Origin: a virus
DNA length: 36,192 nucleotides
Virus record (IMG/VR): IMGVR_UViG_3300047393_000050
Location: 1-36,192 of that record
Strand: one strand, 5' to 3'
The stretch's first letter is position 1; the number at the start of each line of letters is the position of its first letter. Below are positions 1 to 36,192 of the stretch, piece by piece. The notes beneath the pieces are model-generated. The model saw nothing but the letters and a program-made list of their open reading frames with translations. It was not told the DNA's origin and searched no databases. The position numbers were made by a program, and so were the translations under genes.

Positions 1-1
1 T

Positions 2-202
2 ATCAAAGATACTTTTGATGATGATGAGCTTACCGCTTTGGTAGATTCAATTAAAATGAGAGCAATTCTTATGTATAAAACAAACAAAAGAATAAACGAA
101 ATTGAATTAGATTTATCAATGTTTGGAAATATCAGTTCAGATAATAGAATTGAATTAGCAAGTAAAAAATTATTACTTACCAAACTAATTAACGATTTGT
201 AA
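2..202 (+). CDS. Partial hypothetical acidic early protein (5' end cut off)
   Basis: The reading frame is open from the first full codon and stops at 200-202. The 66 visible residues match the C-terminal two thirds of the 98-aa protein at 35283-35579, with one substitution (Ala for Val in the DELTxLVDS segment). The protein is acidic and probably helical, with no recognisable domain. It lies 2 bp before the next small gene, as in the other copy. The truncation is simply the contig edge. Function unknown. Confidence 0.8.
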   Translation: MKDTFDDDELTALVDSIKMRAILMYKTNKRINEIELDLSMFGNISSDNRIELASKKLLLTKLINDL

Positions 203-204
203 TT

Positions 205-363
205 ATGAAAATATTTAGAAAAGTTTACGAGTTGAATTACGAGTATGATATGTTTTTTGTTTACAGAAGCATTGAATTTTTTGGCTTGAAAATTAGTAAA
301 AAATTACTCAAAGAATTTATTACAATTGAAGCTGCCGTAAAATATTTAAAAACATTAAAATAA
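205..363 (+). CDS. Small hypothetical early protein, 52 aa
   Basis: ATG at 205 to TAA at 361-363, giving 52 residues (MKIFRKVYEL...YLKTLK). It is basic and aromatic-rich, with no transmembrane segment or recognised domain. It is 2 bp downstream of the preceding gene, so the two are probably translated together. A copy with one substitution (Ile3 to Val) lies at 35582-35740. Two of the three differences between the copies are synonymous, which supports real coding. Function unknown; such short early phage genes often act on host proteins, but nothing in the sequence shows this. Confidence 0.7.
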   Translation: MKIFRKVYELNYEYDMFFVYRSIEFFGLKISKKLLKEFITIEAAVKYLKTLK

Positions 364-368
364 AAGGC

Positions 369-404
369 TATACCCTTAAATTAAATAATAATAATAAGGG
401 TATA
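369..404. promoter_or_regulatory. Perfect 10-bp inverted repeat (hairpin or operator) between early genes
   Basis: TATACCCTTA (369-378) and TAAGGGTATA (395-404) are exact reverse complements around a 16-bp loop. The element is kept in the right copy (35968-36003) with the same arm sequences and loop length, although the flanking genes differ. There is no clear U-tract right after the stem, so it is not a typical terminator. It could be an operator, an RNA processing site or a recombination boundary. Confidence 0.7.
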
Positions 405-433
405 ACCTTAAATTAAAAATCAAAATAATAATT

Positions 434-649
434 ATGACCGCTAAAAAACAAACCGTATTTAAAAGTTTAATCAATAGACTTTATAAAGATTTCTTTAATA
501 AAGAAGATGAAGAAAATTATTTAGAATTAGAAAAGCAACAAATGAGAGCCGCTTGGAGTGCATCATACGAAAATATGAGAAAAACTTTTGGTAATAGTAA
601 TTACACTCCAATAGATTTTGAAGAATATTACAACGAAAATTATAATTAG
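434..649 (+). CDS. Hypothetical early protein, 71 aa
   Basis: ATG at 434 to TAG at 647-649. The protein begins MTAKKQTVFKSLINRLYKDF, with a basic N-terminal half and an acidic Tyr/Asn-rich C-terminus. No domain recognised. The start of the same gene is present at the right edge (36128), with Tyr in place of Ala3, which confirms the start codon. It follows the conserved hairpin and precedes the ribbon-helix-helix-like gene by 8 bp. Function unknown. Confidence 0.7.
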   Translation: MTAKKQTVFKSLINRLYKDFFNKEDEENYLELEKQQMRAAWSASYENMRKTFGNSNYTPIDFEEYYNENYN

Positions 650-657
650 AAACAGAA

Positions 658-840
658 ATGAAAGAAACAAAAAACGAAAGAAACGCTGGAAGAAAACCTA
701 AATTCAAAAAAGGGGTAAAAACTTTTGTCATTGCTGACAAACTTCCCCAGCCAGTTGAAAAACAAATTAGAAACTATATTGAAGAAGTTTCAAAACCATT
801 CTTAAATGACGAACCAATTAAATCAAGAAAAAATGAGTAA
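658..840 (+). CDS. Ribbon-helix-helix-like small DNA-binding protein, 60 aa
   Basis: The 60-residue product carries an N-terminal NAGRKPKFKKG segment, then a short strand-like KTFVIADKLP stretch and a helix (VEKQIRNYIEEV). This pattern of a GRPxKF-type basic lead-in, a strand and a helix is common in small RHH regulators of plasmids and phages. Only one strand-helix unit is evident, so the assignment is an inference. The stop overlaps the start of the next small gene (ATGAGTAA), implying translational coupling. It might regulate the early operon, but no target site can be shown here. Confidence 0.5.
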   Translation: MKETKNERNAGRKPKFKKGVKTFVIADKLPQPVEKQIRNYIEEVSKPFLNDEPIKSRKNE

Positions 841-973
841 TAAAAATAAAAAGAACAAAGAAAATAATGCCGAACGTTTTAATCGTTGGATGAAAGAAAA
901 AGTTCAGTCTATTTATTATTCTGATAATCTGAAAATGTGCAATGCTTACGAAAGAGTTTTAAAATATGAGTAA
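833..973 (+). CDS. Small basic hypothetical protein, 46 aa, translationally coupled
   Basis: ATG at 833 lies inside the stop of the RHH-like gene (8-bp overlap), and its own stop at 971-973 overlaps the ATG of the AP2-domain gene (966) by 8 bp. The product, beginning MSNKNKKNKENNAERFNRW, has a very basic head and then a helix-prone segment ending in LKMCNAYERVLKYE. The two ATGAGTAA-type overlaps are the main evidence that it is real. Function unknown. Confidence 0.6.
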   Translation: MSNKNKKNKENNAERFNRWMKEKVQSIYYSDNLKMCNAYERVLKYE

Positions 974-1175
974 GAAATATACTGGAGTAACTTACCATAG
1001 AAAATTAGGCAAATATGAATCACGTGTTACATATTCTGGAATCACATACAAAGCTGGTTGGTATGACACAGAAATTGAAGCGGTACGTGCCAGAGATTTG
1101 CTTATTATCAAAAAAGGATTGCCAGTAAAATTGCAAATATTAAAACCAATTTCACAAATAAAAAAGACCGAATAA
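966..1175 (+). CDS. Stand-alone AP2-type DNA-binding domain protein, 69 aa
   Basis: Residues 5-52 follow the AP2/ERF pattern: a GVTYHRKLGKYESRV first strand pair, a GITYKAGWYDTEIEA turn with the conserved W/F-DT-E-E-A segment, then the helix VRARDLLIIKKGL. In bacteria and phages this fold usually sits beside an HNH endonuclease domain in homing nucleases. Here nothing else is fused, and no HNH motif lies next to it. It closes the early operon, just before the recT promoter, so it may bind DNA as a regulator or be the remnant of a mobile nuclease. The fold call is fairly firm; the role is not known. Confidence 0.7.
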   Translation: MSKKYTGVTYHRKLGKYESRVTYSGITYKAGWYDTEIEAVRARDLLIIKKGLPVKLQILKPISQIKKTE

Positions 1176-1207
1176 TTAGTTTAAATAAAATTTTTTAATT
1201 AAATTTG
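1176..1207 (+). promoter_or_regulatory. Early-type promoter upstream of recT
   Basis: The -7 element TAAATTTG spans 1200-1207 and matches TAnnTTTG of Bacteroidota. The -33 position (around 1176-1179) reads TTAG, a weak match to TTTG. The downstream bases TTTATCAATATTAAA resemble the start of the other early-type promoters at 2473, 9198 and 35119. Initiation is expected about 1212-1215, leaving a leader of roughly 20 nt before the ATG at 1233. Confidence 0.6.
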
Positions 1208-1232
1208 TTTATCAATATTAAAAACCAAAAAT

Positions 1233-2129
1233 ATGAATACACAAGTTCAAACTACCAGCCAGAAAAAAGGCTTTGCACAATTGTTGGATAGTCCAGCTAT
1301 TAAAGAAAGAATCAAGGAGGTTCTAAAAGACAGAGATACACAATTTGTCAGTTCGGCTTTGAGCCTTTTTAATGCGAATGATAAATTACAAGCGTGTGAG
1401 CCAGCAAGTCTATTCAATGCTTGTTTGACCGCAACTTCACTTGGATTACCAATTAATAACAATCTTGGATTTGCTTACATCATACCTTATGGTCGTGAAG
1501 CTCAATTTCAAATTGGTTACAAAGGTTTTCGCCAATTGGCAATCAATTCAAATCAATACAAAAATCTTGAAGTAAAAGAAATTTACGAAGGTCAATTGGT
1601 GGAAGATGATAGTTTTGGCGGATATCACTTTGAATGGAAGTCCAAGACGAGCGAAAAAGTAATTGGTTACTCTTCGTACTTCAAACTTTTAAACGGCTTT
1701 GAAAACGTATTTTTTATGCCTATTGAAGAAATAAATAAACACGCAAAGAAATATTCACAGACTTTCAAAAAATATGGAACTGGATTGTGGAAAGACGATT
1801 TTGATAAAATGGCGAAAAAAACGGTTGTTAAATTACATTTGAATTCTGGATTTGCTCCACTTTCAATTGAAATGCAAAAAGCTTCAGCAGTTGACCAGTC
1901 AGTTATTAAAGATGACGGAAATTTCAAATATCCAGATAACGAACCAATTGACCTTGACACATTGAATGAAAAAGAGGAAGACAAAAGAACTCTCCAATTT
2001 TTAAATTCTGTTACAACTCTTGATGGTTTTATGGAGCTAAAAAATAGCGTTCCATTAGAAGTATTTGAAAGGCTTGCGGATAAATTCAACGATGTAGAAA
2101 ATAACTTAATTTTAAATCAACAACAATAA
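1233..2129 (+). CDS. recT: RecT-family single-strand annealing recombinase
   Basis: At 298 aa this is full length for RecT. It shows the family's sequential blocks: an N-terminal helical region, CLTATSLGLPIN and FAYIIPYGREAQFQIGYKGF (residues about 70-100), then QLAINSNQY and the C-terminal KMAKKTVVKLHLNSG segment. RecT coats single-stranded DNA and anneals complementary strands, acting with a 5'-3' exonuclease, which is encoded just downstream at 2532. It has its own promoter and is followed after 1 bp by a small protein with an SSB-like tip. In a phage without a polymerase, this is the likely core of recombination-dependent replication and concatemer formation. Confidence 0.93.
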   Translation: MNTQVQTTSQKKGFAQLLDSPAIKERIKEVLKDRDTQFVSSALSLFNANDKLQACEPASLFNACLTATSLGLPINNNLGFAYIIPYGREAQFQIGYKGFRQLAINSNQYKNLEVKEIYEGQLVEDDSFGGYHFEWKSKTSEKVIGYSSYFKLLNGFENVFFMPIEEINKHAKKYSQTFKKYGTGLWKDDFDKMAKKTVVKLHLNSGFAPLSIEMQKASAVDQSVIKDDGNFKYPDNEPIDLDTLNEKEEDKRTLQFLNSVTTLDGFMELKNSVPLEVFERLADKFNDVENNLILNQQQ

Positions 2130-2130
2130 A

Positions 2131-2427
2131 ATGAAAACAGGAAAAAGACGTTCAATGTCGTTATGCTTAACGGATATAGACAAAAGCAAAATTTTAAAAC
2201 ACGAAAATGGAAAATTATATTTGTCTATTGACACATACGATTATGACCAGCCAGATAAATATGATAATGATTTTAGCGTTTCAATATCTTTATCAAAAGA
2301 AGAAATTGAAAAGAAGAAAGCTGGAGAAGAAGTGTTAAGATGTTTTATTGGGAATGGTAGGATTTGGGAAGATACTGACAAAATGAAGCCAATTTCAGAA
2401 GAAGAAAAAGACGATTTACCATTTTAA
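2131..2427 (+). CDS. Small protein with an SSB-like acidic C-terminal tip, 98 aa
   Basis: The 98-residue product starts 1 bp after recT. It ends in EEEKDDLPF, very close to the DDDIPF/DDLPF tip by which bacterial SSB recruits partner proteins. The body is short and strand-rich (GKLYLSIDTYDYDQ, FSVSISLSKEEIE, EVLRCFIGNGRIW) and could form a compact OB-like barrel, but no canonical SSB signature is visible. Its place between an annealase and an exonuclease fits a phage single-stranded DNA-binding protein. The function is inferred from the tip and the context. The operon ends here at a strong terminator. Confidence 0.6.
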   Translation: MKTGKRRSMSLCLTDIDKSKILKHENGKLYLSIDTYDYDQPDKYDNDFSVSISLSKEEIEKKKAGEEVLRCFIGNGRIWEDTDKMKPISEEEKDDLPF

Positions 2428-2433
2428 TAAATT

Positions 2434-2464
2434 AGCGAGGTTTAAAATAAATCTCGCTTTTTTT
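2434..2464 (+). terminator. Intrinsic terminator after the recT operon
   Basis: AGCGAGGTTT (2434-2443) pairs with AAATCTCGCT (2449-2458), 10 bp with one G-U pair, around a 5-nt loop. A run of seven T follows. It lies 6 bp after the stop of the SSB-tip gene and just before a fresh promoter at 2473. Confidence 0.9.
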
Positions 2465-2472
2465 ATATAAAA

Positions 2473-2503
2473 TTTGTTAATTAAAATTTATTTATTAAAT
2501 TTG
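2473..2503 (+). promoter_or_regulatory. Early-type promoter for exonuclease and ninG
   Basis: TTTG at 2473-2476, exactly 19 bp, then TAAATTTG at 2496-2503: a full match to the Bacteroidota TTTG-N19-TAnnTTTG consensus. The spacer begins TTAATTAAAA, and the leader reads C-TATTCAAAATCAAT, both shared with the other early-type promoters. The ATG at 2532 lies 28 bp downstream of the -7 box. Confidence 0.85.
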
Positions 2504-2531
2504 CTATTCAAAATCAATAAAAATCAATATT

Positions 2532-3443
2532 ATGAAAACCGAAGTTACATTTGAAAATTACCTATTTCGTTGTTCTGGACTTGGCTCTTTGATGACTGGT
2601 GTAAAACCAAACTTGACAGAAAATCAAGAAAAAACAATGATTGACTTACTTGAAAAACAAAAAGTAGGAAAGATAACAGAGAAGCAAACGATTACCCTTG
2701 GCGATTTATTAGCTAAAAAACACGCACCAATTGAGCTTTCCGCTGGTGTTAAAACGTATTTGAAACAATTGCATCGTGAATATATTTTCAAAAGAAGCAA
2801 TATTATGAAAAGCAAATACACTGAAAAAGGTATTCAAGTTGAGGACCAGTCTTTGACTTTGTATTCTAACTTTATCGGAAAGCCGTTTTTTAAAAATAAA
2901 GAGCGTTTCAAGAATGAATATTTTAGTGGGGAGCCAGATAACAAAGCTGGAGTGATTCGTGACATCAAATCCTCTTGGGATTATTCTACATTTCCAATGT
3001 ATGATACTGAAATTAAAAATCAAGATTATGTGTACCAGCTCAACGGGTATATGGATTTAACTGGAATAGAAGAAGCCGAGTTGATTTATTGCCTTGTTGA
3101 TACTCCACATAAGATTATCAATGACGAAATTAGACGAGCGGATTGGAATTATAACGTAATGGATAATGACGGAAACATTCGCGAAGATTCTATTCATTTA
3201 ATTGTTGAGATTGTTCAAAATAAAATTTATACTCATAAAGGATTGTTAGAATTTTGCGAACAAAATCCAAGTGTAAATATTGATTGGTTCACAGACTTCA
3301 GAGAAATTCCAGAAAATATGAGAATTAAAATTTTCAAAACTTCAAAAGACCAAGTTTTAATAGATTCAATAAAAAGCCAAATTGACAAAGCGAGAACATT
3401 TTTAAATGATTTGAGTTTGGAATTGGCAAATCAAATTATATAA
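2532..3443 (+). CDS. PD-(D/E)XK exonuclease, RecT partner
   Basis: 303 aa. An acidic residue pair at E104-D105 (GIQVEDQSL) is followed by the core GEPD at 133-136, DIKSSW at 144-149 (catalytic Asp and Lys of the D-(D/E)XK site), and YQLNGYM at 168-174, which fits the QxxxY motif typical of RecB/RecE/lambda-type exonucleases. Such enzymes resect double-stranded DNA ends so that RecT can load. It has its own promoter and is followed after 1 bp by ninG. A role in processing replication intermediates is inferred from the neighbours. Which subfamily it belongs to (YqaJ-like or RecE-like) cannot be told by eye. Confidence 0.82.
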   Translation: MKTEVTFENYLFRCSGLGSLMTGVKPNLTENQEKTMIDLLEKQKVGKITEKQTITLGDLLAKKHAPIELSAGVKTYLKQLHREYIFKRSNIMKSKYTEKGIQVEDQSLTLYSNFIGKPFFKNKERFKNEYFSGEPDNKAGVIRDIKSSWDYSTFPMYDTEIKNQDYVYQLNGYMDLTGIEEAELIYCLVDTPHKIINDEIRRADWNYNVMDNDGNIREDSIHLIVEIVQNKIYTHKGLLEFCEQNPSVNIDWFTDFREIPENMRIKIFKTSKDQVLIDSIKSQIDKARTFLNDLSLELANQII

Positions 3444-3444
3444 A

Positions 3445-4038
3445 ATGGAAATAAAATCCAAACACTGCAAAGGAACTGGATTGGCAAAAGGTTTTGGTTG
3501 TAATAAACTGACTCCTTTTCGTCATTACGGATTGTGTTCAAGCTGCTACCCAGATTGGTTGCTAAATTCTGAAAATGGAAAAATCAAAATGGCAAAAGCT
3601 TTAAACAAAGTTCAAGCTCCAAGAAAAAGCCTTGAAAAAGCCGAAAAGGAAAAAAAAGAATTGACTTCTTTGAAACTGGCGCATAATACAACAAAAACCG
3701 CAGTACATTCTTTTGTTAGAGAACGTGACGCTGGAAAACCTTGTATTAGTTGTGGTGTTCTTTGGAATAAAGAATTTCAAGCTGGGCATTACTATCCAGC
3801 TGGAAGCTTTGAAACATTAAAATATGATTTAGATAACATACACGGACAATGTGTTCAATGTAATTTATATAAAGAAGGGAATTTTGAAAATTACACTTTA
3901 CGTTTGCCTTTAAGAATTGGAAAAGAAGCCTTTGATAGAATTGTCAAATTAGCTGGAATAGATAAACAATTTCAAAAATTTTGGGATGTTGACAAATTAA
4001 AATCAATTCGGGAACAAATTAAGCAATGGAAGAAATAG
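3445..4038 (+). CDS. ninG: NinG/Rap-type recombination protein
   Basis: 197 aa, normal length for the family. An N-terminal zinc-ribbon-like set (C8, C19, C31, C34, with CSSCYPDW) is followed by a charged helix (residues about 55-80). The NinG core comes next: RDAGKPCISCG (94-104), AGHYYPAGS (113-121) and HGQCVQCN (133-140), an HNH-like metal site with C100, C103, H115, C136 and C139. Lambda NinG (Rap) acts on branched recombination intermediates and promotes RecA-independent exchange. Its place after RecT and the exonuclease agrees with that. The last 13 bp overlap the next small gene. Confidence 0.9.
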   Translation: MEIKSKHCKGTGLAKGFGCNKLTPFRHYGLCSSCYPDWLLNSENGKIKMAKALNKVQAPRKSLEKAEKEKKELTSLKLAHNTTKTAVHSFVRERDAGKPCISCGVLWNKEFQAGHYYPAGSFETLKYDLDNIHGQCVQCNLYKEGNFENYTLRLPLRIGKEAFDRIVKLAGIDKQFQKFWDVDKLKSIREQIKQWKK

Positions 4039-4199
4039 AAATCATTGCTATTGAGCTAAAAAATGGCATTGTAAGAAAGAAATATATGCAATTAGATGAA
4101 TGGCTTCACTTTCATAAAAACAAGCGAAAAAAAGGCTTTCAGTACATTGCTTACAAGAAAGGTTTTTCTCAATTTAAAATTACAAACGAAAAAAAATGA
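4026..4199 (+). CDS. Small basic hypothetical protein, 57 aa
   Basis: ATG at 4026 lies inside the end of ninG in another frame, and the TGA is at 4197-4199. The product (MEEIEIIAIELKNGIVRKKY...) is acidic at the start, then strongly basic, with many aromatic residues. No domain recognised. It is the last gene of the ninG operon, before a 175-bp non-coding segment. Overlapping starts are the rule in this genome, which supports it. Confidence 0.6.
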   Translation: MEEIEIIAIELKNGIVRKKYMQLDEWLHFHKNKRKKGFQYIAYKKGFSQFKITNEKK

Positions 4200-4230
4200 T
4201 AAAAAAATTTTTTTATTTAATAAATATTTT

Positions 4231-4256
4231 TAATTTAGCGGAGTAATTTAGTGAGA
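4231..4256 (+). promoter_or_regulatory. Tandem 13-bp repeat with a promoter-like box
   Basis: TAATTTAGCGGAG (4231-4243) is followed directly by TAATTTAGTGAGA (4244-4256), 10 of 13 bases identical. TAATTTAG differs from TAnnTTTG by one base. If the first copy is a -7 element, transcription would start near 4243-4246, just before the first arm of the structured RNA. The -33 position (4208-4211) reads TTTT, so the promoter is weak or needs an activator. It could equally be a protein-binding repeat. Confidence 0.4.
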
Positions 4257-4334
4257 TTTATTACGATTAGAAAATATTATAAAAATCCGATATGGAAACC
4301 TAAATCTCACAATAAGGCGACCGTATCGGATTTT
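4251..4334 (+). ncRNA. Predicted H-type pseudoknot RNA (two interleaved long stems)
   Basis: Stem 1 is GTGAGATTTA (4251-4260) with TAAATCTCAC (4301-4310), a perfect 10 bp. Stem 2 is AAAATCCGATATGG (4282-4295) with CCGTATCGGATTTT (4321-4334), 14 bp with one G-U pair. The arms alternate (1, 2, 1', 2'), which is the H-type pseudoknot topology, with loops of 21, 5 and 10 nt. The segment holds no supported gene and lies 41 bp before the ATG at 4375, at the head of the replication-gene operon. It could be a 5'-leader regulator, a free small RNA, or two overlapping DNA dyads at an origin. The pairings are read directly from the sequence; the function is not known. Confidence 0.75.
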
Positions 4335-4374
4335 AAATTTAATAGTTATTGGTAATCTTTAAACCATTATAAAT

Positions 4375-4596
4375 ATGGCAAATGTCAAATTAATTTTTCA
4401 CGAAAAAGGAACTGAAAAACAATTGCAATGTTATGCTAATAATTTTAATGAAATATACATTGAAATTTTAGATAATGATTATGAAAATAGTTATAATATT
4501 CAAAGCATTTCATTAGATAAAAATACTGCAATTAGATTAGTTCGTGAATTAAAAAAACAAATTGGATTTTTAGAAAGTGAGGTACAAAATGGCTGA
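4375..4596 (+). CDS. Hypothetical protein, 73 aa, first gene after the pseudoknot
   Basis: ATG at 4375 to TGA at 4594-4596. The strand-rich start (MANVKLIFHEKG) and the C-terminal helix (TAIRLVRELKKQIGFLESE) suggest a small alpha/beta protein. No family recognised. Its stop overlaps the ATG of the DUF6291-like gene by 8 bp, so the two are coupled. If the upstream RNA is a cis-regulator, this is the first gene it would control. Confidence 0.65.
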   Translation: MANVKLIFHEKGTEKQLQCYANNFNEIYIEILDNDYENSYNIQSISLDKNTAIRLVRELKKQIGFLESEVQNG

Positions 4597-5350
4597 AAAT
4601 AAAAAATCATTTGTTTTATATTCTGATAATAAATCAATCATTGATTTACTTTCCAATGAACAAGCTGGATTACTTCTTAAAACATTATTCAAATACGTAA
4701 ATGATGAAAATCCAGAAATAGACCAATCTATTGCAATAGTTTTTGAAGTTATTAAATTACAATTGAAACGCGATTTAATAAAATGGGAACATACAAAAGA
4801 AAGTCGTTCTATTGCTGGTAAAGCATCTGCAGAAGCTAAAAGATTAGCTAAATTAAAAGAACAAAAATTAACAAATTCAACAAATGTTGATTTTGTAGAA
4901 CAAAGCTCAACAAAATCAACTGTAAGTGTTAATGTAAGTGTAAGTGATAGTGTAAGTGATAATGTTATAAATGAAGAAAATAATAATACGGCTTCGCCTT
5001 TTTCTTTTTTTAATTCTTTAATCGCTTATGGATTTGATAAAAAATTAGTTTCCGATTGGATTAAAGTACGTAAAACTAAAAAAGCTACAAATACAGAAAC
5101 TTCATTTAAAAGTTTTATAAATGAAATTGAAAAAAGAAATTGTAATTTGAATCAAATTTTAGAATTCATTATTGTAAAAAATTGGAGCGGATTCAAATGG
5201 AGTTGGTATGATGCTGAATTTCAAAAAGAAAAAAGTTCCGCCAAAAAAGAAAGTGAGTCAATTGTTGCTGGAAGACAAACCGCTTCAACTATCCAACAAA
5301 ATTTAGATGCTACTGGACTTTATGTTCCAAGCCAACAAAACAATCTTTAA
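4589..5350 (+). CDS. DUF6291-like phage replication-region protein
   Basis: 253 aa from the ATG at 4589; an in-frame GTG at 4577 is less likely. Residues 1-70 follow the DUF6291 pattern: KKSFVLYSDN, LLSNEQAGLLLKTLFKYVND, IVFEVIKLQLKRDLIKW, and the charged RSIAGKASAEAKR segment. A Ser/Val repeat linker (TVSVNVSVSDSVSDNV, encoded around 4918-4965) leads to a C-terminal block with SDWIKVRKTKKATN and WSGFKWSWY, similar to the tails of phage DnaD-like replication proteins that bind DNA or a helicase loader. A role in initiation is inferred from this and from its position; no helicase or polymerase is encoded. Confidence 0.65.
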   Translation: MAENKKSFVLYSDNKSIIDLLSNEQAGLLLKTLFKYVNDENPEIDQSIAIVFEVIKLQLKRDLIKWEHTKESRSIAGKASAEAKRLAKLKEQKLTNSTNVDFVEQSSTKSTVSVNVSVSDSVSDNVINEENNNTASPFSFFNSLIAYGFDKKLVSDWIKVRKTKKATNTETSFKSFINEIEKRNCNLNQILEFIIVKNWSGFKWSWYDAEFQKEKSSAKKESESIVAGRQTASTIQQNLDATGLYVPSQQNNL

Positions 5351-5351
5351 A

Positions 5352-6188
5352 ATGGAAAATCAAATTCAAATTACAAATTCAGAAAATTTTTATTTGCAAA
5401 AAAGACAAAGCGTTCAAATTGAAATAAATTTGCCAGTCAAATCTTTTTTGCAAAAATCATACGACTTCAAAAAAATTAAAGAAATAAAAAAAGACCCGAA
5501 TTTTGTTTTTTTAGTTACTGGTTGGATTACACAAACTTCTGTATTAATGGAAATTAAAAATCCAATTGATAGTTTTATGAAACAAGATATTATTAATATG
5601 CTTGATGGTTACTGGTCAAATTTTACTTTTGAAGAAATGGTAAAAGCGTTTGAAATGGAGCGTTTCGGTCAATTCACAGAACAAACAGAACATTTCCAGC
5701 TTTTTAATTCTACTTACATCGCAAAAGTTTTTAAGAAATATCAAAAATGGAAGTCAGAAAAAAAGATAGAATTAAATATTTCAAACGAAATACAAGCTCC
5801 AGAAAAAACAGAAGAAGAAAAGTTTCAATTAATGACTGAAGCTATAAATAGAAAATACAATGATTTTAAGAGCGATAATGAAGTAAGTGAACCGCTTGTG
5901 TATATTTTTGACGAACTTGTCTTGAGGGGATTAATTCACGTGCCAAAAGATAGCGATTCGCAATATTGGGATTATTATATCAAGAAAAATATAAAAGCTC
6001 GTAAACTATTGGAAATTCAATTGAAAAACCAGCCAACTCAAAATTCAAGCGAACGTAAAGCGATAAAAAAAGAATTAGATAATATTATCCACGGGGAAAG
6101 TAAAAAAATTGATGTGATGGTCAAAAAGTTAATCTTAATAGATTTTTTTACAAGAGCTAAAAATGAAAATAAATCAGTAATAATTTAA
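5352..6188 (+). CDS. Hypothetical replication-region protein, 278 aa
   Basis: The ATG at 5352 is chosen, 1 bp after the stop of the DUF6291-like gene, in place of an upstream in-frame start inside that gene. Residues about 80-135 contain LDGYWSNFTFEEMVKAFE and HFQLFNSTYIAKVFKKYQKW, a helical pattern seen in Bacteroidota phage and plasmid replication-region proteins. The C-terminal half is charged and helical. No Walker motif is visible, so it is not an AAA+ loader on its own evidence. A role in replication is inferred from the neighbour and is uncertain. Confidence 0.55.
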   Translation: MENQIQITNSENFYLQKRQSVQIEINLPVKSFLQKSYDFKKIKEIKKDPNFVFLVTGWITQTSVLMEIKNPIDSFMKQDIINMLDGYWSNFTFEEMVKAFEMERFGQFTEQTEHFQLFNSTYIAKVFKKYQKWKSEKKIELNISNEIQAPEKTEEEKFQLMTEAINRKYNDFKSDNEVSEPLVYIFDELVLRGLIHVPKDSDSQYWDYYIKKNIKARKLLEIQLKNQPTQNSSERKAIKKELDNIIHGESKKIDVMVKKLILIDFFTRAKNENKSVII

Positions 6189-6199
6189 AACCAAAAAAA

Positions 6200-6577
6200 A
6201 TGAACAACGAAAAATCAGATAAAAATATGTTAGTATTGTTGGAAGCAATTATTCTTATCCAGCTATTATTAGAAAACTTGGAGGAACTTCAAGGAACGCA
6301 TTACAATAAACAAAGACTCAAACAACAAATGAATTCTTTAATTAAAGAACTTGAACCATTAGCTGAAAGGGATTACAATGTTGTTTTCAATAATGGTCAA
6401 GAAGAAACAATTAAAATTGCAAATGAATATTCTAAAATGGTAAAATTCATTTCCCTTCAAAAATTACCTTCAAAAGTTGCTCTCACACAAATTGTTGAAG
6501 CTTGGAATATAGACCACGAAATAATAGAAGCGACCGTTCATAGAATAAATAATAAAAAAAAGAATAATGGAAAATAA
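6200..6577 (+). CDS. Hypothetical helical protein, 125 aa
   Basis: ATG at 6200 to TAA at 6575-6577. The N-terminal part is a leucine/isoleucine-rich helix (LVLLEAIILIQLLLENLEEL) followed by basic and acidic helices and a lysine-rich tail. It is amphipathic and not clearly a membrane segment, since acidic residues interrupt it. The end overlaps the PP-loop gene by 11 bp. No family recognised. Confidence 0.6.
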   Translation: MNNEKSDKNMLVLLEAIILIQLLLENLEELQGTHYNKQRLKQQMNSLIKELEPLAERDYNVVFNNGQEETIKIANEYSKMVKFISLQKLPSKVALTQIVEAWNIDHEIIEATVHRINNKKKNNGK

Positions 6578-7421
6578 GATTATAGCTTGGTGGTCAGGAG
6601 GAATAACTTCAGCAGTTACTTGCAAAATTTGTATTGACATATTTGGATTAGAAAATATAAGATTTATTTTTATAGATACTAAAAATGAAGATGAAGATAC
6701 ATATCGTTTTAAAACTGATTGTGAAAAATGGTATGGTAAAGAAATTGAAATAATAACTGGTCTTGGAAATAAATATAATTCAATTCAAGATGTTTGGGTA
6801 AAACACAAATCTTTAAACGTTGCAAATGGCGCTATTTGTTCTGGAGAATTAAAAAAACAAGTTCGATTAAAATGGCAAAAAAATAATGTATTCAAATACC
6901 AAGCATTTGGCTTTGAATTAGACGAATTTAAAAGAGCAAAATCTATGACTTTAAATAATCCAGATGCAAAAGCAATATATCCATTATTACTTTATGGATA
7001 TAGTAAAAAGGATTGCATTAAAATAGTTCAAGATGCTGGATTAGAAGTTCCAAGAATGTATCAATTAGGTTTTTTAAATAATAATTGTTTTAATACTGGT
7101 TGCGTTCAAGGTGGTATAGGATATTGGCAAAAAATGAAAAGAGATTTTCCTTTAAAATTTGAAGCAATGGCTGAAATGGAACATAGATTAACTGACCTAA
7201 AAGGAATTCCAGTTACAATGCTAAAAGACCAGTCAAAAAATGGTGGATTAGTATTTTTAAAACCGCATCCAAATTATCCAGAAATAAAAAATATTGATTT
7301 AATGAAAGGTAGAGAGCCAGAACCATTATTTGAATGTAATGGATTTTGTGGAATAAATGATTTATCAGAAAGAAAAGATACAGAAAAAGAAATAAATTTT
7401 CAAACTGATTTATTTGATTAA
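6567..7421 (+). CDS. PP-loop (PAPS reductase-like) nucleotide alpha-hydrolase enzyme
   Basis: 284 aa. The PP-loop SGGITS (residues 10-15) sits after the first strand (IIAWW), as in adenylating enzymes of the PAPS reductase/ATP sulfurylase type. FIFIDTKNEDEDTY (34-46) matches the second strand and acidic turn. Cysteines at C91, C174, C179, C257 and C261 could hold an Fe-S cluster or carry sulfur. True CysH proteins end in a different Cys motif, so assimilatory sulfate reduction is unlikely. Similar phage proteins may thiolate or otherwise modify nucleic acids, but the substrate is unknown. It overlaps the preceding gene by 11 bp. Confidence 0.75.
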   Translation: MENKIIAWWSGGITSAVTCKICIDIFGLENIRFIFIDTKNEDEDTYRFKTDCEKWYGKEIEIITGLGNKYNSIQDVWVKHKSLNVANGAICSGELKKQVRLKWQKNNVFKYQAFGFELDEFKRAKSMTLNNPDAKAIYPLLLYGYSKKDCIKIVQDAGLEVPRMYQLGFLNNNCFNTGCVQGGIGYWQKMKRDFPLKFEAMAEMEHRLTDLKGIPVTMLKDQSKNGGLVFLKPHPNYPEIKNIDLMKGREPEPLFECNGFCGINDLSERKDTEKEINFQTDLFD

Positions 7422-7422
7422 T

Positions 7423-7767
7423 ATGCTAACAAATAAAATTATCAATAAAATATTTTCAGACGCTGGTATTAAAAATCATCGTCTTTTAAATAAGCACCAT
7501 TCAAAATACACAGAAATGGATTATCAAGTTTTGGAAAGTATTAAAAATGGAAAAATACCGAAAAATCCTTTTTATGTTCAAAAAACAAATGGAGAACTAA
7601 AAAAAGTAATTAGAATTTCAGACGGTGAAATATTTGATTCAGTTGCTGATTGTGTTGAAAAAACTGGATTAACAAAACAAAAGATTTACAATTTATTAAA
7701 TACTAAAAGTACAAAAGAACCGATTTATCAATATTTAGATTATGAAAGTAATAGCTCACAGAAATAG
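7423..7767 (+). CDS. NUMOD1-like DNA-binding protein, 114 aa
   Basis: ATG at 7423 is chosen, 1 bp after the PP-loop stop; an in-frame TTG at 7414 is a poor alternative. Residues about 66-100 (VIRISDGEIFDSVADCVEKT, then GLTKQKIYNLLNTKS) follow the NUMOD1/IENR1 pattern: a short hairpin, then a helix-turn-helix ending in an Asn-rich turn. In homing endonucleases this module recognises DNA. No nuclease domain is present, so the protein is either a stand-alone DNA binder or a degraded mobile element. The end overlaps the next gene by 26 bp. Confidence 0.6.
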   Translation: MLTNKIINKIFSDAGIKNHRLLNKHHSKYTEMDYQVLESIKNGKIPKNPFYVQKTNGELKKVIRISDGEIFDSVADCVEKTGLTKQKIYNLLNTKSTKEPIYQYLDYESNSSQK

Positions 7768-7999
7768 AATTGAGTCACAATTGATTTCTTATAAAAGATA
7801 TTTGAAATTTTGCCCAGAAGAAGCACTCGGAAAGCTTTGTATTGAAATTGCCAAACTGGAACACAGAATGGAAACAATACGAAATATGAGTATAGACCAA
7901 TTAAATAGTCAAGTACCTTGGCAATATTCAGTCAGACAAAGTAAAGCCAATAAATTAAGTCCAGATACAATTTACGAATTCAAATTAAATAAGATATGA
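7742..7999 (+). CDS. Hypothetical protein, 85 aa
   Basis: ATG at 7742, overlapping the previous gene by 26 bp; TGA at 7997-7999, overlapping the next ATG by 4 bp. It is mostly helical and charged (residues about 10-50, with LGKLCIEIAKLEHRMETIR). No recognised domain and no membrane segment. It is real mainly because of tight packing and the absence of another plausible frame here. Confidence 0.55.
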   Translation: MKVIAHRNRIESQLISYKRYLKFCPEEALGKLCIEIAKLEHRMETIRNMSIDQLNSQVPWQYSVRQSKANKLSPDTIYEFKLNKI

Positions 8000-8220
8000 C
8001 AGCAATAGAATGGTTAGTAGATAAATTAAATAATGATTTTGGAAATAATGATTTTTTAATTAGTTACGCAAATGAAATTAGCCAAGCAAAAGAAATGGAA
8101 AAAGAACAAATTGAAGATGCTTTTTGTGATGGGGTAGATGATGAATATGAATACCATATAAATAATAGTCTAAGAAAAAATTCAGAACAATACTATAACG
8201 AAAAATTTAAAAAGAAATAA
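7996..8220 (+). CDS. Hypothetical acidic protein, 74 aa
   Basis: ATG at 7996 overlaps the preceding stop (ATGA). The N-terminal half (MTAIEWLVDKLNND) matches a widespread class of short phage proteins that begin with a TAxEWL helix and contain an acidic CDGVDDEYEYHI-like middle, usually of unknown role. The C-terminus is Asn/Lys-rich. Function unknown. Confidence 0.6.
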   Translation: MTAIEWLVDKLNNDFGNNDFLISYANEISQAKEMEKEQIEDAFCDGVDDEYEYHINNSLRKNSEQYYNEKFKKK

Positions 8221-8223
8221 GAT

Positions 8224-8346
8224 ATGAAAACAAAACCTCCAAAAGAAACAATTTTTGAAGAAGAAAAAAGATTGAAAAAAGAAGCAAAACAACTTGCTGA
8301 AAACCACAAAGACACAAAACCAATTAAATACGATTTAAAAAAATGA
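8224..8346 (+). CDS. Small charged hypothetical protein, 40 aa
   Basis: ATG at 8224 to TGA at 8344-8346, overlapping the next ATG by 4 bp. The product is highly charged and Lys/Glu-rich (MKTKPPKETIFEEEKRLKKE...), probably a single helix. It fills the space between two tightly packed genes. No family recognised. Confidence 0.5.
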   Translation: MKTKPPKETIFEEEKRLKKEAKQLAENHKDTKPIKYDLKK

Positions 8347-8576
8347 CACTAAAAGAAGAATTTGATAACATAGAAATAATGTTTGAATCTCAAATAGGAA
8401 CTCTAAAGTATGATGAATTGTACGAAGCATCTAATCATTGTGTAAGAATAGCAGATGATTATGCTGTTGAGTTTGCAGAGTGGATTGATAGGATAAGACT
8501 ATACAATACTACTCTATGGCAAGAAGAAGATTATGACAAACTATTAGAAATATTTAAAAAAGAAAAAGGATTATGA
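8343..8576 (+). CDS. Tandem paralogue A, 77-aa acidic protein
   Basis: Starts MTLKEEF and ends LEIFKKEKGL, exactly as in the next gene (MTLKEKF...LEIFKKEKGL). A central YAVEFAEWID block is shared too, but the segments between are not alike. The stop overlaps the next ATG by 4 bp. The pair arose by tandem duplication followed by divergence of the middle parts. The EFAEWI-type helix is common in small phage proteins of unknown role. Confidence 0.65.
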   Translation: MTLKEEFDNIEIMFESQIGTLKYDELYEASNHCVRIADDYAVEFAEWIDRIRLYNTTLWQEEDYDKLLEIFKKEKGL

Positions 8577-8782
8577 CACTAAAAGAGAAGTTTATAGACG
8601 CATTTAAAAGCGGTAAAAGATTCGACATTCAAAATGCTGAAACAATAACAGATGAATTTGCTATTGAGTTTGCAGAGTGGATGTTAATAAAATTTATAAC
8701 ATCATTAGAAACAGGTATAGATGCGGAATCTGATAATCCTAAAGAAATGTTAGAAATATTCAAAAAAGAAAAAGGATTATGA
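8573..8782 (+). CDS. Tandem paralogue B, 69-aa acidic protein
   Basis: Paralogue of the preceding gene: the first residues (MTLKEKF), the middle FAIEFAEWM and the last ten residues match. The 3' ends of the two genes are nearly identical over about 33 bp (from 8546 and from 8750). Overlaps the MazG-like gene by 4 bp. Function unknown. Confidence 0.65.
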   Translation: MTLKEKFIDAFKSGKRFDIQNAETITDEFAIEFAEWMLIKFITSLETGIDAESDNPKEMLEIFKKEKGL

Positions 8783-9168
8783 AATTAGAATACAATCAAA
8801 ACCAGAGTATAGGGATTACTCCTTTTGGTTACAATCCAAAATATAAACTAACAATAACAGAAAGAAAAATGAAATATCAAGAATTAGAAGCTTTGGTAAT
8901 AGCTTGGGGAAAACAAAAAGGAATTTTAGATAATGGCACCACAATGAAACAAGCCGAGAAAACTCACGAAGAAGTATTGGAGCTTATTTCAGCGATAGAC
9001 GAGGACAATAGAGAAGAAATTATTGACGCTTTGGGAGATATACTCGTTACTATTATTTTACAAGCTGAAATGCAAGGATTAAAACTTGAAGAATGTTTGC
9101 AAAGTGCTTATGACATAATTTCAAAAAGAACTGGAGTAATGCGTGACGGGCAATTTCATAAAGATTAA
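8779..9168 (+). CDS. MazG-like NTP pyrophosphohydrolase
   Basis: 129 aa. The metal-binding helices are visible: EEVLE at 64-68 (EExxE) and EEIIDALGD at 79-87 (ExxD), followed by the usual helix (ILVTIILQAE) and the C-terminal IISKRTGVMRDGQFHKD block. Such phage enzymes hydrolyse nucleoside triphosphates, either to remove unwanted dNTPs or to lower an alarmone-type signal. Given the base-modification genes downstream, trimming the nucleotide pool is one possible role. An in-frame ATG at 8869 would remove 30 poorly conserved residues and may be the true start. It closes this operon. Confidence 0.8.
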   Translation: MKLEYNQNQSIGITPFGYNPKYKLTITERKMKYQELEALVIAWGKQKGILDNGTTMKQAEKTHEEVLELISAIDEDNREEIIDALGDILVTIILQAEMQGLKLEECLQSAYDIISKRTGVMRDGQFHKD

Positions 9169-9197
9169 AAAAAAAAAATAAAAAAAATTACATTTCA

Positions 9198-9228
9198 TTT
9201 GGTAATTAAAAAATATTAATTAAATTTG
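9198..9228 (+). promoter_or_regulatory. Early-type promoter for the radC-like operon
   Basis: TTTG (9198-9201), 19 bp, then TAAATTTG (9221-9228), a full consensus match. The spacer (starting GTAATTAAAAAATA) and the leader (CC-TATCAAAATCAATC) are shared with the promoters at 2473 and 35119. The A-tract just upstream (9169-9187) may act as an UP-like element. The ATG used is at 9271, about 40 nt after the box. Confidence 0.85.
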
Positions 9229-9270
9229 CCTATCAAAATCAATCAAATATCAATTTTAAATCAAATCAAA

Positions 9271-9705
9271 ATGTCAAGTCAATCTTTATTCACAATCAAA
9301 AAAAATCCAACAGAATTTCAAAACGTTAAAATCACATCAAGTAAAGTTGCTCACGAAGTAATTTCACAATATTACGGAGATGACATTGATGTTTTTGAAT
9401 CATTTTTTATTCTTTTAGTAGATAGAAAAAATACAACAACTGGCTATGCTAAAATTTCACAAGGAGGTATAGCTGGTACCGTTGTTGATATTAAAATAAT
9501 TGCAAAATACGCAGTTGATAGTTTAGCTTCTGGAGTTATTTTAGCGCACAATCATCCAAGTGGAAATTTGAATCCAAGTGACGCTGATAAGCAAATTACT
9601 AAAAAAATAAAACAAGCTCTCCAGCTTTTAGATGTTCAAGTTCAAGACCATTTAATTTTGACATCAAATGGATATTTATCATTTACTGACGAAAATTTAA
9701 TGTAA
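9271..9705 (+). CDS. RadC-like JAB/MPN-domain metalloprotein
   Basis: 144 aa from the ATG at 9271; an upstream in-frame TTG at 9226 lies within the promoter and is rejected. The JAMM signature is intact: E43 (FESFFILL), H93 and H95 (AHNHPSG), S103 and D106 (NPSDAD). Only the catalytic domain of RadC is present, without the N-terminal helix-hairpin-helix. Such short RadC proteins are common on phages and mobile elements. Their substrate is unsettled, and the early 'DNA repair' label is weakly supported. First gene of an operon with a GHKL-like ATPase. Confidence 0.85.
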   Translation: MSSQSLFTIKKNPTEFQNVKITSSKVAHEVISQYYGDDIDVFESFFILLVDRKNTTTGYAKISQGGIAGTVVDIKIIAKYAVDSLASGVILAHNHPSGNLNPSDADKQITKKIKQALQLLDVQVQDHLILTSNGYLSFTDENLM

Positions 9706-9719
9706 TTATACAAGTATAA
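9706..9719. promoter_or_regulatory. 14-bp palindrome TTATAC-AA-GTATAA after the radC-like gene
   Basis: Perfect 6-bp arms separated by AA, starting on the base after the radC-like stop. The size fits a dimeric regulator's half-sites. In such AT-rich DNA it may be chance, and no second copy was noticed. Confidence 0.3.
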
Positions 9720-9767
9720 ATACATACATAGAATAAATTGAATTTACAAATATCAAAATCAAATAAA

Positions 9768-10133
9768 ATGAAATATCAAGAAATCAAAAATCAAGAACCA
9801 ATTTTAGAAAAATGTTTTTTCGCATTTTCAAATCAACAATTCGCAGAAGGTAAAGAGAAATCTGGAATCACAGACGAACAAATTTTTGACGGAGGAGCTG
9901 GTCTTTACGGAACGAAAGAAGGACTTGAAAAATTAAGAAACTATTATACGGAAAGAGAAAAAAGAATTGCCGTTGAATGTACCCCGCAAGAAGTTTACGA
10001 TTATGAATATTCAAATCACGAATGTAGTTATATTGGAGATGATGAAGAAGCTATTTTGATTGTGATTTCTATATTTGGAGTACAACTCGCAAAAGATGTA
10101 GTTAGAAAATTTGCATACTATCAATTAAATTAA
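9768..10133 (+). CDS. Conserved hypothetical phage protein, 121 aa
   Basis: The ATG at 9768 is taken; an in-frame TTG at 9738 would add ten weak residues. It contains the block CFFAFSNQQFAEGKEK, followed by FDGGAGLYGTKEGLEKL and a C-terminal helix with IFGVQLAKDVVRKFA. Proteins of this appearance (KYQEIK start, FFAFSNxQFxEGK) occur on Bacteroidota mobile elements next to RadC-like and DNA-metabolism genes. I know of no assigned function. Confidence 0.6.
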   Translation: MKYQEIKNQEPILEKCFFAFSNQQFAEGKEKSGITDEQIFDGGAGLYGTKEGLEKLRNYYTEREKRIAVECTPQEVYDYEYSNHECSYIGDDEEAILIVISIFGVQLAKDVVRKFAYYQLN

Positions 10134-10156
10134 ATCAATATTAAAATCAAAACCAA

Positions 10157-11455
10157 ATGAAAAAATTTTTAGAAATCAAATCAAAAGGGAAAATTGACAT
10201 TCAAGCTTTTTCTTTAATCGGAGCCAGTTCAAAAAGAAATGACTCTTCAAAAATTGGAATGTACGGAAGTGGCAACAAATACGCAATTTCAACTCTTTTA
10301 AGAAAAGGAATTGAATTTTATGTTTTCTCTGGTAAAGACGAAATCAAATTCACAACTCGTGACCAAAAATTCCGTGACCAAAACTTCAAAGTAATTTTAA
10401 TCAATGGAAACGAAACTTCTCTAACTACCACAATGGGAGGGAATGATTGGGACACGGCTTTCGCTCCAATTCGTGAAATTTATTCAAACGCAATGGATGA
10501 AGATGAAGATGCGGAAATAAACGAAATTGAAGTTATAGACCCAGAAGAAGATTACACAAAATTCTATATTGAAATGACCCCAGATGTTGAGCATTTCTAT
10601 AAAAATGTTGGATTGTATTTTTGCACTAAAAATGAAAATGTAATTTTTGCAAATCAATACGGCGCAATTTATAAAAATGCAGATAGCGATTTTAAGACAC
10701 GAATTTTTAGAAAAGGTATATTGGCTTATGAAAACCAAAACAAATCCGTTTTTCACTATAATTTTGTTGATATAGAGATAAACGAAAGCCGAGTAATTAA
10801 ATATCAATTTCAACTTTACAATAGAATTGCTGTAATTTTAAAATTATGCAATAACGAATCAGCGATTAATGTTTTGATTTTTGCTCTAACTGGAGCGAAT
10901 GCTGGTTTTTATGAACACAAAGCTGAATACGAAATTGGAATACCATTTTCAGAAGCTTGGCTAAATGCTTGTAAAGACAAAAAATTTGCTCCAGTTGAAT
11001 TTGCTTCAATGCTTGATGCTGAAGAATTGAAAGGTAGAATTACACTCCCAATGAATTTACTTAAATCTTTGAAATTACAATTTGATGAAATAGATGTTCT
11101 TGGATTAAATGATAGTTCAAAGAAATCAGACACGAATTATGTGATTGTAAAGCCAAAAGAAAATTTTGTAAACAAAGTCATAGACGCGGTTGGAAAGCTT
11201 CTTGAAACTTCTTATTTAGACCGATGGGATAATCCAGAGATTGAATACGTTCAATTTTTAGATAATAACATTCTCGGACAAGCAGAAAAAGGAAAGATAT
11301 TACTTTCAACAAAATTAGATATTTATGGAATTGATGAAATTGCCAAGATAATTATTGAGGAAAACGAACACAATATTTCTGGACTTGGCGACGAAACAAG
11401 AGCGTTTCAAAATCATTTATTCAACTTATATTATAATCAATTAATCTCTAAATAA
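10157..11455 (+). CDS. GHKL/Hsp90-type ATPase-like protein with apparently permuted motifs
   Basis: 432 aa. IGMYGSGNKYAI (33-44) looks like the G2 nucleotide-lid loop of GHKL ATPases (compare IGxFGxGxxSA of Hsp90). IREIYSNAMDED (105-116) looks like the N-box E-xxx-N-xx-D that binds Mg-ATP. In normal GHKL proteins the N-box comes first, so the order is reversed here. The rest is uncharacterised. The C-terminus (398-432) has a dense E/H cluster EENEH at 401-405 and then GLGDETRAFQNH, which may be a separate metal-binding tail. The family and order are read from the sequence; a chaperone, MutL-like or defence-related role is open. Starts 23 bp after the previous gene. Confidence 0.6.
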   Translation: MKKFLEIKSKGKIDIQAFSLIGASSKRNDSSKIGMYGSGNKYAISTLLRKGIEFYVFSGKDEIKFTTRDQKFRDQNFKVILINGNETSLTTTMGGNDWDTAFAPIREIYSNAMDEDEDAEINEIEVIDPEEDYTKFYIEMTPDVEHFYKNVGLYFCTKNENVIFANQYGAIYKNADSDFKTRIFRKGILAYENQNKSVFHYNFVDIEINESRVIKYQFQLYNRIAVILKLCNNESAINVLIFALTGANAGFYEHKAEYEIGIPFSEAWLNACKDKKFAPVEFASMLDAEELKGRITLPMNLLKSLKLQFDEIDVLGLNDSSKKSDTNYVIVKPKENFVNKVIDAVGKLLETSYLDRWDNPEIEYVQFLDNNILGQAEKGKILLSTKLDIYGIDEIAKIIIEENEHNISGLGDETRAFQNHLFNLYYNQLISK

Positions 11456-11463
11456 TAATCAAA

Positions 11464-11985
11464 ATGTCAAGAATCACAAAAACAATTGCAGAAAACGTAG
11501 CTGAAAAAATGGTTGCTACAAGAATTGAAGCCGCAAAACTAAAAGAAAATATTTTTCTTGAGTTATTGTATGATAAAGTAAAATACGAAATACCAAAAGA
11601 TGTATTATCTTTTTATGAAAAGCACCAAAATTATTTTAAAAATGGGTCAGAAGTAAGAGTATCTGGAAACGGGTTTGATTATCAATATTTTTGCTTGGAT
11701 AAAAAATTACCAAGAAAAGATAATTACGGAAGAATTGAGTATTTCCCAAGCCAAAAAGACGCAAAAGAACTTTTATCGTATATGGATGCTTATCAGTTAG
11801 TTTATAAAGAAGCAAAAGAACTTCGAAAAGAAATTGAAGTAACGCTTTTTAATTTGAGAACCTACAAATCTGTTCAAGAAAATTTCCCAGAAGCATCAGA
11901 ATATTTACCAAAAATTCAAACAACTGCTCTGGCTTTGAATATTTCGGATTTAAGAAATAAAATTAACCAATCTAAAGAAGCATAA
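11464..11985 (+). CDS. Nmad5-like (nucleotide modification associated) protein
   Basis: 173 aa. The start RITKTIAENVAEKMV, the middle FYEKHQNYFKNGSEVRV, and the end KELRKEIEVTLFNLRTYKSV, then ENFPEASEYLP and ISDLRNKI follow the layout I associate with Nmad5: a basic N-terminal helix, a sheet region, and a C-terminal helix with a FRTYKQL-like motif followed by WPE and a final DLN helix. Nmad domains were named for their occurrence near DNA base-modification genes in phages, and a TET-like oxygenase lies 2.4 kb downstream. The assignment is by recalled pattern only. Confidence 0.45.
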   Translation: MSRITKTIAENVAEKMVATRIEAAKLKENIFLELLYDKVKYEIPKDVLSFYEKHQNYFKNGSEVRVSGNGFDYQYFCLDKKLPRKDNYGRIEYFPSQKDAKELLSYMDAYQLVYKEAKELRKEIEVTLFNLRTYKSVQENFPEASEYLPKIQTTALALNISDLRNKINQSKEA

Positions 11986-11987
11986 AA

Positions 11988-12368
11988 ATGAGTAAAGAAG
12001 AACCTAAACAAGAATTTCCTAAACAAAACATTATTGATAACTGGCTTGAAAAAAATGGCGACCCAGAAATACATAAGCAAGTTGAGCAAGAAGCTAAAGA
12101 GTTATGCGAACAAGAAACACTTGAGGAAGCTGCAAGAGAATATTATAAAAGAGGTCAATTAGGTTTTGAAAAAGCAGCAGATACAGAAAGAGCTTTTTTA
12201 AGAGGAGGTCTTTGGCAAAAAGAACAAGACAAGAAAATGTATAGTGAGGAGGATATAAAATCACTTAGTAAAATACGAAATTACTTTCGCGAAAATGACA
12301 AAACAATGTTTGAACATTTTGCATATAGTTTTTTAAACGAATTTATTAAACAACTTAAAAACAAATAA
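11988..12368 (+). CDS. Hypothetical phage protein, 126 aa
   Basis: ATG at 11988, 2 bp after the previous stop. It is very acidic and helical: residues about 30-70 hold QVEQEAKELCEQETLEEAA and an A-AREYY-RG segment, and then LRGGLWQKEQDKKMYSEED, a pattern found in many Bacteroidota phage proteins of unknown role. It ends the operon; a 149-bp non-coding region follows. Confidence 0.55.
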   Translation: MSKEEPKQEFPKQNIIDNWLEKNGDPEIHKQVEQEAKELCEQETLEEAAREYYKRGQLGFEKAADTERAFLRGGLWQKEQDKKMYSEEDIKSLSKIRNYFRENDKTMFEHFAYSFLNEFIKQLKNK

Positions 12369-12420
12369 TCACGATTGCAAACAAAATAATTAAAAAAAGT
12401 ATTTTTATTAAAAAAATCAT

Positions 12421-12428
12421 TACTTTTG
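12421..12428 (+). promoter_or_regulatory. Promoter-like -7 box upstream of the hypermodification operon
   Basis: TACTTTTG matches TAnnTTTG exactly. There is no TTTG at the expected -33 position (12398-12401), which instead carries A-tracts, including two copies of ATTAAAAAAA about 18 bp apart. It may be a middle or late promoter that needs a phage factor. The next feature downstream is a terminator, not a gene. Confidence 0.45.
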
Positions 12429-12461
12429 TTATGGTTTTGAATTAATATTGATATTTTGATT

Positions 12462-12495
12462 AAGGGAGTTGCTTCCAAAACGTAACTCCCTTTTT
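12462..12495 (+). terminator. Intrinsic terminator or attenuator
   Basis: AAGGGAGTTGC (12462-12472) pairs with GTAACTCCCTT (12482-12492), 11 bp with one G-U pair, around a 9-nt loop, ending in five T. It may end the 9198-12368 operon. It also lies between the TACTTTTG box at 12421 and the gene at 12518, with no promoter motif after it, so it could act as an attenuator. The 149 bases from 12369 to 12517 contain nothing else I can support. Confidence 0.85.
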
Positions 12496-12517
12496 ATTAA
12501 CTCTAAAAAACTATATT

Positions 12518-12823
12518 ATGTTCAACTTTTTCAAGACTACAAACAGACACTCTTTAGAAAAACCAAAAAATCAAACTTCTGAAATTCTTTTTGAATTAAT
12601 TAATAACAAAAATGCAAGTCGCTCTGAACTTACAGAAATGACTGGTGTTTTAAATGTTACCGCAATTATTTCAAAAATTAGGCTTACGCACGAAATAAAC
12701 ATTAAATGCGATTTGAAGGAGATAAAAAACAAGCACGGCAGAAATGTTCGTTTTGGTATTTATAGTCTAACAGACGCATCAAGAATGGCTGCATTAAGAA
12801 AGTATAATCAAATCAATAAATAG
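12518..12823 (+). CDS. Winged-helix-like DNA-binding protein, 101 aa
   Basis: Residues about 22-60 (EILFELINNKNASRSELTEM, then TGVLNVTAIISKIR) form a helix-turn-helix with an ordered first helix, turn and recognition helix. GRNVRFGIYSL looks like the wing strand. This is the arrangement of small winged-helix proteins that control or attach to mobile DNA. It is the first gene after the terminator, so it may regulate the operon containing the ParB-, glycosyltransferase- and TET-like genes. Target unknown. Confidence 0.6.
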   Translation: MFNFFKTTNRHSLEKPKNQTSEILFELINNKNASRSELTEMTGVLNVTAIISKIRLTHEINIKCDLKEIKNKHGRNVRFGIYSLTDASRMAALRKYNQINK

Positions 12824-12855
12824 AAATTAATATTAATCAATAAAAAACAATTATT

Positions 12856-13089
12856 ATGAATTTAGCAGAAAAAACACTAAGTCAAAGCCCATTAGTAAGT
12901 GAACAACAGCATATTAAAGAAGCTCAAAATTTTTTAGAACATATCAAATCTTATCAAATCAATGAAGTTAATGAAATTATTCATTTTTTAAAAATGACTA
13001 CTGTAAATGAAAGAAATGAAAAAAGAGATAAATTACTTTCTGAAATTGAACATTTAGATAGAAATAACGAAGCTTTAAAACAAATTTAA
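12856..13089 (+). CDS. Hypothetical coiled-coil-like protein, 77 aa
   Basis: ATG at 12856 to TAA at 13087-13089; the ParB-like gene starts 1 bp later. The product is charged and almost wholly helical (QQHIKEAQNFLEHIKSY, ERNEKRDKLLSEIEHLDRN). No catalytic motif. Its packing against the ParB-like gene suggests a shared operon. Function unknown. Confidence 0.55.
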   Translation: MNLAEKTLSQSPLVSEQQHIKEAQNFLEHIKSYQINEVNEIIHFLKMTTVNERNEKRDKLLSEIEHLDRNNEALKQI

Positions 13090-13090
13090 A

Positions 13091-13717
13091 ATGAAAATTG
13101 AAGTAATTAAAATCAACAAATTAATTGGTAACAATGGTCAAATTAATGGTTTGCCAAAAAATCCAAGAATCATTCGTGACGCAAAATTTGAAAAATTAAA
13201 ACAATCAATCATTGATGACCCAGAAATGTTAGAGCTTCGCGAAGTTATTGCGTACGATAACAATGGAGAGTTAGTTGTTATTGCTGGAAATATGCGTTTA
13301 AAAGCTTCGCAAGAAGTTGGAATCAAAGAAGTTCCGTGTAAGATTTTGCCACAAGATACTCCAATAGCTAAATTAAGAGCTTATATTATTAAAGATAACG
13401 TTTCATTCGGTGAAAATAATTGGGACGAACTTGCGAACGAATGGGACGCAGAACAACTTGAGGAATGGGGTATGGATGTTTGGAAACAAGAGGAAGAAGT
13501 AGATTATAGCCTACTTGACGACGACGATGTGTCAAGCGAAATGGACTCAATGACAAACGGCGTAAAGAAAGCTATTCAGATTGAATTTGAAGCGGAACAT
13601 TACGAAGAAGCTCAAGAGTTAGTGAAGTTTTGGCGCGGAAAAGAAATGTACATTGGATATTTCCTTTTGGAGCAATTGAAGATTGAAAAAGCCAAATTAC
13701 AACCCGAAGAAGAATAG
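13091..13717 (+). CDS. ParB/Srx-fold domain protein, 208 aa
   Basis: Residues about 1-115 show the ParB N-terminal fold: an IxKINKL opening, NPRIIRDAKFEKLKQSI, ELREVIAYDNNGELVVIAGN and then the conserved GNMRLKASQEVGI (the G-x-x-R-xxA box) and VPCKIL. The second half contains an acidic linker and a helical domain with KAIQIEFEAEHYEEAQELV. In phages, such domains are often found beside or fused to DNA methylases and next to terminases. Here it heads the glycosyltransferase and TET-like genes, so a role in directing or priming base modification is likely but inferred. No DNA methylase domain is present. Confidence 0.8.
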   Translation: MKIEVIKINKLIGNNGQINGLPKNPRIIRDAKFEKLKQSIIDDPEMLELREVIAYDNNGELVVIAGNMRLKASQEVGIKEVPCKILPQDTPIAKLRAYIIKDNVSFGENNWDELANEWDAEQLEEWGMDVWKQEEEVDYSLLDDDDVSSEMDSMTNGVKKAIQIEFEAEHYEEAQELVKFWRGKEMYIGYFLLEQLKIEKAKLQPEEE

Positions 13718-13720
13718 ATT

Positions 13721-14425
13721 ATGAAAATTTTTTTAATGTATTACGATAGGTACGAAAATGCAACAACTTCTAAACTTTTAAATAGAGAGCATGTTGTATT
13801 GTGCCACGATAATAAAGAAAAATTCAAATGTATTGGCTCAAAAGGAACTTTAATTGAAACAAAAGAACCGAAAGGAATACAAAACAATTTCAATTATGGT
13901 CTTTCTATGCTTGAAAAAGACGAATGGGGAATCTTTATGAGTGATGATTGTATAGGGGCAAAAAAAATTGTAAATGGTAAGTTTGTAAAATGTGAAACTG
14001 ATTACCCTATTGAAGAATTAATTTCTATATTGCCTAAATGCGATAAAATGGGAATAAAACTTGTTGGATTGAATTCAACTGGAAATTCATTATACGCAAA
14101 AAATAAATACTCTAAATTTGGTCTTGTTGACGGTAGGTGTTTTGCTATTAAAAAAACTGAATTTAGATTTCACGAAGAAATTAATACAATTCCTGATTAT
14201 TATTCAACAGCTTATCATTTGAAAAAATACGGTGGTAATTTAATTTTAAATTACACTTTTTTAGATTTTAAAAGATATGAAAAAGGGGGTTTGGGTTCAA
14301 TTTCAGACAGAATAAATGATAAATTAAAAGACGTAAAAATTATGTTGAATTTATTTCCAGAAAATGTAACCTTGAAAGATAAGCCAAATGAACCAAAAAA
14401 TAGCCACATAGTAATAAAAAGGTAA
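13721..14425 (+). CDS. Glycosyltransferase-like protein, probable TET-associated (TAGT) type
   Basis: 234 aa. A GT-A-like layout is visible: an N-terminal strand (MKIFLMYYDRYENATTSKLL), a second strand VVLCHDN, the metal-site candidate IFMSDD (D75-D76), an acceptor-loop region (LVDGRCFAIKKTEFRFHEEI) and PDYYSTAYHLKKYGG, which resembles the catalytic-base helix. It starts 3 bp after the ParB-like gene and ends 2 bp before a TET/JBP oxygenase. That pairing is the known context of TET-associated glycosyltransferases, which add sugar to hydroxymethylated bases in phage DNA. Sugar donor and target base cannot be read from the sequence. Confidence 0.65.
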   Translation: MKIFLMYYDRYENATTSKLLNREHVVLCHDNKEKFKCIGSKGTLIETKEPKGIQNNFNYGLSMLEKDEWGIFMSDDCIGAKKIVNGKFVKCETDYPIEELISILPKCDKMGIKLVGLNSTGNSLYAKNKYSKFGLVDGRCFAIKKTEFRFHEEINTIPDYYSTAYHLKKYGGNLILNYTFLDFKRYEKGGLGSISDRINDKLKDVKIMLNLFPENVTLKDKPNEPKNSHIVIKR

Positions 14426-14427
14426 TT

Positions 14428-15240
14428 ATGAAAAGAGTAGATTTAATAAAAGTTGAACACGAAACAAGGATTGGCGACCGATGCCCTTACACCGAACCGA
14501 ACATAACGGAAGACTGCATATTCTACGAAAACGGAGAGCCAATAGGCTTCTATATCAAGGAAATATCAAAATACTCCGAAAAGGCGCAAAAACTTGCCGA
14601 CCTCGCCAATGTAGAATTCCTTTCAAAGAGAGTTCCAAAAACATTACTGGAGCGTTCTGACGTTTTTCAAGCCGTTTACAAAGGTGGTAAAACAAGAAAA
14701 GAAGCTAAAGCGTCGCAGACGGTTCAAATGAGTACAATACTCGGCAGCATTCCGCCAAAACCGCATATGAAACGCCCTTATCCGTCAAAGTCAAGTGTAC
14801 ATTCTGTAAAGACTGCTGAAACATTTGTAAAAGCAATGTTACTACTCGCCAAGGAGAGCGAAGCTATAATGAAAGAGATATTACCTGACCTATACGAAAA
14901 GCAAAAAAAACTATTCGAAGACGTGGACCCAAAATATCGTTTCGCCGAACTATTCACGTCCTCAATCTCGAATTACAACATATCCGCGCCCTTTCATAGA
15001 GATGCTGGAAACATAGTAGGAGCAGTAAACGTAATTATAACCAAAAGACTAAACGCCAAAGGCGGTAACTTACACGTTCCAGATTATGGAGCGACAATGG
15101 ATAGCGCAAACAATTCAATGTTAGTGTACCCAGCTTGGAAAAACGTTCACGGAGTTACACCAATTATACCAACGCACGAGGGAGGGTACAGAAATTCACT
15201 TGTATTCTATCCTTTGAAAGCGTTTGTAGGTTTAAAATAA
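14428..15240 (+). CDS. TET/JBP-family 2-oxoglutarate/Fe(II) dioxygenase (DNA base hydroxylase)
   Basis: 270 aa. The double-stranded beta-helix carries FHRDAGN (Fe ligands H190 and D192), KGGNLHVPDYG (211-221), then the distal ligand WKNVHG (H241) and YRNSLVFY (R255, expected to hold 2-oxoglutarate). These spacings and surrounding words fit TET/JBP enzymes, which oxidise 5-methylcytosine or thymine in DNA. The N-terminal 130 residues are helical and not recognised. Base composition is unusual: about 50% GC at 14461-14520 and 45% at 14941-15000, against about 27% just upstream, suggesting recent acquisition. With the neighbouring glycosyltransferase it should produce a glycosylated hypermodified base. 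The true substrate is unresolved because no methylase is seen. Confidence 0.85.
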   Translation: MKRVDLIKVEHETRIGDRCPYTEPNITEDCIFYENGEPIGFYIKEISKYSEKAQKLADLANVEFLSKRVPKTLLERSDVFQAVYKGGKTRKEAKASQTVQMSTILGSIPPKPHMKRPYPSKSSVHSVKTAETFVKAMLLLAKESEAIMKEILPDLYEKQKKLFEDVDPKYRFAELFTSSISNYNISAPFHRDAGNIVGAVNVIITKRLNAKGGNLHVPDYGATMDSANNSMLVYPAWKNVHGVTPIIPTHEGGYRNSLVFYPLKAFVGLK

Positions 15241-15247
15241 AAAAATT

Positions 15248-15643
15248 ATGGCATACAAAACAGAAGATTTATTTAAAACGGCAGTTGAAGCAATAAAGAA
15301 AAACAAATTATTTTTTATTGAAGACATCATTGCGTATATGCCTTGTGCTAAATCAACATTCTACGAACATTTTCCGAACGATTCGGACTACTATAAAAGA
15401 ATGTTTGAGCAGCTTGAACAAAACAGAACAGAATTGAAAGTTTCGATGCGTTCAAAATGGTATAATTCAAACGCTCCAGCGCTACAAATGGCTTTGATGA
15501 AATTAATAGCTACACCAGAAGAATTGAGAAAACTATCAATGCAATTTATAGAAAGCGAAAACGTAAACAAAAATATTGACGCTGGTAAATTAACTCCAGA
15601 GGAAGCCAAAATCATCAACGATGAATTAGAAAAGGAATATTAA
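15248..15643 (+). CDS. terS: Terminase small subunit-like protein
   Basis: 131 aa. A helix-turn-helix at residues about 22-42 (FIEDIIAYMPCAKSTFYEHF) would bind the packaging start site, followed by helices and a charged tail (GKLTPEEAKIINDELEKEY). Size and the immediate overlap with the large subunit (the last base of the stop is the first base of the TerL ATG at 15643) are typical. It shares the operon with the base-modification genes. Recognition is by context and HTH, not by a family-wide motif. Confidence 0.75.
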   Translation: MAYKTEDLFKTAVEAIKKNKLFFIEDIIAYMPCAKSTFYEHFPNDSDYYKRMFEQLEQNRTELKVSMRSKWYNSNAPALQMALMKLIATPEELRKLSMQFIESENVNKNIDAGKLTPEEAKIINDELEKEY

Positions 15644-17031
15644 TGCTTACCAAAAAAGAAAAAATTCTCAAAGCCAAATGTGAACGTGATTTACTTTTTT
15701 TTTCACGTTACATCTATAAAGAAAATACATTACGTAATTTCATTATCGCTCCGCACTTTGTTAAAATCGCTGAAACGCTTCAAGAGGTTGCTGACGGGAA
15801 TATAAAAAGATTGATAATTAATATTCCACCTCGTTACGGGAAGACAGAATTGGCGGTAAAATGTTTTATCGCTTGGTCGCTGGCTAAAAATCCAACTTCT
15901 AAATTCATACACCTTTCTTATTCCGATAGTTTGGCGCTTGATAATTCCAGCCAAACAAAAGAGTATATTGAATCAGATGCTTTTCAAAGGTTTTGGGGAA
16001 TGAAATTAAAGAAAGACGCGCAATCCAAATCAAAATGGTTCAATGACCACGGGGGAGGAGTTTATGCTACGGCTTCTGGAGGAGCGATTACTGGTTTCGG
16101 AGCTGGTGTAACAGATAGTAAAGAATTCAGCGGTGCAATTATTATTGATGACCCGTTGAAGCCAGATGACGCATTTAGCGAGGTAAAAAGAAAGGCTGTA
16201 AATGAAAGGTTCAACAACACAATCCGTTCCCGTGTAAACGACAGAGAAACTCCAATCATCGTGATTATGCAAAGACTACACGAAGAAGATATGAGCGGAT
16301 TTTTATTGGATGGTGGAAGTGGCGAAGATTGGCACCATTTATGCCTACCAGCTTTAAATGAAAAAAACGAACCTCTTTGGGAAGACAAACATACATTTGA
16401 GGAATTAGAACAAATTAGACAAGCCAATAGATATACATTCGCTGGTCAATATATGCAAACTCCGTCACCAGACGAGGGAGGGGAATGGAAAAAGAATTGG
16501 TTTGAAATTATAAGTAAGGCAAATTTACCTCCTTTAAAATGGAATATGTATATTGACGGAGCTTACACGAAAGATAATTCAAACGACCCAACTGGAATTC
16601 AAATTTCAGCCAAATTCAATAACGATTATATCATACTTTCATCAATAGACAAATACCTTGAAATGCCAGAGCTTTTAAAATTCATTCCAGAATTTATACA
16701 AGCGGTTGGAGTTCACATCAATATGATTTATGTTGAGCCAAAAGCGAGTGGTAAGAGTATCGCTCAATTAATAAAACAACAAACCAGATTGAATATTTCT
16801 GAAATCAAAAGTGACTTTGTTCAAATATCTAAAATAGAAAGAGCCAGAACGGTCAGTCCATTTATTGAAAGCGGTAGAGTGAAACTTGTGGAGGGTAGTT
16901 GGAACGAAGCTTACTTACAACAAATTGCGATGTTCCCTAATGCCAAACACGATGAGCATATTGATTTAACTTGCTACGGAATTGAAAAAGAATTACTGAA
17001 AAAATCAACTTCTTTAAACATAAAATTGTGA
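15643..17031 (+). CDS. terL: Terminase large subunit (packaging ATPase and nuclease)
   Basis: 462 aa. Walker A PPRYGKTE (62-69), Walker B SGAIIIDDP (163-171) and the coupling region IVIMQRLHEEDMSG (206-219) form the ATPase. FAGQYMQTPSPDEG (266-279) is the usual linker, and the RNase H-like nuclease begins with MYIDGAYTKDN (D305). It cuts concatemers and drives DNA into the prohead. The imperfect end overlap of the contig agrees with a headful, circularly permuted packager, but the strategy is inferred. GTG of the next gene overlaps its stop by 4 bp. Confidence 0.95.
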   Translation: MLTKKEKILKAKCERDLLFFSRYIYKENTLRNFIIAPHFVKIAETLQEVADGNIKRLIINIPPRYGKTELAVKCFIAWSLAKNPTSKFIHLSYSDSLALDNSSQTKEYIESDAFQRFWGMKLKKDAQSKSKWFNDHGGGVYATASGGAITGFGAGVTDSKEFSGAIIIDDPLKPDDAFSEVKRKAVNERFNNTIRSRVNDRETPIIVIMQRLHEEDMSGFLLDGGSGEDWHHLCLPALNEKNEPLWEDKHTFEELEQIRQANRYTFAGQYMQTPSPDEGGEWKKNWFEIISKANLPPLKWNMYIDGAYTKDNSNDPTGIQISAKFNNDYIILSSIDKYLEMPELLKFIPEFIQAVGVHINMIYVEPKASGKSIAQLIKQQTRLNISEIKSDFVQISKIERARTVSPFIESGRVKLVEGSWNEAYLQQIAMFPNAKHDEHIDLTCYGIEKELLKKSTSLNIKL

Positions 17032-17567
17032 AACAAATAACGGTAAAAGAATACATTTCATTATCAGATGATAAAAAGCTTCCATACGTGGCTTTATTGA
17101 CTTCTGTAAAAGCGAAAGACTGGTTCAAAGTCGATATTAATAACTTGACATACAATCAAGTCCGTAATCTATTCAAAAAATTAAGTAAGTCGGAAAGCGA
17201 GGAAGACATTAAGGAAATATTCATTTTGGCATTTGGAATTGACGAGGAAAAACTTTATTCGTTACCTATACAAAAATATTTTCAACTAAAAAAATACATA
17301 TCCGATTATTTTGTATTTTTGCAAGACAAGGAACAGAAACTTTTGCAATCGGTTAATGCCGATGCTGGTATTTGGGAAGCTGCTGGAGGTAATCAACTAA
17401 ATGAATTTAGCGATGTATTGCCACTTTCTCAATTAGCAAAGATATACGGAGGTTATCCGTTTGATTTTGGAGAAAAGAAATATGTTGAAATTATTTATTT
17501 GTTACGAATGAACAATTTACAGAACCAAATAGAAGCCGAATTCCAGAAATTAAAAACAAAAATGTAA
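17028..17567 (+). CDS. Hypothetical protein after terL, 179 aa (possible tail assembly chaperone)
   Basis: A GTG at 17028 overlaps the terL stop by 4 bp. The N-terminal half is lysine-rich and helical. The C-terminal block IWEAAGGNQLNEFSDVLPLS, then LAKIYGGYPFDFGEKKYVEI and LLRMNNLQNQIEAEFQKLK resembles the compact helical style of tail assembly chaperones, but no slippery heptamer or overlapping extension frame is seen. I do not recognise the family with confidence. The next gene starts on the last base of this stop. Confidence 0.5.
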   Translation: MKQITVKEYISLSDDKKLPYVALLTSVKAKDWFKVDINNLTYNQVRNLFKKLSKSESEEDIKEIFILAFGIDEEKLYSLPIQKYFQLKKYISDYFVFLQDKEQKLLQSVNADAGIWEAAGGNQLNEFSDVLPLSQLAKIYGGYPFDFGEKKYVEIIYLLRMNNLQNQIEAEFQKLKTKM

Positions 17568-17731
17568 TGAGCGCCAACAAAAATAAAATCATACTGCGAA
17601 AATTCATAAAAGATATTCCAGAACACATCGACAAAAACGAAGTGAGTATTAGAGTTGAACCAGATTTTTACGATAGTATTTCCAATTTATTAAAAGACGG
17701 CTCGTTTAAAGGAATAAAAATATACTGCTGA
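17567..17731 (+). CDS. Small hypothetical protein, 54 aa
   Basis: ATG at 17567 shares a base with the preceding stop (TAATG), and the TGA at 17729-17731 shares a base with the next ATG (TGATG). The product (MSANKNKIILRKFIKDI...KGIKIYC) is basic and mixed alpha/beta. The two stop/start fusions are strong signs of a real gene. Function unknown; the position suggests a minor virion or assembly protein. Confidence 0.6.
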   Translation: MSANKNKIILRKFIKDIPEHIDKNEVSIRVEPDFYDSISNLLKDGSFKGIKIYC

Positions 17732-18168
17732 TGGATTTAGTTAGAATTATAGAAACGGAATGTATAGCAAGTAGTTTTGCATTCCATTACGGAAACAAGT
17801 CGCACTTGAATTTAATTGACCAAGACGGCGAACTTGAACCAGACAAAACTCACTTGCTATTGTTCCCAGTTAGACGTGGTCAATATGACAGAAACACGAA
17901 TAGCCGAGTTTACAATGGTAATTTCTTTTTTGTAAGACCAGACGAATTCGCTCAAAATTATTATAACGAAACAGAAGCGCCAGAATCAGAAAGCAAATAC
18001 GAAAGTAAAATAGAGCCGTTAATCACGGCTTTAAATGCTTTAGAATTAAAAATGCAAACTTGTTATGACTTAGATATTCTGTCTTGGGAAAGTGTTGACG
18101 CTATTGATGTGATTGACGCAAATATGAGTGGATTATGGGTAACTTTTCAAATAAGAAGTTATGAATAA
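17731..18168 (+). CDS. Putative head-tail/tail completion protein, 145 aa
   Basis: ATG at 17731 to TAA at 18166-18168, overlapping the next ATG by 8 bp. It has a strand-rich start (LVRIIETECIASSFAFHYGN), a central LLLFPVRRGQYDRNTNSRVY, and a C-terminal IDANMSGLWVTFQIRSYE strand pair, as in tail terminator or neck proteins. The assignment rests on position between terminase and the gp10-like gene and on size, not on a firm motif. Confidence 0.5.
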   Translation: MDLVRIIETECIASSFAFHYGNKSHLNLIDQDGELEPDKTHLLLFPVRRGQYDRNTNSRVYNGNFFFVRPDEFAQNYYNETEAPESESKYESKIEPLITALNALELKMQTCYDLDILSWESVDAIDVIDANMSGLWVTFQIRSYE

Positions 18169-18625
18169 AAGCGCAATTCTTTCAAAAGAGTTTGAAAATC
18201 TTAAAAAAGATTTGATTATTGCTTATGATGCAAAGGGTATGCGTGCCAGCGGAAGATTCGCTGAAACTTTAGAAGTTAGAGTTGAGGGGTTGAATGCTAA
18301 ATTGTTTGGAGAAGCTTATGGTCAGCAATTAGAAACTGGTCGTAGAGCTGGTAAATTTCCGCCAATTGACGCGATAAAACAATGGATTCAAGATAAAGGA
18401 ATAGCAAGTAGAATACAAGGTCAAATATCTATTAGTAGTTTGGCTTTTTTAATTGCCCGTAAGATAGCCAAAAAAGGCTGGAAAAGGGAGGGTTACGGAG
18501 GGGTTGAATTGATTAGTTCAGTTGTAACAGACGAGCGAATTCAAAAGATAATCAATGAAGTTGGATTGGAACAAACAATGATTTTTAAAACAGAAATTGA
18601 AAAAATGATAGCAGAATGGCGTTAG
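18161..18625 (+). CDS. HK97 gp10-like neck/tail-completion protein, 154 aa
   Basis: The middle contains YGQQLETGRRAGKFPPIDAI, then IKQWIQDKG and SLAFLIARKIAKKGWK, the recognisable gp10-like sequence in which a YxxxLExGRxxGKFPP loop precedes an IxxWI helix and an RKIxxxG helix. These proteins join head and tail. The gene overlaps its neighbours on both sides by 8-10 bp. Function by family analogy is likely. Confidence 0.7.
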   Translation: MNKSAILSKEFENLKKDLIIAYDAKGMRASGRFAETLEVRVEGLNAKLFGEAYGQQLETGRRAGKFPPIDAIKQWIQDKGIASRIQGQISISSLAFLIARKIAKKGWKREGYGGVELISSVVTDERIQKIINEVGLEQTMIFKTEIEKMIAEWR

Positions 18626-19740
18626 ATTATACATACGACAAAGATTTCACGGCTGGAATATTATTAGCATTTAATAATAATATAATCAAATACAAAAGTA
18701 GCACGGCTGGAGTGACACAAGTTAAATCCGAAATAACTACAAACGGATTTACATACACAATTTATCCAGATTTGAATGGCTGGTTCTGGTTCAATTTTAA
18801 ATCAGTAAAATCAGTTGAATTGAATGTGGATAATTATGCTGACACAATCAATCCTAACATATCAGGCTCATACGTGTACGATTGGAGCTCAAAAGCAATG
18901 TTGAGTGAAACTATTCAGTTCAAGATATATCTTTCAACTGGAGTAGTTGAAACAAGCTCAAGGTCGGTGACGTGGTTTAATGCTTATGCCAATTTAATTG
19001 ATTACAAAAAAAATTACCCTCTTTATAATTTTGCTTTGAATACATTATTCATTTTGAAGCAATTACCATTGGTAAAGTATTGGGCGGGTTACCCGTTTGA
19101 TATTTCAATCTATAATTATAGCACAACAAATTTCAACTTAAAAAACAATAGTAACGGAATTAATTACACTTTCACAACTGGTTACAAAGTACCTCGTTTA
19201 TTTTTTAGCGATGGGCGAACAGATGTAAGTATTGAAGATGTAATTCCATTCAATGACGGATTTAATAACGTTACGGCTTCTTCATCAGCTGGGAGTGCCA
19301 ATTTTTTAGTTGAAAAAATAACTTCACATTGTAATGGGCATTACCTTAAATGGATGAACTCATTTGGAGGGTGGAATTACTGGCTTTTTAACAAAGGAAA
19401 TGAAAATATATCAACGAAAGAATTGGGTTCTTTAAACAACGATTTTAATAATTTAGCTGACACAATTTCTCCGTACCTTTCTTTGGGTACTGAATCATCA
19501 AATTCAATTTCATTTATTCAAGAAAATATAACACAAGACGAAATGTTGATTTTGCGTGATTTGTTGGATAGCGTAAAAGTGTTTTTATTCACTGGTACTC
19601 CATTTACAAAAGCGGAAAATACGGATTGGATAGAGGTAAGTTTAAAATCTGGAACATTTAGAATTTCCAATTCCCGTGAAAAATTAAATACTTTGTCATT
19701 GGCAATTGATATTCCAATCAACGTAAACAGAAAAATATGA
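18616..19740 (+). CDS. Tail structural protein, 374 aa
   Basis: Overlaps the gp10-like gene by 10 bp and the next tail gene by 4 bp. It is rich in beta strands, aromatic residues, Ser, Thr and Asn (for example GWFWFNFKSVKSVELNVD and KWMNSFGGWNYWLF), as expected for virion proteins. No enzyme motif. Its place before the large tail protein and the tape measure suggests a distal-tail or baseplate-hub role, which is inference. Confidence 0.6.
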   Translation: MALDYTYDKDFTAGILLAFNNNIIKYKSSTAGVTQVKSEITTNGFTYTIYPDLNGWFWFNFKSVKSVELNVDNYADTINPNISGSYVYDWSSKAMLSETIQFKIYLSTGVVETSSRSVTWFNAYANLIDYKKNYPLYNFALNTLFILKQLPLVKYWAGYPFDISIYNYSTTNFNLKNNSNGINYTFTTGYKVPRLFFSDGRTDVSIEDVIPFNDGFNNVTASSSAGSANFLVEKITSHCNGHYLKWMNSFGGWNYWLFNKGNENISTKELGSLNNDFNNLADTISPYLSLGTESSNSISFIQENITQDEMLILRDLLDSVKVFLFTGTPFTKAENTDWIEVSLKSGTFRISNSREKLNTLSLAIDIPINVNRKI

Positions 19741-22187
19741 GATTAGTTATAAACGGGTACGATATTGAATTACGACCAGATGTAACGATAGCAAAAACGT
19801 TACAAGTGAACGAAATTGGTTCGGTCAATACCAGACAAGCAAATTACACAAATACATTTTCTATTCCAAGAACGGCAAATAACATAAAAGCGTTTGATAT
19901 GCTTGGAATTGTTGGTAACGATTCAAATATACCATATAGAAAAAATGATTGTGATTTATATTCTGATAGCGGTGAGTCAATTGTAAAACGTGGCTGGGCG
20001 ATTATCACTTCAACGGATAAAGATTTCAAGTGTAATGTTTTTGACGGAATTATAGATTTTTACAAAGCGATTGAAAATTTAAGTTTGGCGGATTTGGATT
20101 TGAGCGAATTGGCTCACGACAAGACGGTTCAATCTGTTTCAGATACGCAAGATTTGTCAAAGCCTTATGTTTATATTTTTGCTGACTACAATGGTAAATC
20201 AATGCACGGAGGTAAAATTAATATTGATTATCTTGTTCCGTCTGTCAAAGTAAGTTGGCTATTACAAAAAATTCAAAGCACACTTGGAATAACAATAAAC
20301 GGAAGTTTCAAGACAAATCCAGATTTTACAAATTTATATATCACATACCCAAAAGCAAGTCCGCCAGTAGTTGGTAGTTCAATTTTAACAAGTAATGATA
20401 TTTCAAATTATGTGACGAATGTTACAAATGATTACGCTGGAAAATATGTGCCAGTCAAATTCAATTCATTTTCATTAATTACCACAAGTAAAATCACTGC
20501 TTCTGGCGACCAGATAACTCTTGTTGCTGTTCAAAATATCAAGATTAAAGTAACTTTCACTTTGAACCCTTATATTTCTATTCAAAGAACAAATGGTAGT
20601 ACTTATATCGCTTACGCACGTTTCCTCGGCGAGTCTTTTTTATGTGATGGAACAACAAGAACAGTCAGTCAATATATTTCATTGACCGCTGGAGAAAGTA
20701 TTAAATTTCAGTTGGAAGTTGTTTTCAATAATTATGATGATTACCCTACAAACGTGAGTGATTTCTTTTTAACTGCTGATTTCAAAGAATTGACAAATGC
20801 CGTTTTATTTGAAGAAGAATTTGGCGGTATGCAAATCAAGCAATTTTTGAGCGAAATTTTATGGATGTATAACCTAACAATTTTCAAAGACAAGACTGAT
20901 AATAGTTACACTTTCAAATATTTGAGCGAAATTTTATACGCGACCCCAATTGATTGGAGCGGTAAATTTCAATCATTAGATAATGAAAATTATATTTACG
21001 GAGCATATTCTCAAAAGAATTGGTTAAGACATAAATACAATGATGAAAATAGTTTTTTCAACGATGGCTTTATTGAAATTGATAATCCAGTTTTGCCAGA
21101 TTCAAAAAATATTATTAGTTCTGTAATTTATTCGCCAGACTTTAATCAAACTTCAAATATTGGCTTTACATCAAATGTTTACAGATTATGGAACAAAGAA
21201 ATAAAAGACAACAATACAGTTGATTACAAAACTTTATCAAATAGATTTTACTTTCTTAGAGCGCAACAAATTACTGGAACTTACCATATAACGAGTGAAG
21301 TTTTAAATCAAAATGCGACATTAAGCACAATACAATTTGATAGTTACACTGATTTAAAATATAGCTCAATACAAAGTAAATATTATTCTGATTTTGCGAG
21401 TATTTTAAACAAAGCTAAAATAATGACCACAACTTTACGTTTGAACGAAAGTGATGTTTCAAATATTGACTTTTCAAAGCCAGTTTATTTGAAGCAATTA
21501 GGCGGTTCATTTTTTATTAATAAAATCAACAATTTTATTCCTTACAAAGACACGAAAGTTGAATTGGTTAAAATACAACCTAAATTTATCAAAGCGGTAG
21601 ATGATAATTTCTTTGTAGATACAATTTTCCCACAACAATTGAATGTGATGGCAAATGATGAATTTGGAGCTCCAGATGCTAATATTTATTCAGTAGATAT
21701 CACTAATTTTACTTTGGGAACAATAACTGATTTCATTAATAAGAAAAGCGTAACGTTTACTCCAAGTGTATTGAATGGAACATCAAGCTTTATTTACAAA
21801 ATTGTCAATTCTCTTGGTGTTATAGCTCAAGCAACGGCAACCGTGATAGCAAATATTCCAAATTATATAATTTCAAACACAACTATAAACACGGAACCGA
21901 CATCCAGTACAATTACACTTGAAAGTTCAACAAGAATCACGGTAAATGCGGCGAGTGAAACTTTCCAGATTGGAGTAAAAAGAGGTACTATTGGCTCTGG
22001 AACAATCACTGGTCAAATAGTTATTGGAGGGCAAACAATTAATATTTCTAACACGGGAACTTCTTACTACTATTCTGTACCTTTCACACTTACACAAGGG
22101 GTATATGATAGTACAACTTTTAAAGTAACTGCAGTTTGGTCAAGCGGTTTCCCAGTAACTGGATATTTAAACTTAAGAAAAGCATAA
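19737..22187 (+). CDS. Large tail/baseplate structural protein, 816 aa
   Basis: Begins MRLVINGYDIELRPDVTIAK, with an early N-T-R-Q-A-NYTNTFSIPRT stretch that is characteristic of a large tail protein found in many Bacteroidota siphophages. The body is strand-rich. Residues about 620-710 (DDNFFVDTIFPQQLNVMAND, SVTFTPSVLNGTSSFIYKIV) look like a cadherin/Ig-like adhesion module, and the end is another beta domain. It probably forms part of the tail tip that touches the cell surface. Adjacent to the tape measure gene. Confidence 0.65.
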   Translation: MRLVINGYDIELRPDVTIAKTLQVNEIGSVNTRQANYTNTFSIPRTANNIKAFDMLGIVGNDSNIPYRKNDCDLYSDSGESIVKRGWAIITSTDKDFKCNVFDGIIDFYKAIENLSLADLDLSELAHDKTVQSVSDTQDLSKPYVYIFADYNGKSMHGGKINIDYLVPSVKVSWLLQKIQSTLGITINGSFKTNPDFTNLYITYPKASPPVVGSSILTSNDISNYVTNVTNDYAGKYVPVKFNSFSLITTSKITASGDQITLVAVQNIKIKVTFTLNPYISIQRTNGSTYIAYARFLGESFLCDGTTRTVSQYISLTAGESIKFQLEVVFNNYDDYPTNVSDFFLTADFKELTNAVLFEEEFGGMQIKQFLSEILWMYNLTIFKDKTDNSYTFKYLSEILYATPIDWSGKFQSLDNENYIYGAYSQKNWLRHKYNDENSFFNDGFIEIDNPVLPDSKNIISSVIYSPDFNQTSNIGFTSNVYRLWNKEIKDNNTVDYKTLSNRFYFLRAQQITGTYHITSEVLNQNATLSTIQFDSYTDLKYSSIQSKYYSDFASILNKAKIMTTTLRLNESDVSNIDFSKPVYLKQLGGSFFINKINNFIPYKDTKVELVKIQPKFIKAVDDNFFVDTIFPQQLNVMANDEFGAPDANIYSVDITNFTLGTITDFINKKSVTFTPSVLNGTSSFIYKIVNSLGVIAQATATVIANIPNYIISNTTINTEPTSSTITLESSTRITVNAASETFQIGVKRGTIGSGTITGQIVIGGQTINISNTGTSYYYSVPFTLTQGVYDSTTFKVTAVWSSGFPVTGYLNLRKA

Positions 22188-22190
22188 AAA

Positions 22191-24896
22191 ATGGCACAAA
22201 AAATAGTATTAGCAGAATTAGACATTGACATAGATTTACTTTTGAAATCAACTTCAGATTTAAAGAAGCAAATTGATTCGATAAAAAACGCTCAAAAAGA
22301 ATTGGTAATTTCTGGTAAAGGAACTTCGGAACAATTTATTGAAAATGAAGCCGTTTTGAAATCTTTAAATAGCGCTTACGCTTCAAACGTAAAAGCTATC
22401 CAAGAAAGCGGGAAAGCTACTGAAAATCAAGTGACTCAAACAGAGCTTTTGAATATGGCTTTGAACACAGAAGTCACTTCAATAGCGGAAGCCAGAGAGC
22501 AAAACAAGTTATTGAATAAATTGCGTAATGAAACGAACACGACAACCGCTGAGGGTCAAGCGCAAATCACGGCTTTAAATAAAAAGCTTGACGAAAACAA
22601 CGATTACATAAAATCTAATGCTGATGCTTATTTGAAACAAAAAATAAACATTGGTAATTACACAGATAGTGTAAGGGAAGCATTTGCGAGTATTAATCCA
22701 TTGAATGGAGGTTTGGGTGCTTTTACACAAAGAGCGCAAGAAGCTGGTGGTGCTGGTAACTTATTCAAGGGTGCTATATCTGGAATGGTACAAGGTGTTT
22801 TAGGATTAGTAAAAGCATCTTTGGCTTTTATCGCTACACCAATTGGAGCCGTATTGGCAGTTATTGGGGTTGTATTAGGTACTTTGATTGGATTATTTAA
22901 AAGCCTTGACCCTGTAATGGATAAAGTTGAGCAAGGTTTTGCGGCAATCAGCGCTATTATTGATGTAGTTAGACAAACGTTTTTATCTTTAATAACTGGA
23001 GCTAAATCATTAAAAGAAGCTTTTTCTGGTTTTGGTTCGTCAATGGCGAGTGCGGCGAAAGAAGCTGCAAATCTTAAAAATGCTCAACAAGATTTAGCTG
23101 ACGCGCAACGTTCCCAAGAAGTAGCGAATGCGAAAGCTTCACAACAATATGATGAATTGATTGTGAAATCTAAAAATAGAACGCTTACAGAAAAAGAAAG
23201 AATTGCCTATATCCAACAAGCTCAAAAAATAGAGGAAGCCAATTTTAGACAACGTTCTGCACTTGCCGAAGCTGAATTGAAAAATGCTATTGAGGGAGCC
23301 AGAATTAAAGGGCAGTTATCTGACCAAGAATTAACGAATTTGAAACGTAACACAATGGCTTACGGAAATTATTTGTTAAATCAAGGTCGTATCACAGAAA
23401 AGGAATTGGAAGCTATTAAAAAAGCTGAATTGGGTAAAATTTCTATAAAAGATGAAACTACCAAAAGATTAGAAAAAGCGCAAAACCAAGAAGATAAATT
23501 GGCTGAAAATGCACAAGCGAAAGCAGAAAAAGCTGAAGCCGATGCACAAGCTCGTAGGGAAAAAGCACAAGCCGCTGCCGAAAAGGCTATTGACAGAGCA
23601 ATAGAGAAACAAAAATCAGAAATAGATAAGTTTATCGCTGGTCAAGGAATTCGTGCTAAATCTTTAGAGGAGAGCGTAAGGTACGAGGAGCAGTTAAGAG
23701 ATAAACGTTTGGCGGTTTTAGAATTTGAAAAAGAAAAGGGTAAAAAAACCCAAACTCAATACGAAGCTGAAAAGTTAGAAATCAAAAATAGTTTCTTACA
23801 AAAACAAACGGAAGCGACAATTGCACAAGCAGATTTAGAATTACAAATATTCTTGAACGCAAATAAGAGCAAATTAGACGCGAATAAATTCTTAAGTGAT
23901 GAATTATATAGACAAGAGTTAGAACGTCTAAATAAGACATCAGAAGCGGAAGCTGCGGCACAGACCGCACGATTAGTTGCTGGTACAATTACGGCTGAAC
24001 AATATAACACGGCAATAAAAGCTATTGATGATAAATTTTCTGAAGATAAAAAGAATTTAGATTTAAAAAAATCAGAAGAAGACAAAGCGAAACAAGCTAT
24101 TGATTTAGAAAACAAACTTGCGGCAGATACTGCCAATAGGGATTATGATTTAGCTTTTCAGACTCAACAATTAGAAGCGAAAAGATTAGCGGAAGTTCAA
24201 GCGGCTGAAAAAACTGGCGCCGACACTAAATTAATCAACGACAAATACGCAAAACAAAAAATGGAAGTTGAAGCAATTGTAGCTTCAAATAAATTAAATC
24301 TTGCGTCACAAACTTTTGGAAATTTAGCAACCATTTTAGGTAAAGAATCAGCAGCTGGAAAAGCAATGGCGGTAGCACAAACCACAATTGACACTTACCA
24401 ATCAGCAACGGCAGCTTACAAAGCAATGGCTGGAATACCAGTAGTTGGTCCAGCATTGGGAGCAGTAGCAGCTGGAGCAGCAGTAGTTTCTGGTATTGCC
24501 AATGTTAAAAAAATACTTTCAACTGATAACCAGCCAAAATTTGAACAAGGTGGTATTCAAGAAATTGGCGGAAAACGTCATTCGGCTGGTGGAACAAAAT
24601 TCTGGGGAGAAGACGGAACTTCATTTGAAGCGGAAGCTGGAGAGGGTATTGGTATTTTAAACAGACGCGCATTCGGTGCTTTTATGGATTTCAATAACAA
24701 TTACAATGGAGGTTCAAGTAATAGAGGATTTTTCGCTGGAGGTGGAATCATCACACAAGGTGTAAAACCAAATACAATGGATTTATCTTCTATCACAGAA
24801 GCAATCGCTTCAATGCCAGCTCCAATTGTAGCGGTTGACGAAATACAAAGAGTTGGAAATCGTTATGCAACGGTACAAGATAATGCGAATTTTTAG
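22191..24896 (+). CDS. Tail tape measure protein
   Basis: 901 aa, starting 3 bp after the preceding gene. Long alpha-helical, Ala/Lys/Glu-rich coiled-coil stretches cover residues about 15-155 and 280-690. A hydrophobic segment at 203-236 (VLGLVKASLAFIATPIGAVL and on) could insert in the membrane during injection, and an Ala/Gly-rich stretch follows near 740-780. The C-terminus (FEQGGIQEIGGKRHSAGGTK) is typical for phage tape measures. At about 0.15 nm per residue this predicts a tail of roughly 135 nm. Confidence 0.88.
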   Translation: MAQKIVLAELDIDIDLLLKSTSDLKKQIDSIKNAQKELVISGKGTSEQFIENEAVLKSLNSAYASNVKAIQESGKATENQVTQTELLNMALNTEVTSIAEAREQNKLLNKLRNETNTTTAEGQAQITALNKKLDENNDYIKSNADAYLKQKINIGNYTDSVREAFASINPLNGGLGAFTQRAQEAGGAGNLFKGAISGMVQGVLGLVKASLAFIATPIGAVLAVIGVVLGTLIGLFKSLDPVMDKVEQGFAAISAIIDVVRQTFLSLITGAKSLKEAFSGFGSSMASAAKEAANLKNAQQDLADAQRSQEVANAKASQQYDELIVKSKNRTLTEKERIAYIQQAQKIEEANFRQRSALAEAELKNAIEGARIKGQLSDQELTNLKRNTMAYGNYLLNQGRITEKELEAIKKAELGKISIKDETTKRLEKAQNQEDKLAENAQAKAEKAEADAQARREKAQAAAEKAIDRAIEKQKSEIDKFIAGQGIRAKSLEESVRYEEQLRDKRLAVLEFEKEKGKKTQTQYEAEKLEIKNSFLQKQTEATIAQADLELQIFLNANKSKLDANKFLSDELYRQELERLNKTSEAEAAAQTARLVAGTITAEQYNTAIKAIDDKFSEDKKNLDLKKSEEDKAKQAIDLENKLAADTANRDYDLAFQTQQLEAKRLAEVQAAEKTGADTKLINDKYAKQKMEVEAIVASNKLNLASQTFGNLATILGKESAAGKAMAVAQTTIDTYQSATAAYKAMAGIPVVGPALGAVAAGAAVVSGIANVKKILSTDNQPKFEQGGIQEIGGKRHSAGGTKFWGEDGTSFEAEAGEGIGILNRRAFGAFMDFNNNYNGGSSNRGFFAGGGIITQGVKPNTMDLSSITEAIASMPAPIVAVDEIQRVGNRYATVQDNANF

Positions 24897-24907
24897 TATA
24901 TTTGAAA

Positions 24908-25153
24908 ATGAATATTAAAAACATTCTTAACGGCTGGCAGAATTTCATTTCAAAAAGTGAAGTCACAGAACAATTGGCGGAAAAACGTGCTGAAATATGT
25001 GCGTTTTGCCCACAATTAAAACAAGGAAAAGTTTTGGCTTTCATTAAAGACGACTTAAAAGAAATTGAGGGTCATTATTGTAACCTTTGTAAATGTCCAA
25101 TATCGGCAAAAATTAGGAGCGAATTAGAAATGTGCGAATTAAAGAAATGGTAA
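24908..25153 (+). CDS. Zinc-ribbon-like small protein, 81 aa
   Basis: ATG at 24908 is used; the in-frame TTG at 24902 is less likely. It has C31-xx-C34 (ICAFCP) and C58-xx-C61-x-C63 (YCNLCKC), with C76 near the end, a layout for one zinc site. Small proteins of this kind (AEICAFCP, GHYCNLCKCPI, CELKKW) sit beside the tape measure in many Bacteroidota phages, but their role is not known. The last 7 bp overlap the next gene. Confidence 0.65.
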   Translation: MNIKNILNGWQNFISKSEVTEQLAEKRAEICAFCPQLKQGKVLAFIKDDLKEIEGHYCNLCKCPISAKIRSELEMCELKKW

Positions 25154-25371
25154 ACTACGAATTTTTAAAAGGATTAGATAACAAATTATTTTTAGAATTG
25201 GTAAGACGCGGAATGATGCCAGTACATTTAATGGATTATTTGACGGTGTACGAATTTTATTTGAGCGAATTAAAAACAAATCCAAAAGTAACGGCAATCC
25301 AGTATTGCGCTGATAAATACAATTGCACAGAACAAACGATTTACAATATCATTAGGTATATGAACAAATAA
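25147..25371 (+). CDS. Small HTH-like protein, 74 aa
   Basis: ATG at 25147 overlaps the zinc-ribbon stop; an in-frame GTG at 25132 is an alternative. The C-terminal half (VTAIQYCADKYNCTEQTIYN and on) is a plausible helix-turn-helix, with a first helix A-IQYCADKY, a turn NC and a recognition helix TEQTIYNIIRYM. The N-terminal half is helical and hydrophobic. Regulation of structural genes is possible but not shown. Confidence 0.5.
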   Translation: MVNYEFLKGLDNKLFLELVRRGMMPVHLMDYLTVYEFYLSELKTNPKVTAIQYCADKYNCTEQTIYNIIRYMNK

Positions 25372-25409
25372 TTAAAAAATACATTTTAATTATATAAAAC
25401 AAATTAAAT

Positions 25410-25417
25410 TAATTTTG
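25410..25417 (+). promoter_or_regulatory. Promoter-like -7 box directly before the head protease gene
   Basis: TAATTTTG matches TAnnTTTG, in the 53-bp gap between 25371 and 25425. There is no TTTG 19 bp upstream. If used, transcription would start almost at the ATG (25425), giving a leaderless or very short-leader mRNA. It could boost expression of the capsid genes. Confidence 0.4.
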
Positions 25418-25424
25418 TAGTATT

Positions 25425-26492
25425 ATGGAAGGAACAATTTACATTAACGGACAAATAGGAAGCGACTCTTTTCAAAAAGGAGTTGAACTTATTGATGTTA
25501 TTCAGCAAGTGAAATCACAATCTGAAGCGACTTCTTTTCGTATTCATATTAATTCAGAAGGCGGTGTAGTAGATACTGGTTTTGATATTTTCAATTATTT
25601 GAAATCATTACAAGTTCCTTTGACTACAATTGGAAGCGGTTTGGTTGCTTCTATTGCGACCGTGATTTTTATGGCTGGCGATAAAAGAGTTTTGACAAGT
25701 GGCACCCAATTTATGATTCATTCTCCGTGGGGTTCAATTGACGGAACTGCTGACGAGATTGAAAAATATGCTCAATCTGTAAGGGATGCAGAAAATAGAT
25801 TGGTTAAATTTTATACTAATCAAACTGGATTGGAAGTTGATGCAATAGCACCGCTTCTAAAAAATGAAACTTGGCTTACTGAAGACCAAGCTACATCATT
25901 AGGATTTGCAACTTTATTAAACGAGCCAATTCTTGCAAAAGCGTATCTTAATTTAAACAATGATAAACAAATGACAAAAGAGGACAAAAGCTGGATTGAA
26001 GCTAAATTTGAAGCTATCCAGAATTTATTTGCAAAACCGATTTTAAATATCGTATTGCAAGACGCAAATGGCGTAGAAATTGAATTCCCAGAAGTTATGG
26101 AGGGAGAAACTCCAGCAATCGGGGCAATGGCAAACGTTGACGGACAACCTGCTGAGGGAGATTATTTAATGCCAGACGGAAGTACTTACGTATTCGCTGC
26201 TGGTTCATTAATAGAAATCGTTGAAGCGGAAGTGGAAGATGCTGCTAAAGAAGAATTAGAAGCATTAAGAAAACAACTTGCTGACAAAGAAGCTGAATTA
26301 TTGGCAAGCGCTGATTTATTGGCTGAAAAAGAAACGCAAATTTTGAACATTGCTAAAGAAGTAAAAGAGCTTAAAGCTGGTATCACTTCAAAAGTAATTG
26401 TAAATTCTAAAAAAGACCCTAAAGACGGAGAGGGTGACGATTTAACTCCGGCACAAAAAGCATTAACAAACTTAAAACAAAAACGTAAATAA
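25425..26492 (+). CDS. ClpP-like head maturation protease fused to a scaffold-like C-terminus
   Basis: 355 aa. Residues 1-185 are the ClpP-type S14 fold: INSEGGVVDTGFDIFNYL (43-60), GSGLVASIATVIFMAGDKR (70-88) with the catalytic Ser S76, and FMIHSPWG (97-103) with His H99. Residues about 195-265 form a Gly/Asp-rich beta domain (EGETPAIGAMANVDGQPAEG, DYLMPDGSTYVF), and 270-320 a coiled coil of scaffold type (LEALRKQLADKEAEL). An internal ATG at 25971 (M183) could give a separate 173-aa scaffold. The stop shares its last base with the capsid gene's ATG. Confidence 0.85.
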   Translation: MEGTIYINGQIGSDSFQKGVELIDVIQQVKSQSEATSFRIHINSEGGVVDTGFDIFNYLKSLQVPLTTIGSGLVASIATVIFMAGDKRVLTSGTQFMIHSPWGSIDGTADEIEKYAQSVRDAENRLVKFYTNQTGLEVDAIAPLLKNETWLTEDQATSLGFATLLNEPILAKAYLNLNNDKQMTKEDKSWIEAKFEAIQNLFAKPILNIVLQDANGVEIEFPEVMEGETPAIGAMANVDGQPAEGDYLMPDGSTYVFAAGSLIEIVEAEVEDAAKEELEALRKQLADKEAELLASADLLAEKETQILNIAKEVKELKAGITSKVIVNSKKDPKDGEGDDLTPAQKALTNLKQKRK

Positions 26493-27562
26493 TGGCAACA
26501 GCAATTTCAAGTGCTTTTTCTTTTAACAGAGAGGAGCTTAAAGACTGGTCAAAAGTAATCAACGAATTAACTTTTGGCGACCCTACCTTAAATGATTTAC
26601 ACGAAATCGAACAAGGTATTAAATACAATGAGCAAATCGTATTCGCTGGTCGAATGGGATTAATGGGTAAGACCGTAGCTGGTTGTACTCCAAACGCAGT
26701 AGGTGGAATTACACTAACTGAAAAAACTTGGACTCCAGTTGATATGGATTTCAGATTAGAGCATTGTTCTGCTAACGCAAACGCTCAAGACAAATTGATT
26801 CGTCAAATGTCAAAAATGAACCCAGATTTTTACAATGTAATTGAGGGGTCAAATTCACCAGTTGGTAACTTTTTAGTTGCTAAAGTTGTTGAAGGATTCA
26901 ACGAAAACTTAATCCGTCAAGCTTGGTTCAGTGATACTGCTGCTGCGCTTACTTCTGGAGGTGGTGTTTTCAAAGTTGGAACTGATTTAGGATATTTCAA
27001 TTCTTTGAATGGTTTGTTCAAACAAATCTTCACTGACATTCCTACAACTGATTCTAAATATGTAGCTATCGCTAAAAATGCTGGAGCTTCTTATGCTGCT
27101 CAAGCTTTGGCTTCTGGAGATGCAATCGCTACTTTAAAAGCAATGTATAGCAAAGCTGATTCAAGATTATTGGATTCAGGCGCTGCTAAATTTTATGTAA
27201 CTCGTTCTTTATGGGATGGTTACTTGAATGACTTGGAAAGTTTACAAAATACTGGAAACGGAAACACTACAATCAACGAGAATGGTCAAGTTACATTAAC
27301 TTACAGAGGAATTCCAGTTGTGAAAGTTGAAGTTTTTGACAGAGTAATAGCTGCTTACCAAGATAACGGAACTAAATGGAACTTGCCTCACAGAGCGGTT
27401 TTATCAACTCCTTCAAACTTAAGAATTGGTACATTAGCTACTGACGATTTCGGAACAATTGATGCTTTCTACGACCAATACCATAAAGTGAATGTAATTG
27501 ATGGTGTTTACGGAATTGACGCTAAACATTTAGAAAAATATATGACTGTTGCGGCTTACTAA
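26492..27562 (+). CDS. Major capsid protein (HK97-fold type expected)
   Basis: 356 aa. It starts on the last base of the protease stop. It has an N-terminal helix (FNREELKDWSKVINELTFGD), a Cys/Gly-rich middle and a long alpha/beta C-terminal domain with LPHRAVLSTPSNLRIGT. Position after a ClpP-like protease and size support HK97 fold. Codon choice favours strongly used Bacteroidota codons (GCT, AAC, GGA, TTC), as in a highly expressed gene. Flavobacterium phage capsids often look like this; I did not compare sequences. A precursor cleavage site cannot be placed by eye. Confidence 0.8.
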   Translation: MATAISSAFSFNREELKDWSKVINELTFGDPTLNDLHEIEQGIKYNEQIVFAGRMGLMGKTVAGCTPNAVGGITLTEKTWTPVDMDFRLEHCSANANAQDKLIRQMSKMNPDFYNVIEGSNSPVGNFLVAKVVEGFNENLIRQAWFSDTAAALTSGGGVFKVGTDLGYFNSLNGLFKQIFTDIPTTDSKYVAIAKNAGASYAAQALASGDAIATLKAMYSKADSRLLDSGAAKFYVTRSLWDGYLNDLESLQNTGNGNTTINENGQVTLTYRGIPVVKVEVFDRVIAAYQDNGTKWNLPHRAVLSTPSNLRIGTLATDDFGTIDAFYDQYHKVNVIDGVYGIDAKHLEKYMTVAAY

Positions 27563-27601
27563 TTGTAAGCCCAACATTCTTAACTTTAAAAAAATATAGG
27601 T

Positions 27602-28186
27602 ATGGCATGTGAAGGATTAATTTCAGCAGATATTTTATTTGACTGCGCTAACCCAGCGATAGGGGGTATTGAAGCAGATGTGCTTTTGATTAATGCGGAA
27701 GATATTGACATTACTGCGACTACAATTTCAAATACTAACAAAACGTTGGTAACAAACTTGGCTCTTAAAACTGGTAAGACTGGTTACTTATTAGCTGGAG
27801 TAAAACAAGTAAACGGAGCAAATTCGGAACTTGTGAAAAAAGAAATGGGTCCAGATAAATTCAAACACGTTTTTTCTGGTGTAATCTTAAATCCAAGTGC
27901 TGCAAATAAATTACAAGCTACAAACCTTTCTGAGGGAGCTAAATATGTAGTTGTAATCGAGCAAAAATGGAAAGGTGCATCAAACGCTGACGCATTTGTT
28001 ATTTTAGGTTACAAATCAGGTTTGGAATTACAAACAATGACTTGGAATACAAAAGAAAATGACGGAACAATTGCTTTTTCATTAGAAAGCACAGAGGGGT
28101 ACGAAGAACCTACTTTGCCGTTGACACTTTTGGAAACTGATTATGCTACTACAAAAACTGCATTCAACGCAAAATTTGCGTCTTAA
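27602..28186 (+). CDS. Virion protein, 194 aa (major tail tube or head decoration candidate)
   Basis: Starts 39 bp after the capsid stop. It is strand-rich with small residues (GYLLAGVKQVNGANSELVKK, YVVVIEQKWKGASNADAF, WNTKENDGTIAFSLEST) and uses the same codon style as the capsid gene, so it is probably an abundant virion protein. A tail tube protein is expected in a siphovirus and no better candidate is seen, but a decoration protein is equally possible. Confidence 0.55.
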   Translation: MACEGLISADILFDCANPAIGGIEADVLLINAEDIDITATTISNTNKTLVTNLALKTGKTGYLLAGVKQVNGANSELVKKEMGPDKFKHVFSGVILNPSAANKLQATNLSEGAKYVVVIEQKWKGASNADAFVILGYKSGLELQTMTWNTKENDGTIAFSLESTEGYEEPTLPLTLLETDYATTKTAFNAKFAS

Positions 28187-28189
28187 TGT

Positions 28190-28618
28190 ATGGAATGGCA
28201 TAACGTAAGTTTGGATATGATTATCGGGGGGAAAACTCCCGATAACATTCCATACTTAAAATTATTTTTACAAGACTACAAAAAAGAATTTAACGTAGAA
28301 GTCGTAAATGCCGCTTGTAGAAAGTGCATATACACGTACCACAAAGACTTCATTAAAAAATTTAATCCTATGGAATCAAATTCAAAATATAAATTATTAG
28401 CAAAAAGAGAAGGACTTTCTTTAGATTTTGGAAGCAGTATTATGGTAACAAATGCCAATCTTACTGATTCTTATGCAAAACAATTAATCAAAAGATTTAA
28501 GGATTTAAATAAAGATTTCAAAATGGAAGATTTATTTGAAATTTATCCAGTTGAAGTTGAAAAAGAAATTGTAAAAGAAGTTGTAAAAGAAACTTCAAGA
28601 ACCAAAAAAACTAAATAA
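28190..28618 (+). CDS. Hypothetical virion-region protein, 142 aa
   Basis: ATG at 28190, 3 bp after the preceding stop; the stop at 28616-28618 shares its last base with the portal ATG. It contains VVNAACRKCIYTYHKDFIKK and then the tail VEKEIVKEVVKETSRTKKTK, which repeats a V-K-E unit. The central part is helical. Its place next to the portal suggests a small assembly protein, but nothing in the sequence decides this. Confidence 0.5.
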   Translation: MEWHNVSLDMIIGGKTPDNIPYLKLFLQDYKKEFNVEVVNAACRKCIYTYHKDFIKKFNPMESNSKYKLLAKREGLSLDFGSSIMVTNANLTDSYAKQLIKRFKDLNKDFKMEDLFEIYPVEVEKEIVKEVVKETSRTKKTK

Positions 28619-30003
28619 TGAAAATACAAGTTCTTGACATTGTTAAAAGGCTTGTAAAATGGGATAAGAAATTAGAAATATACACAAACGGGGATGATAA
28701 CGCATACCCAGAACGTGTTGACAGACTAATCAATAATTCTGTTACGGCTAAAATGTCACTCGAAATAATGATTCAATATTTAATTGGAAAAGGTTTTGGG
28801 GATGCGGATAATTTTAAGGTAAATGATGACCAAAAATTGATTGATTTTGCGACTGATGTTGCAGATGATATTGCAAAAAATAGAGGTTTTTTCATTCATT
28901 ACGATTACAATCTAAATTTTGACAGAATTAATCCAAAAGTATTGCCGTTTGAAAAATGTAGAATAGGCAAAAAGGATTCAAAAGAATACAATTCAAAAAT
29001 TTTATTCAAAAATAATTGGAACGATAACAAAGAAAAACCTATCGTTTTTGATGTGTTCAATTCTAATCCAGATATTGTAAAATCACAAATTGAAAATGCT
29101 GGAGATATTTCAAAATACAAAGGTCAAGTTTTGTATTACAATATGGATAGAAATTATTACTATCCACTTTCAAGAATTGACGCGGTAATGAATGACTGCG
29201 ATTCAGAAAGTCAAGCCAGTATTTACAAAAATATGATTTTGCGTAAAGGTTTTTTTGGAAAGCAAGTTATTGTTACACCTCCATTAATAGATAACGATTT
29301 ACCAGAATTTATTTACAATGATTTAGGTGTTCCAGTTAGAAATAACGAATACCACAAAAGACAATCAGAAGCTGACGAAATTAAAGAAACGATTGAAAGT
29401 TTTATTGGTGCTGAAAATGCTGGTGGAGCGATGTTAATTCAATTGCCAGACTTACAAGGAAGCATTGATGATATTTTCAAAGTAATTACTATCAATAGCG
29501 AGGTTGATGACAAGATGTTTGAATACACTGAAAATTCTATCTCAAAGAATATTTTAATGGCATTCAATAACTTGCCTATTTCTTTGGTAAAATCTCCAGA
29601 TAGTGCAATGTTTGGTAATAGTGGCGAAAGTTTACAAGAAGCCAAAAAAATGTATTGGGAAAACACGTCAAAAGAACGTAATATTTTAGAAACTATTATC
29701 AATGATGTGGTTCAAAATTTACCAAACTGGAATGGAGCTTACGCTAAAATAGTTTCTCTTTTTGAAGTTGATATGGAAGCGAATATTGGAGATGTGAAAC
29801 GTATTGAAGCACAAGCGCAATTGAAAGGTTCTGTCGGTGGTGTTCAAGCCTTATTACAAATTCAACAAGCAGTTTCAGCTCAATTGACTGATTTGGAAAG
29901 TGCGGTTGTAATAATTGAAGAAATTTACGGAATTAGTGGAGATTTAGCACGTAAAATGTTAGGTACTCCAAAATTAGGAATTCAAAATCCTCCAGCGGTA
30001 TGA
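28618..30003 (+). CDS. Portal protein
   Basis: 461 aa. The N-terminal part (SLEIMIQYLIGKGFGDADNF) and the wing region (FFIHYDYNLNFDRINPKVLP) match siphovirus portals. VLYYNMDRNYYYPLSRIDAV leads to the clip, then the long stem helix and the C-terminal half (MAFNNLPISLVKSPDSAMFG) and AQAQLKGSVGGVQALLQIQQ. Length and layout fit the family. It follows the capsid gene instead of preceding the protease, which is an unusual order. The stop overlaps the next ATG by 4 bp. Confidence 0.8.
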   Translation: MKIQVLDIVKRLVKWDKKLEIYTNGDDNAYPERVDRLINNSVTAKMSLEIMIQYLIGKGFGDADNFKVNDDQKLIDFATDVADDIAKNRGFFIHYDYNLNFDRINPKVLPFEKCRIGKKDSKEYNSKILFKNNWNDNKEKPIVFDVFNSNPDIVKSQIENAGDISKYKGQVLYYNMDRNYYYPLSRIDAVMNDCDSESQASIYKNMILRKGFFGKQVIVTPPLIDNDLPEFIYNDLGVPVRNNEYHKRQSEADEIKETIESFIGAENAGGAMLIQLPDLQGSIDDIFKVITINSEVDDKMFEYTENSISKNILMAFNNLPISLVKSPDSAMFGNSGESLQEAKKMYWENTSKERNILETIINDVVQNLPNWNGAYAKIVSLFEVDMEANIGDVKRIEAQAQLKGSVGGVQALLQIQQAVSAQLTDLESAVVIIEEIYGISGDLARKMLGTPKLGIQNPPAV

Positions 30004-30509
30004 TAACTACACCATTAATCACTCGTGCTGAAATTCAGCAATATAAACAATTAAGTAGTTCGGTAAACACGGCAAAATTGAATGAACTTATTTTGCAATC
30101 GCAAATGGTTGATTTATTGCCGTTACTTGGCGAAAGATTGTATTACGATTTATTACAGAATCCAGAAGATAGAACTGCTTTGTTAGACGGAAGCACATAC
30201 GATTACAATGGCATAACTTACACAAATGTAGGTTTGAAAGCCGTTTTATCGCATTACGTTTACGCTCGTTACTCTATGTTTGGAGATGTAATAGACACGG
30301 CTTTTGGTTTGAAAGCAAAATTAAATACAGATGTTAGTGAGCGAATTGATACGGGTATGAAAAAGACATTGTACGAACATAACTGCAATTACGCATACAA
30401 TTTGTGGCTGAATGTGGAATTGTTCCTTACAAGAACAAAAGAGCCGTTATATACAATTTGCGGAAGCCAACAAAAGAATAAAAACTTTAAAATGTCACGA
30501 ATAGGATGA
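30000..30509 (+). CDS. Head-tail connector/head completion protein, 169 aa
   Basis: Overlaps the portal by 4 bp and the fibre gene by 4 bp. It is mostly helical: ITRAEIQQYKQLSSSVNTAK, the L-x-x-LLPLLGERLYYDLLQN segment, and then a helix with VLSHYVYARYSMFGDV. The EIQxYKxLS and LLPLLGxxLYYDLL words recall the gp6-like/DUF6712 connectors of Bacteroidota phages that dock on the portal. The assignment is by position plus pattern. Confidence 0.65.
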   Translation: MITTPLITRAEIQQYKQLSSSVNTAKLNELILQSQMVDLLPLLGERLYYDLLQNPEDRTALLDGSTYDYNGITYTNVGLKAVLSHYVYARYSMFGDVIDTAFGLKAKLNTDVSERIDTGMKKTLYEHNCNYAYNLWLNVELFLTRTKEPLYTICGSQQKNKNFKMSRIG

Positions 30510-31831
30510 TTACAATAATTAATATTTCAGACACAAAATTTTCTTTTAATGGTATAAACTATTTTAAGAATTTCACTCCATTTGTAACCGGTAATAAAGT
30601 TAGCATTGTGAATACATACGATGCTTGTATTTCTTTGACAAATTTCCCGACTATTTATAGCGACATTAGTGTTGACGGAGTTACTTACGGAAGCGTTGCT
30701 GCTTTACAAAATGCTTTGCTCCCAGTTTTATTCAATCGTACATTTAGCCAGTCTGGTTCTTTGACCGTTGGATATATTCCAAAAGCAACTGGAAGTAATA
30801 CATTAGGTAATTCTTTGATTTATGATAATGGTACAAATATAGGAATTGGCACAACAAGTCCTGTAAGTTTATTAAACATAGCTTCAACGTTTCCACAATT
30901 TACACTTACAAGAACAGATAACGGAACTAATGCTGCGGCAGCAATTAATTTTTCAGCACAAAGTACGGTAAAATGGCAAATATCAACTAACAATGCTGTT
31001 GGAACAGGGTTTGAAATTAATCAAGGAGACGCTTCTAACAATAGATTTTACATAAATACTTCAGGCAACGTAGGAATTGGTTACAATTCACCAACTGCTA
31101 AATTAAACGTAGCAGGTAATATTCACATTGGTGATTATGGTAGTGCTTCATCAAGAGTTTTAGACTTTAGAACAAATAATTCATTATTCACAATAACAAC
31201 TGATGGTACATCTGGGGGATTAGGTACTACAATAAGTTATTCTTGGGCAAATGGAGGACAAGGTCCTTTAAAATTTAACAACGCATCAAGCGAAGTTATG
31301 AGGTTAACTTCAGGTGGTGCTTTATGTGTTGGTACTACAACTTCATCTTATATTTCAAGTGGTAGGGGTGTAATTTCAGTAGGTGGAACAAGTCAAGGTA
31401 TTTATTCATTTGAAATTGGTGGTGTTGGAAAAGGATATATTTATCACGAAGGAACAAACATTTATTTAAACAATAATGTAACAAGTGGAAACATATATGT
31501 AACTGCAAATACTAATGGAGTATATTTAGCAGCTAATGGTATTGCTTGGATTGCAAATTCAGACGAAAGATTAAAAACAGATTTAGTTCCTATTAATGAT
31601 GCCTTGAATAAAGTATGCTCTTTACGTTCTGTTATTGGTAGATATAAAACAGATGATGAATCTATAAAAAGACCATTTTTAATTGCTCAAGACGTATTAA
31701 AAGTTTTACCTGAAGCAGTAGTTGAAGATGAAAAAACAGGAAATTTAGGTGTTAGTTATAGTGAAATAATACCTTTATTAGTAGCTTCAATTAAAGAGCT
31801 AAAAGCAGAAATAGAAATTTTAAAAAATTAA
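30506..31831 (+). CDS. Tail fibre/spike with C-terminal S74 intramolecular chaperone
   Basis: 441 aa. Ser/Thr/Asn/Gly-rich body with repeated fibre motifs NIGIGTTSPVSLLNI, NVGIGYNSPTAKLNV and ALCVGTTTSS (near 110, 190 and 270). The C-terminal approximately 90 residues begin SDERLKTDLVPINDALNKV and continue to YSEIIPLLVASIKELKAEIE, the S74 (Peptidase_S74) chaperone domain that folds the trimer and is usually cleaved off at the Ser before DER. It is the likely host-receptor binding protein. Variation in the body would be expected between related phages. Confidence 0.88.
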   Translation: MITIINISDTKFSFNGINYFKNFTPFVTGNKVSIVNTYDACISLTNFPTIYSDISVDGVTYGSVAALQNALLPVLFNRTFSQSGSLTVGYIPKATGSNTLGNSLIYDNGTNIGIGTTSPVSLLNIASTFPQFTLTRTDNGTNAAAAINFSAQSTVKWQISTNNAVGTGFEINQGDASNNRFYINTSGNVGIGYNSPTAKLNVAGNIHIGDYGSASSRVLDFRTNNSLFTITTDGTSGGLGTTISYSWANGGQGPLKFNNASSEVMRLTSGGALCVGTTTSSYISSGRGVISVGGTSQGIYSFEIGGVGKGYIYHEGTNIYLNNNVTSGNIYVTANTNGVYLAANGIAWIANSDERLKTDLVPINDALNKVCSLRSVIGRYKTDDESIKRPFLIAQDVLKVLPEAVVEDEKTGNLGVSYSEIIPLLVASIKELKAEIEILKN

Positions 31832-31836
31832 AAAAA

Positions 31837-32148
31837 ATGATAACATTCAAATTTGAAAAACCAGTTTTAGAGGTTCAATTGATTGACGGAACTTTAGAAA
31901 ATGTAATTAAAACAATTCATTGGAGATACAGAGGAAAAAATGAAAATGGTATTAGCTCTGATGTTTACGGAGCTAATTCACTTCCAAGTCCAGAAGCTGA
32001 AAACTTTGTTGAATATGAAAAATTAGACAACGAAATGATTATTGGCTGGTTGAAATCTATTTTAGATATTGACGGAATGGAGGAAAACATTGCAAATCAA
32101 ATAGATTTGATTGAAAATCCTAAAATTGAAATACGTAGTATAGATTAA
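31837..32148 (+). CDS. Small fibre-associated protein, 103 aa
   Basis: Five bases after the fibre gene. The pattern IHWRYRGKNENGISSDVYGA, then LPSPEAENFVEYEKLDNEMI and IGWLKSILD is shared with a broad set of small phage proteins encoded next to tail genes, with a W-Y-R and SxYG core and a C-terminal helix. Role not established; it may be a minor structural or fibre-assembly protein. Confidence 0.55.
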   Translation: MITFKFEKPVLEVQLIDGTLENVIKTIHWRYRGKNENGISSDVYGANSLPSPEAENFVEYEKLDNEMIIGWLKSILDIDGMEENIANQIDLIENPKIEIRSID

Positions 32149-32154
32149 ATTTTA

Positions 32155-32162
32155 TATTTTTG
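32155..32162 (+). promoter_or_regulatory. Promoter-like -7 box before the lysis module
   Basis: TATTTTTG matches TAnnTTTG in the 46-bp gap before the ATG at 32195. No TTTG at the -33 position. In such AT-rich DNA chance matches are common, so this is only a candidate for separate control of the lysis genes. Confidence 0.35.
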
Positions 32163-32194
32163 TTAAAATAACTTATTAATTTAAAATAAAAATT

Positions 32195-32458
32195 ATGAAA
32201 TTGAATTTAAACTTTAATTTGAAAGATTTACAAGGACAAGAAATCCAAGATGCAAACGCTGGTAAAGCGATAGCAAGTGCTTTGGCACAAGAGTCAAAAG
32301 GAGATGCATTGAAATTCTGGGATTGGGCAACAAAACTTTACAAAGGGATTGAGCTTGACTTAGATGCTTCAGATGCTGAAACATTGAAAAATTTTGTTAA
32401 AAATAACGAAGCTTTGACAATCTTATTAAAAGGTCAAATCTTACCATTATTCAAGTAA
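32195..32458 (+). CDS. Hypothetical protein upstream of the holin, 87 aa
   Basis: ATG at 32195 to TAA at 32456-32458. It is mixed: MKLNLNFNLKDLQGQEI strands, then helices ALKFWDWATKLYKGIELD and ETLKNFVKNNEALTILLKG. This short protein is typical of the segment just before the lysis genes in phages of Gram-negative hosts, but I cannot name a function. No signal peptide and no membrane segment. Confidence 0.6.
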   Translation: MKLNLNFNLKDLQGQEIQDANAGKAIASALAQESKGDALKFWDWATKLYKGIELDLDASDAETLKNFVKNNEALTILLKGQILPLFK

Positions 32459-32464
32459 AAAAAA

Positions 32465-32899
32465 GTGAAGTACATCAATTACATATTTACTTCTTTAATT
32501 TTATTATTCGTACCTATCTACGGCTTGTTGATAGCCGTAGGTAGCGCGATAGTTTTAGATACTTTTACTGGAATATTCAAAAGCATTAAATTGAACGGGT
32601 GGAAATCAATAAGAAGCCGAAAATTATCGAATATAATTTCTAAAATGGCATTATACGAAATATGTATAGTATTTCTTTTTTTAATTGACAATTTTGTTTT
32701 GAACGAGTTTGTCAAATCTGCTTTTGGTTTTGACTTTATGTTCACAAAGATATGCGCTATCTTATTAATTTTTGTTGAGCTTGTTTCTATAAAAGAAAAC
32801 ATTGAGGAAACTTTCAAAATTGATATTTGGCAACTTCTTAAAAAATCTTTCAATAGAGCGAAAGAAATCAAATCTGATATTAACGATATTACAAATTAA
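32465..32899 (+). CDS. Holin
   Basis: 144 aa from a GTG at 32465. Three hydrophobic segments at about residues 6-30 (IFTSLILLFVPIYGLLIAVG), 62-82 (ALYEICIVFLFLIDNFV) and 90-108 (FMFTKICAILLIFVELVS) are separated by the loop LDTFTGIFKSIKLNGWKSIR, which resembles phage holin families of Bacteroidota and Firmicutes. It would form pores in the inner membrane and release the endolysin encoded by the next gene, which starts on the base after the stop. Confidence 0.85.
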   Translation: MKYINYIFTSLILLFVPIYGLLIAVGSAIVLDTFTGIFKSIKLNGWKSIRSRKLSNIISKMALYEICIVFLFLIDNFVLNEFVKSAFGFDFMFTKICAILLIFVELVSIKENIEETFKIDIWQLLKKSFNRAKEIKSDINDITN

Positions 32900-33358
32900 A
32901 TGAAACTATCAAAAAATTTAGATTTAATTGAAGTAACACGTAGCACAGAAGCAAAAAGACGTGGAATAAACAATTCTCCTACGACTGAACATTTGGCAAA
33001 TCTTAAATTATTAGCTGAAAAGATTTTCCAGCCAATTCGTGACCATTTTGCAGCACCAATTCATATTTCAAGTGGTTATCGTTCAAGAATATTAAATAAC
33101 GCAATTGGAGGAGCAACAAAGAGCCAGCATTGTACTGGTCAAGCTATTGATATTGATGTTGATGGGACCAGCATAACAAACAAACAAATTTTTGACTTCA
33201 TTAAAGACAATTTGGAATTTGACCAATTGATTTTTGAATTTGGAAATGATTCAAATCCAGATTGGGTACACGTTTCTTATTCTAAAGACGGAAACAGAAA
33301 ACAAATTTTGAGAGCTAAAAAAGTAGGTATTAAAACTTATTACCAGAATTATGCGTAG
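32900..33358 (+). CDS. M15-family peptidoglycan endopeptidase (endolysin)
   Basis: 152 aa. The zinc site is intact: SQHCTGQAIDID (75-86; H77 and D84) and DWVHVS (121-126; H124), with SSGYRSRILN (58-67) just before it. This is the M15_3 layout, which cuts peptide cross-links of the cell wall. It is the only muralytic gene seen and lies between the holin and the spanin. No signal peptide, so it needs the holin to reach its target. The stop overlaps the spanin start by 8 bp. Confidence 0.9.
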   Translation: MKLSKNLDLIEVTRSTEAKRRGINNSPTTEHLANLKLLAEKIFQPIRDHFAAPIHISSGYRSRILNNAIGGATKSQHCTGQAIDIDVDGTSITNKQIFDFIKDNLEFDQLIFEFGNDSNPDWVHVSYSKDGNRKQILRAKKVGIKTYYQNYA

Positions 33359-33809
33359 ATACTTAATTATCTTATTGCTTTTACTTTCAAGCTGCGGAGC
33401 GAGAAAAGTTGCTATTGTAAAAAATGACACTAAAATTACAATAGACTCAACTGCTATTGTAAAAACAGATAGTACCGCTACAACACAAAATAATATTGTA
33501 ATAGATAATCAGTCGCAAGAAATTGAAATATCGCCAATAGATAATTCAAAAGAAATCTTCATAAATAATATACCTTACAAAAACGCACGTATAAGGATTA
33601 AAAATACCAGAACCAAACAAAGTGACACGAGCTTTAAAAAAGTTGCTCTGGTAAAAGAAAAAACGGCAAAAAAAACAATTGAAAAGAAAGTTTCAATAAA
33701 AGAAAAGCATATAGATAAAAAAACTAATTATTTTATCTATTTATGGCTATTACTAATCCCAGTTGGAATGTATATTTATAGACAAATCAAAAATAAATTG
33801 TTCCTATAA
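33351..33809 (+). CDS. Unimolecular spanin (lipoprotein plus C-terminal transmembrane segment)
   Basis: 152 aa. A lipoprotein signal MRRYLIILLLLLSSC with lipobox L-S-S-C (Cys15) would anchor the N-terminus in the outer membrane. The periplasmic middle (about 20-125) is Ser/Thr/Lys-rich, with strand-forming repeats. A single transmembrane segment YFIYLWLLLIPVGMYIYRQI (127-146) would anchor the C-terminus in the inner membrane. This two-anchor plan is that of u-spanins (as T1 gp11), which fuse the membranes at the last lysis step. The position right after the endolysin agrees. The assignment rests on topology; sequence identity is not expected. Confidence 0.75.
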   Translation: MRRYLIILLLLLSSCGARKVAIVKNDTKITIDSTAIVKTDSTATTQNNIVIDNQSQEIEISPIDNSKEIFINNIPYKNARIRIKNTRTKQSDTSFKKVALVKEKTAKKTIEKKVSIKEKHIDKKTNYFIYLWLLLIPVGMYIYRQIKNKLFL

Positions 33810-33820
33810 AAAATCTAATT

Positions 33821-35032
33821 ATGTCAAAACAAAGAATTAGATTGAGCGAAATGGAAGCTATTGCATTAGGCTTGACTTTGAAAAAGAAAAGTGGCAAAAT
33901 GTTAGGTAACCAACGTTATTTCGTATCAGAAGAACAAATCCAGCAACTCCAAAAAATTAGAGATTTCCACGCAACTGAATTCAAGGAAATTAGAAGAACG
34001 CTAAACGATAGCGGAAAAGTAATTAGCACGGTTGAAAAGTTAGGTCAAAAAAAATTAATTGATATTCCTTTAAACCACGAGATAAAAAGAGTTTCTACAA
34101 ATGTTTCAAATGGTCAGCAATGGATAATTACAGAGCCAATAAAAGAAAAGATTGTAGATTTAGAACAAATTGATTTCTCAAAATTTTTTGAAGGTAAAAT
34201 TATCCCCGTTGATGTTCAGCCAAAAATAGTAAAATCAAAAGCTTTATTTGATAGAGCCGTTTTGACAGATGTACACGTTGGAATGAAAGTGAGTGACGGG
34301 CATTCTTTGTATGACGGAGTTTGGAATGAAGATGAACTTTTTAAAAGACGTGATATATTTGTAAATGAAATCATAAATAATCAGAAATCAAATAAACTTT
34401 TAATCCACGATTTGGGTGATTTTATGGATGGTTACAATGGTTTGACTACCAGAGGAGGTCACGAATTGCCGCAGAATATGGATAATCAAAAAGCATTTGA
34501 TGTGGCTTTGAGTTTTAAAATAACTTTGATAGACGCTTTAATTCAGTATTACAATGAAATACACATTGTAAATATTTGCAACGACAATCATTCTGGTTCT
34601 TTTGGCTATATTGTAAATTCTGCTTTCAAGTCTTATATTGAGCTAAAATATAAAAATGTTTCGGTTGTAAATCAAAGAAAATTCATTGACCATTATTTGT
34701 TTGAAAATCGTTGTTTCATTCTTACCCACGGGAAAGACGATAAAAGTTTGAAATTTGGTTTTAAACCACATTTGGATGCGGTACAAATTGAAAAAATAAA
34801 AAACTACATTGACGAATATAAATTGCACGGATATCAAATTGAATTTTCAAAAGGCGATAGTCATCAATTACTTTTTGACTTAACCAGCTCAACAGCTTTT
34901 GAATACCAAAACTTTGGGGCATTTAGTCCTCCGTCTGACTGGGTAAAGGTAAACTTCAAAAACACAAAAAGCAGTTTTACTACAATGAATTATTACGAAA
35001 AGCAAAAAACAATCAATAATTATATTTTCTAA
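33821..35032 (+). CDS. Calcineurin-like metallophosphoesterase, 403 aa
   Basis: The metal-site motifs appear in order: LTDVHVG (D150, H152), LGDFMDG (D200, D203), CNDNHSG (N256, H257; the GNHD equivalent), ILTHGKDD (H303) and GDSHQ (345-349). Residues 1-135 are an unassigned N-terminal part with RLSEMEAIALGLTL and a possible DNA-contacting helical region. Proteins of this design occur widely in phages and may be DNA nucleases/phosphatases (SbcD-related) or act in host takeover. It is the last gene of the late region and is followed by a terminator. Confidence 0.8.
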   Translation: MSKQRIRLSEMEAIALGLTLKKKSGKMLGNQRYFVSEEQIQQLQKIRDFHATEFKEIRRTLNDSGKVISTVEKLGQKKLIDIPLNHEIKRVSTNVSNGQQWIITEPIKEKIVDLEQIDFSKFFEGKIIPVDVQPKIVKSKALFDRAVLTDVHVGMKVSDGHSLYDGVWNEDELFKRRDIFVNEIINNQKSNKLLIHDLGDFMDGYNGLTTRGGHELPQNMDNQKAFDVALSFKITLIDALIQYYNEIHIVNICNDNHSGSFGYIVNSAFKSYIELKYKNVSVVNQRKFIDHYLFENRCFILTHGKDDKSLKFGFKPHLDAVQIEKIKNYIDEYKLHGYQIEFSKGDSHQLLFDLTSSTAFEYQNFGAFSPPSDWVKVNFKNTKSSFTTMNYYEKQKTINNYIF

Positions 35033-35058
35033 TTTCAAATAAAAATCCCTTTAAAATC

Positions 35059-35085
35059 AAGCCATTCTAACCGAGTGGTTTTTTT
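35059..35085 (+). terminator. Intrinsic terminator at the end of the late region
   Basis: AAGCCATTC (35059-35067) pairs with GAGTGGTTT (35073-35081), 9 bp with two G-U pairs, around loop TAACC, then more T (35082-35085). It lies 26 bp after the metallophosphoesterase stop and before the early promoter at 35119. The 153 bases from 35033 to 35185 hold only this and the promoter. Confidence 0.8.
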
Positions 35086-35118
35086 ATTTAATTTTTTTTA
35101 AATTTTTTTTGTCTTTCA

Positions 35119-35149
35119 CTTGTTAATTAAAAAATAATTATTAAATTTG
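35119..35149 (+). promoter_or_regulatory. Early-type promoter for the small-gene operon
   Basis: CTTG (35119-35122), 19 bp, TAAATTTG (35142-35149). The spacer (TTAATTAAAAAATAATTAT) and the leader (CA-TATCAAAATTAAATAATA) closely match those at 2473 and 9198. It should drive the early genes from 35186 across the contig joint to about 1175. Confidence 0.85.
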
Positions 35150-35185
35150 CATATCAAAATTAAATAATAATCAAAATCAAACATT

Positions 35186-35278
35186 ATGAAAAACTTCCTA
35201 TCAAAGGCTATTTGCCAACAAAATTTCGCTTACTTAATAGCAATGTACATTCTTTTTCAATTTATCTTTAGAAGCTAA
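35186..35278 (+). CDS. 30-aa membrane microprotein, first gene of the early operon
   Basis: ATG at 35186 to TAA at 35276-35278. The product starts MKNFLSKAICQQN and then has one hydrophobic segment (about 14-28, FAYLIAMYILFQFIF) ending in RS. It is the first gene behind the strongest promoter form and starts 37 nt after its -7 box. The next gene begins 4 bp later. A single-pass membrane peptide made at the onset of infection could act in superinfection exclusion or host membrane control; this is conjecture. Confidence 0.5.
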   Translation: MKNFLSKAICQQNFAYLIAMYILFQFIFRS

Positions 35279-35282
35279 CATT

Positions 35283-35579
35283 ATGATAGACACTTATAAC
35301 AACGAGCCAGATTACTTCGACAAATTAGAAGTAGAAGTAAAAGATGAAAGAACAGAAATTGAAGTTCTTGAAGATTATATCAAAGACACTTTTGATGATG
35401 ATGAGCTTACCGTTTTGGTGGATTCAATTAAAATGAGAGCAATTCTTATGTATAAAACAAACAAAAGAATAAACGAAATTGAATTAGATTTATCAATGTT
35501 TGGAAATATCAGTTCAGATAATAGAATTGAATTAGCAAGTAAAAAATTATTACTTACCAAACTAATTAACGATTTGTAA
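35283..35579 (+). CDS. Hypothetical acidic early protein, 98 aa
   Basis: Complete version of the gene cut off at the left edge. The protein is very acidic at the start (MIDTYNNEPDYFDKLEVEVK, ERTEIEVLEDYIKDT) and helical towards the end (RIELASKKLLLTKLINDL). No domain recognised. One amino-acid difference from the left copy. Part of the early operon, with 2 bp before the next gene. Confidence 0.75.
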   Translation: MIDTYNNEPDYFDKLEVEVKDERTEIEVLEDYIKDTFDDDELTVLVDSIKMRAILMYKTNKRINEIELDLSMFGNISSDNRIELASKKLLLTKLINDL

Positions 35580-35740
35580 TTATGAAAGTATTTAGAAAAG
35601 TTTACGAGTTGAATTACGAGTATGATATGTTTTTTGTTTATAGAAGCATTGAATTTTTTGGCTTGAAAATTAGTAAAAAATTACTCAAAGAATTTATTAC
35701 AATTGAAGCTGCCGTGAAATATTTAAAAACATTAAAATAA
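35378..35740. repeat. Right copy of the imperfect terminal repeat
   Basis: Partner of 1-363, gap-free, with six transitions. After 35740 this copy contains about 222 bp not present on the left (the 67-aa gene), then the shared hairpin, then about 95 bp more (the 31-aa gene), then the shared 71-aa gene. Consistent with overlapping ends of a circular map in a mixed population. Confidence 0.85.
35582..35740 (+). CDS. Small hypothetical early protein, 52 aa (right copy)
   Basis: Same gene as at 205-363, with Val for Ile at residue 3 and synonymous changes elsewhere. 2 bp after the previous stop. Basic, aromatic-rich, no domain recognised. Confidence 0.7.
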   Translation: MKVFRKVYELNYEYDMFFVYRSIEFFGLKISKKLLKEFITIEAAVKYLKTLK

Positions 35741-35745
35741 CTTTT

Positions 35746-35949
35746 ATGCGAATAGAAAAAACACAAGAAGTTCAACTTTTTAAAGATGAAAATTTAAAAG
35801 CAATTCAATATGTAGTTGTTGAAATAATAGAAAATGAAGAACCTTGGATTGTAATAGAACACGACCATACCGAAATTTCTTTATCTATTTCAAATTGGGA
35901 AAAACTAATGTTACTATCCAAAAAAGCAATTAAAAAATCAAAAGAATAA
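35746..35949 (+). CDS. Accessory small protein, 67 aa, absent from the left copy
   Basis: ATG at 35746 to TAA at 35947-35949. The product has strands IQYVVVEIIENEEPWIVIE and a C-terminal helix WEKLMLLSKKAIKKS. It lies in the segment missing between 363 and 368 in the left copy, so it is an insertion/deletion difference between the two variants. No domain recognised. Its boundaries sit between the 52-aa gene and the conserved hairpin. Confidence 0.65.
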   Translation: MRIEKTQEVQLFKDENLKAIQYVVVEIIENEEPWIVIEHDHTEISLSISNWEKLMLLSKKAIKKSKE

Positions 35950-35967
35950 ATAAAACAACAATCAGTC

Positions 35968-36003
35968 TATACCCTTAAATTGAAAAATAATAATAAGGGT
36001 ATA
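35968..36003. promoter_or_regulatory. Conserved 10-bp inverted repeat (right copy)
   Basis: TATACCCTTA (35968-35977) and TAAGGGTATA (35994-36003) with a 16-bp loop: same arms and loop length as at 369-404, while the loop bases have changed in part. Conservation of the arms alone suggests selection for pairing or for a protein site. Confidence 0.7.
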
Positions 36004-36028
36004 ACCTTAAATTAAAAAACAAGAATTT

Positions 36029-36124
36029 ATGATAAAATTATTAAATAAAGTATGGGATAAAATAAATTATTTTCTGTATGAAGATAATAAAAACGTATGT
36101 GATAAATCAACTAAATTTTATTAG
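36029..36124 (+). CDS. Small accessory protein, 31 aa, absent from the left copy
   Basis: ATG at 36029 to TAG at 36122-36124, giving MIKLLNKVWDKINYFLYEDN and eleven more residues. It lies directly after the hairpin, in an insertion of about 95 bp relative to the left copy. Its amphipathic start helix is the only visible trait. Short, so less certain. Confidence 0.4.
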   Translation: MIKLLNKVWDKINYFLYEDNKNVCDKSTKFY

Positions 36125-36127
36125 ATT

Positions 36128-36192
36128 ATGACCTATAAAAAACAAACCGTATTTAAAAGTTTAATCAATAGACTTTATAAAGATTTCTTTAA
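36128..36192 (+). CDS. Partial early protein (3' end cut off), copy of the 71-aa gene
   Basis: ATG at 36128, open to the edge of the window. The first 21 residues match the protein at 434-649 except for Tyr3 in place of Ala3. The contig ends within the gene. Confidence 0.75.
   Translation, partial: MTYKKQTVFKSLINRLYKDFF

Follow-up and report, generated by a model that had tools for sequence, protein, structure and literature searches.

Within the window, the whole 36,192-nucleotide (nt) stretch of viral DNA analyzed here (IMG/VR record IMGVR_UViG_3300047393_000050), we identified a structured element of ~100 nt at the head of a replication operon (Table 1). We give about an even chance to the reading that it represents a new family of phage 5' leader RNA, transcribed from its own promoter and gating replication/modification operons of Bacteroidota phages by (regulated) termination. 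The structure and position of the leader are well supported; its function is inferred, without expression data. Comparative sequence evidence shows that a hairpin A and a hairpin B/C form and that their apical loops make a kissing helix of ~7-9 bp. By its position, the RNA is placed after a TAnnTTTG box and ends in a stable hairpin with a U-rich tail, and an open reading frame (ORF) comes next without a second such box.

Table 1. Coordinates in the window of the leader RNA, its parts, and the features around it
Feature	Position	Strand	Basis or comment
Putative flavobacterial -7 promoter box, TAATTTAG (TAnnTTTG with one mismatch)	4231-4238	+	Read from sequence; weak in this phage
Whole kissing-loop leader RNA	4240-4340	+	Covariation; covariance model match; fold z-score -3.3
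Hairpin A (GTAAT 4243-4247 with ATTAC 4260-4264)	4243-4264	+	Stem kept in relatives; changes on both sides in type II
Kiss strand K5, loop of hairpin A (partner 4302-4310)	4251-4259	+	Covariation in two alignments
A-rich linker; AAAATATTATA conserved in type I	4265-4281	+	Alignment A3
Hairpin B (4282-4295 with 4321-4334; 14 bp, one G-U)	4282-4334	+	In A3, both sides changed at 10/14 pairs; -19.4 kcal/mol
Inner stem C (CCT 4299-4301 with AGG 4315-4317), closing the second kissing loop	4299-4317	+	Variation on both sides at 4/4 C pairs in A3 and 3/4 in A4
Kiss strand K3, apical loop of stem C	4302-4310	+	Covariation, as for K5
U-rich tail TTTTAAATT past the last G-C pairs of B	4331-4339	+	Weakly terminator-like here, U tract interrupted; stronger in most relatives
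Conserved AGTTATNGGTNATCTNTAAACC motif with small inverted repeat GGT/ACC, ahead of start codon	4344-4365	+	One match in window, 0.02 expected
73-aa ORF, first gene after leader	4375-4596	+	Family alignment; predicted beta4-alpha fold, AlphaFold2 pLDDT 84
DUF6291/primosomal or replication-initiation-like protein	4577-5350	+	Pfam DUF6291, E = 2e-19; PHROG 6451, E = 6e-27

A preliminary description of this DNA had reported two long complementary arm pairs that alternate along the strand. Both are present: a 10-bp pair (GTGAGATTTA at 4251-4260 with TAAATCTCAC at 4301-4310) and a 14-bp pair that includes one G-U (AAAATCCGATATGG at 4282-4295 with CCGTATCGGATTTT at 4321-4334). The accompanying judgment that chance pairing was unlikely was also borne out, as none of 3000 dinucleotide-preserving shuffles of 4251-4334 reached 24 interleaved pairs (the largest value was 20). 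The 10-mer and its complement have no further occurrence anywhere in the window. When the full architecture was scored, the window obtained 85.7, compared with a maximum of 67.5 in 1500 shuffles, and positions 4231-4340 scored 87.8 bits in a covariance model search, the window being among the model's own sequences.

Homologues altered how the arms are drawn. Because their comparison puts A4260/T4301 in hairpin A and stem C, the kiss comprises 9 bp (4251-4259 with 4302-4310), and the tenth pair of the shorter arm is reassigned. The element is also larger than the extent first given to it, 4251-4334; it spans about 4240-4340, with hairpin A, the inner stem C, and a terminator-like 3' end added. 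The proposal of a new pseudoknot RNA stands insofar as the RNA is interleaved and new, but in its fold two hairpins are joined by a loop-loop kiss, with an additional, third stem inside the second hairpin, and it is not a simple H-type pseudoknot. Both kiss segments lie within closed apical loops (those of hairpin A and stem C), so the pairing of a loop with a single-stranded flank that defines the H type is not met.

Using blastn, we matched the region at 66-68% identity in Muminvirus phages. With the 73-aa protein as bait, we also collected IMG/VR loci (16, then 63, partly overlapping), nearly all of which have two hairpins and interleaved pairing upstream of the gene despite differing primary sequence. 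Cultured or named carriers include Muminvirus filifjonk9-1 and relatives; Cellulophaga phages phi19:1, phi10:1, phi18:3, and phi19:3; Olleya phage Harreka_1; Flavobacterium phage 11b; and Elemovirus elemoC. A non-redundant set of 54 sequences (<88% alike) was assembled from metagenomic and cultured phages, and both hairpins and the kiss are maintained across it while the sequence varies. The internal loop between stems B and C is symmetric in 33 sequences, 28 of which allow a tandem G-A-type opposition, and the B/C hairpin has a mean of -18.9 kcal/mol over the relatives. For a few outliers, the type, the boundaries, or hairpin A are uncertain (hairpin A in L040, L143, and L065, for example); E-values from the covariance models, for which only part of the set served as input, are rough. 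Second model matches in regions L122, L124, L209, L211, and L212 were weak and failed the kiss test, and they were rejected. We found no convincing element in Riemerella phage RAP44 or in one human-gut phage with a DUF6291-like gene, and the combined model found none in one distant Clostridia MAG obtained with the 73-aa protein as query. The 73-aa protein had no match in plasmids.

The covariance check suggested at the outset, a search of related phages for compensatory changes in both stems, yielded homologues of exactly this kind. Covariation was evaluated in two MAFFT alignments of 11 sequences each, A3 for type I and A4 for type II (the two loop classes described below). Pairing was retained in 93.9% of cells in A3 and 93.3% in A4, and changes on both sides were present at 22 of 33 pairs and 19 of 27 pairs, respectively. 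For the kiss, 100% of cells were paired in both alignments, with compensatory changes at six of the eight kiss pairs in each. None of 500 shuffles equalled these measures, save for further pair types in A4, a weaker measure that was equalled by 19 of 500; sliding the partners by one column caused all covariation signal to collapse. A4 was trimmed to start at hairpin A, and both sets were picked by recognizable structure, so the pairing percentages lean toward structure; the double changes are not a product of that choice. Among the 54 sequences there are 47 distinct K5 strands, and when the K5 of one sequence is set against the K3 of another, only 51% of positions pair (pairing with its own K3 is complete by construction).

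Within stems A, B, and C, G-T oppositions outnumber A-C oppositions by 43 to 3. Such an excess is what an RNA of the + strand would be expected to show; the count is somewhat biased, since G-T was allowed when the helices were defined. An origin with overlapping dyads, which had been offered initially as one possibility, is disfavored by this strand asymmetry, and we rejected DNA dyads or origin palindromes as the main reading of the element.

The kissing loops occur in two classes, although some sequences lie outside both. In type I, which includes the window and Muminvirus, the kiss in loop A is preceded by mostly 2 (1-3) nt and followed by 0 nt, and that in loop C is preceded by 0-1 nt and followed by 3-5 nt. 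In type II, which includes phi18:3, phi19:1, and many contigs, 0-1 nt precede the kiss and 5-7 nt follow it in loop A, and mostly 1-2 nt precede and 0 nt follow it in loop C. The same two asymmetric loop geometries are thus exchanged between hairpins A and C; the strand GTGAGACG, for example, belongs to loop A in type I and to loop C in type II. Such a swap would be permitted by a symmetric loop-loop complex, and it suggests that conservation acts on the complex itself.

TAnnTTTG is the consensus sigma-A -7 box of flavobacteria (PMC9723704), and 47 of the 54 relatives have an exact copy ahead of hairpin A at a short, rather uniform distance (0-16 nt). At the other end of the element, the 8 nt that follow the final G/C of B contain at least four T in 50 of 54 relatives. 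In the other four, with B as annotated, no clear U tract comes straight after it, and three of these (L068, L076, and L078) form one related group. The criterion for an intrinsic terminator, a stable hairpin followed by a U tract, is met in relatives and weak in the window, and termination itself is inferred; a consensus terminator scan of the window called none because its loop limit is 8 nt. In the 35 loci of the 73-aa family, the distance from the tail to the start codon is 37-55 nt, and TAnnTTTG occurs in this interval in none of them. The start codon lies roughly 10-15 nt past the tail in L003, L155, and L208; across relatives, an ORF starts within about 10-55 nt after the leader. The AGTTATNGGTNATCTNTAAACC motif between the RNA and the start codon is similar in many relatives, and others have another small inverted repeat in its place. 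On the upstream side, a 57-aa ORF ends at 4199, and a perfect 18-nt A/T palindrome (4199-4216) just ahead of the leader may belong to the end of that gene.

Downstream, the element is flanked in the window by the 73-aa ORF; in L009, L083, and L084, the RNA and the 73-aa gene are separated by a small ORF. The 73-aa protein, the first gene product in many of these phages, has no match in Pfam or PHROG. Its best PDB match is a bacterial Pur-alpha (E = 0.01, TM 0.57-0.59), with weaker matches to PC4-like and MRP proteins. Pur-alpha is a nucleic-acid-binding fold, and the predicted structure raises the possibility that the 73-aa protein may bind single-stranded nucleic acid or the leader; it is a candidate partner only. 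The next gene encodes a protein with a Pfam DUF6291 match (Table 1), which agrees with the initial placement of the element at the head of a DUF6291-like replication operon; the same leader also precedes non-homologous replication genes. Shortly behind the replication genes, the window encodes a PAPS-reductase-like protein (6567-7421; phrog_424, E = 2e-50). A weak PHROG match to beta-glucosyl-HMC-alpha-glucosyltransferase (13721-14425; E = 5e-5) might point to modified phage DNA.

To find leaders without reference to any protein, we ran two DNA pattern scans of IMG/VR that used only the kiss half-sites and adjoining stem letters. These scans returned 46 contigs, nearly all with a promoter box upstream and an ORF just downstream where sequence was available. 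The downstream genes encode the 73-aa family with DUF6291, a DnaD-like helicase loader, a DEAD-box helicase, Prim-Pol proteins, a DNA methyltransferase, endonuclease VII/HNH proteins, and DUF1376/DUF7833 proteins. We had considered the leader as a companion of one protein family, and this was rejected because the kiss-pattern scans match so many other downstream genes. Four contigs carry a second copy with a different kiss sequence, each copy heading a different ORF: L003 (1816-1899 and 4374-4465), L034/L123, L139 (ahead of an HNH-like gene), and L207/L208 (ahead of a GIY-YIG-like gene); these gene identities were read from the sequence, without a profile search. Given the varied downstream genes, the second copies, and the lack of TAnnTTTG before the start codon, the RNA is most simply a 5' leader and not one family's companion. 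Leader copies before HNH, endonuclease VII-like, or GIY-YIG-like genes were seen in L208 (320-408), L139 (about 7996-8096, minus strand), L151, and L155; it is as if the endonuclease genes had been inserted behind, or were travelling with, this promoter and leader.

The genes behind the leader also bear on whether the RNA acts elsewhere. The element could be an independent small RNA that acts in trans and has a promoter and terminator to itself, with the downstream genes reached by partial readthrough; a compact RNA with a 5'-end hairpin and a terminator-like 3' end would fit this. However, in practically all relatives for which sequence is available, the next ORF starts only tens of nt farther on, the second copies precede other ORFs, and kiss strands that vary freely are ill suited to pair with a fixed target; we consider this explanation improbable. 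Still less probable is an origin or primer RNA, whereby the transcript or its 3' end would start phage DNA synthesis beside the replication genes. The element nearly always heads replication genes of several unrelated kinds, as such a role might have it, yet second copies precede HNH and GIY-YIG-like genes and other ORFs. There is also no GC-skew switch at the element in the window, which is a weak test, as nearly all genes run one way.

Gating of transcription into the operon is the most likely function, inferred from the leader's own promoter, its clamped terminator-like end, and the replication operon directly behind it. We infer that RNA polymerase would transcribe hairpin A, then the linker, and then the loop of C, at which point the kiss with loop A could form before stem B closes. 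A clamped, knotted hairpin would then stand behind the polymerase on its arrival at the U-rich tail, and the folded leader would set the share of polymerases that terminate versus those that continue into the replication genes. This share would perhaps be adjusted by a factor from the phage or the host, although no ligand or partner has been identified. The kiss, by forming ahead of stem B, may thus affect how often the polymerase pauses or terminates; alternatively, the folded RNA may offer a platform to the polymerase or to a protein. In the window, the mismatch in the -7 box and the interrupted U tract count against gating, and there are no transcript or termination data.

A classical antiterminator switch is unsupported. 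When the region upstream was compared with the 5' arm of stem B, competing pairing was found in 2% of the 54 sequences (p <= 0.05 versus shuffles), and no conserved alternative helix competes with stem B. The lack of such a helix also fits a leader that acts on the polymerase as does the put RNA of phage HK022: once folded, that nascent RNA attaches to the elongating enzyme, which then resists terminators and pauses farther downstream. The put RNA (putL/putR) is about 70 nt long with two stem-loops, putL lies just downstream of the early promoter PL, and the RNA both suppresses termination and binds RNA polymerase at its beta' zinc-binding domain (PMC9378689). The leader satisfies the same basic description, with two hairpins at the extreme 5' end of phage operon transcripts near a promoter; like put, it would act in cis on phage gene operons, requires no dedicated protein, and occurs in up to two copies per genome. 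However, put has a triple helix in stem I and no reported kissing loops, the put paper making no mention of kissing (PMC9378689), whereas the leader has a kissing helix, an inner stem C, a terminator-like tail, and Bacteroidota hosts, and there are no RNA polymerase-binding data for it. In 50 of 54 relatives, stem B leads straight into a terminator-like U tract, for which a processive antiterminator has no need, and we view a put-like function as unlikely.

Control by an antisense RNA, either at an attenuator as in plasmid pT181 or as an immunity RNA as in phages P4 and P1 (CI/C4 RNA), would draw on a different set of resemblances. The terminator-like hairpin of the leader, placed immediately ahead of replication genes, together with kissing loops of many mutually orthogonal sequences, recalls pT181 logic (PMC4878617). 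In the leader, however, the kissing takes place within one RNA, no antiterminator helix was found, and no antisense promoter is evident, in that TAnnTTTG on the antisense strand occurs in 1 of 35 loci inside the RNA and in 1 of 35 downstream (this promoter type only). Lysogeny genes are reportedly missing from the mumin-, pippi-, and tantphages (PMC7077304), and carriers of the leader include phages without such genes. We regard antisense or immunity control as very improbable. The rivals that remain possible are, in order, the put-like antiterminator, the trans-acting small RNA, and the primer or origin RNA.

The P4 CI and P1 C4 RNAs (Rfam RF01695, c4) are structured phage RNAs tied to phage gene control. 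The leader shares with them its nature as a structured phage RNA; it differs in having no match to any Rfam family, c4 included, and in the carriers without lysogeny genes. At the gathering threshold, a search of Rfam 15 (4227 families) returned no matches in the window and 16 loci, and no matches up to E = 1 were obtained in eight excised homologues, in keeping with the earlier remark that no riboswitch could be identified. Below threshold, only chance-level matches occurred around the element (SAM-II at 14.5 bits versus 44, upstream of the element). 6S-Flavo, Flavo-1, SAM-II long loops, and other Bacteroidetes Rfam families have the host phylum in common with the leader, which matches none of them. 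A search of the open literature found no description of the leader, although one relevant structured-RNA survey was outside its scope. We rate the leader as a new RNA family, absent from the Rfam release searched, within the known kind of phage cis-acting structured leader RNA.

A further-reaching interpretation, which we hold only tentatively and consider rather doubtful, is that phages of Bacteroidota share a self-contained RNA device through which otherwise unrelated replication modules are entered. The kissing clamp of this device, with its two asymmetric loop geometries exchangeable between the hairpins, would tune the polymerase directly without an alternative antiterminator fold, by a mechanism absent from known riboswitches, attenuators, and put elements.

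By trading loop geometries, the two hairpins provide a natural experiment on the construction of kissing complexes, and the presence of the leader in cultured phages makes it directly testable. The occurrence of the same leader at the promoter of replication operons with non-homologous proteins points to a shared, previously unnoticed gene-control step in phages of a major bacterial phylum.
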